Below, piece after piece: positions 1 through 40,846 of a stretch of DNA of 40,846 bases. Position 1 is the first letter of the stretch. The number at the start of each line of letters is the position of its first letter. The stretch comes from a virus. Below the pieces are notes generated by a model that was given only the letters and a program-made list of their open reading frames with translations, ran no database searches and had not been told where the DNA came from. The stretch spans positions 1 through 40,846 of IMG/VR virus record IMGVR_UViG_3300020204_000142; one strand, 5' to 3'. A program made the position numbers and the translations under genes.

Positions 1-1
1 A

Positions 2-28
2 ACCAAGAAAGAAACCCAGAAGGACTAG
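2..28 (+). CDS. possible 3' end of an upstream virion gene
   Basis: All three plus-strand frames are open at the window edge and stop at 28, 51 and 62. The frame ending at 28 gives a short Lys/Glu/Gln-rich tail (TKKETQKD), similar in character to the charged C-terminus of the next gene. That is the only reason to prefer it. The upstream gene lies outside the window, so no product can be assigned. Confidence 0.25.
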   Translation, partial: TKKETQKD

Positions 29-38
29 CTTACTGGGT
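14..38 (-). terminator. hairpin with T-rich tail on the minus strand
   Basis: ACCCAG-AAG pairs with CTT-a-CTGGGT around the 6-nt loop GACTAG, giving a 9-bp stem with one bulge. On the minus strand the stem is followed by TTTCTTTCTT, so it resembles an intrinsic terminator for minus-strand transcripts. On the plus strand no T-run follows. It could also be an mRNA processing site in the intergenic space before the gene at 114. No test of function is possible here. Confidence 0.3.
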
Positions 39-113
39 CTCCGGGTGGTAGCTTCAAGGTAGCATGGCGCGACTCTCTACGCAAGTGCTAACTACGTCCC
101 AAGGAGAACTACT

Positions 114-3100
114 ATGGCCCGCGAATACTCGTCCGTACCAGAAAAAGACCTAGCCGCAGGCATCAATCAGCAAGCACCCGAAGACTCCATCCCCGCAGGC
201 TTTGTCGAGCATGCCATCAATGTGGACTTCAACTCGGAAGGCTTGGTCGAGAAACGTGCAGGCTTCCGAAACTACCTCGGCAATCTGCCCATCCGTATAG
301 CCGCAGTTAAGCAAGTCAGTGGCAGCCCTGGCCAGATTGTCTTCAACCTGACAAGCAGCGAGCATCCAAACCAAGATGTAGACTTAACTAACGTGCCGCC
401 CGGCCCCATCCTCGTCGTGGGCAGAACAAGTACAAGCCTGACAGAGTTTGGAAGTACTTACACTTTTCAGTACTACCCTACATTTGAGTCAAATCCACGC
501 AAAGTAATTCCTGCCACAGTCGCAGGAAGTCTCAGCTTTCCGCAGGCAGAACATGGCTTTAGTACAAACAATCTATTCGTAGGTGTGACACAAAGCCTCA
601 GTCAGACAAACAAAGATAACCAGCAGCTCTTCCTGAATGGAATCGAGATTAACACAACTACCGCAGATATTACTCTGCCTTACGATAATAAAGATGGCTC
701 AATCAGCACATTTGTATATGCAATCGCTGCACAAGGTGCCGGTACAGGTTACTCTAAGACGGCAACGGGAACTACCATTAGTATCCTTGGAACTGAGCAT
801 AACCTTAATACATTCAATATTCTGTGCCGAGTTTACCAGGTCGAGGCAGGCTTTTTGAAGGAAGTCATTCCTGCCGAAGTTACCGTCAACGAGAATAACG
901 GAGATGTGCTTGTAACCTTTTCCGAAAGCAATACATATAAGGTTCTTCTCTACGCGGCCCCTGTAGCTCAGCAATTTATTGACTCAGTCATTCCTGGAGC
1001 TACGCCCGGCAGTGGCGGTTCCTTCACCATCCCAGACCTTGAACAAGACTTCATCTTTCTTGACTGTTATCTGCGGGATGCTGTGACTGGAGTCCTAACC
1101 AAGGTCATGCCCGACGAAGTGAAAATTGACTCATTTACATCAACGGCTACGATTGAATTCTATAACCCATTCACGCAGGAAGCAAACATTGTCTTCTGCT
1201 GGGAATATGCCAGAGTCAAGACAGCCACACTGACAGTCACAGCCAACACTTCCATTGCCGCAAACTTTGAGGATGGCCAACCTGAGCTATCCATCTATGG
1301 CCTCGTGGCAGAGGAATTATTTCCGGCCAAAGAATCTCCCCGCAGTGGATGGATTCAGCATATCGACACCTACAAATCGGAAGGCTACAATACTGTCGTG
1401 GCGGGAATGGGATGGAATCTCTTCCAAGCCACCAAACAGGCCGATGCTGCATCGTATCTCAAGTCTACAGTGTTCTACCCTTCCCTGCGTGCCAGAGCGC
1501 GTTCCTCGGCCTTCCTTGGCCCTCTTTTCCACGAGCTAGTAGAAACTGAGTCAGAGATTGTTAGGACACGCGGGGCAGTCACCTTCGAGGGTGGTGCATC
1601 CGGCTGGGCAAAGGTGGACGGCATCGCTTGGTCCGAGGATGACCAAGGCTACTGGATTACAGTAGACACACCTGACAGACAGAATGTGACTAAGCCTGGA
1701 CAACCTCTCGTTGTATCCTTCACAGAGACGACTCGTTGGGGCGACCTGCTCAGCATCCGTGGGGCAGAACTTAAAGCCTTTGATGGAGAATGGCCAGTCT
1801 GGGAAGTGGATGACACAGTCGTAAACAAATACAAGGTGCTCATCAAGCCAGGCTTCACCTCGGCAGACTACGACTGTCTTAACTCCGGTGAAGCAGGAAT
1901 CTTCACTGACCGCTTTGTAATTGACCACCGTCCATTGCTCACAGCTGGTGATACGGTTACAGCACAATCCTTCCCGCAAGGAACACAGCTTGGCTACATC
2001 GGAACAGACCGCTCTGCCAATCCTTACCTGTACGTCTCAGGAGCAGTCGAGGAGATTCAGGTAGCCAATGGACAGCTTATCAGTCTTGGCCGCAATTCTA
2101 AGTATTGCTTCGGTCCACGCACCGCAGATGGACAGATACGCGCCTTCAATAACATAGTCGTCGCTATGCGTGGCGACAGTATCCTTGTTGCAGGCCGTGC
2201 CAATCCTACTGAAATTAGGTACATAGTCAGTCAAGAGATAAGTGGAATTACTGCAGAAGTTGTCGGAGAAGTGCTAACGCTGACAAGTGTAACCAATGCA
2301 CGTCAATTCTCGGTCGGACAACGTGTACTCCTGCATGACTTGGGCTACGACGGGCACGAATTTGAAGTAACAGAGATTGGTATTGATAATACTACGCTGA
2401 CACTTGCAGCGCCCGGTGTACGGGACATGGCTCCTCTTTCTAGCTGCAAGATTCTTCCGCAGCTCGAATTCCGAGAGATTGTAAGCATCGCCGACGATGC
2501 CTTCAACCGCAATACATTCACAGTCGAGGGACGTTGGGAAGCCATTGAAAAGCCGCAGATTGACTTAGCAAATGCTACCCTCTACAACGCAGTAGACGAA
2601 CGCATGACAGAACACTTCAAGTCTGACGAATACGGAACACAGTCAGTCATACGCTCGACAATGAGCCAGAACAATCTTTACCTGACGAACGGCAAGGACC
2701 CAATTCAGAAGTTTGATGGTCTGCACATTTATCGTGCAGGAGTGCCTCGCTGGAATCCTCAATTGTTTGTGCGCATACAAAAGACAGCAGGCAGTATTGC
2801 AAATGAAGGAACTTGTTGGTACTATTTCCGTCTAGGTGGACGTGACTCTAATGGTAACTTTGTCGTAGGCGCAAGTACAGGAGTAGAGGATTACAAGGTA
2901 GTATTGCCGAACAATACGTCATCTATCCATCTTCGCCTGGTCGGTCTGCCTGTCTGGGATAACTACGATTTTGAGAAACTAACTGTACAAATCTATCGTA
3001 CGGAAGTCTTTGCAAATAATACACCAATTGCGCCATTCTACCTCGTCGGCGAGTTGGAGATGCCGCAGACAAAAGGTGCAGGTTATCTTGACTTCATTGA

Positions 3101-5180
3101 TACAGAATCGAATAGTACCATTGTGCGTTTGCCACGGGATGGCGACTTAAATGCGACTGCCGGAGGTTCCTTGCTTGGTACAACCCTCAGTGAGCCATTG
3201 CGTGCTAAGTACATGACGGCATTGAATAATAGAATTATCTTGGCTAATCTTCGTGGTTATCAATCTCTGGAGTTTCGCTTTGCTAAAGCAAATGCTTCTG
3301 CCAAATTCTCTGATTTTGCTGGCAAAATATTTTCCATTTACAATGACTCGAATACTGTCGGCATAGCTACGGACATTCAGCACAAACTCTCCTTTCAATA
3401 TACCACGTACACGGGAGACGACGAACCTGACAATGTGGTTAAGACTGGAACGGAAAACTTTACTACCGCAAATCATATAAGATTTCCTTGTACTGTACCC
3501 GGACATGTGCAGGTTAAAGACTGGGTTTACTTAGCCGAAGTGAAGAATACTCCAGCACATAACGGTGATACCTTTGGGCTTGGTTGGTACCAGGTAACAA
3601 CCATAGATGAAAACAGAGCGTGGTTTGAAGTGTACGCTCCTTATGACGGAACCAATCCAGCCAAGATTGATGTAAACCATGCTGTCTTCCGTACAAGCAC
3701 AGCTCCCTTTGGCACAGTACCAATCTTGCTACATCTGCATGACAATAACTTTGAGTACAAGGATGCTAATGCGGATTCCATCCTGACAATCACACACCGC
3801 ACAGCTGCTGCAATCAATTGCGTAACACGTATGGTCAACTCTAACCTGACTGGACAAGAGACGTTTAAGCCTTGGATTATGGCAGATGCAGGCGGGGAGT
3901 TTGACCTGGGTACACTCCGTTTGCGTAAACCAAAGGACGGAACTAGCTTCTCAATTAGTTTTCCTGTTAACTTCCTGGCAAGTGACCTGTTTGTCATTTA
4001 TCGTGGCCTACAATATAGTGGCGCAACAACTCTGGACAGTTTAGCTTCCGTATTTCCGAGCCGTGTCATTTGTTCCTATCCAAACTTTCCTGAAGTATTT
4101 AACAAAGCAAGTCAACGACTTATTACAGCAAAAGATGAAGATTCAAATTTGCCTATTGATGTAAACGCTGCAGATGGCCAAGAGATTACTGGCATAATCC
4201 CCTTCTTCGGTGAGTCGGCTTTCGGTCAGGCAACCCGAGAATCCTTGCTTGTTGTCTTCAAAACTAACTCTATTTATCTAGTAAATATTAAGGTAGATAG
4301 AGTCTCTGGTATAGCAGACAATGAGGTCCAGAAGATTGAGTCGCAGGGACTTGGATGCACAGCCCCTTATTCGATTGCCCCGACTAAGGACGGCATCATG
4401 TTTGCCAATGAGTCAGGCATCTATAAGTTGACTCGGCAATTGACGGTCGAACCTCTCGGACAATTTGTGGACCGCATCTGGCGAAAAGAAGTAGACCTTG
4501 CACAACTCACGCTTGCGCAGGGACACCATTTCGGCGTAGGACGACAATACAAGCTAAGCGTTCCACTGCAGGACGCTAAGAATAACTCAGACGTACTTGT
4601 CTACGAACACACCCGCGAATCACGTGGACAACCGGGAGCATGGGGACGCTACGTGAATCACGAGGCTACAGGCTGGGCTAACTTGCTCGACGAAGAATTC
4701 TTTGGCACGGTGCATGGCCGTGTCTGTACACGCAATAAGTCTGCGACACGATGGGACTTCTCTGACCGTGGCGACGCAGTTGTGGCGACCGTAGACCTGC
4801 GTCCGAATGACCTGGGCATCCCGAATATTCGCAAGCGTCTCTTGCACTTGAGCGTTCATTTCCGTAATCCGCAGGAAGAGGGACTGAACATCAGTCAAGA
4901 AAGCACGACTGTGGCTCTGGCTACAGATTTGTATGAAGACTACTACGAGTGTAACAAGTATGAATCGCAGGGACTTTTTGCTAAGACAGGTATCTCTGAC
5001 TTGGGTTTACTAAAGGGAGAAACTATCCGCTTCAGTGTACCGACAAGCAAAGCTGTACAGTTCCAGCCCCGCATTGAGAATGCTGGCCTCTATGAGACCC
5101 TGCAATTCTCGGGTGTAACTTACAGGGTTTCTGCAATGACTACGAAGGGGACGAAGGAAGCCAAGGATACTGAGAAGTGA
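114..5180 (+). CDS. tail tubular / stabilisation-like virion protein (1688 aa)
   Basis: Probable tail tube or tail nozzle protein. The N-terminus carries a motif seen in podoviral tail tubular B and P22 gp10-type stabilisation proteins, in which a virion protein announces a reading like 'EGLVEKRAGF' about 40 residues in. Near the C-terminus (about residues 1360-1450) the segment GESAFGQATRESLLVVFKTN and the following SIYLV, GLGCTAPYSIAPTKDGIMFAN and GIYKL stretches resemble the beta-propeller-like region of that family. The rest is mostly beta-rich with few predicted helices. At 1688 aa it is far longer than T7 gp12 (about 800 aa), so extra domains are probably inserted in the N-terminal half (residues 80-500). 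The start is supported by AAGGAG 8 bases upstream. The family call is from motif resemblance only. Confidence 0.6.
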   Translation: MAREYSSVPEKDLAAGINQQAPEDSIPAGFVEHAINVDFNSEGLVEKRAGFRNYLGNLPIRIAAVKQVSGSPGQIVFNLTSSEHPNQDVDLTNVPPGPILVVGRTSTSLTEFGSTYTFQYYPTFESNPRKVIPATVAGSLSFPQAEHGFSTNNLFVGVTQSLSQTNKDNQQLFLNGIEINTTTADITLPYDNKDGSISTFVYAIAAQGAGTGYSKTATGTTISILGTEHNLNTFNILCRVYQVEAGFLKEVIPAEVTVNENNGDVLVTFSESNTYKVLLYAAPVAQQFIDSVIPGATPGSGGSFTIPDLEQDFIFLDCYLRDAVTGVLTKVMPDEVKIDSFTSTATIEFYNPFTQEANIVFCWEYARVKTATLTVTANTSIAANFEDGQPELSIYGLVAEELFPAKESPRSGWIQHIDTYKSEGYNTVVAGMGWNLFQATKQADAASYLKSTVFYPSLRARARSSAFLGPLFHELVETESEIVRTRGAVTFEGGASGWAKVDGIAWSEDDQGYWITVDTPDRQNVTKPGQPLVVSFTETTRWGDLLSIRGAELKAFDGEWPVWEVDDTVVNKYKVLIKPGFTSADYDCLNSGEAGIFTDRFVIDHRPLLTAGDTVTAQSFPQGTQLGYIGTDRSANPYLYVSGAVEEIQVANGQLISLGRNSKYCFGPRTADGQIRAFNNIVVAMRGDSILVAGRANPTEIRYIVSQEISGITAEVVGEVLTLTSVTNARQFSVGQRVLLHDLGYDGHEFEVTEIGIDNTTLTLAAPGVRDMAPLSSCKILPQLEFREIVSIADDAFNRNTFTVEGRWEAIEKPQIDLANATLYNAVDERMTEHFKSDEYGTQSVIRSTMSQNNLYLTNGKDPIQKFDGLHIYRAGVPRWNPQLFVRIQKTAGSIANEGTCWYYFRLGGRDSNGNFVVGASTGVEDYKVVLPNNTSSIHLRLVGLPVWDNYDFEKLTVQIYRTEVFANNTPIAPFYLVGELEMPQTKGAGYLDFIDTESNSTIVRLPRDGDLNATAGGSLLGTTLSEPLRAKYMTALNNRIILANLRGYQSLEFRFAKANASAKFSDFAGKIFSIYNDSNTVGIATDIQHKLSFQYTTYTGDDEPDNVVKTGTENFTTANHIRFPCTVPGHVQVKDWVYLAEVKNTPAHNGDTFGLGWYQVTTIDENRAWFEVYAPYDGTNPAKIDVNHAVFRTSTAPFGTVPILLHLHDNNFEYKDANADSILTITHRTAAAINCVTRMVNSNLTGQETFKPWIMADAGGEFDLGTLRLRKPKDGTSFSISFPVNFLASDLFVIYRGLQYSGATTLDSLASVFPSRVICSYPNFPEVFNKASQRLITAKDEDSNLPIDVNAADGQEITGIIPFFGESAFGQATRESLLVVFKTNSIYLVNIKVDRVSGIADNEVQKIESQGLGCTAPYSIAPTKDGIMFANESGIYKLTRQLTVEPLGQFVDRIWRKEVDLAQLTLAQGHHFGVGRQYKLSVPLQDAKNNSDVLVYEHTRESRGQPGAWGRYVNHEATGWANLLDEEFFGTVHGRVCTRNKSATRWDFSDRGDAVVATVDLRPNDLGIPNIRKRLLHLSVHFRNPQEEGLNISQESTTVALATDLYEDYYECNKYESQGLFAKTGISDLGLLKGETIRFSVPTSKAVQFQPRIENAGLYETLQFSGVTYRVSAMTTKGTKEAKDTEK

Positions 5181-5232
5181 CTTGATTTTCCAGTCTCTTT
5201 TAGATAAGCTACTCCAGAAGTGAGGTGAAAGC

Positions 5233-7635
5233 ATGGCCGATGGCTCCAGTACATTAGCCCGCATCCAGGGCCAAGGACTTGTAGAGACAACCACCAAGGA
5301 TGCAGAACTTGGCGGAGCAGCCCTTGCCGTCACCCCGGCTGGCGCTGAGATGCAGGGCCGTGGTCCTGACTCAGTCAAGATGGCCGGAACCCAGCCATCC
5401 AAGGTGAATGCCCTCCGGGTAGCCATGCAGGACGTAGGCTCGCGCCGTCTCGGTGCCCTGCGTGAAATGGCACGGCCAGAACTAAAAGAAGACGCACGAG
5501 TCAGTGTGCTGCGCAACGCGAGTGTGCTTGGCCGCATCGACGAATCCATGTCTGCCTACATCAATAAAACACTGCAAGCCGCTTTTACTCAAAATATTTT
5601 GGCAAAGGAAAATCAGGGAGCAAAACTAAAAAGTACAGTCTACTCGAAAGAGGACACTAAACGAAACTCCTTGCTTGTTTCTATCGCAAAGCTCAACAGC
5701 ACGACAGCCACAGGTGTAGATTTAGACAACGCCATTAAGATAATCAATGATGCCCTTGCCTCAGTAGGTGCAGGCGCAGTCAAATTGACCAAGGACACAC
5801 CGCCAAGTACCAATGCTCAATTGATTGCAACAAACCTTTTTGAGAATCTTACACCAGAGCAAATGACTAAGGGCTTTGCAGATTCAGTAGCTAAGGCAAA
5901 AAAATCTATACAAATCGACGATTTCCTCAAATCCGACGATGCAAAACTCTTTGCGGAAGGTAATGGTCTCACAAATACGGAAGCACTAAAGGCGCTTATA
6001 GCGTCCATTGTACCCAAAGATTCAGATTTGTCAAAGATGGAGTTGGGAGACCTGACTTCCGCAATTCAGACTTGGCGGCAAGAGAATTTCAAGGATGTGT
6101 CTGAATACCAGAAGACTTTAGCTGACCCTGGTGCATCTTATGCGCAGCGTCAATTGGCCCTCGAGAATCTGCGCAGACTGGGCAAGGTAGGCGTCCTCGC
6201 TGCAGACCAGAAGGTAGGTGACCTGGATGCCCAGATGCAGGATGGCGACGTAGTCAACATTGACAATGAGCAGTTCGAGATTTCAGAATTCTTTACTGCG
6301 CCAGAAAAGTTGGCTCAACTCAAGGGCTGGCTAGACAAACCGGCGACAGCTCCTGCCTCACTCAAGACATGGATTGAGACTAACAGGGATGCAATCCAGA
6401 ATAAGGTAAACGAGATTAGCCCAGATTTGCAGAAGCTTGCCAACACAGTCGAAACAAATATGCAGACACTCAAGCTGCCAGACAATGTTCAGCTAGACTC
6501 CGGTACAGCGGAATTCTTCTTCGGTGACTTGACTAAACCTACAATTGCAGCCAAGACTGTGCCAGACAAGTACAAACTTCTCCAGGATGCGACCACTGGT
6601 CCTGTAATGATAACACTTCTCAATCGCTTGAAGACTATCGGAAATGGCCTCGATGGCAAGCTGATGTTTAAGAATTTGACTGTAGACCAATTGAAGACTA
6701 TCGTAAATACAGGCAGTGTAGAGCAATATGTTGACAATGCAATTAAACAAAAACGAGCACTAGACTTCTTGGCCAACTTGCCTGCGCCTGCACCTGCGGA
6801 GGCAAAGGCATCTACTGCACAAACTATTGATGAAAAGACTTTTGCAAATAGTTTCCGTCTTCTTTTGAGTGATAGGGGATTAAATCTGGAGGATGCAGGC
6901 ATAAGCATCTCTCGCCTGGCTGGAAAGAATCTGGGGGAATTTGCAGACATCTTTAAGCAAGCAGGGCTGAGTGACCTATTGGCTGAAGGGAAGTTAAACA
7001 TCACTACACTCAAGGCAAAAATTAAAGACTTCGCAGATGGCGATGCAAACTCTCTAATCTCCGGAGATACGTTTAATACACTAAAAGAATACCTTAACAA
7101 TAAAGTTATGGGCGGAATTCGCAACGCCCTTTCTCAGCCTACCTTAAATCCAGACTGGAAAAAGATGCCAGGCTCTGCTAAAGAGCGTGATTCTTTATTC
7201 CAGAAATCAAAGAATGAACGCAATCCAAAAGATGTGCTTGCAGAAAAAGAGAATCTGCGTAATACAATTGGCGGCGAGAATCATAATAACTGGGAAGACT
7301 ACAAGAATAAAAGAAACGCATACCCTAGTGAGGCAGCATTCTTTAGAAATACACCAACGGAATACCGCGATTCTAGTGTTTATTTAGACCGATACAGCGT
7401 TCAAATAGAAGCACACGCAGCGGCGGAAAAAAAATGGGAGGAATCTCAGGCGCGTTTTGATGCAGCAAATAATGACTGGAATTCCTATAGGGATAATCTG
7501 CCACAAACAGAAAAAGACTATCGGGACCGCTTCAATGCTTGGTTTGATGAGTACCAAAGCACCATGAACACCGATAATGACAATTTACAAAAACGCTATA
7601 CACGTCTTAGCAATATCATTGGAGGAATGGGCTAA
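5233..7635 (+). CDS. putative internal virion (ejection) protein, 800 aa
   Basis: No family recognised. The protein is rich in Ala, Lys, Asp, Asn and Leu and looks largely alpha-helical. It lacks a signal peptide or membrane segment. The last 120 residues are very polar, with Tyr/Asn/Arg-rich helices that look like coiled coil. Codon use becomes clearly more A+T-rich from about 7090 on, suggesting that the C-terminal part has a different history. It follows the tail gene after 52 bp, has GAGGTG before the ATG, and overlaps the next gene by one base (TAATG). Position between the tail gene and the large coiled-coil proteins suggests a virion or ejection protein; this is inference from context. 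Confidence 0.55.
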   Translation: MADGSSTLARIQGQGLVETTTKDAELGGAALAVTPAGAEMQGRGPDSVKMAGTQPSKVNALRVAMQDVGSRRLGALREMARPELKEDARVSVLRNASVLGRIDESMSAYINKTLQAAFTQNILAKENQGAKLKSTVYSKEDTKRNSLLVSIAKLNSTTATGVDLDNAIKIINDALASVGAGAVKLTKDTPPSTNAQLIATNLFENLTPEQMTKGFADSVAKAKKSIQIDDFLKSDDAKLFAEGNGLTNTEALKALIASIVPKDSDLSKMELGDLTSAIQTWRQENFKDVSEYQKTLADPGASYAQRQLALENLRRLGKVGVLAADQKVGDLDAQMQDGDVVNIDNEQFEISEFFTAPEKLAQLKGWLDKPATAPASLKTWIETNRDAIQNKVNEISPDLQKLANTVETNMQTLKLPDNVQLDSGTAEFFFGDLTKPTIAAKTVPDKYKLLQDATTGPVMITLLNRLKTIGNGLDGKLMFKNLTVDQLKTIVNTGSVEQYVDNAIKQKRALDFLANLPAPAPAEAKASTAQTIDEKTFANSFRLLLSDRGLNLEDAGISISRLAGKNLGEFADIFKQAGLSDLLAEGKLNITTLKAKIKDFADGDANSLISGDTFNTLKEYLNNKVMGGIRNALSQPTLNPDWKKMPGSAKERDSLFQKSKNERNPKDVLAEKENLRNTIGGENHNNWEDYKNKRNAYPSEAAFFRNTPTEYRDSSVYLDRYSVQIEAHAAAEKKWEESQARFDAANNDWNSYRDNLPQTEKDYRDRFNAWFDEYQSTMNTDNDNLQKRYTRLSNIIGGMG

Positions 7636-8594
7636 TGGCTCTACTTGACCAAGTTAAGAAAAGTCTTACCTCAGGATTCCAGCTTCCTCAGTTTGGCCAG
7701 TCGGAGAGTCTCAAACAATTGCAGGCCGCGACTGCGGGACGTGAAGTAGTCGGCGGAGAAGGCGGCCCACAGCAAGGTTCCATGGCCGAGATGGTCGCCG
7801 CAGCTGCAGCGCAACAACAACAAAAAGAAGATGTACTGCAGGGCCAGGTAGCAGCCGCAGGACTTGAGCAGCAGGCCAAGGAACAGGAGCAGCAATTCCG
7901 TCAGAAAGAAGCAATGCTTGATGAGCAGGCCCTTAATAGCAGACAACAGATGCTTAACAAGACACAGGAAATTTTGCAGGACTTCAGCCAGCGCCGTGAG
8001 GAACTGGACTTCCGCGAGGACAGTGCGCGTGTCCAATATGCCATGACTTCCATGCGCATGAGCAATGATGACTACCTGGACAGGCTCGAGGCAGAAGCTG
8101 CACGTTCACGCCTCGATGACCAAACTGCCTTTGAGTGGGAACTAACGCAGAGCATTTTCAGAGATGAGTTTGAGATATTCAAGAATGACCTCTCCTTCCG
8201 CTCTGCCATGAATGCAGATGAGCGTTCCTTCAAGGAATACATTGCAGAGATTGACATCAACCAAGCCATCCAACTTGCGGCAATGCAGACAGAAGCCGCC
8301 GAAACCTCAGCACAATATCAGGCATACGGAAACATTGCATCAGGCGTAGTCAAGGCTGGTACTGTTGCAGTCGGTTCTTATCTTGAAAAGAAACAAAATG
8401 AAGAAAAACAAGAGACAGGCTCGAGCAATATAGGTGCTTTGCGTGAGATGGAAAATCAGCCTCCGCCCGCTCTGGGAGGTTTTGCTCCAGTCAACGATAT
8501 TAAGGATGAGAATTTTTTCAGAGAGAACCTTAGCTCAACAGGAAGACCTAGATTTAGTACCAAAAGTAATATAAATTTAAGTGACTTGGACTGA
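7635..8594 (+). CDS. Gln-rich coiled-coil virion protein (319 aa), T7 gp14-like layout
   Basis: Residues 50-230 are dominated by Gln, Glu, Ala and Arg in long helices that look like coiled coil (QQQQKE, EQQAKEQEQQF). A small hydrophobic, Gly/Val-rich segment follows near residue 235 (IASGVVKAGTVAVGSYL), and then a polar, probably disordered tail. Coiled coil followed by a short membrane-active segment is the layout of podoviral ejection proteins such as T7 gp14, but I see no direct sequence match. The ATG shares one base with the upstream stop codon (TAATG). The gene resembles its downstream neighbour in layout and composition, so the two may be distant paralogs. Confidence 0.55.
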   Translation: MALLDQVKKSLTSGFQLPQFGQSESLKQLQAATAGREVVGGEGGPQQGSMAEMVAAAAAQQQQKEDVLQGQVAAAGLEQQAKEQEQQFRQKEAMLDEQALNSRQQMLNKTQEILQDFSQRREELDFREDSARVQYAMTSMRMSNDDYLDRLEAEAARSRLDDQTAFEWELTQSIFRDEFEIFKNDLSFRSAMNADERSFKEYIAEIDINQAIQLAAMQTEAAETSAQYQAYGNIASGVVKAGTVAVGSYLEKKQNEEKQETGSSNIGALREMENQPPPALGGFAPVNDIKDENFFRENLSSTGRPRFSTKSNINLSDLD

Positions 8595-8607
8595 GGAGAA
8601 TAGATTC

Positions 8608-9534
8608 ATGGCTACGCCCAAAACTTCACAACTAGCCAATCTAGCTCAGCAATTCCCTTCTATGGCTGCTCAGGGTCAGCAGATTCAACAAAGCTCTGCT
8701 GCACTGGCCGCAGCTGAAGCTGTGCGCAAACAGGCCGCGACTGGCCAGCGTGTAAGCGCGAGCGATATGGGGGCACAGCTCTACACTGCCCAAGCTGCAG
8801 CTGCACGTGAGGCTCAGCAGAAGGTTCAGAAGGGTGCCATGCAAGTTGGGCAGCTCGAGCTGCAACAACAGGCCATGCAAAAACAACAGATTCTAGCAGA
8901 CAGACAGCTTGGCCAGCAACAGCAAGTGCGCAAGAATGAACAGATTCTGACAGAACTAAGTGGCGATATTAAGACTAAACTATACGATAAGGCCATGAAG
9001 TTTAACAAGGATGAGCTAGGCAGGACGCAATGGCAAACAAGCCAGCTAATGGATTACCAGCTTCGCAAATCACAGAGATGGCAAGACTATCGGCAGATGG
9101 AGACCAAGGTAGGTCAGATGCAGAAACGCAGAATGACTGTCCTTAAAACTGCCCAAGCGCAGATTCAGCAAGCAATGCAGCAAGAGTTTGCCAAGAGTGA
9201 AGCCGTAGCTGACAGAGAATTGCAGGCAAGACTAACTAAAGTTAAGGCAGAAATTGATGAGCGCATCCGCAAAGCCCAGGCAGAGGCCGCTGAGCAGGCC
9301 GCAGCCTGGACAACCGGAGGTCAGATTATTGGCACTGTACTCGGTGCTGCTGCTGGTATGGCCATCACAGCAGCCACAGCCGGTGTCGGCGCTGCAGCTA
9401 TTGCTAAAGGTGGTATGCTTGGCGCAAATATCGGCGGCTCACTCGGTGCCGGTATCGGAGGTCTTGCCAAACCAAAGGCAAACATATATCAACCAAGTCG
9501 GGAAGAAGTTCGCGGCATGATAAGGAGACGATGA
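8608..9534 (+). CDS. Gln-rich coiled-coil virion protein with Gly/Ala membrane-like C-terminus (308 aa)
   Basis: Residues 1-235 are Gln/Ala/Lys-rich helix, probably coiled coil. Residues 236-290 are a Gly/Ala-rich hydrophobic stretch (for example GTVLGAAAGMAITAATAGVG) that could insert in a membrane. A short basic tail ends in MIRRR. This fits a pore-forming ejection protein that forms a conduit across the cell envelope. I chose the ATG at 8608, preceded by GAGGAG, over an in-frame GTG at 8581 that lies inside the upstream gene and lacks a binding site. The stop overlaps the ribosome-binding region of the next gene. Confidence 0.6.
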   Translation: MATPKTSQLANLAQQFPSMAAQGQQIQQSSAALAAAEAVRKQAATGQRVSASDMGAQLYTAQAAAAREAQQKVQKGAMQVGQLELQQQAMQKQQILADRQLGQQQQVRKNEQILTELSGDIKTKLYDKAMKFNKDELGRTQWQTSQLMDYQLRKSQRWQDYRQMETKVGQMQKRRMTVLKTAQAQIQQAMQQEFAKSEAVADRELQARLTKVKAEIDERIRKAQAEAAEQAAAWTTGGQIIGTVLGAAAGMAITAATAGVGAAAIAKGGMLGANIGGSLGAGIGGLAKPKANIYQPSREEVRGMIRRR

Positions 9535-9535
9535 G

Positions 9536-12286
9536 ATGGCAAGTATTAACGTAGGAAAAGTTACTGATTTTCTGAACGATTTTGTCGATGCAATTAAAAA
9601 CAAGACACCAATCAGTTCTGAGAATATAGACAAGGCTAAGCGCCTCGGTTTTAACACGGCGGCAGAAGTCGCTAACCGTCATAATGCGGGCGAACCAGTT
9701 GGCGACGTTACAGTAGAAGCATTGTCTAAAAAAACAAAGCAACCCACTCCTCCGCCAGCCGCAACCCAAACCACCGAACGCCCTGACAACAAAGAAAAAA
9801 TAGAAACTTATAGAAACTTATTGAACCAAAAGGACGGCACCAACAAAGTGCAGAACGAGATTTGGAAGGGGCAGGGCACATCGACTGAAGATATAAAAAA
9901 TATACCTACTCAAAAACAAGTACTTAACCAAGTCGGAGTCCGAGAAGAGTTACGTGATTTTGTAGGCAAATCAGACCTCGAAGAAACGCCGCCTAAAGGA
10001 GCGAAACCACAAAACCAGCGGCCCAGAAAAGTAAACAAGATGGTAAACAACGGGACGGTAGGAGAAACGCCTGCGACTCCAGCACCCGACGCGAAAGCAG
10101 AGACAGGTACAGCATCCGCTGTAAAAACAGAGACAGGTACAGCATCCGCTGTAAACGACAAAAAGGATACGCCTGAATCAAAAAGTTTGGAAAATATCCA
10201 GGAAGCAGCGAAACCAGAAGTGGCTCCAAAACCCGTCGCAGAAGTATCTGCACCCAAGGCAGAACAGCCTGCAGTAGAATTTAAGCAGGCAGATGGACAG
10301 CTTGTACCAGCGAAACAAGCACAGAGTTTAGCACAAGAATACAAAGAAGCAGTTGCCGGTGGCGGCGAAAGACTGACTGCTTTTCAAAAGAAAATAAAAA
10401 CATTAGGATATACTATGTTTGCGGGGGGACTGGGGGCAGGCGTACTTGCTGGAGGAGAGCCGAGTAGTCCAGAAACAAAACCTCCTTACATTCCCGGCAC
10501 AAGCACACCTCCGCCACCCAGCACTTCAGAACAACAAGAAAAGAAAAAAACTACTTACATTCCTGGCACAAGCACACCAAGTCCTACAACCCCCGAGCAG
10601 AAAACTGTCATGTATCTCGGGAAACCTGTCACAAAAACCGAGTACATACAACGCGCACAAACAACTGAAGAAGAGTTTAACTACTTGTACAATCAACAAC
10701 AAGAAGATAAAACAAAACAAGAATCAAAATCAGCAGAAAAATTTGAAGAAAAAGAAGCAGAACTACAACAAAAAATAAATGATAGACTAGAACAAATACG
10801 ACAAATTGAAAAAAATACTAACAATCCGTCTAGTAATCCGTCTAATACGTTTGCTTTGGCTGTACAAAAAGCATACTTAGAAAAAGAACAAAAGGCATTG
10901 CAAGATTTTCAAAAGACACGTCCTGCAAGTTTAGTAAGATTACAAGAGGCAGCGCAACAAACAAAAGATTTTACTCCAAACTTAAAAGACGCTCAGATTG
11001 CAGAGCTAGATAGACAGCTGGCAGACCCCAACAAATCGCCGGAAGCTAAGGCTGCAATTAAGGCTGCGCGGGACAGGCTTGCAGGGACCACCGCACCGGC
11101 TGCACCCTCGACTCCGCCTAGTGATTCAACACCAGCTCCAGCTCCAGCTCCAGCTGCACCTAAGGTATTTAATCCACAGAATCCTGCACAGGTTGAACAG
11201 CTTGGTAAGGTTGTCTTTCAAGCTGTAGGGACTGAAGGAGACAAACCAGCAGGCACTCCTGACCCCTTTGCTGAGAGACAGAAAGATTTACAAAAGGCAA
11301 TCAACGATGCCAAGTTAATCTATGAGCAAGCCATCAGTAAAGCTAAATCAGATGCAGAGCGACGTGAGAGCATTGCTGCATGGGGACAGATTGCTGAGCA
11401 GATTGCTCAAGGCTTGGTTAAATTCCTAGCAGCTAAAGAAGGCAAGCGACTCGGTGCCCGCATCGGCTCTGACATTAAGTTTGAGAAGCATGACTGGAAC
11501 AAGGACCTTGACCGCAGCATGGAGAAACTGAAGGGTGACCTTAGCTTGGCTAAGGAACAATTCGGCATCGTGCAGAAGGAAGTCGAAGCTGGCCGCGAGG
11601 AGCTGAGCAAAGAGAAGGTACGTATCGAAGATAGGGAACACAAGCGGGCAGATATGCTACTCAAGGCTGCGCTTGATAGCAAGGAAAATCAACGTCAAGA
11701 GAAAGCCCGTGCTGCAATGAAAGCAGATGAGCGTGCTTTTGAAGCTGCGCAGAATGCAGCAAAACTTAACCAGGCATTACGCATTCAAGAGATGCGGCTC
11801 GACCAAGCAAAGGCTGCTTTGCAAAGTAAATTCTCTGCAACACAGCGTAAAGAAGCTGATACAGTCAAGAGCGCAAGAACAGAAGCTGCGGGTATCTTCA
11901 ACTCTTGGTATTCTGCTAAAAGTAAACAAAAGACTGCTGAGGGTGATAAGTTTGCTAAAGCAGCAAAATCACTACAGCTTACAGCTGAAGAGATGCAAGA
12001 AGTTAAGCGTCTCTCCGAAGGACCCGGCTTCTTCTCTGAGGCAGAAAACAAAGCTACCCTCAATGCAATCCTGCAGCAAGCTGAGATTCGTCGCCTAAAC
12101 AATCTCTCCGGTGGACAACTTAACTTGGGTGGAGGAGCAGAAGAAGCACAAACTTCTGGACAAGCTCGTATAATTATGGTTAAACCTGATGGAACAAAAA
12201 TTTATGTTCCGCAAGACGAGATTGACATTGCGCGACAAGGTGGCGCAGTCACACCAGAAGAGTTTGAGGCTCAGAGGAGAAAGTAA
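9536..12286 (+). CDS. large low-complexity coiled-coil virion protein (916 aa)
   Basis: No family recognised. The first 80 residues are globular-looking. Residues 80-400 are Pro/Thr/Glu/Lys-rich and probably disordered, with repeated units: ETGTASAV twice (10-residue period) and YIPGTSTP twice. Residues 400-480 are a Gln/Glu/Lys coiled coil, residues 520-545 are Pro/Ala-rich with a (PA)n run, and residues 580-800 form long charged helices. DNA in the middle (about 10650-10990) is strikingly A-rich compared with both ends. The start has AAGGAG 8 bases upstream and overlaps the preceding gene's stop region; the stop shares one base with the next ATG. By context it is an ejection or internal virion protein. 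Confidence 0.55.
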   Translation: MASINVGKVTDFLNDFVDAIKNKTPISSENIDKAKRLGFNTAAEVANRHNAGEPVGDVTVEALSKKTKQPTPPPAATQTTERPDNKEKIETYRNLLNQKDGTNKVQNEIWKGQGTSTEDIKNIPTQKQVLNQVGVREELRDFVGKSDLEETPPKGAKPQNQRPRKVNKMVNNGTVGETPATPAPDAKAETGTASAVKTETGTASAVNDKKDTPESKSLENIQEAAKPEVAPKPVAEVSAPKAEQPAVEFKQADGQLVPAKQAQSLAQEYKEAVAGGGERLTAFQKKIKTLGYTMFAGGLGAGVLAGGEPSSPETKPPYIPGTSTPPPPSTSEQQEKKKTTYIPGTSTPSPTTPEQKTVMYLGKPVTKTEYIQRAQTTEEEFNYLYNQQQEDKTKQESKSAEKFEEKEAELQQKINDRLEQIRQIEKNTNNPSSNPSNTFALAVQKAYLEKEQKALQDFQKTRPASLVRLQEAAQQTKDFTPNLKDAQIAELDRQLADPNKSPEAKAAIKAARDRLAGTTAPAAPSTPPSDSTPAPAPAPAAPKVFNPQNPAQVEQLGKVVFQAVGTEGDKPAGTPDPFAERQKDLQKAINDAKLIYEQAISKAKSDAERRESIAAWGQIAEQIAQGLVKFLAAKEGKRLGARIGSDIKFEKHDWNKDLDRSMEKLKGDLSLAKEQFGIVQKEVEAGREELSKEKVRIEDREHKRADMLLKAALDSKENQRQEKARAAMKADERAFEAAQNAAKLNQALRIQEMRLDQAKAALQSKFSATQRKEADTVKSARTEAAGIFNSWYSAKSKQKTAEGDKFAKAAKSLQLTAEEMQEVKRLSEGPGFFSEAENKATLNAILQQAEIRRLNNLSGGQLNLGGGAEEAQTSGQARIIMVKPDGTKIYVPQDEIDIARQGGAVTPEEFEAQRRK
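10098..10155 (+). repeat. tandem 28-bp perfect repeat (30-bp period) inside a virion gene
   Basis: Positions 10098-10125 and 10128-10155 are identical. The 30-bp period keeps the reading frame and encodes two copies of an ETGTASAV unit. Identity extends through third codon positions, so the duplication is recent. Similar in-frame repeats lie at 10485-10509 and 10554-10578 (24 of 25 bases identical, encoding YIPGTSTP) and at 11132-11155 (CCAGCT four times, encoding a Pro-Ala run). Confidence 0.9.
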
Positions 12287-15200
12287 TGGCTGAAGTGGAC
12301 CCGCTTGCAAGGTTTGCGCCAGTACCCGAAGAGAAAGACCCTTTGGCAAGATTTGCTCCTGTCGAAGAGAAAGAGGACCCTTTAGCTAAATATGCCCCTG
12401 TCCCGACTGCACAAGAAAAACCAGAAGAAGAACCTGGCTTTTTGGATATGCTGCAAATTCGTTCGGACTCAGGCAAAGTACTTGCCGATATTCAGCAACG
12501 TGTTAGCCCAGAGGAGCGTACCAAGCTAGACAAGCAGGCATACGAGACGCCTATCATAAGCGGCAAAGTTGAAGAGATGCGCATTCTGCCCTCCGAACTT
12601 GAGGGCATCGCACGTCGTCACGGCATTCCTTCGAGCAAGCTACGCAGCTTCGACTGGTCAGCATTCTTCGGTGCTCCCGAAGCCACAGGTACGCTGGGCG
12701 GAGAGTTGTCTCAATTCTTTGGCCAAGCCCTCGGGACTGCTTCTGAAATGATTGGTCTCGGCATTCCACAAAAGATTGCAATTGAAGCACAGGATGACCC
12801 ACAATTTAGGGCTGCCTTGGATGACCTACGTACCGTAGCATTGGCCAAAAAGTCTGGAGCACTGCAGATAGCTGAGTTGGCTGGGGGATTCAAAGTAGGA
12901 CTTTCTGCAGCCAAGTATGCAGGCAAGGCTGCTCAGGCTGCAGGAGCAAGCGAGAAAGCTGCTAAGGCGGTCACTGCGGCCACGGGCCTTAGTGAAGGTG
13001 TGGCAGCTACCGTAGCAGGAGCAGAGGCAGGCTTTGAGGGCAAAGCGGCGCAAATAGGGGTTGCCTTTGGTGGCGTACTTGCCGGGGCAGGCGAGGTGTA
13101 CTCGCTCATCAAAAACAAAAGAGCTATTGCCAGCATGCAGAAGTTTGAGCAAGACTTGTTGCAAGAGGCAGATACAGTTTCGCGTGTACGTGCAGAGACA
13201 GCCAAGCAGCAGAAAGCTATTGAAGTTGTAGACAACATCATTGAACTAGCTGCGTCTCGTAAGAACATGGAAGAAGTAGTACAACTTACAGATGAGCTGA
13301 ACACAACTCAAGGTATTAAAAAGTTGTTTGGCGAAGGCCCAGAAGCCTCTCAAAAGATGCAGGATGCTGCAGAAGAGATTGTCAATAGCATGTCTGAAGA
13401 AGCGCGTCGAAAGATTCTAAGCGAACTCGATGAAGCAAATATGCTCAAGGTTACACAAGGTGCTGAAGGTAAGGTCGGACAATGGACAGAACTTGCTAGT
13501 GTAAACATTATTCAACGCCACCTCGATGCACAGCTTCCAAAGATTGCCCAGGACCTGGGAGCCAAGACAGGCGGTATGCGTGGTGGACTTGAGGCTATCT
13601 TCACACGCCAAGGCGAAGGTGCCGACTTCCTGAAAACGCAATACAAGAATGTCGTAGAGTTTGATGCTTTCAATAAGTTGTTGGCTGACAATGTAGTTAA
13701 GAAACTACCACCCAGCTCTGACAACACAGTCGTGCAGGGACTACATCAATTCCTTGCTGATGCTCAATTCATCTTCCGTAGTATTGACCGTAGGGCAGGC
13801 GTGCGTACTGAGCCTACCCTCAACTCAATGAACTATCAGTACAACGCATTCACACGTATGCTTGGCCGAGTTACCAATGGTTACGATGTAACTGACGAGG
13901 CGGGTCAAGTAGTCAAGAACATTAAAGGATTAACGGACCTAAACAAAGCACGCGAAACTGTTAAGATGGACACGGACAGATTGTATGCGCTGCTTGACAG
14001 ACCCCAGGCTGCAGGTTTTGATGCGCTCTCTGACGCAGAGAAGGCAGTCGTCAAGGATTATCAGGATTGGTTCGCCTACGGACGTAAGGAAGCAAACAAG
14101 CAAGGACTTAATATTCAGGACTTTACGCAGAAGACTGGCGGCTACGTGCCGCACATGACAAAAGAAAGTGTGGAAATAGCCAGAACTATGCGTGATTCAA
14201 TCAAGCAGATTCGTGATGAATTTAAGATTAACCTCCTCGATTATACGCAGGAAGCGTACGAGAAAGCAGCACAAGCTGGTCTACGCGAAAGCGACTTGTA
14301 CCGCAAGGTAAAGGATGCCCTAGAATATCTGGAAGGCGGTAAGATTACTAAGCCAAGTGATATGACGGCAATGCTTGCCGGTCAAATCAATCCGCGCACC
14401 TCTGGAGTCAAGAGTGTCTCGACTGCTTCTGCTACCTATCGCCGTATGGTTGAAGAGGTTCCTGAATTGATTCGTGAAACGGACGTCAATAAATTGGCAG
14501 CTCGCTGGGCATCCAACACATTCAAGCACGCTTTCCTGCGTCAAGGCTTTGCGGAGATGGAGAAGACACGTGATATGCTTATCCAGCGCGGCTTCATCAA
14601 GGATGCAGAATACTTAACCAACTGGTTGACTGATTCTCTTGGCGGCACAAGAGCCAGAACATGGCGTGCTTTTACCCAAGAGTTTACTAACACACTTCTC
14701 AATGTACGCGACAGAGGTGGACCCGGCTCAGTAGAGGCACGTATTGCAGAAAATCTGTTGCACATGGGAACCAATGTGGTGCCTAAGTTTATGGCATCCG
14801 TTTATCCTAACTTCCTTGGTTTTAATCTTCGCTCCGCGCTGCAGAATGCCAGCCAGCCCTTGCTCATGACAGCTCCTGAGCTGGGACCAAAGGGCGTTGA
14901 GTACGCAACACGCGCTCTGGCCGAGTTTGCCAAAGACCCTAAGACAGCAATAAGGTTGGGCGGAGAATACACGGCTGCTCAATGGAACACAGAATTGATT
15001 GCAGTGCTTGAGTCGAGCATGCGCCGCAACTCTCTTGAGAAAAGTTTTGACAAGGTATCCGACGGCTACACTAAGATGGCCATGGGAATGTATGAAATGG
15101 CCGAGCGTGCCAATCGTGTCATCGTAGTTCAGATGGGCAAGTTGGTTGCAAAGGACCTTCTGGCAGGAGACCCGACTGCACGCAAGTACCTGAACAATCT

Positions 15201-15843
15201 TAACGTAGGTATGCGCAACGAATTGATGGATGCAATCAAGGCAAACAAGCCTGAGCTGGTTGAGCAAATGATTGTAAACAATCTGCTCGACAAGACTGTC
15301 TTTCAATACAACCGTCTCTCCATGAGTAACTTTGGCCGCGTCATGGGACCTGTCCTCAGTGTCTTCTCTAAGTGGCCTACGGCCATCGCTGGTGATGTTC
15401 TGGATGCCTATGCTAGGAAAGGTATGGGCAAGGGCAGTAAAGAGCTGGCAGGGCGCTATTTGGCCCCCTTTGCAGTACTCGGTGTCTTGAACCTTGCCAT
15501 TACTGGTGAGAGTGCATTCAAGCAAGAGGACCCGCAGATACAGGCACTCATCGGTGGTAAGAAGGGACTGACTGGCCTGTCTCCGCTGCAGTCGCTGACG
15601 CAGGGAATCGGCATACCTCCGGTCACTGTAAGTGCAAAAGATTTTGCCATGGGACTTATGAGTGGGGATTTAGACAAGGCAAGTACAGCGGTAGCTAGTT
15701 TAGGGGATGCCTACATTCCGATGATTCCGGGATTGCTGCGTACAATGAATGATGTGTCCCGCCTCACCACAGGGGATGAGACGGAGTACAAAAGTCTTGA
15801 GGCTATTTACTCTGAGAATTCTCCAGACTGGCCAGAGCTGTAA
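12286..15843 (+). CDS. large internal virion / ejection protein (1185 aa) with N-terminal DPLARFAPV repeats
   Basis: Likely the largest ejection protein, in the place of T7 gp16. The N-terminus has three copies of DPLA(R/K)(F/Y)APV starting at residues 5, 18 and 31, an exact 13-residue period. Residues 195-275 are Ala/Gly-rich with membrane-like stretches, 280-350 are coiled coil, and the remainder is a long helical body. Residues around 1020 include VLSVFSKWPTAIAGD. I do not see lytic transglycosylase motifs. Start: AGGAG before the ATG, which shares a base with the upstream stop. The 3' end overlaps the convergent minus-strand gene at 15803 by 41 bp, and no terminator is visible there. Confidence 0.65.
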   Translation: MAEVDPLARFAPVPEEKDPLARFAPVEEKEDPLAKYAPVPTAQEKPEEEPGFLDMLQIRSDSGKVLADIQQRVSPEERTKLDKQAYETPIISGKVEEMRILPSELEGIARRHGIPSSKLRSFDWSAFFGAPEATGTLGGELSQFFGQALGTASEMIGLGIPQKIAIEAQDDPQFRAALDDLRTVALAKKSGALQIAELAGGFKVGLSAAKYAGKAAQAAGASEKAAKAVTAATGLSEGVAATVAGAEAGFEGKAAQIGVAFGGVLAGAGEVYSLIKNKRAIASMQKFEQDLLQEADTVSRVRAETAKQQKAIEVVDNIIELAASRKNMEEVVQLTDELNTTQGIKKLFGEGPEASQKMQDAAEEIVNSMSEEARRKILSELDEANMLKVTQGAEGKVGQWTELASVNIIQRHLDAQLPKIAQDLGAKTGGMRGGLEAIFTRQGEGADFLKTQYKNVVEFDAFNKLLADNVVKKLPPSSDNTVVQGLHQFLADAQFIFRSIDRRAGVRTEPTLNSMNYQYNAFTRMLGRVTNGYDVTDEAGQVVKNIKGLTDLNKARETVKMDTDRLYALLDRPQAAGFDALSDAEKAVVKDYQDWFAYGRKEANKQGLNIQDFTQKTGGYVPHMTKESVEIARTMRDSIKQIRDEFKINLLDYTQEAYEKAAQAGLRESDLYRKVKDALEYLEGGKITKPSDMTAMLAGQINPRTSGVKSVSTASATYRRMVEEVPELIRETDVNKLAARWASNTFKHAFLRQGFAEMEKTRDMLIQRGFIKDAEYLTNWLTDSLGGTRARTWRAFTQEFTNTLLNVRDRGGPGSVEARIAENLLHMGTNVVPKFMASVYPNFLGFNLRSALQNASQPLLMTAPELGPKGVEYATRALAEFAKDPKTAIRLGGEYTAAQWNTELIAVLESSMRRNSLEKSFDKVSDGYTKMAMGMYEMAERANRVIVVQMGKLVAKDLLAGDPTARKYLNNLNVGMRNELMDAIKANKPELVEQMIVNNLLDKTVFQYNRLSMSNFGRVMGPVLSVFSKWPTAIAGDVLDAYARKGMGKGSKELAGRYLAPFAVLGVLNLAITGESAFKQEDPQIQALIGGKKGLTGLSPLQSLTQGIGIPPVTVSAKDFAMGLMSGDLDKASTAVASLGDAYIPMIPGLLRTMNDVSRLTTGDETEYKSLEAIYSENSPDWPEL

Positions 15844-16075
15844 GTTCCTGGACTTCCTTGCGGAGCATGTCCACCTGGTACTCGGTGTGCGTGAGCATAT
15901 CGGTAATTTCTTCAAGACGCTCTAGCATCTGAAGATTGCTCTGTACCAAGTTGTAAAGAAGGGTTGCCATTTCCACTGCGACTAATTGCACCTGCTTATT
16001 CTTTGGTTCCTCCGCTGGTTTCTGCCATTCCTTAATCTTCTTTGTCCTCTTGGTCAAATCAATTACGTTGTCCAT
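15803..16075 (-). CDS. small helical protein, last gene of the minus-strand operon (90 aa)
   Basis: Function unknown. Basic N-terminus (NVIDLTKRTKKIKEW) followed by a Leu/Glu-rich helix at residues 30-80 that looks like a coiled coil. I start at the second ATG (16075) because GGGAG lies 7 bases upstream of it; the first ATG (16081) would be only one base from that site. The 3' end overlaps the convergent 1185-aa virion gene by 41 bp, so its message is antisense to the virion message there. Confidence 0.65.
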   Translation of the reverse strand: MDNVIDLTKRTKKIKEWQKPAEEPKNKQVQLVAVEMATLLYNLVQSNLQMLERLEEITDMLTHTEYQVDMLRKEVQELTALASLENSQSK

Positions 16076-16102
16076 GGTCATACTCCCGGACGTGCAAAGT
16101 AG

Positions 16103-16510
16103 TCACGCCAAGGAGTACAATGCCACAACCCAATCGTAATCCGCTAGGTCAATTTGCTTGACAGGAAACACTGCGATGCTAATGGTGTGCGCTTCTTTCG
16201 GGGTGAGCAGGACAGGACCTGACAGAAGACAAGCACTTGCGAGCTTAGGATTAAGCGCGACAAGTACTTCGTCCTTTTCTGTCACATGGATAGTACCAAA
16301 CTTTAACTCGACAAGTCTACCGTGCGCGAGCTTAGTTCCTGAAATTACTTCACCTTCATCCTTACCAGATAAGTATTGCACCTTCGGATTACCGAGTAGC
16401 AAAGCCTTACCGTTTGGGCTATTCTTGAGTGTAACTGCTTCTTCGGTCTGCAGATTTAGTGAAACAAAGTTGCGGCGACCGAGATACATTTCTTTGAACG
16501 CGACTGACAT
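16103..16510 (-). CDS. beta-rich protein of unknown function (135 aa)
   Basis: Not recognised. Alternating Val/Leu/Ile and polar residues suggest an all-beta domain, with no signal peptide, metal motif or membrane segment. The start has AGGAGG 5 bases upstream. That site lies in an 11-bp gap that also carries the ribosome-binding site of the divergent endolysin gene. It lies beyond the endolysin relative to the rest of the minus-strand operon, so its transcript must cross the endolysin gene antisense unless it has its own promoter. Confidence 0.7.
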   Translation of the reverse strand: MSVAFKEMYLGRRNFVSLNLQTEEAVTLKNSPNGKALLLGNPKVQYLSGKDEGEVISGTKLAHGRLVELKFGTIHVTEKDEVLVALNPKLASACLLSGPVLLTPKEAHTISIAVFPVKQIDLADYDWVVALYSLA

Positions 16511-16521
16511 GGAGACCTCCT

Positions 16522-16905
16522 ATGAGTGGTAGCTTTTTCAAACTAGCGGAATTTCAGTGTCAATGCAAGGAAAAATGTCCAGGCAAAGTACCGAACCTAC
16601 GCCTGAATGACCGCCTGCTTGAGACCTTAAATAAAGTGAGGGAACGCTTTGGTAGACCTATTGTTGTCACATCTGGTTTCCGCTGTCGAAAGCACAATTC
16701 TCTTATTGGCGGGGCTGTGGCTAGTCAGCATCTGCTCGGAACCGCAGCTGATATTCGACCAGCTTCAGATGATAAGGAACACTTGGAACAACTTTATCAA
16801 ATATGTAAGGAAGAAGTAGGCGTAGTTGGCCTGGGGGATGGCCGCAGGAAGGGTTTCATTCACGTTGACGTACGCCCTGGCCAACGTAAAGAGTGGACGT
16901 ATTGA
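16522..16905 (+). CDS. M15-family peptidase, probable endolysin (127 aa)
   Basis: Zinc peptidase of the M15 (D-Ala-D-Ala carboxypeptidase / VanY-like) group, which cuts peptidoglycan cross-bridges; in phages this is a common single-domain endolysin. Visible signature: TSGFRCRKHN (residues 50-59), SQHLLGTAADI near residues 69-79 supplying the His and Asp zinc ligands, and FIHVDVR near residues 112-118 supplying the last His. Length matches phage single-domain enzymes. No signal peptide or membrane anchor is present, so release would need a holin, which I cannot identify. Start: GGAG 7 bases upstream. It is on the opposite strand to its immediate neighbours: 11 bp from the divergent gene at 16510 and 6 bp from the convergent gene at 16912. 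Confidence 0.85.
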   Translation: MSGSFFKLAEFQCQCKEKCPGKVPNLRLNDRLLETLNKVRERFGRPIVVTSGFRCRKHNSLIGGAVASQHLLGTAADIRPASDDKEHLEQLYQICKEEVGVVGLGDGRRKGFIHVDVRPGQRKEWTY

Positions 16906-16911
16906 GGTAGG

Positions 16912-17346
16912 TTAACTTCGCCGTAGCTTGTCAACTTCTTTGAGTATATCGCTACGCTTTTCGGGTGGCAAGTCCATGGAAGCTGACTCTAGTTTGTTGG
17001 CTTCCTTCATTTCAGCAAAGCCTTTACGTTTTGTACCAGAGAGGAACGATGCAGATGTCTCGAGGCCCGCCAATCCTGGCATAGGCATCATACGACGCAG
17101 CTCCTCGTGGCCACATTGCGAGCATTTTGTAGGCACATCCCACGCTTCTGTCACAGCTTTGCAGGATAGGCATTCGTAGTCATGTAGCTTCGGTGGTTCC
17201 TCAGCATCCTGCGTCACGTAGTAGAAGTCCCAACGCAGTTGTTGATGGTGTTCCAGAATGTAGGCAGTAGCTGTCTCCATCGAAGGAAACGGGCCGTGAA
17301 TTCTTTCTACATTTCCGTAGTAACATTTTGCGTAGGTAATCCGCAT
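16912..17346 (-). CDS. FmdB-type zinc-ribbon protein (144 aa)
   Basis: Residues 55-90 hold a zinc-ribbon pattern, YECLSCKAV...TKCSQCGHEELRRMMP, with two CxxC pairs as in FmdB-like putative regulatory proteins. The C-terminal 50 residues are charged helix. I start at 17346, not at 17361: the former has GGGAG 8 bases upstream and overlaps the previous stop as TGATG, while the latter has no binding site. Substrate and role are unknown; small phage zinc ribbons of this type often act in regulation or virion assembly. Confidence 0.7.
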   Translation of the reverse strand: MRITYAKCYYGNVERIHGPFPSMETATAYILEHHQQLRWDFYYVTQDAEEPPKLHDYECLSCKAVTEAWDVPTKCSQCGHEELRRMMPMPGLAGLETSASFLSGTKRKGFAEMKEANKLESASMDLPPEKRSDILKEVDKLRRS

Positions 17347-17840
17347 CAGTTTATCTCCCATGTTATGCCGATGAAGATATTCTCAAGACGTGGTTTGCTC
17401 AAATTTATGGCGGGGTTGATGGTTAAAAGCAAGGGTGTATTGCCGAGTCGTAAGCCCCCTCCAAATAAAGCCACGTATTGCTTGTCCCGAAGGTAAGCAA
17501 GTGGGTCAATCGCCACAGAAACATTGCCTTGTGGTGGTGTTTCAACGGGTAGCTTCACTTCAACTCGCCTGTCTTCCTTGTGCTCCTTCTCTTTTTCCTT
17601 CTTCTTTTCCTCAGTGCGCGTTGTCTCTTCAATCTTGGTGCCGTCAGGCTTGGTGATGACACGCTCGCGTACTACTACGCGGTCCACGTAGACAATCTTA
17701 TCCTTGAAGACGACCTTTTCTCGTGTGACTATCTCGACACGTGGTGGTTTCTCTTCGGGTCTATACTTGAATTGCAGATAACAGACAAGGCTAAGTAGTG
17801 CGATAAGTAATTCGCGCCAGAAGCGTAATACTAAAGTCAT
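17346..17840 (-). CDS. membrane-anchored spanin-like protein (164 aa)
   Basis: Residues 7-24 (FWRELLIALLSLVCYLQF) form one N-terminal membrane helix with basic flanks. Residues 30-95 are highly charged (EEKKKEKEKEHKEDRR) and would form a periplasmic linker or coiled coil. Residues 100-164 are Gly/Leu/Asn-rich beta-like strands. This is the general plan of an inner-membrane spanin, and the endolysin gene lies 441 bp past its stop on the other strand. The Cys at the end of the membrane helix is preceded by LV, so it is not a good lipobox. No overlapping outer-membrane partner is seen. Start overlaps the upstream stop (ATGA). A role in lysis is inference only. Confidence 0.5.
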   Translation of the reverse strand: MTLVLRFWRELLIALLSLVCYLQFKYRPEEKPPRVEIVTREKVVFKDKIVYVDRVVVRERVITKPDGTKIEETTRTEEKKKEKEKEHKEDRRVEVKLPVETPPQGNVSVAIDPLAYLRDKQYVALFGGGLRLGNTPLLLTINPAINLSKPRLENIFIGITWEIN

Positions 17841-18082
17841 TGGTCCTGTTCCTCCCTGTAGTAAAGAACTGCTTGTGCCGGGTGTGGTGGATAGCGGCTA
17901 ACTTTTACAATACGTATTGCCTTACTATTATGTAGGCTAGGTATAACCGTTTTAAGATACGCGACTGTACTGTATTCTTCTCTGCGTATCCATTTATTTT
18001 CTGCCCAGAATTCAATCGCACAGTCGTGTCCCTCTGGTAGCACCCAAACGGGATTGTCGCGGCTCATCAACGCAGTGGTCAT
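17837..18082 (-). CDS. small protein of unknown function (81 aa)
   Basis: Not recognised. Compact, mixed alpha/beta composition with several Trp and Tyr residues, no membrane segment and no metal motif. It is coupled at both ends: its ATG overlaps the upstream stop and its stop overlaps the downstream ATG. Position between a nuclease-like gene and a membrane protein gives no clear hint. Confidence 0.65.
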   Translation of the reverse strand: MTTALMSRDNPVWVLPEGHDCAIEFWAENKWIRREEYSTVAYLKTVIPSLHNSKAIRIVKVSRYPPHPAQAVLYYREEQDQ

Positions 18083-18555
18083 AACTTCTCCATCTTGATG
18101 TACTCATAGAGATGTTTGAATAGGTTGCGTTCGATTGCATAGCCTGAAGCAAAGTAACTCTTGTTGGCTACCTTGCGAGGCTTGAGTGTGTGCTCGTGGA
18201 CAAGGAAGTCTATGGTTTCAATTAACTCCGACAGGTTACGGAATATGTAAGCCTCAGAGGTTAGCATAAACTGGTAGACAAAAATGTCTGCGCCCTTCTC
18301 GTAGGATTGCCAAGGACCGCCTGGCTTTTGCTGCGAGAGAACAGAGAACCGCTCGAAGAAAAAGTTAGGTGTCTTGGCTGGGTCATAGTTGTCTGACTTT
18401 AGCTCGAGCTTCTCTCCGTCAGGCGTCAGAAAGTCGTAGTCTCTTACGGGTGACTGGATTAGTTTACTCTGGTAGTTGGAGTACCAGATGTTCTCGAAGT
18501 GTTTCTCTCCCTCTTTTCCTATCTCAAGTTGTTTGCGCCATCCATAGACTTTCAT
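18079..18555 (-). CDS. PD-(D/E)XK-like nuclease (158 aa)
   Basis: Candidate nuclease of the PD-(D/E)XK superfamily. GKEGEKHFENIW (residues 13-24) could supply the first acidic residue, and DYDFLTPDGEKLELKSD (residues 39-55) gives the D...ExK core with one beta-hairpin between, as in VRR-NUC or Holliday-junction/restriction-like folds. It lies directly after the helicase (ATGA overlap), so a joint role in replication or recombination is plausible. The ribosome-binding site is weak, consistent with translational coupling. The fold is inferred from a short motif and needs a profile search. Confidence 0.5.
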   Translation of the reverse strand: MKVYGWRKQLEIGKEGEKHFENIWYSNYQSKLIQSPVRDYDFLTPDGEKLELKSDNYDPAKTPNFFFERFSVLSQQKPGGPWQSYEKGADIFVYQFMLTSEAYIFRNLSELIETIDFLVHEHTLKPRKVANKSYFASGYAIERNLFKHLYEYIKMEKL

Positions 18556-20000
18556 GTGAATTTCACCGCATCATTAAAGTATTGTGGAAAGAGAGATTCG
18601 TGCTCACTATACAAGCGCCTGAAAGAGCGGTCAAGTATAAACGTCTCGCCATAATCATCAGGGCCACGGCAGATACGCCCTGCAGCTTGTACCACTTGCT
18701 GGATGGTCTGCCACGCATAGCGTTCTGGATACTTGTCAGCCACAAACTTCCAGACAGGGTCACCAAGGAAGGGCCAAGGAACCTTGGTCAGTATCTGAAT
18801 CTGGTAGTCGTCGCCGTACAAATCAAGCCCCTCATACAAGCCTGAACCTAACAGAACAAGGGGTTCTTTTGACGCCTTAAAGTGTTCTATAATGGCCAAC
18901 TTATTCTCACGGTCATGAGTAAGTACCCGTTCTCCTATGAGATTTTGCAAATAGGGTAAGATTCTATTGGCCAATGAGTACGGTATGTGGACCAATATCT
19001 TGGACCTTAGACTGCGTTGACAAATCTCAGCCACAGAAATGGCCAGCTCATTCAAGGTTTCCGGTTGTACCGGATAGCTGAGCCGCAGTCCTTCCTCGAC
19101 AAAGACAGGGCGGCGCTTTGCCTCGATGGGACTATCCACTTCGATGTACTTCACACGCTTGCCTGCCAATGCGAGCTGCTCGACCTCTAGCTTGCTGATA
19201 GTTCCGCTAAAGAGGACTACCTTCTTGACCTTCTTAGAAGGCCATAGGACGCTCACCTTCTCCTCGTGGGATGTGTCCAAGGGTAACAGGCTTAGGCAGT
19301 CCCTATAGCGTCCTCTGTAGGGCCTATCGCTACGCTCTACGAGGTAGCGCATACGGCCAGTGGCCAGCTCTTCCTTCAGCTTTTGCCAGACTTCATCTCG
19401 GAAGTTACGACTTTGTATCCATTCTAACAGTTTTTCGTACGTAGAAATGCTTTGCGGTAGCCTGACCTCGGTGCCATCCTTGAGAAGAATCCGGTCCACC
19501 CAGATGTGCTTGCCTGCTAGGTCCCTTGCCAGGTTAACCAGTAGGTGAGCCTCATCGACCAGTACCACTGGGGCGTAGAGTTTATGTGCTAAATAGGTAT
19601 AATAATTTATGACCCGAAAAGGAACCTTGTGGACTTGGCGTACGCGCTGTCTATACACGCAGCCTCCACAGGTTTCTCCCATTGTACGTTTCCTCTCGGC
19701 GCAGCTTGTCCTCTCATCCAGCGCCAACGTGCAAGTGTACGAGTCCATTCCCCTCAGAGAGAAGATTCCCTCCGTCTCGACGACCTGGTCAAGCAGGACG
19801 TTGTTTGGCACAAGTATCGAAGATTGCATGCCATACTTCTTGTGTGCCCAGCGTGCAATGGTGGTCATCATCTTAGTCTTGCCTGCGGCAGTCGGTGCCG
19901 AGAGCACAAAGACGTCGGCCTCTTCCCAGTACTTCTCAATTTCCCGCAGAGCCGACACCTGACAGTCTCGGGGAGTTCCACGGAATAGGTCGAGAATCAT
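18552..20000 (-). CDS. superfamily 2 helicase of the XPD/DinG type with four-cysteine insert (482 aa)
   Basis: ATP-dependent DNA helicase. Walker A is APTAAGKT (residues 35-42), motif II is DEAH (149-152), motif III-like is FSGT near 275, and motif VI is QAAGRICR (438-445). Between motifs Ia and II are Cys90, Cys100, Cys111 and Cys114 in a spacing typical of the iron-sulfur domain of XPD/DinG helicases, which unwind 5' to 3'. It is short for that family, which points to a minimal phage version. It is the only helicase in the window and lies in the polymerase/nuclease operon, so it may be the replicative or recombination helicase. Start: AAGGAGG 6 bases upstream; 11 bp after the RuvC-like gene. 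Confidence 0.85.
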   Translation of the reverse strand: MILDLFRGTPRDCQVSALREIEKYWEEADVFVLSAPTAAGKTKMMTTIARWAHKKYGMQSSILVPNNVLLDQVVETEGIFSLRGMDSYTCTLALDERTSCAERKRTMGETCGGCVYRQRVRQVHKVPFRVINYYTYLAHKLYAPVVLVDEAHLLVNLARDLAGKHIWVDRILLKDGTEVRLPQSISTYEKLLEWIQSRNFRDEVWQKLKEELATGRMRYLVERSDRPYRGRYRDCLSLLPLDTSHEEKVSVLWPSKKVKKVVLFSGTISKLEVEQLALAGKRVKYIEVDSPIEAKRRPVFVEEGLRLSYPVQPETLNELAISVAEICQRSLRSKILVHIPYSLANRILPYLQNLIGERVLTHDRENKLAIIEHFKASKEPLVLLGSGLYEGLDLYGDDYQIQILTKVPWPFLGDPVWKFVADKYPERYAWQTIQQVVQAAGRICRGPDDYGETFILDRSFRRLYSEHESLFPQYFNDAVKFT

Positions 20001-20011
20001 CTTAACCCTCC

Positions 20012-20560
20012 TTATTTTTTGACTAATTCAATTACTTCATCTGCATTTAGAATAGGTTGACCGGCATGGTGAAAGAGAGTCAGGCCCATCACTGTAGCAT
20101 CCTTCATGTCTGACTTCTCGTAGTCGCCAAGGTTGGCACGTACCCACGCATGCCACGTCGTGCTGGGTATCTCAATCAGGCTGTTCGATTCAATGCCTGC
20201 CATGAAGATACCGACCGAGCGGTGCAGATTGACTACACCTTGTGTACGGAATCCACCTCCGCCAAAACCATTCATGAATGGCGGGATGAATTCGATACAC
20301 AGTACATCAATATTCTCGAACAATTCTGGAGTACTTTGTAGTGTCTGCAGAATCTGTCGATACCTCTGATGTGGTTGCTGGTTACGTTTGCTCATCTGCA
20401 TCTCGCCCGACTCAATCCAGACCGATGCCTCGAACAGTGCGTAACCTGGAAGGCTTCCTCCTGAAGCAGGGTCGATGCACAGTACTCGGCCTTCCCGTAT
20501 GGATGTGGCGAGACGCTTTGCTTCGACCGCGAACTTACTCTTGCGTTCCTTCCTTGGCAT
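20012..20560 (-). CDS. RuvC-like Holliday junction resolvase (182 aa)
   Basis: RNase H-fold nuclease. VLCIDPASGG with Asp30 matches the first catalytic strand, DVLCIEF with Glu90 the second, and KSDMKDA (Asp151, Asp154) followed by ADEVIE (Asp174) the C-terminal acidic residues. This arrangement is that of phage RuvC-like resolvases, which cut branched DNA before packaging. The N-terminal 20 residues are basic. Start is ATG with GAGG 5 bases upstream. It lies between the polymerase and helicase genes, as expected for a replication-coupled resolvase. Catalytic activity is inferred from the residues. Confidence 0.7.
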   Translation of the reverse strand: MPRKERKSKFAVEAKRLATSIREGRVLCIDPASGGSLPGYALFEASVWIESGEMQMSKRNQQPHQRYRQILQTLQSTPELFENIDVLCIEFIPPFMNGFGGGGFRTQGVVNLHRSVGIFMAGIESNSLIEIPSTTWHAWVRANLGDYEKSDMKDATVMGLTLFHHAGQPILNADEVIELVKK

Positions 20561-20567
20561 ACGTACC

Positions 20568-20918
20568 TCAGTTCAGCGCATCCTTGGGCGGAACATCTTG
20601 TGGTGCCACCCTGTCGGCCCGACTCTTCCTGTCGTTGAGGACTTGTCCCAACGGAGCAAGCACATCCTCAATCTTCACAGCGAGGAATTCGTCGTATGTA
20701 TCTCTATTCATGTAGGCAACACGGACAGGGCCAAGTCTGAGAGAGTAGAAGCCAATCTCTTCCTCATTCCTTCGGCCAAATCCCCAGTTACTCAGGTCTA
20801 TTTCAACCATGTATTCCATGCTCTTGATACGAACAGCGTAAGCAATGCGCAAGTCTGCCTGCAATACTTGGGAAAAATTATCACTCTTCTTTGTCTTGCC
20901 ACCAGTTTTCGACGACAT
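20568..20918 (-). CDS. unknown protein coupled to DNA polymerase (116 aa)
   Basis: Not recognised. Basic, polar N-terminus followed by a beta-rich core (residues 22-75) and a Pro/Asp/Lys tail. The start codon lies 38 bp inside the end of the polymerase gene and has AAGGA 7 bases upstream, so the two are likely translated in a linked way. A polymerase accessory factor is possible by position only. Confidence 0.65.
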   Translation of the reverse strand: MSSKTGGKTKKSDNFSQVLQADLRIAYAVRIKSMEYMVEIDLSNWGFGRRNEEEIGFYSLRLGPVRVAYMNRDTYDEFLAVKIEDVLAPLGQVLNDRKSRADRVAPQDVPPKDALN

Positions 20919-23142
20919 TGGCTGTTCCTTTCAGTTTTACGTTACCATCTAAGTGTTTATTTAAGCGCCAAAGCATTGTTGTGTCAAGCAGTTCTTTGGC
21001 TAATGGTGCGTCATCCTCAATCACTTCAAGCATTACACAGTCATGGATGTCCCAAATGTAGGGAGCATAGTCCACGTTGTGTTCTGCAAGAACCTGTGAA
21101 GCAATATCAACCAAGGCAATGAAGGCATCGTGTCCTGCACTCTGAATAGAACGGTTAATGATGTCACGTACATAGTCACGTGCTACGCAGATGGGACGGC
21201 CCATCGGATTCAGGAACCATCCTCCGCTGCGCTCCCATTGGGCGAGGAGGAATTGCTCGTAGTGTTTGACCTGCGCGAAGAGTCGCCAGTACTTTTCGTG
21301 CATCGCCTTCGCTTCTCCCGAGCTAACTTCAATTCCCTGCAGACCAAGAGCCTGGCGTATCTTGTTCGCAGAAGCCCCGTAGCTTGCAGCCAGATGAATA
21401 ACCTTAGCAATTTGACGAGCACCCTTAGCCTCCTTCTTTGCTTTACTTACTGACTCCTTGGTATTCTTGAATGGGTCATAACCTGCGGCCCGTATGCGTT
21501 CCTCGACTTGTCCACCCAATTGTGAGCCGACGCTCAGATAAATGTCATCCCAGCCGGTTGATTCCGGCCCATACATACGCATAAGTGTAGGGTCACCGGA
21601 AGCAAGGGCAAGCATGTGCGGTTCCAGTGCGCTTACGTCGAACGTAATTAGTTTGTAACCAGGACTCGGCTTCCAGCATTGTAGGTAGCCCTTGTCCTTG
21701 GGCACGTTCTGCACGTTGAGGCCATCCGCACCACCAAGGCGTCCCGTGTAGGTGCCCGGACACTTCAGTCCCACGTGTAGGAAATCACCTCGCATCTTCG
21801 AGAGACAACCCTCCACCATGCTTCGTATCTTGTTCCTTTCATTATACTTGATGAGCATAGGGCCATGCGGGACAAGCATACGCAGGGCATCCTCATCGAC
21901 CGCAGGCTGTGGGTTTTCCTCATTGTTTGTGAACATCGTCGCTTCATACTTCAATCCTGTATAGAAGAGCCATTGCTTGTGTCTGGCTGAGTCAATGTTG
22001 AACAGGCCAAGGTCCTTACTCTCCTCGGTCGGCACAACTTCGGTGCTCAATTGTTCAATCTTTGCATTTTTTTCGTGCCATTTTTTCCAAGGAATGGTAA
22101 TTTCTGGTACGTATTTTTCCAGGTTGACCCGCTTCTGTTCCCACTTTTCCCAGTTCTTTGAGAGCTTTCCGTCCTTAGTGTACTTGCTTGGCTCTTGGCC
22201 CAGCTCGGGTGCCTTCTTGTGCTTCGGTGGCTCGACTGCAGCCTGCTCTGCGAGCAGCGCCTGATTGAACGAGACAATGCAATCCCGTACCCCGTCCGAC
22301 TCATAGAAGTTATTGGTCAAGTCTACACATTCCACGTCGAGTGCATCCTTGTACTTGCTCAACTCGTCCTTGTCGATGTAAATGCCACGCAACTTCTGCC
22401 AGATGACGTGGCGAATCAAGTCCATGAATTGTGGGCGATAGTTGTTGAACACCTCAAACTTATTCATGACTGGTTCGAGAATCTCGGTCCAGATGAGGTA
22501 GGTAGCTTCGGCATCCAGCCAGCAGTACTTGCCGAGAATCTCGGCAGGTGCCCGCCACATCTCTCCCTTGTCTGCCTTGCCTTGTTTGTTTGTGTACTTG
22601 TTCTCAATGAGCCAGTCCTCGAGTTCCTTCTCGTTACTCTCAGGCCAGCCCAGTAGTTCGACCATAGCTTTCTTCAAGCCGTACTGTTGTCCTGCCCATC
22701 CCTCGCAGGCAAGCCAGCGATAGGTGGCGTAGGTACAGGCAAGCCAATTGTGGTAGGCAGGCGGTTTGTGGAAGCCGTCCTTGCTTCCGATTGCGCGGGC
22801 CAGGTCACGTGTCAGGTAGCTACCATCGAAGACTACGTTGTGTGCTACGAGTGGTACTGCGTTGTCGTGAAGTGCCCATACGAATGCGTACCAATCGCCG
22901 AGGCCATTCACCTCTGCATAGTACGTACCCCAGTGAGAGCTGATACCAACGCCGACCACATAGGATTCTTCGGCAGGGGCAGACACATCGTTGCCCCTGG
23001 TCTCGAGGTCAATGATGGTTGTGCAGTCATTGTGTTCTTTGATTATCTCTTCCAGCTCTGAGAGAGGCAGGAATGAATGTTGCGCTCCCCATCGGGCGGG
23101 GACGTCTTTCGGTTTCAGTAGGGCGAACGGGTTCTGTTTCAT
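20881..23142 (-). CDS. polA: family A DNA polymerase with 3'-5' exonuclease domain (753 aa)
   Basis: Replicative phage polymerase. Exonuclease motifs: DLE (residues 45-47), HNVVFD (101-106) and YCWLDAEATY near 215. Polymerase motifs: TGRLGGADGLNVQNVP, motif A FDVSALEPH, motif B from Arg576 to Gly589 (RQIAKVIHLAASYG), motif C HDC at 700-702. Two features are unusual. Leu584 aligns with Phe762 of E. coli Pol I, a position that varies among viral enzymes. Motif C reads His-Asp-Cys where His-Asp-Glu is usual; the Cys is encoded by TGT, so it is not a one-base misread of a Glu codon. I start at ATG 23142 (GGAG 7 bases upstream), not the adjacent in-frame GTG at 23145. The 5' end overlaps a small gene. 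Confidence 0.95.
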   Translation of the reverse strand: MKQNPFALLKPKDVPARWGAQHSFLPLSELEEIIKEHNDCTTIIDLETRGNDVSAPAEESYVVGVGISSHWGTYYAEVNGLGDWYAFVWALHDNAVPLVAHNVVFDGSYLTRDLARAIGSKDGFHKPPAYHNWLACTYATYRWLACEGWAGQQYGLKKAMVELLGWPESNEKELEDWLIENKYTNKQGKADKGEMWRAPAEILGKYCWLDAEATYLIWTEILEPVMNKFEVFNNYRPQFMDLIRHVIWQKLRGIYIDKDELSKYKDALDVECVDLTNNFYESDGVRDCIVSFNQALLAEQAAVEPPKHKKAPELGQEPSKYTKDGKLSKNWEKWEQKRVNLEKYVPEITIPWKKWHEKNAKIEQLSTEVVPTEESKDLGLFNIDSARHKQWLFYTGLKYEATMFTNNEENPQPAVDEDALRMLVPHGPMLIKYNERNKIRSMVEGCLSKMRGDFLHVGLKCPGTYTGRLGGADGLNVQNVPKDKGYLQCWKPSPGYKLITFDVSALEPHMLALASGDPTLMRMYGPESTGWDDIYLSVGSQLGGQVEERIRAAGYDPFKNTKESVSKAKKEAKGARQIAKVIHLAASYGASANKIRQALGLQGIEVSSGEAKAMHEKYWRLFAQVKHYEQFLLAQWERSGGWFLNPMGRPICVARDYVRDIINRSIQSAGHDAFIALVDIASQVLAEHNVDYAPYIWDIHDCVMLEVIEDDAPLAKELLDTTMLWRLNKHLDGNVKLKGTANVVENWWQDKEE

Positions 23143-23254
23143 CACGATTCTCCAGCTGTCGTGAGGCCATAGCTTTACTCATGCGAGGCCACATTTCATG
23201 TCTGTCCATCTCTTTCTTCCAGCATCCAAAGCCACCGAACTTATCACTAGACAT
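23027..23254 (-). CDS. small basic protein overlapping the polymerase start (75 aa)
   Basis: Not recognised. Rich in Arg, Glu, Met and Pro, with one early Cys-Trp (GGFGCWKKEMDRHEMWPRM). I start at the internal ATG 23254 because AAGGA lies 8 bases upstream; the longer start at 23272 has no site. It overlaps the polymerase gene by 116 bp in another frame, more than most overlaps here, though 20-100 bp overlaps are common in this operon. The C-terminal part could be a passive reading of the polymerase frame, so reality is uncertain. Confidence 0.45.
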   Translation of the reverse strand: MSSDKFGGFGCWKKEMDRHEMWPRMSKAMASRQLENRDETEPVRPTETERRPRPMGSATFIPASLRAGRDNQRTQ

Positions 23255-23310
23255 AGTCCTCGTCCTTGTCATTGATTGTCAGACCGAAGGGCTGCGCCTT
23301 CAGACTGCCA

Positions 23311-23532
23311 TCAGGGTTCTCTTTTCTCTTCTCGAAACAGTTTGGAGAACCACTCATTTTGTTTCTCATTGTCGAAGATGGAAACGTGCAGTGGTCCCAG
23401 GCTGGCCATGAGGACCAATCCCTTCTCCGGTTTCCTTCTGTAGGAGAGGCCCCACCCAAGCAGGGAGAACTCCATATCGAAGGAATATTTCTCTAACGTC
23501 AAGAAAGTAGTTAGCATTATGTTAAAACGCAT
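23311..23532 (-). CDS. small protein of unknown function (73 aa)
   Basis: Not recognised. Mixed hydrophobic and basic protein with a WFSKLFREEKR helix at the C-terminus. GAGGAG lies 5 bases before the ATG. It overlaps the 32-aa gene upstream by 11 bp. A 56-bp gap follows before the next small gene; it holds a weak 5-bp hairpin (GAAGG/CCTTC) and nothing else that I can support. Confidence 0.6.
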   Translation of the reverse strand: MRFNIMLTTFLTLEKYSFDMEFSLLGWGLSYRRKPEKGLVLMASLGPLHVSIFDNEKQNEWFSKLFREEKREP

Positions 23533-23620
23533 AGATTCTCCTCTGTAAGTTTAGGTTGGAAGATGTTCGTCGCACCGGACCATCAGTTTCGCCGTCAAAG
23601 CAGATTATGTAGACCTTCAT
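23522..23620 (-). CDS. very small coupled protein (32 aa)
   Basis: Too short for usual gene callers. The ATG at 23620 overlaps the dUTPase stop as ATGA and has AGGAG 7 bases upstream. The product begins MKVYIICFDGETDGP, a plausible folded start, and ends within the first codons of the next gene. No homology recognised. Support comes from start context and perfect fit between the two flanking genes. Confidence 0.55.
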   Translation of the reverse strand: MKVYIICFDGETDGPVRRTSSNLNLQRRIYAF

Positions 23621-24042
23621 TGTGTTTCTCCTGTTCCCGTCGACCCGAGCCCACCCGTGCGTTGCTCGTCCTTGACCAGCTCCGTCCGGCGGTACGCATA
23701 GGCAAAAACGAGCTGGGCAATGCGTGCTCCGGACGTGAGTCGCACAAGAGAATCACCGGAGTTGAACAAAATGACCTTGATGGTATCCTCGTAGTCGCAG
23801 TCGATAATTCCTGGGGCATTGAGCACAATGACTCCCTCCTTGGCGGCCAGTCCCGAGCGGGAGCAGACCATCGCAAACGGCAGGTCAGCGTCAAGGTGGC
23901 GGATATGCACGGCCATTGTGTCGGGTATAACATCCCTCAGGTAAACGCCTGTGTCAACCACGGCACGTTCGAGCGGGCGCAGGTTCACTGGCCCGATGGA
24001 GCAGAGGTCAAGCCCTGCCGAGTACTTGGTCTGGTATTGCAT
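23617..24042 (-). CDS. dut: dUTPase (141 aa)
   Basis: Trimeric dUTP pyrophosphatase that converts dUTP to dUMP, keeping uracil out of phage DNA and feeding thymidylate synthesis. All five family motifs are visible: SAGLDL (residues 8-13), a VHIR-type second block, RSGLAAKEGVIVLNAPGIID (about 62-81, containing substrate-binding residues), GARIAQLVF (near 105-113) and the C-terminal RTGGLGSTG. Length is typical. Start: AAGG 5 bases upstream of ATG. It overlaps the upstream nucleotide-hydrolase-like gene by 35 bp. Confidence 0.93.
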   Translation of the reverse strand: MQYQTKYSAGLDLCSIGPVNLRPLERAVVDTGVYLRDVIPDTMAVHIRHLDADLPFAMVCSRSGLAAKEGVIVLNAPGIIDCDYEDTIKVILFNSGDSLVRLTSGARIAQLVFAYAYRRTELVKDEQRTGGLGSTGTGETQ

Positions 24043-24334
24043 ATCTGCCTTCCTCCATTACGTTGTTCTTCTCATTGTCAAGCAGCATGCCGAGGGCCAC
24101 CATTGCGTGCGCCAGGTGTGGCAGGCCACTCTCTGGGTCATTGTCCTCGCCGTCCTGGTAGGCCATGATGTGGCGCAGGGCAGCTGCCGTAAGTCTTGTA
24201 TTCTTGAAGCCAGTCTTGTAGTTAAACCGGCTGTACTTTTTCTCCCCGAACATCAGCGCCTTGACCATGGGTTCCAGCATTCCTCGAGTCAAGAGAGAGT
24301 AGTCTGGTTTATCTTGGTCATGTTTGATTGTCAA
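24008..24334 (-). CDS. DUF5664-like, putative dATP/dGTP diphosphohydrolase (108 aa)
   Basis: Matches the pattern DxxKPDYSLL...GEKKYSRFNY...RLTAAALRHIMAYQDGEDNDPESGLPHLAHAMVAL, which I recognise as the phage/bacterial DUF5664 family, named in Pfam for dATP/dGTP diphosphohydrolase activity. The Glu/Asp/His-rich helices would bind metal and nucleotide, as in MazG-type enzymes. The start codon is TTG (24334), with AAAGG 7 bases upstream and overlap with the previous stop; no ATG fits the family N-terminus. Together with dUTPase it forms a nucleotide-pool unit. Substrate is inferred from the family name. Confidence 0.75.
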   Translation of the reverse strand: MTIKHDQDKPDYSLLTRGMLEPMVKALMFGEKKYSRFNYKTGFKNTRLTAAALRHIMAYQDGEDNDPESGLPHLAHAMVALGMLLDNEKNNVMEEGRYAIPDQVLGRA

Positions 24335-24546
24335 GGCTCTACCTTTCTGCTCGGGCTAGTTGGTGTAGGTTCAGGTGTTGGCGTTTCGTCTGGACAGTAA
24401 GGCTGTATCTGCACGTCCTTCTTCGGATGCGGTCCCTTGAGTGCTTGACAGATGTCACCAGGCGGTGTTTCAGGTGTTTCCTGAACAGGTTTAGCAAAAG
24501 CTAAGAATGTAATGAGTAAGAGACCAGCAAAAAGTGAAGTGTACAT
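24331..24546 (-). CDS. small exported Pro-rich protein (71 aa)
   Basis: Residues 1-19 (MYTSLFAGLLLITFLAFAK) look like a signal peptide with possible cleavage after AFA; no lipobox. The mature part has two Cys and a Pro/Thr/Glu tail (PTPEPTPTSP). I start at ATG 24546, 6 bases after GGAGG, in place of an upstream ATG at 24582 that lacks a site. Probably periplasmic. Role unknown; it adds to the unusually high number of exported products in this operon. Confidence 0.6.
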   Translation of the reverse strand: MYTSLFAGLLLITFLAFAKPVQETPETPPGDICQALKGPHPKKDVQIQPYCPDETPTPEPTPTSPSRKVEP

Positions 24547-24597
24547 AGTGCCTCCAAAGGAAAGGGGCAGACAGTTTCCCATCCGCCCCGGTTCGGG

Positions 24598-25017
24598 TTA
24601 CTTCTTGGGAAGGTTTCGGAACAGCGAATAATATTCACCGCTCTCACTCTTACCTGTGTGATACTTGAGACCACTCTTAGCGTCACGCTCAGAGAGAAGG
24701 CACAGCTTGGAACCTTTCTCCTCGCCCTCTTGACGTGCATAGAGTGCGAAGGTTCCGTCCTCATTGGCGAACAGCTTGTACTTCACACCGCTCTCTTTAT
24801 CGGAGCCGGAGTATTGCTTGCCTTTGGGACCAGCCTTGTCGAAGAACATACCTGTGAGACGTTTATTCTCACGCTCACCTCCGTCAACCGTGACGCTCAC
24901 GTAGAGGGTGAAGTCAGCCGACTTCTTGCCGCCACTGCGAGGGCCTACGCTTGGGCCGTTGTTGGTACGTACTGCATTGCCACGGATATTGGTTGGTGCG
25001 TTGCGGGTCATGCTCAT
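24598..25017 (-). CDS. unknown basic protein next to the Cas4-like nuclease (139 aa)
   Basis: Not recognised. Asn/Arg/Thr-rich, probably flexible N-terminus (residues 1-35), then a Gly/Lys/Ser-rich beta domain with a repeated pattern (SGVKYKLFANEDG near 75-90 and SGLKYHTGKSESGEYYSLF near 115-133). The start at 25017 overlaps the nuclease stop (ATGA) and has AAGG 9 bases upstream; a longer start at 25050 is poorly placed. Position suggests a DNA-binding or annealing partner of the nuclease, but nothing in the sequence proves it. Confidence 0.7.
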   Translation of the reverse strand: MSMTRNAPTNIRGNAVRTNNGPSVGPRSGGKKSADFTLYVSVTVDGGERENKRLTGMFFDKAGPKGKQYSGSDKESGVKYKLFANEDGTFALYARQEGEEKGSKLCLLSERDAKSGLKYHTGKSESGEYYSLFRNLPKK

Positions 25018-26015
25018 GTGGAACTTCCTTTCGTTATTTGCGCGAGCCATACCTCAAAACTATCATTCTCGTACTCATCACATATCTTCGAGAGAGGACA
25101 GAAGTCGCATTGCTTCCAGCTTTCCTTTTGCCCACTGTAGTCAAGATTGACAGGGCGAGGACCGAGCGACTTACTCTGTGCCAGTTCTTCAATATGTTCG
25201 TAGTACATTGCTATCCTACTCTTTGTGATTATGGTGTCAACCCATTTCTTTCCCCCCACCTCCTTAAATTGTAATTTGTCCTGCACAAAGCGTACTTCAA
25301 ATCCTTTTGTGAATGGCAGAACTTTCTTAATCTCATACTCTCCATCTTTATTCTGAGAGTATTCGCAAAACTCTGAATTGAGTGCGCCGTGTTTTGGGAA
25401 GTGCTTCTGTGCCCAGCCCATAACGTGCCAGTCAACGCGGCTCGTGTACCATAGCTCGAACGGGACTTCCTCGCGTACCTGCTCGGAGAGTCGCCACATG
25501 TAGTGCGCTGTCTGGATAAGATGATTAGTCTTGGGTTCTCCCTTGATTACGGTACGGGCCGTCCATAGGGAAGAAACCAATTTCAATTCCAAGCCTCGTG
25601 CAAAGTATTTTCCTTCGGAACAGGCAAGTACCATGTCCGGTCTGCCTGAGATTACTGTACCGTTTGGTGTATTCCATACAATTGGAACCTCTTCTTCACG
25701 CAGTATTTTACCTGGCCATGAAGCGGCAAGCACTTCAAGCCAGCTGTCCTCGTTGGTGCGTCCTGCTGCAAACATTAGGTCACGGCTTGTATTGTCCTCC
25801 ATTCCTTTGACATCCACACCAAGGAAGCGGAGCATTGCCTGACGATGACAGGTGCCGGACACTTCGATGCCCTTGTCTGTCTTCTCTGCAAGGCCAATGG
25901 AACCGCCGCGCAAGATTCCCTTCTTGTCGGCTTCCTTAACTCTTGCTTGTTCAGTCAATGCTTGTGTGCCTGCCTCGAGTAGGCTGGATGTACTTAACAT
26001 CCTCAAAGTTTTCAT
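25014..26015 (-). CDS. Cas4/RecB-like PD-(D/E)XK nuclease with four-Cys cluster (333 aa)
   Basis: Predicted DNA exonuclease. Cys56 lies in SGTCHRQ, followed by the nuclease core GRPD (Asp127) and LELKLVS (Glu143, Lys145), a QTAHYMW helix near 169, and CDFCPLSKIC (Cys303, Cys306, Cys312). One N-terminal plus three C-terminal Cys is the iron-sulfur layout of Cas4 and AddB-type nucleases. There is no CRISPR array or other cas gene, so a role in phage recombination or DNA end processing is likely. Start: AGAGG 8 bases upstream; it overlaps the next gene by 4 bp. Confidence 0.8.
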   Translation of the reverse strand: MKTLRMLSTSSLLEAGTQALTEQARVKEADKKGILRGGSIGLAEKTDKGIEVSGTCHRQAMLRFLGVDVKGMEDNTSRDLMFAAGRTNEDSWLEVLAASWPGKILREEEVPIVWNTPNGTVISGRPDMVLACSEGKYFARGLELKLVSSLWTARTVIKGEPKTNHLIQTAHYMWRLSEQVREEVPFELWYTSRVDWHVMGWAQKHFPKHGALNSEFCEYSQNKDGEYEIKKVLPFTKGFEVRFVQDKLQFKEVGGKKWVDTIITKSRIAMYYEHIEELAQSKSLGPRPVNLDYSGQKESWKQCDFCPLSKICDEYENDSFEVWLAQITKGSST

Positions 26016-26018
26016 GGG

Positions 26019-26309
26019 TCAATCCTCTTGGTCAAGTCTCCCAGTGACGTACTGACTTGGTACGAATACGCCGAAGACTCGCTTCAGGTCTTTGGTCTTG
26101 CCTTCGGGGTCCATTCTCCCGTAACTTGCGAGGAAGTAGGGAATCTTCTTCTTCCTTAGATGAGGGAACCAGCTCTCCGCGTCGCTTCGCTTCTGAGCTT
26201 CGGTGAACAGAAACAGTTGCCACTGGTTTGTTAGGGAATCTTCGGAGTAATTCCATTCTTCTAACACTTTCCAGTGACTCGGCCTGCTTCTTATCCTCTT
26301 CTTTCGCAT
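26019..26309 (-). CDS. unknown basic protein (96 aa), nested in another reading frame
   Basis: Not recognised. Trp/Lys/Arg-rich with a globular-looking sequence (QWQLFLFTEAQKRSDAESWF, FGVFVPSQYV). It starts at ATG 26309, with AGGG 9 bases upstream, and ends 3 bp before the nuclease gene; its last codons hold the nuclease's ribosome-binding site. Almost the whole gene lies inside the frame of the membrane protein at 26032-26421. Of the two readings this one has the more protein-like composition. Confidence 0.55.
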   Translation of the reverse strand: MRKKRIRSRPSHWKVLEEWNYSEDSLTNQWQLFLFTEAQKRSDAESWFPHLRKKKIPYFLASYGRMDPEGKTKDLKRVFGVFVPSQYVTGRLDQED

Positions 26310-26421
26310 GAGTAGTTTCCCTCTCCTTGAGAAACATAATGACAAGAAGTAGAACAGGAGTCAACAACAAATAAATACTAGCCAATATGGGAGTAACGAG
26401 TATTTGTAATACGACACCCAT
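26032..26421 (-). CDS. putative single-pass membrane protein overlapping its neighbour (129 aa)
   Basis: Residues 1-30 (GVVLQILVTPILASIYLLL and following TPVLLLVIMFL) form one or two membrane helices, followed by a charged tail that is Arg/Glu/Ser-rich. AAGG lies 8 bases before the ATG at 26421. About 278 bp of it also encodes the 96-aa protein in another frame, and its C-terminal half may be a passive reading of that gene. The N-terminal membrane part is not explained by the other gene. Confidence 0.4.
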   Translation of the reverse strand: MGVVLQILVTPILASIYLLLTPVLLLVIMFLKERETTHAKEEDKKQAESLESVRRMELLRRFPNKPVATVSVHRSSEAKRRGELVPSSKEEEDSLLPRKLRENGPRRQDQRPEASLRRIRTKSVRHWET

Positions 26422-26635
26422 CGCAGCACCTTTGCTCATTAGTAGAAATGAAGGTTGTATCGCAACGCAGACACCGGCGCTTCTTAGAAACTACAGGAGG
26501 CAAGCCCGCTTTTACACGGGCTTCATTTTGCTCCAGCTTAGTGTTAATTGCCCCTGCCTGTTTTGTCGATGCACAACCCTTTTGATTCTGCTTGGCGATA
26601 AAGCCCGATGGTTTACGTTTAGTTTCTGTAGTCAT
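26378..26635 (-). CDS. small Cys-rich zinc-finger-like protein (85 aa)
   Basis: Residues 54-75 contain CLRCDTTFISTNEQRCCDGC, two CxxC-like pairs that could bind one zinc ion. The N-terminal half is basic and Gln/Asn-rich. Perfect start context: AGGAGGG 7 bases before ATG. It overlaps the next predicted membrane gene by 44 bp. A DNA- or protein-binding regulator is possible; no family name can be given. Confidence 0.65.
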   Translation of the reverse strand: MTTETKRKPSGFIAKQNQKGCASTKQAGAINTKLEQNEARVKAGLPPVVSKKRRCLRCDTTFISTNEQRCCDGCRITNTRYSHIG

Positions 26636-26660
26636 AGCTTACCCTCCTAAGATGCGGTTT

Positions 26661-27395
26661 TCAGTAGCGAATTTCAAGGTGACGATTCTGCGGTTTCTCA
26701 GGCACTACAACTTTCTGCCGTAGTACGTAAGGACACTCACTGCCTTCCAACTTGATGGTGCCGAACAGAGATTGTACCTCATCAATACGCTTGCGCTTGA
26801 GCAAAGCGGGCGAGCAGATGACGTTGCCGATGCTATCGACTGCATTTGCCTTGATTGAGATAGCCCCCGTATTCAGCCACCACTCAAAGTTTGTCAATTC
26901 CCTGTACTTGTCTACCGATATTTTGAGGCGGTTAGCCTGCATTGCCTCAATTTCGAGAATCTCCGCACGTGCTGCGTCGAATTGGTTTGCCACACTACGC
27001 AACGGTCCCTCGAATCCTATGGATGGTTGGTGCTGCATGAGAACAGAGGAAGGCAGAGCCATACGATGCGGGCATGCCTCGGATTGCAGGATAACAAAGG
27101 CCATGGATACAGCAAGATGTGGGATGCACACAACTTTTTTGCCGTTATTGATGGCGGCAGAGAGTTGGTCAATGATGCGCTTGCCTGCAATGATGGAGCC
27201 ACCAGGTGATACAAGATTCACGTACACAGTGTTACCAAGTTTAGGCAGTGTGGTAGCCACACGCTCGACCATCCCTTCATTGACCTCACCGAAAAGATTG
27301 AGTGTATTCTCGGGTGTCAGGATGACCAGCTCGGCAGGCTTTGCCGATGCGACAAGAGAGAATGCAAGTGCAATTGTTGTCAAGAGTTTACGCAT
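26661..27395 (-). CDS. ClpP-like serine protease with signal peptide (244 aa)
   Basis: ClpP/crotonase-fold peptidase. YVNLVSPGGSIIAGKRIIDQL (residues 58-78) matches the substrate-strand region; Ser97 in HLAVSMAFV, His122 in LMQHQPSIGFEG and Asp187 in NAVDSIG form the expected catalytic triad in the right order. Unlike cytoplasmic ClpP, it begins with a signal peptide (MRKLLTTIALAFSLVASAKP, cleavage likely after ASA), so it should act in the periplasm without a Clp ATPase. That brings it closer in role to SppA-type enzymes. Three Cys could form disulfides. AAGGA lies 8 bases before the start; the preceding gene overlaps it by 8 bp. Substrate unknown. Confidence 0.8.
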   Translation of the reverse strand: MRKLLTTIALAFSLVASAKPAELVILTPENTLNLFGEVNEGMVERVATTLPKLGNTVYVNLVSPGGSIIAGKRIIDQLSAAINNGKKVVCIPHLAVSMAFVILQSEACPHRMALPSSVLMQHQPSIGFEGPLRSVANQFDAARAEILEIEAMQANRLKISVDKYRELTNFEWWLNTGAISIKANAVDSIGNVICSPALLKRKRIDEVQSLFGTIKLEGSECPYVLRQKVVVPEKPQNRHLEIRY

Positions 27396-27678
27396 TGGAT
27401 ACTTCCTTTACTTCAGTTTCTTCCTCTTCCTCGTCATACACCTTGTGACCAGGTTTTATTTCAATCATTACGTTGTGCTTACTAAACTTATCGTAAGGCA
27501 ATAGCTTATCTGCAATAGACCAAAGCAATCTCTTTAGGGCTTCGCATTCCTCCTTTCGTGTACCGTGGTCTGAAACTTCAAAGACTTCGACAGTAACTTT
27601 GCGGTGTTCATCCTCCCATGAGTTGTATGTCGAGAGTGTCCAGCCGTTCTCCACGTCGCGTATCAGGTAACGTAACAT
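27388..27678 (-). CDS. unknown acidic-tailed protein (96 aa)
   Basis: Not recognised. An alpha/beta-looking N-terminal 75 residues (RYLIRDVENGWTLSTYNSW...) followed by a Glu-rich tail. Start at ATG 27678 because GGGGAG lies 7 bases upstream; the in-frame ATG at 27693 has none. It overlaps its upstream neighbour by 71 bp and the protease gene by 8 bp. Confidence 0.65.
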   Translation of the reverse strand: MLRYLIRDVENGWTLSTYNSWEDEHRKVTVEVFEVSDHGTRKEECEALKRLLWSIADKLLPYDKFSKHNVMIEIKPGHKVYDEEEEETEVKEVSNA

Positions 27679-27895
27679 TGAGATTCTCCCCATTGATGTA
27701 GAATTGAGTAGCTTGTTCGAGAGTAAGTGTGGGCGTATCCTTTGTCAAGGAAATAAGGTAGGTCGGCCCTCCTTCCTCAAAACTTTTTCGCAGTTCCCAT
27801 GAGGAACCAGTACCAAGTGTGATACGTGTACCAAGGGGTAGTCGAGCGACAAGTTTACCAAGCGAAACCACAGTAAGATTATTTGTGTTTGACAC
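27608..27895 (-). CDS. unknown beta-rich protein, GTG start (95 aa)
   Basis: Not recognised. VVSLGKLVARLPLGTRITLG suggests a small beta-barrel. The GTG at 27895 has AAGGAG 7 bases upstream and lies 17 bp inside the metalloprotease gene; the earlier in-frame ATG (27937) has no ribosome-binding site. The C-terminal 25 residues overlap the next gene. Confidence 0.6.
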   Translation of the reverse strand: MSNTNNLTVVSLGKLVARLPLGTRITLGTGSSWELRKSFEEGGPTYLISLTKDTPTLTLEQATQFYINGENLNVTLPDTRRGERLDTLDIQLMGG

Positions 27896-28385
27896 GGGCG
27901 AACTCCTTTGAAACGTAGTGTTGAAAGTCTTTAGCAATAATCAAATCATCCTCGAAGTATGCAGTACTATTCATGATGCCGAGTGATGCGTCGTCGTGGT
28001 CAAGGTTAAACCACGCATGAAACAATTCGTGATAAACAGTGACGAGCAGCCCTTCTTTCCAGAGAGAAGACTGAAGATAGTCTGCGATGTTTACTTCAGC
28101 GAAGTGTATTGTATTCTTACGTCCCCACAACTGAGCATAACCACGCTTGTCTGGATGTTTGGCTTGTGGAAAGTATTGCATCGTAATCCTGTGCGGCAAT
28201 TGACACTGCACCTCCGATAGATTGTTGAGACAATCCTGTTTGAATTGAGCAGCAAACTTGAGCAGACTAGCATCGCCTAAGATTGTGGGCACAGGCTTAG
28301 CGGGTTCCTGCGGGGGAAGTATCTCGGCTATACTCCCGCAGGCTCCGAATCCAAACGAACAGAGAAAGATTGCATATTGTCGCAT
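27879..28385 (-). CDS. HExxH metalloprotease-like lipoprotein (168 aa)
   Basis: Predicted exported zinc protease. Residues 1-16 are a short signal sequence ending FGAC, a fair but imperfect lipobox with Cys16 as the lipid-modified residue. VYHELFHAWFNLDH (residues 117-130) gives His119-Glu120-x-x-His123 with Asp129 as a possible third ligand, and GIMNS (136-140) looks like the Met-turn of metzincins. The spacing (HExxHxxxxxD) recalls snapalysin-type enzymes. No host or phage target is evident. Start: AGGAG 9 bases upstream. It overlaps genes at both ends. Confidence 0.7.
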   Translation of the reverse strand: MRQYAIFLCSFGFGACGSIAEILPPQEPAKPVPTILGDASLLKFAAQFKQDCLNNLSEVQCQLPHRITMQYFPQAKHPDKRGYAQLWGRKNTIHFAEVNIADYLQSSLWKEGLLVTVYHELFHAWFNLDHDDASLGIMNSTAYFEDDLIIAKDFQHYVSKEFARVKHK

Positions 28386-28606
28386 TGTTCAAGTCTCCTG
28401 CGTACACAGTGGTTGAAGTGAATATCGTAGAATTCTTTTTGCATTGCATTGGTACGGAATTCGGGGTCAAGCTCAGGATACAGTGGCTCCGCCACGACCT
28501 GCACTTCCTTGATGGTGCGGTTCGCAAAGTAGCCGCCCGTCTCCGCGATGCGCACGCCTAGTGCATTGCCATCCTTGTCATGTTCTATTTCGTAGGTGAA
28601 TCGCAC
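28328..28606 (-). CDS. unknown protein, GTG start (92 aa)
   Basis: Not recognised. The N-terminal 40 residues look like a small beta sheet (RFTYEIEHDKDGNALGVRIAE) and the rest is polar. GTG start at 28606 with AAGGAG 10 bases upstream, overlapping the RlpA-like gene by 22 bp; the 3' end overlaps the metalloprotease gene by 58 bp. Confidence 0.6.
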   Translation of the reverse strand: MRFTYEIEHDKDGNALGVRIAETGGYFANRTIKEVQVVAEPLYPELDPEFRTNAMQKEFYDIHFNHCVRRRLEQCDNMQSFSVRLDSEPAGV

Positions 28607-28971
28607 AGCTCTACATCTCCTTGCCAGTATGGTTTAGGTGTCTTGCCAGTAAGTGCTTGAACAGCAGCTGGTGATAGGTCAAGGCCACGCTGTCCTATCC
28701 ACCGAGGGTTTGCTTTGTCATTGAGGATTACCTCAACGCATGGCGCAGAGGGGTCGCCTTTCAGTTTTAGGTAGAGGGTGGTAGGTTGTATCCTTTTGCG
28801 CAGCGGAGCGGGCACAGCGGCGCTGGGAATGGATGGTTTGAAAGGCTGTCCCGAGGCGGTGATGGCACCATCAGTGCAGCTTCGAGGGGTGCCGATGTCC
28901 CCGCACATCATCTCCCCCCACCCGTACGTTGTCGCAGTCAGGCTTATTGCAGTCGTAATCAATAGTTCCAT
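28585..28971 (-). CDS. RlpA-like double-psi beta-barrel protein, probably exported (128 aa)
   Basis: Pattern TTYGWGEMMCGD...DGAITASGQPF...SAAVPAPLRKR...CVEVILNDKANPRWIGQRGLDLSPAAVQALTG matches the double-psi beta-barrel of RlpA-like proteins, including the Asp in ILND (residue 85) and DLS at 98-100. Family members bind or cleave peptidoglycan glycan strands, usually in the periplasm or at septa. A short hydrophobic N-terminus (ELLITTAISLTAT) may be a signal sequence, though it lacks basic residues. Four Cys suggest disulfides. AAGGAG lies 6 bases before ATG. It overlaps its upstream neighbour by 101 bp. Confidence 0.7.
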   Translation of the reverse strand: MELLITTAISLTATTYGWGEMMCGDIGTPRSCTDGAITASGQPFKPSIPSAAVPAPLRKRIQPTTLYLKLKGDPSAPCVEVILNDKANPRWIGQRGLDLSPAAVQALTGKTPKPYWQGDVELCDSPTK

Positions 28972-29125
28972 TCTGTTCTCCTTCGCGTATCAGGGCACGC
29001 AGTTCGATTTCCTGCCATGCCATCTTCTCGAGCATCTCGTCAATGTAGCCATCGGTTGGTGTGACTAAGTCAAATAGTTCAGCATCAGTTAGTGCGGCCA
29101 GCACGTCAGTCCACGTATCGTACAT
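28871..29125 (-). CDS. acidic helical protein of unknown function (84 aa)
   Basis: Not recognised. Residues 1-55 are an acidic helical region (DVLAALTDAELFDLVTPTDG); the C-terminal 30 residues are read through the start of the RlpA-like gene and look less protein-like. GGAGGG lies 5 bases before the ATG. It may be a small anti-host or regulatory protein, but this is unsupported. Confidence 0.6.
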   Translation of the reverse strand: MYDTWTDVLAALTDAELFDLVTPTDGYIDEMLEKMAWQEIELRALIREGEQNGTIDYDCNKPDCDNVRVGGDDVRGHRHPSKLH

Positions 29126-29384
29126 TGTATCCCTCCGAGCGTAAGCCGCTTAGGTTTGTAGCTATCCATGCGTTGAGATTCTCCTGTTTGCGGAAACGGA
29201 TTGCACGTACCTTGCAGACCGAGCCGTTCTCGATAAGAGACACATAGACAACAGCAGGTTTGCAAAGCAAAGCAAAGCCATCCTCACACTGTTCGAGGAA
29301 CGCCCACGAAGGGCGGCCTCCGTAGCGAAACTTGACGAGGGGCAGACGGTTCGGGTCATGCCCCATGAAGTAGACGTCAGCCAT
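29106..29384 (-). CDS. unknown protein (92 aa)
   Basis: Not recognised. Aromatic and basic residues are spread through a mixed alpha/beta sequence with one Cys pair. ATG 29384 follows AGGGG by 7 bases; an in-frame ATG at 29408 has no site. The stop region contains the ribosome-binding site of the next gene. Confidence 0.6.
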   Translation of the reverse strand: MADVYFMGHDPNRLPLVKFRYGGRPSWAFLEQCEDGFALLCKPAVVYVSLIENGSVCKVRAIRFRKQENLNAWIATNLSGLRSEGYNVRYVD

Positions 29385-29580
29385 TTGTTTTCCCCTGTGA
29401 TTCGGCAATCATGCGGTTGATTTTCCTTATCTTGTCACGGATACGCTCGAGCCTTTCTTGGTGCTCCTTCTCCTGTTCGTAGGCTTGCTGCATTGTTAAT
29501 CCAGGTACGCGCTTGGGAAAGGGAATCACTGTAGAAAGGCGTTCATCATGTGAGTCGGTAGTCTCGTTTAACTTTTTCAT
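29377..29580 (-). CDS. small coiled-coil protein (67 aa)
   Basis: Residues 30-60 (AYEQEKEHQERLERIRDKIRKIN) are a strong coiled-coil helix. Start at 29580 with AAAGGAG 7 bases upstream. It overlaps neighbours by 8 and 35 bp. Role unknown. Confidence 0.6.
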   Translation of the reverse strand: MKKLNETTDSHDERLSTVIPFPKRVPGLTMQQAYEQEKEHQERLERIRDKIRKINRMIAESQGKTNG

Positions 29581-29785
29581 TGTCGTTTCTCCTTTGTTCA
29601 GCCTGAAGTTGTAGTCCTTGCTGTGCAAGGGTTGGTGCCGAGCCAGACAGTGTATAGCTGTGGTCAGTGACTAGCCAGCGTGAGCCATCCTTGCGACGGA
29701 TGAAGCCACGCTTACCCGATTGCTCCATCGGGAAGTGGACGAGGTTGGAATTCTGCGTCGAGTTGTTTGAGTTTGTTGTAGACAT
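29546..29785 (-). CDS. small Asn/Gln-rich protein (79 aa)
   Basis: Not recognised. Ser/Asn-rich N-terminus, then KRGFIRRKDGSRWLVTDHSYTL, which looks like a small beta-hairpin domain. ATG 29785 has AAGGAG 7 bases upstream; the upstream in-frame start at 29824 has none. Confidence 0.6.
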   Translation of the reverse strand: MSTTNSNNSTQNSNLVHFPMEQSGKRGFIRRKDGSRWLVTDHSYTLSGSAPTLAQQGLQLQAEQRRNDNEKVKRDYRLT

Positions 29786-30095
29786 TTTGAATCTCCTTCT
29801 CGAGATTGAGATTGTGTTGTACACTAGACAAAAGTATTTGCAAGTCTTCGTTGCTAAGCGAGCGAATCTTGTACTCCTTTATCTCAGGTGATTCGGCTAC
29901 ACCGCGACCAGATACGAAGTGAATCGAGAGTGCCTCGCCTGACTTCGGATAGTCTCCGAGCAGCACAGCAAAACTCATAGTTGCATCCCCGTATGGACTG
30001 GTCAACATGGTAGTGACGCGCACACGCACGCCATAGATGGTCAGGAATTCCTCTGCCCAGAGGCCATTGAAAGAAGCGTTGACGATTGTGCTCAT
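29712..30095 (-). CDS. unknown protein (127 aa)
   Basis: Not recognised. Residues 1-75 are beta-rich (VRVRVTTMLTSPYGDATMSFAV) and residues 80-115 are helical. AAGGAG lies 7 bases before ATG, and the ATG overlaps the previous stop. The C-terminal 24 codons overlap the next gene. Confidence 0.65.
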   Translation of the reverse strand: MSTIVNASFNGLWAEEFLTIYGVRVRVTTMLTSPYGDATMSFAVLLGDYPKSGEALSIHFVSGRGVAESPEIKEYKIRSLSNEDLQILLSSVQHNLNLEKEIQNVYNKLKQLDAEFQPRPLPDGAIG

Positions 30096-30478
30096 AGGTG
30101 TTCTCCTTCCTGCACATAGCAGGCATAGATACGGTTGTTCGATAGGTACGCAGCAATGGCGGAATGAATCGGGGTTCCATCCTGCGTCTGGAATGTTTCA
30201 GTTTCGTATGGGTTGTAGCGAATGGGTCTCATATTCAGACGTTCTCTCTCTGATTGTGAGAATGGCTCGCTGGCCAACAGCTTGCCGACGACACCGGCAT
30301 GCACGTACTTCTTCTTCTCGCGCAACACTCGCTGCCTGCCCTTCTCTGAGACGCGGAACTCCACGTCATACAGTGACACGTCCGTTGCGTGGCCGATGAC
30401 GCGGCCTTTCTTCTCTCCTTCTAATGCCTTAATACTAAAGCAGTTCTTGTGTAAGTTGCGGTAAACATAGACTTTCAT
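30092..30478 (-). CDS. conserved-looking phage protein of unknown function (128 aa)
   Basis: Begins MKVYVYRNLHKNCFSIKALEG and continues with VIGHATDVSLYDVEFRVSEKGRQRVLREKKKYVHAGVVG. I recall similar short proteins of unknown function in unrelated phages. Basic, probably alpha/beta. Start at 30478 with GGAGG 8 bases upstream; the in-frame ATG at 30493 lacks one. It is the first gene after a 169-bp gap in the operon. Confidence 0.65.
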   Translation of the reverse strand: MKVYVYRNLHKNCFSIKALEGEKKGRVIGHATDVSLYDVEFRVSEKGRQRVLREKKKYVHAGVVGKLLASEPFSQSERERLNMRPIRYNPYETETFQTQDGTPIHSAIAAYLSNNRIYACYVQEGEHL

Positions 30479-30505
30479 TTTGTGTACCTCCAATGCAGTT
30501 TGGAC

Positions 30506-30533
30506 TTGACAGATTCTGAAGGTTGGATATAAT
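30506..30533 (+). promoter_or_regulatory. perfect sigma70 consensus promoter, antisense to the operon
   Basis: TTGACA at 30506-30511 and TATAAT at 30528-30533 are both perfect, separated by 16 bp. It reads on the plus strand, against the surrounding minus-strand genes, with an expected start near 30540. No plus-strand gene with a ribosome-binding site follows, so the product would be an antisense or noncoding RNA running through the AGCT-rich repeats. Activity is inferred from sequence only. Confidence 0.6.
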
Positions 30534-30585
30534 CAGGCTATCCATCCATCACTCACTATATGCAGGGTTGAAGTATAGCTAGGTT

Positions 30586-30650
30586 AGCGTAGCTAAGACT
30601 TAGCTCAGCAGCGTAGCTAGAACTTAGCTTAGCTAAGCCTAGCGTAGCTA
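30586..30650. repeat. three AGCGTAGCTA repeats in an AGCT-rich cluster
   Basis: AGCGTAGCTA occurs at 30586, 30610 and 30641, each followed by a related (A/G)ACTTAGCT-like segment, with further AGCT elements between; the perfect palindrome CTTAGCTAAG lies within it. The cluster fills the gap after the stop at 30648 and lies downstream of the antisense promoter at 30506. It could be a protein-binding array, an origin-like element or a structured RNA. The rest of the gap (30479-30585) holds no gene that I can support. Confidence 0.8.
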
Positions 30651-31052
30651 GTCTTTGCTTAGCTCGGCCAATTTAGAAGCAAGCTCAGGCCGGTACATGA
30701 AATTGGTCTCTTCTTTCTCCAGTACTGTAAGTAAATTATTACTGTACAGTGCAGTGTATCCCAGAGTCGAAGCATGCCACTCCTTCACGTCCCTGTCAGG
30801 GAAGGCTTGCTCCATCCCGAAGACTGTGATGCGAGGCGAGTACTTCTTCTTGGCCACACGCACTGCGTGCTTGAGTGTCTTGAAGACGGTCGCCTTGGCT
30901 GTCTCGACCGTCAGTCCACTGCGAGAGTGGTACATCTCGAGGCCATTCTTCAGGCGCACCCGCAGTACTGCATTGGTTGGCAGCAGAGTCTTTATTCTCA
31001 CCTCCGTGTACTTTCTGAGTATCTCTTCCTTCTCCACAATCTTGTGTCCCAT
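30648..31052 (-). CDS. unknown basic protein (134 aa)
   Basis: Not recognised. Residues 15-75 suggest an alpha/beta domain (VRIKTLLPTNAVLRVRLKNG) with Lys/Arg-rich helices. ATG 31052 has AGGAGG 8 bases upstream. Its stop lies inside the last AGCGTAGCTA repeat. Confidence 0.65.
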   Translation of the reverse strand: MGHKIVEKEEILRKYTEVRIKTLLPTNAVLRVRLKNGLEMYHSRSGLTVETAKATVFKTLKHAVRVAKKKYSPRITVFGMEQAFPDRDVKEWHASTLGYTALYSNNLLTVLEKEETNFMYRPELASKLAELSKD

Positions 31053-31053
31053 G

Positions 31054-31476
31054 TTACTTTCCTCCTGCAATTGCTTGAAGTTGTGGTACATTTGCAGCAC
31101 GTTTCGCTTCGATTCGTTTTGCCTGTATCAAATCGAGCAGCAGATAAATTGAATAGGCAGAGTCCTGTCCATCCTGCGAGCCGACGTTGAAGACGACTCG
31201 CTCCTCATTTGCCCAGAAATCTTGAGGGCTTGGCAAGTCCTCGTCGTACTGACTCGTCGCCTTCCAGTCGTAGAGTGTGATGAAGCGTTCCCAAATCTTG
31301 AACAAGTATTCACCGCTCACCTTGTAACCATCTGACTCGCAAGGCTTACCGAACAGGCGTATCAGTTCGGCAGGGCTTGCTTCGATGTGGCCGATGCGTT
31401 GCGTGAATTCGATGCCATCCTTCTTGAGTGCACTCCGGAATGCCTTGTGTGTTTTGAATTGCTTGACGTGTTTCAT
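31054..31476 (-). CDS. unknown phage protein (140 aa)
   Basis: No firm family. The core GHIEASPAELIRLFGKPCESDGYKVSGEYLFKIW...FITLYDWK resembles a pattern I have seen in short phage proteins that read as a helix followed by a beta sheet ending in a Tyr-Asp-x-Lys strand. AAGGAG lies 7 bases before ATG, and the start overlaps the upstream stop (ATGA). Confidence 0.65.
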   Translation of the reverse strand: MKHVKQFKTHKAFRSALKKDGIEFTQRIGHIEASPAELIRLFGKPCESDGYKVSGEYLFKIWERFITLYDWKATSQYDEDLPSPQDFWANEERVVFNVGSQDGQDSAYSIYLLLDLIQAKRIEAKRAANVPQLQAIAGGK

Positions 31477-31787
31477 GCTAATTCTCCTTCTTCTTCTTCA
31501 CCTTCGGTGCAAAGAAATGATTCGTTCTCTTGCCCCGCCTCGGTCGTGATTGCATAGGCAATACGGTTCACGTAGTGGTAGCCATTGACAAAGGCGGTGC
31601 CGCCATCGTCAGTGTCGACCAGTGTCCAGATGCGGCGTGCCTCATGCACTGCTATCTTGCGCACCAAGTCCAAGTCCTCGCCGAAAGTCTCATACATTCC
31701 GCTACCTTCGCCGAAGTTGACTGACTCAGGCAAAGAGAGGTCGGGTTGATACAGGTCGAACAGGTCAACATTGCTTGGGTGTCTCAT
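31473..31787 (-). CDS. unknown acidic protein (104 aa)
   Basis: Not recognised. Strongly acidic, ending in GEEEEGELA. ATG 31787 with AAGGAG 7 bases upstream; an upstream ATG at 31850 would add only an Arg-run that reads from the neighbour's Glu/Gln codons. Coupled at both ends. Confidence 0.65.
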   Translation of the reverse strand: MRHPSNVDLFDLYQPDLSLPESVNFGEGSGMYETFGEDLDLVRKIAVHEARRIWTLVDTDDGGTAFVNGYHYVNRIAYAITTEAGQENESFLCTEGEEEEGELA

Positions 31788-31975
31788 GTTGCATCTCCTT
31801 CTTCTTCTTCTTGTTGTTGTTGTCCGTATTGCTCCACAATCTCGCGGCACAATTCAATCAATCGCTTGCGTGCCCTTGCCTCCTCGGGCAGAAGCAACTC
31901 GCTGTCCATATCGTCGAGGCAGTCGTACATATCGCTGAGTGTATTGCGAAACTTACAGTAGCTCATGTTACCCAT
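31784..31975 (-). CDS. small acidic helical protein (63 aa)
   Basis: Not recognised. Helical, ending in a QQQQEEEEGD run whose DNA is a GAA/CAA-rich tract. ATG 31975 has AGGAGG 6 bases upstream. It is preceded by a small perfect hairpin. Confidence 0.6.
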   Translation of the reverse strand: MGNMSYCKFRNTLSDMYDCLDDMDSELLLPEEARARKRLIELCREIVEQYGQQQQEEEEGDAT

Positions 31976-31988
31976 CTCATACCTCCTG

Positions 31989-32006
31989 TGCCCCACGTGT
32001 GGGGCA
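31989..32006 (-). other. perfect hairpin in the leader of the 63-aa gene
   Basis: TGCCCCAC pairs with GTGGGGCA; the two arms are separated by only 2 bases, so as RNA it would be a 7-bp stem with a 4-nt loop. There is no T-run on either strand. It stands just upstream of the ribosome-binding site of the 63-aa gene, so it may be an mRNA processing or stability element, or a DNA operator. Confidence 0.5.
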
Positions 32007-32033
32007 TCTGTTTATCTCGTGCATGCAGACGTT

Positions 32034-32804
32034 TCAAGCCACGTTGAGAATCTCGTGTGCCGTACGGGTCAGCATACGGTTTGCCTCGAGCAGACGGTCA
32101 GCTGCCGTGATTGGACGGAGCAGACGGTAGTTCAGCTGCTCTGCATCCTGCTTGTCCTTCCCACTCCCTGCGAAAGTGTAGAAGCGCAGGCCACCCCGTA
32201 TTGTGTTCTCTTGGATTGCATTGAAGACTGACCATGCGTCACGCTCCTCACGTCTACGCATGAGCTGCATCTTGACGTGGTTCTCGGCAATGTTCGGCAG
32301 GCCACGCAATTCCAGTGCCTTTCGCACCAGAATATCGACCTGCTCGAGACTGATTGGCTTGCCTCTCATCTGTGCTACGAGCTGTTTGAAGTCCTCCATC
32401 TGCCCAATAATCTGGGGGATGGCACGCTCGAGCTTGCTTAGCATATCTCCTGTGTGTCTGACTCGGATGCCCACGTCGCCGTGGCCGAGTTGGTTCTCGC
32501 ACAGGATACGGAAGTATCCTGCTTCGAGATGCAAAGCAGAGCTGCCATCGTGTGAGTTGAGCAGCAGCAAGTTGAAGGAACCATTGGCATCGGTGTCCAC
32601 ATCTCGCTGCAGGATGGAGATGTGGCGCTGGTAGCCAGCTCGCTCAGGGCTGCGCTCCCTGCGCTGCGTGTACTTGTCCTCGCGGAACCCATAATCCGCG
32701 AGCAATGTATGAACAGTTGTGGTAGGCACGAATGCGTAGCGACCACTGACCGTGGGCGCAGGACGTGATGCAGCCTTAGCGAGAAGTGAATTTGAATTTG
32801 TCAT
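32034..32804 (-). CDS. DUF932-family protein (256 aa)
   Basis: The stretch FNLLLLNSHDGSSALHLEAG with the following YFRILCENQL is characteristic of the DUF932 phage/plasmid family. The N-terminus has low-complexity Ser/Ala residues and the C-terminus ends in LLEANRMLTRTAHEIL. Family members are widespread in phages and plasmids; function is unknown. ATG 32804 follows AGGGG by 8 bases; an in-frame start at 32858 is unsupported. It is the largest gene in this part of the operon after the 273-aa gene. Confidence 0.75.
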   Translation of the reverse strand: MTNSNSLLAKAASRPAPTVSGRYAFVPTTTVHTLLADYGFREDKYTQRRERSPERAGYQRHISILQRDVDTDANGSFNLLLLNSHDGSSALHLEAGYFRILCENQLGHGDVGIRVRHTGDMLSKLERAIPQIIGQMEDFKQLVAQMRGKPISLEQVDILVRKALELRGLPNIAENHVKMQLMRRREERDAWSVFNAIQENTIRGGLRFYTFAGSGKDKQDAEQLNYRLLRPITAADRLLEANRMLTRTAHEILNVA

Positions 32805-32827
32805 GACATATACCCCTATGTGAAACG

Positions 32828-32850
32828 GACAACTCGACCACCGAGCTGTC
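32828..32850 (-). other. stem-loop in the leader of the DUF932 gene
   Basis: GACA-a-CTCG pairs with CGAG-c-TGTC around the loop ACCAC: eight base pairs with one internal mismatch. It lies 24 bases upstream of the start in the only sizeable gap nearby (32805-32892). No clear promoter or T-run accompanies it. Confidence 0.45.
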
Positions 32851-32892
32851 ACTATCAAACGTATCGGAACATCTCAAAAGAACTTTAGTGAA

Positions 32893-33075
32893 TCAGTCGT
32901 TGTACTTACTTTCTCTCCACATTTCAATGGCTTCCTCTGTCTCCTCTGCTTCTCGAATGTTGCGCAGTTCACGGGCACGGCGGGCTGCGATAGCAGCGGC
33001 CGCCTTGCGCTTGCGCTCGGCCTCGAGTTCGAGTGCGAGAGTAGACAGTTCATCAAGTTTCTTTTCGTCGGTCAT
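32893..33075 (-). CDS. small charged helical protein (60 aa)
   Basis: Almost entirely one Ala/Arg/Glu helix (LALELEAERKRKAAAAIAAR), probably a coiled coil. ATG 33075 has AAGGAGG 4 bases upstream and overlaps the upstream stop (ATGA). The longer in-frame start at 33174 would read through a real neighbouring gene. Confidence 0.65.
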   Translation of the reverse strand: MTDEKKLDELSTLALELEAERKRKAAAAIAARRARELRNIREAEETEEAIEMWRESKYND

Positions 33076-33230
33076 TGCTCCTCCTTCTCTTCTTGTTGTT
33101 GAGCCATTTTCAGCAGCACAATCAGCCCGTCGTAGGCGGGCTTGTCTACATTGGCTGAGTTGCAGAAGCGCCAATTCTCTGTCGCTTCTCTGAGTATCTG
33201 TAACTGATACTCGGTCACTTCAATTTTCAT
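33072..33230 (-). CDS. very small coupled protein (52 aa)
   Basis: Too short for usual callers. Begins MKIEVTEYQLQILREATENW and ends in a Gln/Glu-rich tail that carries the next gene's ribosome-binding site. GGAG lies 8 bases upstream, and the start and stop both overlap neighbours as ATGA. Unknown function. Confidence 0.65.
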   Translation of the reverse strand: MKIEVTEYQLQILREATENWRFCNSANVDKPAYDGLIVLLKMAQQQEEKEEQ

Positions 33231-33328
33231 TCTGCATTCTCCTCTCGCAGTGCATCAATCAGGACACGCACGATAGCCAACACGGCCACCGTCGCACAGA
33301 ACATTTGTAACAAGTCCAAGAAATTCAT
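33227..33328 (-). CDS. very small membrane protein (33 aa)
   Basis: Reads MNFLDLLQMFCATVAVLAIV then RVLIDALREENAE: one membrane helix (residues 3-23) with an acidic end. GGGAG lies 7 bases upstream, and both ends overlap neighbours as ATGA. Small early phage membrane proteins of this size often act on the host envelope, but no function is shown. Confidence 0.6.
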   Translation of the reverse strand: MNFLDLLQMFCATVAVLAIVRVLIDALREENAE

Positions 33329-33504
33329 ACAGATTCTCCCTCTACCTTGACCGAATAGCCAAGGCCAATGATTCCAAGCAGGTCACGGTCAGTCAGGGTC
33401 TTGCGGTTCACCAAGTCAGCGAACCGTTTGGCCACATCACACACGGGATAGCAAAGGCGATTCCCGTACACATCCTTCCATCGCACTGTTATTGTCAGGC
33501 TCAT
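33325..33504 (-). CDS. very small coupled protein (59 aa)
   Basis: Begins MSLTITVRWKDVYGNRLCYP; residues 22-45 are helical and two Cys lie at 18 and 22. GAGGAG lies 6 bases upstream. It starts 3 bases after the previous stop, and its stop overlaps the next ATG. Not recognised. Confidence 0.65.
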   Translation of the reverse strand: MSLTITVRWKDVYGNRLCYPVCDVAKRFADLVNRKTLTDRDLLGIIGLGYSVKVEGESV

Positions 33505-33507
33505 CGC

Positions 33508-33732
33508 TCACTCCTCTTCCAGATGAGATTCAATCTCATCTGCATTAAGGCTCCTCGGCCACTCGCCTTGGAGAACATGGTCTACCCATTGGGTAGCTTG
33601 AGCCAACTCTTCATCGTCTTTGCAGTTTATGGTAGCAATCTTGATGAGTTTGCCGTTGGTCTGAACCAACAGCTCCACTGTGTACAGCCACGCGGGGTGG
33701 CCGACAAGCGTCTTGTATCTTGCAATAGTCAT
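33508..33732 (-). CDS. small protein of unknown function (74 aa)
   Basis: Not recognised. A likely beta-beta-alpha fold (YTVELLVQTNGKLIKIATINC then an acidic helix). AAGGAGG lies 6 bases before ATG, and the start overlaps the upstream stop. Confidence 0.65.
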   Translation of the reverse strand: MTIARYKTLVGHPAWLYTVELLVQTNGKLIKIATINCKDDEELAQATQWVDHVLQGEWPRSLNADEIESHLEEE

Positions 33733-33926
33733 TCAGCACCTCCTTCCTTCGGAAGCGCAAGAAAACAGTCCGACCCGTCTCGGAACATGAGCCAGATTCG
33801 GCCAGTCTTGGACATGGCCAAATCAGCTGCGGCACACTCTTCGAGTGCCACATCGAGCAGTCCGTTGAACTCATCGAAAGATGAGCAAGCCTCAAGAAAC
33901 TCACGGAACAGTGTTGCATTGTCCAT
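33729..33926 (-). CDS. small protein of unknown function (65 aa)
   Basis: Not recognised. Helical N-terminal half (TLFREFLEACSSFDEFNGLLD) and a beta-like end (GRIWLMFRDGSDCFLAL). ATG 33926 with GAGG 6 bases upstream; the in-frame start at 34019 lies inside the previous gene. Confidence 0.6.
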   Translation of the reverse strand: MDNATLFREFLEACSSFDEFNGLLDVALEECAAADLAMSKTGRIWLMFRDGSDCFLALPKEGGAE

Positions 33927-33942
33927 AGGACACCTCGGAAAA

Positions 33943-34764
33943 TTAGGCTGCCGCAGCAGCCGATGTTTTTGAAAAAGCAAGGAACTTGTCCCAACCAGCT
34001 TGGTTGAGACAGAAACCATGCTCGGAACCTTGGCCTTTTAGCGAGCCTTTGGCTCGGAGTACGACAATCCTGCCGTCTGGACTACGTCCATCGAGGAACC
34101 TTGCATCGTGCAGGTCGCCGTCAATCAAGCGAGAGTCACTGAAATCGACGACGACTCCCTTGTCTACGACAACAGCCACATTGCCGCCTTGGCGGAGAAC
34201 ACGAACCGCGATGTTATGGTTCAGCTCACTCCGTGAGAAGGTGACGTGGTAGTTGCTTGGTAACAGACCTCGGGCAAAAGACATGCCCCGCGAGGTCTTC
34301 GTGTAATCATAGAATTGCACATCGGGGTGTGCAGCAACTATGGAACCCCAATGAATATCGGTTGTTCCGTTTAGCCTAATAGCTAAACGCTTTCCCTTCT
34401 TTGCGGCAAGCCGCTTGGCTCGGTTAATCTCAGCGTGAAGCTGAGCGAAAAAGTTGAACGTGTCAAGCAAGAATTGCTTGGCTTTGCGAATTCTTGCACG
34501 ATTCACTTCAGGAAACATCCTCGCTCTACCTTGATGGTAGAGGCAGTCCTCTCTGCATTGCTTGGTGGAAGCAGTGCAGAGGTTGTACTGAACTCCTAGC
34601 TCCGCTAGGAATTGCTTTTCCTCTTGGCTCATCTCGCCGAAGGCGACCTCGGCTGGAGCCATATAGAGGATGAGTGTTTCCCACTCATCGCCATGCAGCA
34701 AAGCCGATTTGAGCAGCTTTGCGTTGGAGACGTCCTTGCTTAGCAAGGGTTGACAGTTCTGCAT
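33943..34764 (-). CDS. unknown early phage protein with Cys cluster (273 aa)
   Basis: Contains YNLCTASTKQCREDCLYHQG (about residues 61-80, three Cys in 11 residues), a long basic helical region, RLNGTTDIHWGS near 135 and a beta-rich C-terminal domain ending in five Ala. The Cys cluster followed by the RLNGT strand recalls a family of uncharacterised phage proteins of the mycobacteriophage gp88 kind, but I cannot confirm membership. ATG 34764 has GAGG 6 bases upstream; a GTG at 34776 is less likely. It is the first sizeable gene of the operon. Confidence 0.65.
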   Translation of the reverse strand: MQNCQPLLSKDVSNAKLLKSALLHGDEWETLILYMAPAEVAFGEMSQEEKQFLAELGVQYNLCTASTKQCREDCLYHQGRARMFPEVNRARIRKAKQFLLDTFNFFAQLHAEINRAKRLAAKKGKRLAIRLNGTTDIHWGSIVAAHPDVQFYDYTKTSRGMSFARGLLPSNYHVTFSRSELNHNIAVRVLRQGGNVAVVVDKGVVVDFSDSRLIDGDLHDARFLDGRSPDGRIVVLRAKGSLKGQGSEHGFCLNQAGWDKFLAFSKTSAAAAA

Positions 34765-34772
34765 TTTGCACC

Positions 34773-34865
34773 TCACTTCAAACGGGAAACGATGTAGTCT
34801 CGAACTACATCGGATAACGTCAGGAAAACATAAGTAGTCACGAAAACAGTCAGTAAAAACAACAT
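34773..34865 (-). CDS. very small membrane protein, first gene of the operon (30 aa)
   Basis: One membrane helix (MLFLLTVFVTTYVFLTL) with a short charged end. ATG 34865 has GGGGG 5 bases upstream; an in-frame ATG at 34877 with AAGG is an equal alternative, giving 34 aa. A longer reading to 35048 runs into the hairpin-rich region and is less likely. Its stop is 8 bp before the next gene. Confidence 0.45.
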   Translation of the reverse strand: MLFLLTVFVTTYVFLTLSDVVRDYIVSRLK

Positions 34866-35220
34866 GGTAACCCCCATTTCGGCCTTATTCAGCTCCGGCC
34901 TCATCAGTGTACCCAAGAAGGTACATATGGGTGCGTGCATCCTGCACTCCAAGGCGGTCTCTTGTCTGCAAGGCATCTCTCGACGCGAGCAGGCAAGGCG
35001 TTCTCTTGGATTCTTGTCGCCTAATTGCAGCTCGTCCACGCTTGTCACACCCTCGGATGTGACTCACATCTCTGAACCACGTTCAGCTCGCCGTCGGTTG
35101 TTAACCGATTCGTACACGGTAGGCACTCCTCCGAGGAGGTACATGCTCCGCAAGGCGCGTCTCCGTAACCCCGCAGGGCTGGGAGCGGTAGGAGCGTCAG
35201 TTGACCGTGTATCGTCCGAC
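34866..35220. ncRNA. hairpin-rich region, candidate structured leader RNA
   Basis: About 350 bp with at least six closely spaced perfect inverted repeats: TGTACC/GGTACA (34908-34925), GTCACA/TGTGAC (35044-35063), GATGTGA/TCACATC (35056-35070), CTGAAC/GTTCAG (35072-35086), TCGGTT/AACCGA (35094-35108) and CTCCTC/GAGGAG (35126-35138). An 8-bp pair TACACGGT/ACCGTGTA (35113-35120 with 35204-35211) encloses a further part. A rough uniform-base estimate gives fewer than one 6-bp stem with such short loops in this length. A minus-strand promoter candidate lies upstream at 35277-35303, so it would be the leader of the early operon. A plus-strand RNA is equally possible. No protein gene of good quality spans it. 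Confidence 0.5.
34951..35008. repeat. 14-bp direct repeat, 13 of 14 matching
   Basis: AAGGCGGTCTCTTG at 34951-34964 and AAGGCGTTCTCTTG at 34995-35008, 44 bp apart. They lie within the hairpin-rich leader and are not part of a coding repeat. Two protein-binding sites or a duplicated RNA element are possible. Confidence 0.6.
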
Positions 35221-35277
35221 ACAAGGAGTCAAGCTGAGCGACCCGACATTTTCCTTTACGGCAAAACGAAAAAATAA
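35143..35277 (+). CDS. possible small basic protein (44 aa)
   Basis: MLRKARLRNPAGLGAVGASV, then a polar tail ending in LYGKTKK. GAGGAGG lies 3 bases before the ATG, a strong but tight site that is itself one arm of the CTCCTC/GAGGAG inverted repeat, so it could be hidden in a hairpin. The frame is open upstream to 34864 but without a usable start. The coding potential is not distinctive, and the region may instead be noncoding. Confidence 0.3.
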   Translation: MLRKARLRNPAGLGAVGASVDRVSSDTRSQAERPDIFLYGKTKK

Positions 35278-35303
35278 CTTTAACAACAATTTGCTTTTGT
35301 CAA
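35277..35303 (-). promoter_or_regulatory. putative early promoter for the minus-strand operon
   Basis: On the minus strand TTGACA (35303-35298) is a perfect -35 box, followed after 15 bp by TAAAGT (35282-35277), with TG one base before it as an extended -10. It lies upstream of the hairpin-rich leader and the operon beginning at 34865. The spacing is short, which lowers confidence, but the extended -10 may compensate. Confidence 0.45.
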
Positions 35304-35527
35304 TAATCTCGGCAAGTTGAAGCCTCGCAAGCTTGTGAGAGTAGCGCGAGAGTCAGCTGCGCCTGCGGTTCCTGCGCCGCGTCCAGAGAAGAGGCGCGTG
35401 TGTCGTGTGATGCACGTGTACACTAATAGAAGAAAAGAAAGATGCACATTGCGCTCAAGGTTTTTGCAGAAGTGCCGATAGGTAGGGTGGAGCAAGTGAA
35501 CGCTCCGAACCACTAAGGGGTGCAATC
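35278..35527. other. intergenic region between divergent genes
   Basis: No supported gene. It holds the near-palindrome CTCGCAAG/CTTGTGAG (35327-35342), GCGCCT/AGGCGC arms (35359-35364 and 35392-35397), the perfect palindrome GTGTACAC near 35420, and GGAGC/GCTCC (35489-35506) just before the ribosome-binding site of the 54-aa gene. A 24-codon reading frame from ATG 35442 has only a weak ribosome-binding site. Confidence 0.4.
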
Positions 35528-35692
35528 ATGAAATACTCAATCAAGTACAAGTTGAACGGTGAGACTCTCTACGCAATCAAGAGCAACGTTGCTGCATGGC
35601 TTGAGTTCATGCAAGCCCAAGGTCTCGAGATTGAGGTCTTAGAAATCCAGCCCGTAAGGGCTGCAGCAAGGGACAGCGGGGCGGCCGCGTGA
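35528..35692 (+). CDS. small plus-strand protein (54 aa)
   Basis: Too short for usual callers. MKYSIKYKLNGETLYAIKSN followed by VAAWLEFMQAQGLEIEVLEI and an Ala/Arg-rich end: a plausible beta-alpha-beta mini-domain. AAGGGG lies 7 bases before ATG. It is followed by a long hairpin. Not recognised. Confidence 0.65.
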   Translation: MKYSIKYKLNGETLYAIKSNVAAWLEFMQAQGLEIEVLEIQPVRAAARDSGAAA

Positions 35693-35723
35693 AGCAGTCC
35701 CTTCTGCTCTTCCACCACAGAGA

Positions 35724-35764
35724 GCGGAAAGCCAAGCCCACATAAGTGGGTTTCGCTTTACCGC
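35724..35764 (+). terminator. long imperfect stem-loop after the 54-aa gene
   Basis: GCGGAAAGC-c-AAGCCCAC pairs with GTGGGTTT-c-GCTTT-a-CCGC around the loop ATAA. About 17 pairs (one G-T) with one mismatch and one bulge. The 3' arm is T-rich (GTGGGTTTCGCTTT), but no free U-run follows the full stem. It may be an intrinsic terminator using only the inner stem, or an RNase III-type processing site separating the 54-aa gene from the next transcript. Confidence 0.55.
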
Positions 35765-35782
35765 GCACCCAAAACTTCCCCC

Positions 35783-35811
35783 TTTACACTCGGGTACTTT
35801 TAGTGTAGACT
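35783..35811 (+). promoter_or_regulatory. putative sigma70 promoter for the HNH-like gene
   Basis: TTTACA (35783-35788), 17 bp, TAGACT (35806-35811). The spacer includes part of an inverted repeat TACACT/AGTGTA. It lies 43 bp before the ATG at 35855, with the long stem-loop just upstream, so the gene probably has its own transcript. Confidence 0.45.
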
Positions 35812-35854
35812 GCCCCCTTAGAACCCTTTGCTTTTACTCGGGAATCAGGTTACT

Positions 35855-36313
35855 ATGACTAAACGTGCGCAATTACTGGGAAAAAGATTCGGCCACCTTG
35901 TCGTTATTGGTCTTGTGGAGGAGGGCACCAAGAGAGATTGGCATTGCCAGTGTGACTGTGGCAAAGTAGTACTCAAGAAGACGAAGATGCTGACCGTGAA
36001 CAAGCATCTTACGTGTGGGGATAGGAAGAATTGTAGATACCTTCAAGCACTTACCTTCGGAGGCAACCGTCTCCCAGTGCGTAAACGGCTCTCTGAACTG
36101 ATGACGACAGAGGAGCTGCACCTACTCGTCAAGCAACCCTGCGAATACTGTGGACAAATCTACTATAATGGCATCGGCGAGGGTCCGAGCAGCACTGCGA
36201 TTGTTTGCATCTGCAAGCGATGCAGGGTACTCCGCATGCAAATGAGCCATTTCGAGCTGCTCAATCAAGTCAAGCGGATAGCTAAGCATCAGGGATGGGG
36301 CGAGGCTGAGTAA
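35855..36313 (+). CDS. degenerate HNH/AP2-like zinc protein (152 aa)
   Basis: N-terminal KRFGHLVVIG...DWHCQCDCGKVV...HLTCGD (residues 9-52) is the zinc-bearing DNA-binding module found at the start of many phage HNH endonucleases. The C-terminal part has CEYCG (near 97-101), NGIGEGPSST and VCICKRCRVLRMQMSHFELL, which follows the HNH pattern but lacks the expected Asn-Gly-Ile-Asp-Arg and catalytic His. It is therefore probably a catalytically weakened or regulatory relative. Start at ATG 35855 in place of 35828, because the latter lies in the promoter-proximal leader and the former begins the conserved module; the ribosome-binding site (CAGG) is weak. Confidence 0.65.
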   Translation: MTKRAQLLGKRFGHLVVIGLVEEGTKRDWHCQCDCGKVVLKKTKMLTVNKHLTCGDRKNCRYLQALTFGGNRLPVRKRLSELMTTEELHLLVKQPCEYCGQIYYNGIGEGPSSTAIVCICKRCRVLRMQMSHFELLNQVKRIAKHQGWGEAE

Positions 36314-36388
36314 AGCACCACCCGCCCTCCCACGTCTCTCCGTTCACCTACGTTCACTCCGGGACTGGTCGGGCTGTTACAATGTATC

Positions 36389-36443
36389 TTATAGGATACG
36401 CTAGAAGCCTAAAACAAGCATACGGGCTATTTTAGGATACGCT
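36389..36443. repeat. two 14-bp direct repeats with 41-bp period
   Basis: TTATAGGATACGCT (36389-36402) and TTTTAGGATACGCT (36430-36443) match at 13 of 14 bases. The period is close to four helical turns, so two proteins could bind on the same face. They may be binding sites for a phage regulator or a phage-specific promoter element. Confidence 0.7.
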
Positions 36444-36522
36444 CACATACTAGGAACCTAATGTGTGCAGAATCGACAGAAAGCAGTAGACAGCGGAATG
36501 CCGGGTCGTTAACAATAGAAAA

Positions 36523-36550
36523 ACCCAATACTAATGAATAGATATTGGGT
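36523..36550 (-). terminator. intrinsic terminator-like hairpin on the minus strand
   Basis: ACCCAATA (36523-36530) pairs with TATTGGGT (36543-36550), an 8-bp stem with a 12-nt loop. On the minus strand it is followed by TTTTCTATTGTT. It lies just downstream of the minus-strand promoter at 36571-36599, so transcripts from it may end after about 50 nt. Confidence 0.5.
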
Positions 36551-36570
36551 CGTAGGAGGGGGCTACCCCA

Positions 36571-36599
36571 TTTGTACCAAAGTCAAGCACTCTTGTCAA
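36571..36599 (-). promoter_or_regulatory. putative leftward promoter with extended -10
   Basis: On the minus strand TTGACA (36599-36594), 17 bp, TACAAA (36576-36571), with TGG directly before the -10 box as an extended element. It is back to back with a plus-strand promoter at 36614. A terminator-like hairpin follows about 20 bases after the expected start. Confidence 0.55.
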
Positions 36600-36616
36600 G
36601 TCCCATTTTGGGCTTG
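36597..36616. promoter_or_regulatory. palindrome between divergent promoters, operator candidate
   Basis: CAAG-t-CCC and GGG-CTTG are inverted around ATTTT, and the arms reach into both -35 boxes (TTGACA on one side, TTGCCA on the other). A dimeric regulator bound here would cover both promoters. Part of the symmetry follows from two facing -35 boxes, so binding is not proven. Confidence 0.45.
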
Positions 36617-36641
36617 CCATTTTACTATTCTTTGGTAAAGT
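36614..36641 (+). promoter_or_regulatory. putative rightward promoter for the late operon
   Basis: TTGCCA (36614-36619), 16 bp, TAAAGT (36636-36641), preceded by TGG as an extended -10 (TTTGGTAAAGT). The expected start near 36648 is about 15 bases before the ATG at 36663, leaving a short leader with GAGG. Confidence 0.5.
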
Positions 36642-36662
36642 CATTCCAGTGGCGAGGTATGT

Positions 36663-37166
36663 ATGTCTGAAGAGAAAACAGTCAAACGCGGCTCCATGAA
36701 TCCGAAAAAAGCTCAGGACATACTGGGCCAAGCTTTCCGTCCCAGCCCCGCACAGCGGCAGGCTAAGACCCGTTATTGGGCATTGGTCTCGGAACAAGCT
36801 ATTGCAGACGACCAGGATGGCATTGACCCCTATGAGCTAGGCAAAACCTTGCAGTGCTCGGCCCTACCGCACTGGTGGGAGAACAATCACTTTCGAGTCT
36901 GGTTCTCGAATAGACACGAACATCTCCAGCGTATCGAGTATCTGTTCGATTTAGCCCTTGATGCAGCCGAGCAGATACTTCAGAATGAGGACCCCAAAGC
37001 ACAATCAGCCCGCGTGACCATGATTAAGATTCTTGCTGACCTAGCCAATAAGCGTAAGGCAGAGAGAATTGCAGATGCCAGCATCAACCAGATGACGCCA
37101 GAGCAATTGAGAGCATACATCGAGAAACAAGCGCCAGTCCTTTTGACCAAAGGAGAAGACGAATGA
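36663..37166 (+). CDS. small-terminase-like protein (167 aa)
   Basis: Tentative small terminase subunit. The basic N-terminus and a helical core WFSNRHEHLQRIEYLFDLALD...AEQILQNEDPKAQSARVTMIKILADLANK followed by a MTPEQLRAYIEKQ tail resemble the helical, DNA-binding and oligomerising layout of phage small terminases. It is the first gene of the plus-strand operon, a common position for that subunit. No large subunit lies in the window, so the call rests on weak similarity and position. Start: GAGG 5 bases upstream; the stop overlaps the next ATG. Confidence 0.45.
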   Translation: MSEEKTVKRGSMNPKKAQDILGQAFRPSPAQRQAKTRYWALVSEQAIADDQDGIDPYELGKTLQCSALPHWWENNHFRVWFSNRHEHLQRIEYLFDLALDAAEQILQNEDPKAQSARVTMIKILADLANKRKAERIADASINQMTPEQLRAYIEKQAPVLLTKGEDE

Positions 37167-37417
37167 AGTTACTATCTATGCCTCCTCCCAAGGTCGCAAA
37201 GAAGACGCGATGGCGTGTCACAAATCAGAAAGGTGACATCTATACAGTCGAGGGAACAGACATCGTGACAGAGGAGGACAATACAGCTGTCCACGTTTAC
37301 GATAAAAACACTTGCATTTTAGTTATTTTTGATGCACATGAAGTAAGAGCACTTGACGAGCGGGTTGCATTTGAGCCTGCAAAGAAGAAACGGAGTAAAC
37401 CCCGGAGCGCAGAATGA
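37163..37417 (+). CDS. small beta protein with basic tail (84 aa)
   Basis: Not recognised. Residues 15-70 look like a small beta-barrel (WRVTNQKGDIYTVEGTDIV...HVYDKNTCILVIFDAHEV); the last 15 residues are Lys/Arg-rich. AAAGGAG lies upstream of an ATG that overlaps the previous stop. Its stop overlaps the next start too. Confidence 0.7.
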   Translation: MKLLSMPPPKVAKKTRWRVTNQKGDIYTVEGTDIVTEEDNTAVHVYDKNTCILVIFDAHEVRALDERVAFEPAKKKRSKPRSAE

Positions 37418-38076
37418 CACGGACACGTGGTTACGATTCAGGCATCAACGTACTAGAGCAAGGAAGGACACTGACCGTTATCTCTGAGACCGTTTTTGGC
37501 TCGGGGACAACCAAGAAAACATTTGCCTCAGTTGCAGATGGTGCAATCATCTCCTTATTTGTCAGCTCTATTACAGGAAATCTCAGCATCCGGGTGCTCA
37601 CCGAGACAGAAGCAGGCAAATCTTACGAGCTATTCACCTTTCCTACAGTTGTTGCTCCTACAAATGGCCTTACCCTCAAGACTGCAGCGCCTACCATGGG
37701 CAACATTACGGTCGAAGTTACCTACAACGGTGATGTCACTTACGAAGTGCATGCTCGGGGAGTCGCTTCCGGCGAAGTTTCGGCCAAGGTAGTAAGTCCT
37801 TCTAGTGCAAAAGTAGGGCGCGTACTTGTTGGTACAGTGCCAACTTTGCTTATACCGGCAAGTAATTCAAATAGGTCGGCAATTCTCTTGCGTAACACAG
37901 ATGATAATGGTACGCTGTACATTGGATTCTCGGAAGCTCAGGCATCTCTTGCCAATGGCTTTCCTGTTTTACCAGGAGAAAACTTTATGCTAAACCTTTC
38001 AGGGGGACAAGCCTTGTACGCGATTGGCACAAGTTCTCCAATGGACATTAGATATGTGGAGGCACTCAACTCATGA
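37414..38076 (+). CDS. beta-rich virion protein, decoration-like domain (220 aa)
   Basis: All-beta composition. The C-terminal domain (about residues 150-220) reads NRSAILLRNTDDNGTLYIGFSEA...GFPVLPGENFMLNLSGGQALYAIG...DIRYVEA. The same plan, N-x-G-(x)n-L/I-F/Y-x-G, then PxG and a closing Ala/Glu strand, recurs in the genes at 38442 and 39329. I infer a head or tail surface module. Coupled at both ends by ATGA. Confidence 0.6.
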   Translation: MTRTRGYDSGINVLEQGRTLTVISETVFGSGTTKKTFASVADGAIISLFVSSITGNLSIRVLTETEAGKSYELFTFPTVVAPTNGLTLKTAAPTMGNITVEVTYNGDVTYEVHARGVASGEVSAKVVSPSSAKVGRVLVGTVPTLLIPASNSNRSAILLRNTDDNGTLYIGFSEAQASLANGFPVLPGENFMLNLSGGQALYAIGTSSPMDIRYVEALNS

Positions 38077-38429
38077 GCATTAGTACAGGGGGAGCAGCCT
38101 CCAAATTTAACCTAGCCCTAAATGCCAGCTCCCTGAACTTTGCTACTGACACAGTTAGCCAGGCAAATATTGTCAATATGACTCTGACCTCTGCTAATCA
38201 GGAATACACAATAGCACTTCCAACAGGTTCACGCCGCTTTACCATCAAACTTAGAGGCAATGGAGTGCTCAAAGTTTCCTATGCTACAGGTACTTCTGGA
38301 AGCAATTATATGTCGGTCTTTCCAGGCTGCAGTTTGACAGAGGAGTCACTAGCGGCAGACCTGAATTACGTGCTATACATACAGTCGCCCCAAGCCGGAG
38401 CCGTGGTGGAACTGGTAGCATGGGCGTAA
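38073..38429 (+). CDS. small beta-rich virion protein (118 aa)
   Basis: All-beta, Ser/Thr/Ala-rich, with TGSRRFTIKLRGNGVLKVSYA and a closing VLYIQSPQAGAVVELVAWA. It shares the general layout of the neighbouring decoration-like proteins but with less clear motifs. ATGA overlap with the previous gene. Not recognised. Confidence 0.6.
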   Translation: MSISTGGAASKFNLALNASSLNFATDTVSQANIVNMTLTSANQEYTIALPTGSRRFTIKLRGNGVLKVSYATGTSGSNYMSVFPGCSLTEESLAADLNYVLYIQSPQAGAVVELVAWA

Positions 38430-38441
38430 GGAGCATAACTT

Positions 38442-39062
38442 ATGGCTATTAGTAAAGAAAAACTGATTGCAGAACTAGACACCCCAATTGAAGGCGACTC
38501 TATTGCCTCCTTCCTACGTGACGGCGAAGGTGCAAAACTTACCTCGACACTTAACAGTGGTAAACAAGCACTTGACGTCTTTATTACGAACCCTATCGAG
38601 ATTGATGTAGGCTTGGATGCTGCAGATGACTCTGTCGCTGCTTGGTTGAGAGACGGTTCAGGCAACTCCCTTAGCTCTACCTCTGGTGCATTGCACGTCC
38701 GTATCGACAGCCAGACCAGCAATGTGGTCGTTGAAGCGGTAGACTTCGACATTCGTAACCTTGTTGCCTCGCAAGATAAGGTTGATGCTCGTCTTGACGC
38801 AAGCTCAATCGCTTCTAGCGCAGCTTCGGTCAACACCACGGCAGCTGCTCTTGTTGGTTCGGCTCTTGCAGGACGCCGTCGCTTGCTTATCCAGAACCTC
38901 GGTGCAAATGCAATCTTTCTTGGCGGCGCTTCGGTGACTACCTCGAACGGAATCCGCATTCCTGCAGGCGCAAACGTCGAATTGGAGATTGGTGCAGCTG
39001 TGAACCTTCATAGTGTGTGCGCTTCTGGCTCTGCTGACGTCCGTATCCTTGAGATGGCATAA
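38442..39062 (+). CDS. virion protein with internal repeat and decoration-like domain (206 aa)
   Basis: The N-terminal half has two related units: DSIASFLRDGEGAKLTSTLN (near 19-38) and DSVAAWLRDGSGNSLSST (near 62-79), each followed by a short beta strand. The C-terminal domain, GRRRLLIQNLGANAIFLGGA...GIRIPAGANVELEIG...ADVRILEMA, is related to the C-terminal domains of the genes at 37414 and 39329. TAAGGAG lies 8 bases before the ATG. Probable head or tail-fibre accessory protein. Confidence 0.65.
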   Translation: MAISKEKLIAELDTPIEGDSIASFLRDGEGAKLTSTLNSGKQALDVFITNPIEIDVGLDAADDSVAAWLRDGSGNSLSSTSGALHVRIDSQTSNVVVEAVDFDIRNLVASQDKVDARLDASSIASSAASVNTTAAALVGSALAGRRRLLIQNLGANAIFLGGASVTTSNGIRIPAGANVELEIGAAVNLHSVCASGSADVRILEMA

Positions 39063-39092
39063 CAAACTTACGTAAAAGTCTTGACTATGCTG

Positions 39093-39117
39093 CGGAGTCT
39101 GGCTAAGCTAGGCTCCG
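39093..39117 (+). promoter_or_regulatory. 11-bp stem-loop overlapping a weak promoter
   Basis: CGGAGTCTGGC pairs with GCTAGGCTCCG around TAA, 11 pairs including two G-T. TTGACT (39081-39086) and TAAGCT (39104-39109) are 17 bp apart and could form a weak promoter, with the stem covering its -10 box. It lies in the largest gap of this operon (39063-39137). No U-run follows, so it is more likely a processing or stability element than a terminator. Confidence 0.45.
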
Positions 39118-39137
39118 TAACCATATAGGAGGCTAAA

Positions 39138-39332
39138 ATGCGCTACATTGTGGTGGATGAACAAGACCAAAAATTACTGACTTCAGTTGCCTCTCTCATA
39201 AATAAGGCTACATTTCAGTTGGATGGACAGGAATTGGTTGGCGCAGCACAGGTTCTCACCGCTTTGTCTAGGCTTGCTGAGCGCATCAAGAATGCCGAAG
39301 AGTTCCCTCAACAAAAAAAGGTGATTAAATGA
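39138..39332 (+). CDS. small helical protein (64 aa)
   Basis: Not recognised. A helix-rich sequence (VASLINKATFQLDGQELVGA, AQVLTALSRLAERIKNAEE). AGGAGG lies 6 bases upstream, and the stop overlaps the next ATG. It might be a chaperone or accessory factor for the adjacent virion genes. Confidence 0.65.
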   Translation: MRYIVVDEQDQKLLTSVASLINKATFQLDGQELVGAAQVLTALSRLAERIKNAEEFPQQKKVIK

Positions 39333-39637
39333 GCGGAATCATCGAATCATCTGACAGAATTGATGTAAATGAATCTATTTACGTTACAGGTACGCTTTCT
39401 GTAGGCACTTCTTTAGTAGAAGCTAAGGTCAGTGCAGAACGTCTGGGAAATCGCCAGTATTTGTCCATCCATAACTACGGTCCTAACACAGTTTTTGTAG
39501 GTCCAGCAGGAACTACTACAGAAACAGGACGTCCACTTTTTGTAGACCAGAGTATTGACATTCCAGTAGGTAATTTGGCAGTATATGTTGTGGCAGAACA
39601 GGCAGGCAACACAGTTGTGGTACAGGAGTTAGGCTAA
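39329..39637 (+). CDS. decoration-like beta protein (102 aa)
   Basis: Single domain: GNRQYLSIHNYGPNTVFVGPA...GRPLFVDQSIDIPVGNLAVYVVAEQAGNTVVVQELG. It aligns by eye with the C-terminal domains of the proteins at 37414 and 38442 and is probably that module on its own. Start overlaps the previous stop (ATGA); the stop shares a base with the next ATG. Confidence 0.65.
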   Translation: MSGIIESSDRIDVNESIYVTGTLSVGTSLVEAKVSAERLGNRQYLSIHNYGPNTVFVGPAGTTTETGRPLFVDQSIDIPVGNLAVYVVAEQAGNTVVVQELG

Positions 39638-39999
39638 TGCTTAGAATCTCCCCTACAGCCCGTAGTATTCCCTTTGACCCAGCAGGTACTCGTTTCACTG
39701 CCAAGAACGTACGGGACGCTATCCTGCAAGCTGGCCTCAGTCTTGAAGCAGACCGAGCCAACTTTGTGCTTACCTCGCAAGATGTGAGCAACGGTTACAT
39801 AGAACTACCTGTAACAAACGTCGTAGCTAACGCTACCTCAGTTTTCCTTGGTAGGCTTGCACTTTTTCCTGACCTGGACTACACAATCAGCGTCGTTAGC
39901 GGAAAAGTTCGCATCACATTCACTGGCAACCTTGCAACAAGCCAACCAGAATCGCCTTCTGTCGGAGACAATGTTCACGTGCTGTACTGGACAGTCTGA
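39637..39999 (+). CDS. tail-fibre-associated virion protein (120 aa)
   Basis: N-terminal FDPAGTRFTAKNVRDAI (residues 13-29) follows the pattern found in many phage tail-fibre and baseplate proteins (FxxTGTxFxSxNVQDAI). The C-terminal half, SVFLGRLALFPDLDYTISVV...KVRITFTGNLA...GDNVHVLYWTV, is the beta domain that often accompanies it. TAATG junction with the previous gene. It likely contributes to the fibre or its attachment. Confidence 0.6.
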   Translation: MLRISPTARSIPFDPAGTRFTAKNVRDAILQAGLSLEADRANFVLTSQDVSNGYIELPVTNVVANATSVFLGRLALFPDLDYTISVVSGKVRITFTGNLATSQPESPSVGDNVHVLYWTV

Positions 40000-40021
40000 T
40001 TCTTCCGTAGTACTTTTCTTC

Positions 40022-40039
40022 TGCCGGGATAATCCGGCA
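40022..40039 (+). other. small hairpin before the tail fibre gene
   Basis: TGCCGG pairs with CCGGCA around GATAAT. It stands 16 bases before the ATG at 40056, just ahead of GAGGAG. No U-run follows. Possibly an mRNA stability or processing signal. Confidence 0.45.
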
Positions 40040-40055
40040 CAGAGGAGAAACTTGT

Positions 40056-40846
40056 ATGCAGATTAAAAGTAAATTTATTGCCCCAGATGCCATTGATGGC
40101 TCTAAACTAAAATTAAAGAAGAACGAGGCAGTCCGTGGTACTAAGCAAGATGGTACCGAAGTAGAGTTAGTCAAACTCGATGGCAGTGACAAAGTATTGC
40201 TCAAAGGCCAAGAGGCCGCATTTAAGGCGGATGTAACTGCCGAAGCCAGCGCACGTGAAGCAGGCGATGCAGCGACTCTCAGCTCGGCTCAGTCCTATGC
40301 TGATGCCAGAGTTGCAGCTCTGGTTAACTCTGCTCCTGCAGTTCTTGACACGCTCAAGGAATTGTCTGACGCTCTTGGCTCTGACCCCAACTTTGCCACC
40401 ACTGTTGCAGGACAAATTGCGGCGGTTCAGGCAGAAGTTGACGCAGAAGAAGTCCGTGCAGCCGCAGCTGAAGCAGCTCTTGCCTCTGACATCGCAGGAC
40501 ACGAGAGTCGTCTTGACGTCATGGACATCATTGATACGACTTTGCAGACTACTGTATTTGAAAACAATGCAGCAGTGTATGCTGACGCACGTCCTGGTAC
40601 ACAAGACCCTGCTCACCGTGATGGCTGGTATTTCAAAAATCCCGGTCCAGTCGGAGTTGCTAGTCAGAATAAAATAAACTGGTACTTCTTTGATGGTCAG
40701 TCTGAGAATGTTACGCTCGGCGACTTTTCTGCTTATGCAGTTGTCACCATGGATAGTCTTGCAAGCAAACCTCACCTGGGCATTTACACTGTACCAGGCG
40801 CATCAGGAAATGCTGCAAGCTGGTACCGTTCCAGAAAAGTGTTCAT
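40056..40846 (+). CDS. tail fibre protein, 3' end cut by the window (263+ aa)
   Basis: Residues 70-160 are an Ala-rich helical repeat typical of phage tail fibres, with SAPAVLDTLKELSDALGSD and NFATTV, the pattern VLDTLxELxxALGxDxNF seen in many long fibres, followed by AEVDAEEVRAAAAEAALA. From about residue 190, DGWYFKNPGP and NKINWYFFDG suggest a carbohydrate-binding or beta-sandwich domain that continues past the edge. GGAG lies 8 bases before the ATG. The receptor target cannot be told from this part. Confidence 0.75.
   Translation, partial: MQIKSKFIAPDAIDGSKLKLKKNEAVRGTKQDGTEVELVKLDGSDKVLLKGQEAAFKADVTAEASAREAGDAATLSSAQSYADARVAALVNSAPAVLDTLKELSDALGSDPNFATTVAGQIAAVQAEVDAEEVRAAAAEAALASDIAGHESRLDVMDIIDTTLQTTVFENNAAVYADARPGTQDPAHRDGWYFKNPGPVGVASQNKINWYFFDGQSENVTLGDFSAYAVVTMDSLASKPHLGIYTVPGASGNAASWYRSRKVF

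What the first reader, a model, noticed from the sequence alone, without database searches (positions are those of the whole stretch)
34866..35220. Dense cluster of perfect inverted repeats upstream of the early operon
Six or more 6-8 bp perfect inverted repeats with loops of 8 nt or less occur in about 350 bp, plus an 8-bp long-range pair (35113-35120 with 35204-35211) that closes a larger domain. A rough uniform-base count predicts under one. The region is poor in believable coding sequence and lies between a minus-strand promoter candidate and the first early gene. It may be a structured leader RNA or noncoding RNA controlling the operon.
Basis: partly seen in the sequence, partly recalled or inferred. 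Interest (0 to 1): 0.7.

Follow-up and report, generated by a model that had tools for sequence, protein, structure and literature searches.

The report
Self-cleaving leader RNA of phage operon
The hairpin cluster is the folded start of a phage's first messenger RNA; it ends in a hammerhead ribozyme, an RNA that should cut itself and free a separate ~322-base RNA just ahead of the first gene, in a poorly known phage group whose early promoters look like those of host swimming genes.

Summary
The region holds 5 perfect hairpins (stem >=6, loop 3-8) against 0.41 expected, and the excess continues over 33.1-35.1 kb. The region is the 5' leader of the minus-strand early operon. Two relatives (G001, L092) conserve it better than neighbouring genes, with single-base indels but heavy base-pair covariation: 21 pairs changed on both sides, 7.5 expected from shuffles, 0-2 when the structure is slid.

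Its 3' end (34931-34873, minus) is a type III hammerhead ribozyme with an intact catalytic core. The same element lies just upstream of the first early ribosome-binding site in G001, L092, G002 and G050; G036 carries two. A strict scan finds 6 where chance gives 0.05.

Predicted working: transcription starts near 35247 from a sigma28/FliA-like promoter; the leader folds; the hammerhead cuts between 34926 and 34925, freeing a 322-nt RNA and an mRNA with a 5'-OH end and an exposed Shine-Dalgarno sequence. Cleavage, start site and function are inferred.

FliA-type promoters are lineage-wide on the early strand (51 against 2 on the other; shuffles about 0.15), with no phage sigma factor found. Phage hammerheads are known. 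The conserved RNA attached, the Shine-Dalgarno overlap and the FliA-type early promoters appear new.

The parts
35255..35282 (-). Promoter of the leader, sigma28/FliA-like: -35 TAAAGTTA (35282-35275), 12-nt spacer, -10 GCCGTAAA (35262-35255)
   Evidence: 3 mismatches to TAAAGTTT-N11-GCCGATAA (consensus in PMC2859248). Same place in G001, L092 and G002. FliA-type sites (<=2 mismatches) in 11 lineage genomes: 27 on the early strand, 1 on the other, 0.15 per strand in shuffles. Independent set of 14 loci: 24 against 1, shuffles 0.0.
34926..35247 (-). Predicted 322-nt 5' cleavage product (structured noncoding RNA), from the predicted start of transcription to hammerhead position A17
   Evidence: Conserved block starts at the predicted +1. 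Length 322 nt in window and G001, 292 in L092. Covariation. Start site is inferred.
35188..35247 (-). Domain P1, nearly invariant in sequence (55/60 and 58/60 identical to G001 and L092)
35158..35187 (-). Domain P2, hairpin with UGCG loop; two inner C-G pairs become U-A and G-C in relatives
35089..35157 (-). Domain P3, multi-helix; small hairpin 109-120 of alignment A7 has 3 of 3 pairs changed on both sides
35011..35088 (-).
34948..35010 (-). Domain P4, long hairpin, 8 of 20 pairs changed on both sides
   Evidence: helices 10-12
34935..34947 (-). Small invariant hairpin P5 (GTGCAGGATGCAC)
34873..34931 (-). Type III hammerhead ribozyme; core CUGAUGA 34907-34901, GAA 34880-34878, A15.1 34877; stems I/II/III 7/4/5 bp
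   Evidence: Rfam RF00008 34.3 bits, E 1.6e-5 on the region (gathering 48.5); own scanner; MFE fold of the segment; covariation
34925..34926 (-). Predicted self-cleavage site, between A34926 (H17) and U34925
   Evidence: Position follows from the hammerhead alignment; cleavage itself not tested
34871..34875 (-). Shine-Dalgarno-like GGGGG; first three G lie in the 3' strand of stem III (34877-34873)
   Evidence: similar overlap in G001, L092 and G050
34773..34865 (-). First early ORF, 30 aa, predicted membrane peptide; counterparts in G001 and L092 at the same place
33943..34764 (-). GP88-family gene (PF17338, phrog_1617); coding sequence has 11 perfect hairpins
   Evidence: 11 hairpins against 0.95 in synonymous-codon shuffles, 0/300
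35455..35481 (+). Divergent FliA-like promoter candidate TCAAGGTT-N11-GCCGATAG, upstream of the + strand ORF at 35528
   Evidence: single site, 3 mismatches, weak

Best explanation
The cluster is the 5' leader RNA of the phage's minus-strand early operon. Host RNA polymerase, probably carrying the flagellar sigma factor sigma28/FliA, starts near 35247. The nascent leader folds into a conserved multi-domain RNA (P1-P5) and then a type III hammerhead ribozyme. The ribozyme cuts the transcript between 34926 and 34925. This frees a 322-nt noncoding RNA ending in a 2',3'-cyclic phosphate and leaves an mRNA with a 5'-OH end and a 60-nt untranslated region. Because the 3' strand of stem III carries part of the Shine-Dalgarno sequence, cutting should let the 5' strand leave and open the ribosome-binding site of the first early gene. 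Shown: conserved RNA secondary structure on the minus strand, the hammerhead consensus, its recurrence at the same place in relatives, and the promoter-motif statistics. Inferred: cleavage in vivo, the exact transcription start, sigma28 use, Shine-Dalgarno unmasking, and any separate role of the 322-nt RNA.
For: Leader conserved at 78% nt identity with G001 while aligned coding DNA is mostly 66-74%. Three-way alignment: 98.6% of pair cells canonical, 21 pairs with double changes against 7.5 in shuffles and 0-2 when slid. Hammerhead found by Rfam's model in window, G001, L092, G002, G036 and G050. My strict scanner finds 6 in the first 11 genomes against 0.05 expected from shuffles; 26 other phages with a GP88-family gene have none beyond two 14.8-bit matches. 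In window, G001, L092, G002 and G050 it sits directly before the first ribosome-binding site downstream. Same 322-nt spacing from predicted +1 to cleavage site in window and G001 despite indels. FliA-type sites are almost all on the early strand. No sigma-factor domain in 11 genomes, with the controls ringing.
Against: No match reaches Rfam's gathering score (24-39 against 48.5 bits). No cleavage, RNA-seq or start-site data. The consensus structure rests on three related sequences and was derived from the same alignment. Hammerheads are patchy in the lineage (6 of 25 records searched; some records are fragments). The leader promoter itself has three mismatches and a 12-nt rather than 11-nt spacer. 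In G002 the Shine-Dalgarno lies next to stem III rather than inside it, and the G002 hammerhead is not the minimum-energy fold of its segment. Full-length MFE folds of the window leader do not show the hammerhead as the global optimum.
Confidence: 0.77

Rival explanations
1. A purely cis-acting regulatory leader (riboswitch-like or an antitermination RNA for the ~19-kb early operon); the hammerhead only trims the mRNA 5' end and the released RNA is waste.
For: P1 is nearly invariant in sequence over strong divergence, as expected of a protein-binding or ligand-binding site; helices P1/P3 and the long-range 8-bp pair are mutually exclusive, which would suit a switch. Phage put RNAs are a precedent (own knowledge).
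Against: No Rfam match apart from the hammerhead. No terminator-like hairpin with a U-run inside the leader on the minus strand. Cutting would separate most of the leader from the mRNA.
Confidence: 0.35
2. DNA-level element: operator sites, replication origin or packaging signal made of inverted repeats.
For: Region lies between divergent operons; inverted repeats are present on both strands by definition.
Against: Changes keep pairing rather than sequence, some through G-U pairs on the minus RNA strand; the hammerhead core is strand-specific; wobble-containing hairpins in the downstream genes exceed expectation on the mRNA strand (28 against 12.0) but hardly on the other (9 against 7.3).
Confidence: 0.05
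3. Protein-coding sequence (for example the + strand 137-aa ORF at 34864-35277) with chance hairpins.
For: Open frames of 91-137 aa cross the region.
Against: Pairwise indels against G001 are 3,1,2,1,1,1,1,6,5 nt, so most break any frame; substitutions follow stems.
Confidence: 0.03
4. The hammerhead is a relic or an inactive look-alike and only the structured leader matters.
For: Scores under Rfam's gathering score; PMC3088659 reports that 14 of 18 consensus hammerheads cleaved in vitro, so some do not.
Against: Core intact in all six phages and stems covary (5 of 6 stem I pairs changed on both sides), which a relic would not keep.
Confidence: 0.12

Closest known systems
HHphage hammerhead of haloviruses HF1/HF2 (PMC3088659)
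   Same: Hammerhead a few nt upstream of the start codon of the first ORF of an early polycistronic transcript; the mapped transcript 5' end falls within three nt of the cleavage site there
   Different: Variant core in an archaeal virus; the passage read describes no conserved structured RNA upstream and no FliA-type promoter
Prophage hammerheads such as the triple array of Agrobacterium tumefaciens around ardA (PMC3088659)
   Same: Hammerheads between phage genes on a polycistronic RNA; G036 here, with type II and type III copies, resembles this
   Different: In the window there is a single copy at the end of a conserved ~320-nt leader
Rfam RF00008 Hammerhead_3
   Same: All core nucleotides, three helices and open stem III
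   Different: Scores 24-39 bits, below the curated 48.5
sigma28/FliA promoters, TAAAGTTT-N11-GCCGATAA (PMC2859248, PMC4183435); Bdellovibrio attack-phase promoters TTAAG-N16-CCGATA (PMC3627812)
   Same: Both boxes and spacing (N11-N12) of the early-strand sites of this phage lineage
   Different: Those drive host motility or attack-phase genes; here they would drive phage early genes

Membership tests
Type III hammerhead ribozyme | Core C3 U4 G5 A6 N7 G8 A9, G12 A13 A14, A15.1-U16.1, H17 (not G) | tested here: met
   intact in window, G001, L092, G002, G036; the same motif reads directly in G050
Type III hammerhead ribozyme | Stems I and II closed by loops, stem III open | tested here: met
Type III hammerhead ribozyme | Covariation in the stems | tested here: met
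   helices 14-16: 7 pairs with both sides changed, no unpaired cells
Type III hammerhead ribozyme | Score above Rfam gathering threshold | tested here: not met
   34.3 bits against 48.5. This is a curator's cut-off for automatic calls, not a structural feature of the family
Type III hammerhead ribozyme | Loop I-loop II tertiary contact for fast cleavage | not tested
   Not modelled
Type III hammerhead ribozyme | Self-cleavage giving 2',3'-cyclic phosphate and 5'-OH | not testable with these tools
   Needs in vitro transcription
sigma28/FliA promoter class | TAAAGTTT-N11-GCCGATAA boxes, in the lineage as a whole | tested here: met
   51 early-strand against 2 other-strand sites with <=2 mismatches
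sigma28/FliA promoter class | The same for the window's own leader promoter | tested here: inconclusive
   3 mismatches and N12; the same site stands before the leaders of G001, L092 and G002
sigma28/FliA promoter class | Transcription depends on FliA | not testable with these tools
   Host unknown
Known Rfam leader or ncRNA family (35247-34935) | Match to any Rfam 15 model | tested here: not met
   only the hammerhead part matches at E <= 1

The most novel reading that the evidence does not exclude
A little-known lineage of ~60-kb phages ties its infection programme to host motility by using the host flagellar sigma factor for early transcription. In one branch, the first transcript is processed by its own hammerhead ribozyme, which releases a conserved ~320-nt RNA that acts separately on host or phage and uncovers the ribosome-binding site of the first early gene.
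Probability: 0.3. Interest if true: 0.82.

Novelty: new variant of a known kind. Interest (0 to 1): 0.68.

Why it matters
Hammerheads have been known in phages since 2011, but their purpose is still an open question in the papers read here (PMC3088659, PMC6155905). Here one sits at a fixed place: after a conserved folded RNA and overlapping the first ribosome-binding site of an early operon, with the same placement in divergent relatives. That makes two roles directly testable: release of a noncoding RNA and ribozyme-gated translation. The FliA-type early promoters would be an unusual way for a phage to restrict gene expression to swimming (or, in a Bdellovibrio-like host, attack-phase) cells; I found no description of this in the held literature.

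Tried and rejected
Rfam at gathering threshold: nothing. Megablast and distant blastn against 50,697 phage records: no real relative of the leader. The first idea, that the hairpin excess was general around GP88 genes, was weak: relatives show only mild excess. N4-type hairpin promoters were considered from memory, but no giant virion RNA polymerase was recognised and the covarying stems are RNA-like. A viroid-like circular RNA needs two ribozymes: only one is in the window, while G036 has two but with genes between them. The window's own type II hammerhead search was negative. A covariance model of the 5' domain found no further homologue in the pol relatives G030-G036 or G002, so the 322-nt RNA is so far known only from three phages. 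Genome-collection scans for the DNA polymerase and for the invariant leader block found nothing. MAFFT alignment of the five hammerheads (A8) misaligned G002, so it was not used for pair counts. The search for a single-subunit phage RNA polymerase is not informative because its control did not ring.

Full report
What is there. The window is a 40.8-kb virus record without end repeats. Plus-strand genes run from 36.6 kb to the end and from 0.1 to 15.8 kb; minus-strand genes run from 34.8 kb down to 16.1 kb. The minus genes include a polymerase-A type DNA polymerase, a helicase, a dUTPase and a GP88-family gene. The finding lies at the divergence point, in the 5' leader of the minus-strand operon.

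The observation. Five perfect hairpins (stem >=6, loop 3-8) occur in 34866-35220 against 0.41 in dinucleotide shuffles, and the long-range 8-bp pair is present. The excess is wider than reported: it covers about 33.1-35.1 kb and includes genes. Single-sequence folding energy is only mildly unusual.

Homologues. A 62.6-kb relative (G001, polymerase 69% identical) is syntenic; its leader matches window 34929-35326 at 78% nucleotide identity, while aligned coding DNA is mostly 66-74%. A third leader is on L092. Pairwise indels are mostly 1-2 nt, which argues against a conserved protein frame. On the three-way alignment A6 the consensus structure has 93 pairs with 98.6% of cells canonical; 21 pairs change on both sides, against 7.5 in shuffles and 0-2 when the structure is slid by 1-3 columns. 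The structure was derived from the same alignment, so the slid control favours it somewhat; the number of double changes is the stronger point.

The ribozyme. Rfam's type III hammerhead model matches 34933-34871 on the minus strand at 34.3 bits (E 1.6e-5 for the region, 8.9e-4 for the whole window) and the same place in G001 and L092. The core CUGAUGA...GAAA is intact. Stem I is rewritten in 5 of 6 pairs between relatives with pairing kept. De novo folding of the alignment and of the single segments gives the three-stem shape, except for G002. The same ribozyme lies in the leader of G002 (38.9 bits; polymerase about 40% identical), in G036 (type III 39.3 bits plus a type II copy, 35.1 bits) and in G050 (39.2 bits). 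A strict scanner over 11 genomes finds 6 hammerheads, with 0.05 expected from shuffles. Of 30 records searched, the 26 other GP88-bearing ones have none beyond two 14.8-bit matches; most other members of this lineage also lack it, so it is a branch feature or often lost.

Position. In window, G001, L092 and G050 the 3' strand of stem III runs into the Shine-Dalgarno sequence of the next ORF; in G002 the Shine-Dalgarno follows immediately. In window, G001 and L092 that ORF encodes a short membrane peptide. From the predicted transcription start (35247, first base of the conserved structure) to the cleavage site is 322 nt in both window and G001.

Promoter. Upstream of the leader, window, G001, L092 and G002 share TAAAG-T-rich-GCCGTNAAG. 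This resembles the FliA consensus TAAAGTTT-N11-GCCGATAA (PMC2859248). Across 11 lineage genomes, sites with at most 2 mismatches and N11-N12 number 27 on the early strand and 1 on the other, with 0.15 per strand in shuffles; 22 of 27 are followed by a ribosome-binding site and start codon within 90 nt. In 14 further loci found later the counts are 24 and 1, shuffles 0.0. No sigma-factor domain was found in 11 genomes, so the host's FliA is the likely reader; the window's own promoter, with 3 mismatches, is a weaker case than the lineage. Bdellovibrio attack-phase promoters (TTAAG-N16-CCGATA, PMC3627812) are also close, but the host is unknown.

Coding hairpins. The GP88 coding sequence has 11 perfect hairpins against 0.95 with synonymous codons shuffled (0/300); G001's different GP88 has 6 against 1.2 (0/300); genes farther down do not stand out. 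Hairpins containing G-U pairs exceed expectation on the mRNA strand (28 against 12.0) but hardly on the complement (9 against 7.3). This points to selection for structure in the first part of the early mRNA. G002 does not show it, and I have no tested explanation; slower decay of a 5'-OH mRNA or escape from RNA-directed defence are guesses.

Mechanism. Shown by sequence: conserved folding on the minus strand, hammerhead consensus, fixed position, promoter statistics. Inferred: self-cleavage, a free 322-nt RNA, Shine-Dalgarno unmasking, FliA dependence. The nearest precedent is the HHphage hammerhead of haloviruses HF1/HF2, 13 nt upstream of the first early ORF, where the transcript 5' end maps to within three nt of the cleavage site (PMC3088659).

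Novelty. Phage hammerheads are known, so this is a new variant of a known kind. The attached conserved RNA (no Rfam family), the overlap of stem III with the Shine-Dalgarno sequence and the FliA-type early promoters were not found described in the held library; that library misses most subscription papers, so absence there is weak evidence.

Noticed in passing
window 33500-34800 (minus): GP88 and the next two genes carry many short perfect hairpins within coding sequence, far above synonymous-codon shuffles for GP88, and the excess sits on the mRNA strand by a G-U pair test. Also in G001 and L092 but not G002.
   Followed up: partly
G030-G033, G036 and loci L144-L164: Lineage-wide FliA/sigma28-type promoter sites on the early strand, most followed by a ribosome-binding site and start codon.
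   Followed up: partly
L140 1931-1049 (G036, minus): Type II and type III hammerheads about 800 nt apart with small genes between, plus a hammerhead-like motif with one extra base at about 1690-1625 just before a ribosome-binding site and a possible 3' remnant near 1407; a strong terminator-like hairpin follows the type III copy.
   Followed up: partly
window 33943-34764 and L088 10842-11525: The GP88 gene after the leader differs sharply between window and G001 (about a third identical over part of its length) although flanking genes are syntenic, as if the gene had been swapped behind a constant leader.
   Followed up: no
window 114-5180: A 1688-aa protein with no match at all in 50,697 phage records; the lineage seems to lack characterised members.
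   Followed up: no
window 35455-35481: Divergent plus-strand FliA-like promoter candidate before the ORF at 35528; the corresponding G001 stretch looks similar.
   Followed up: no
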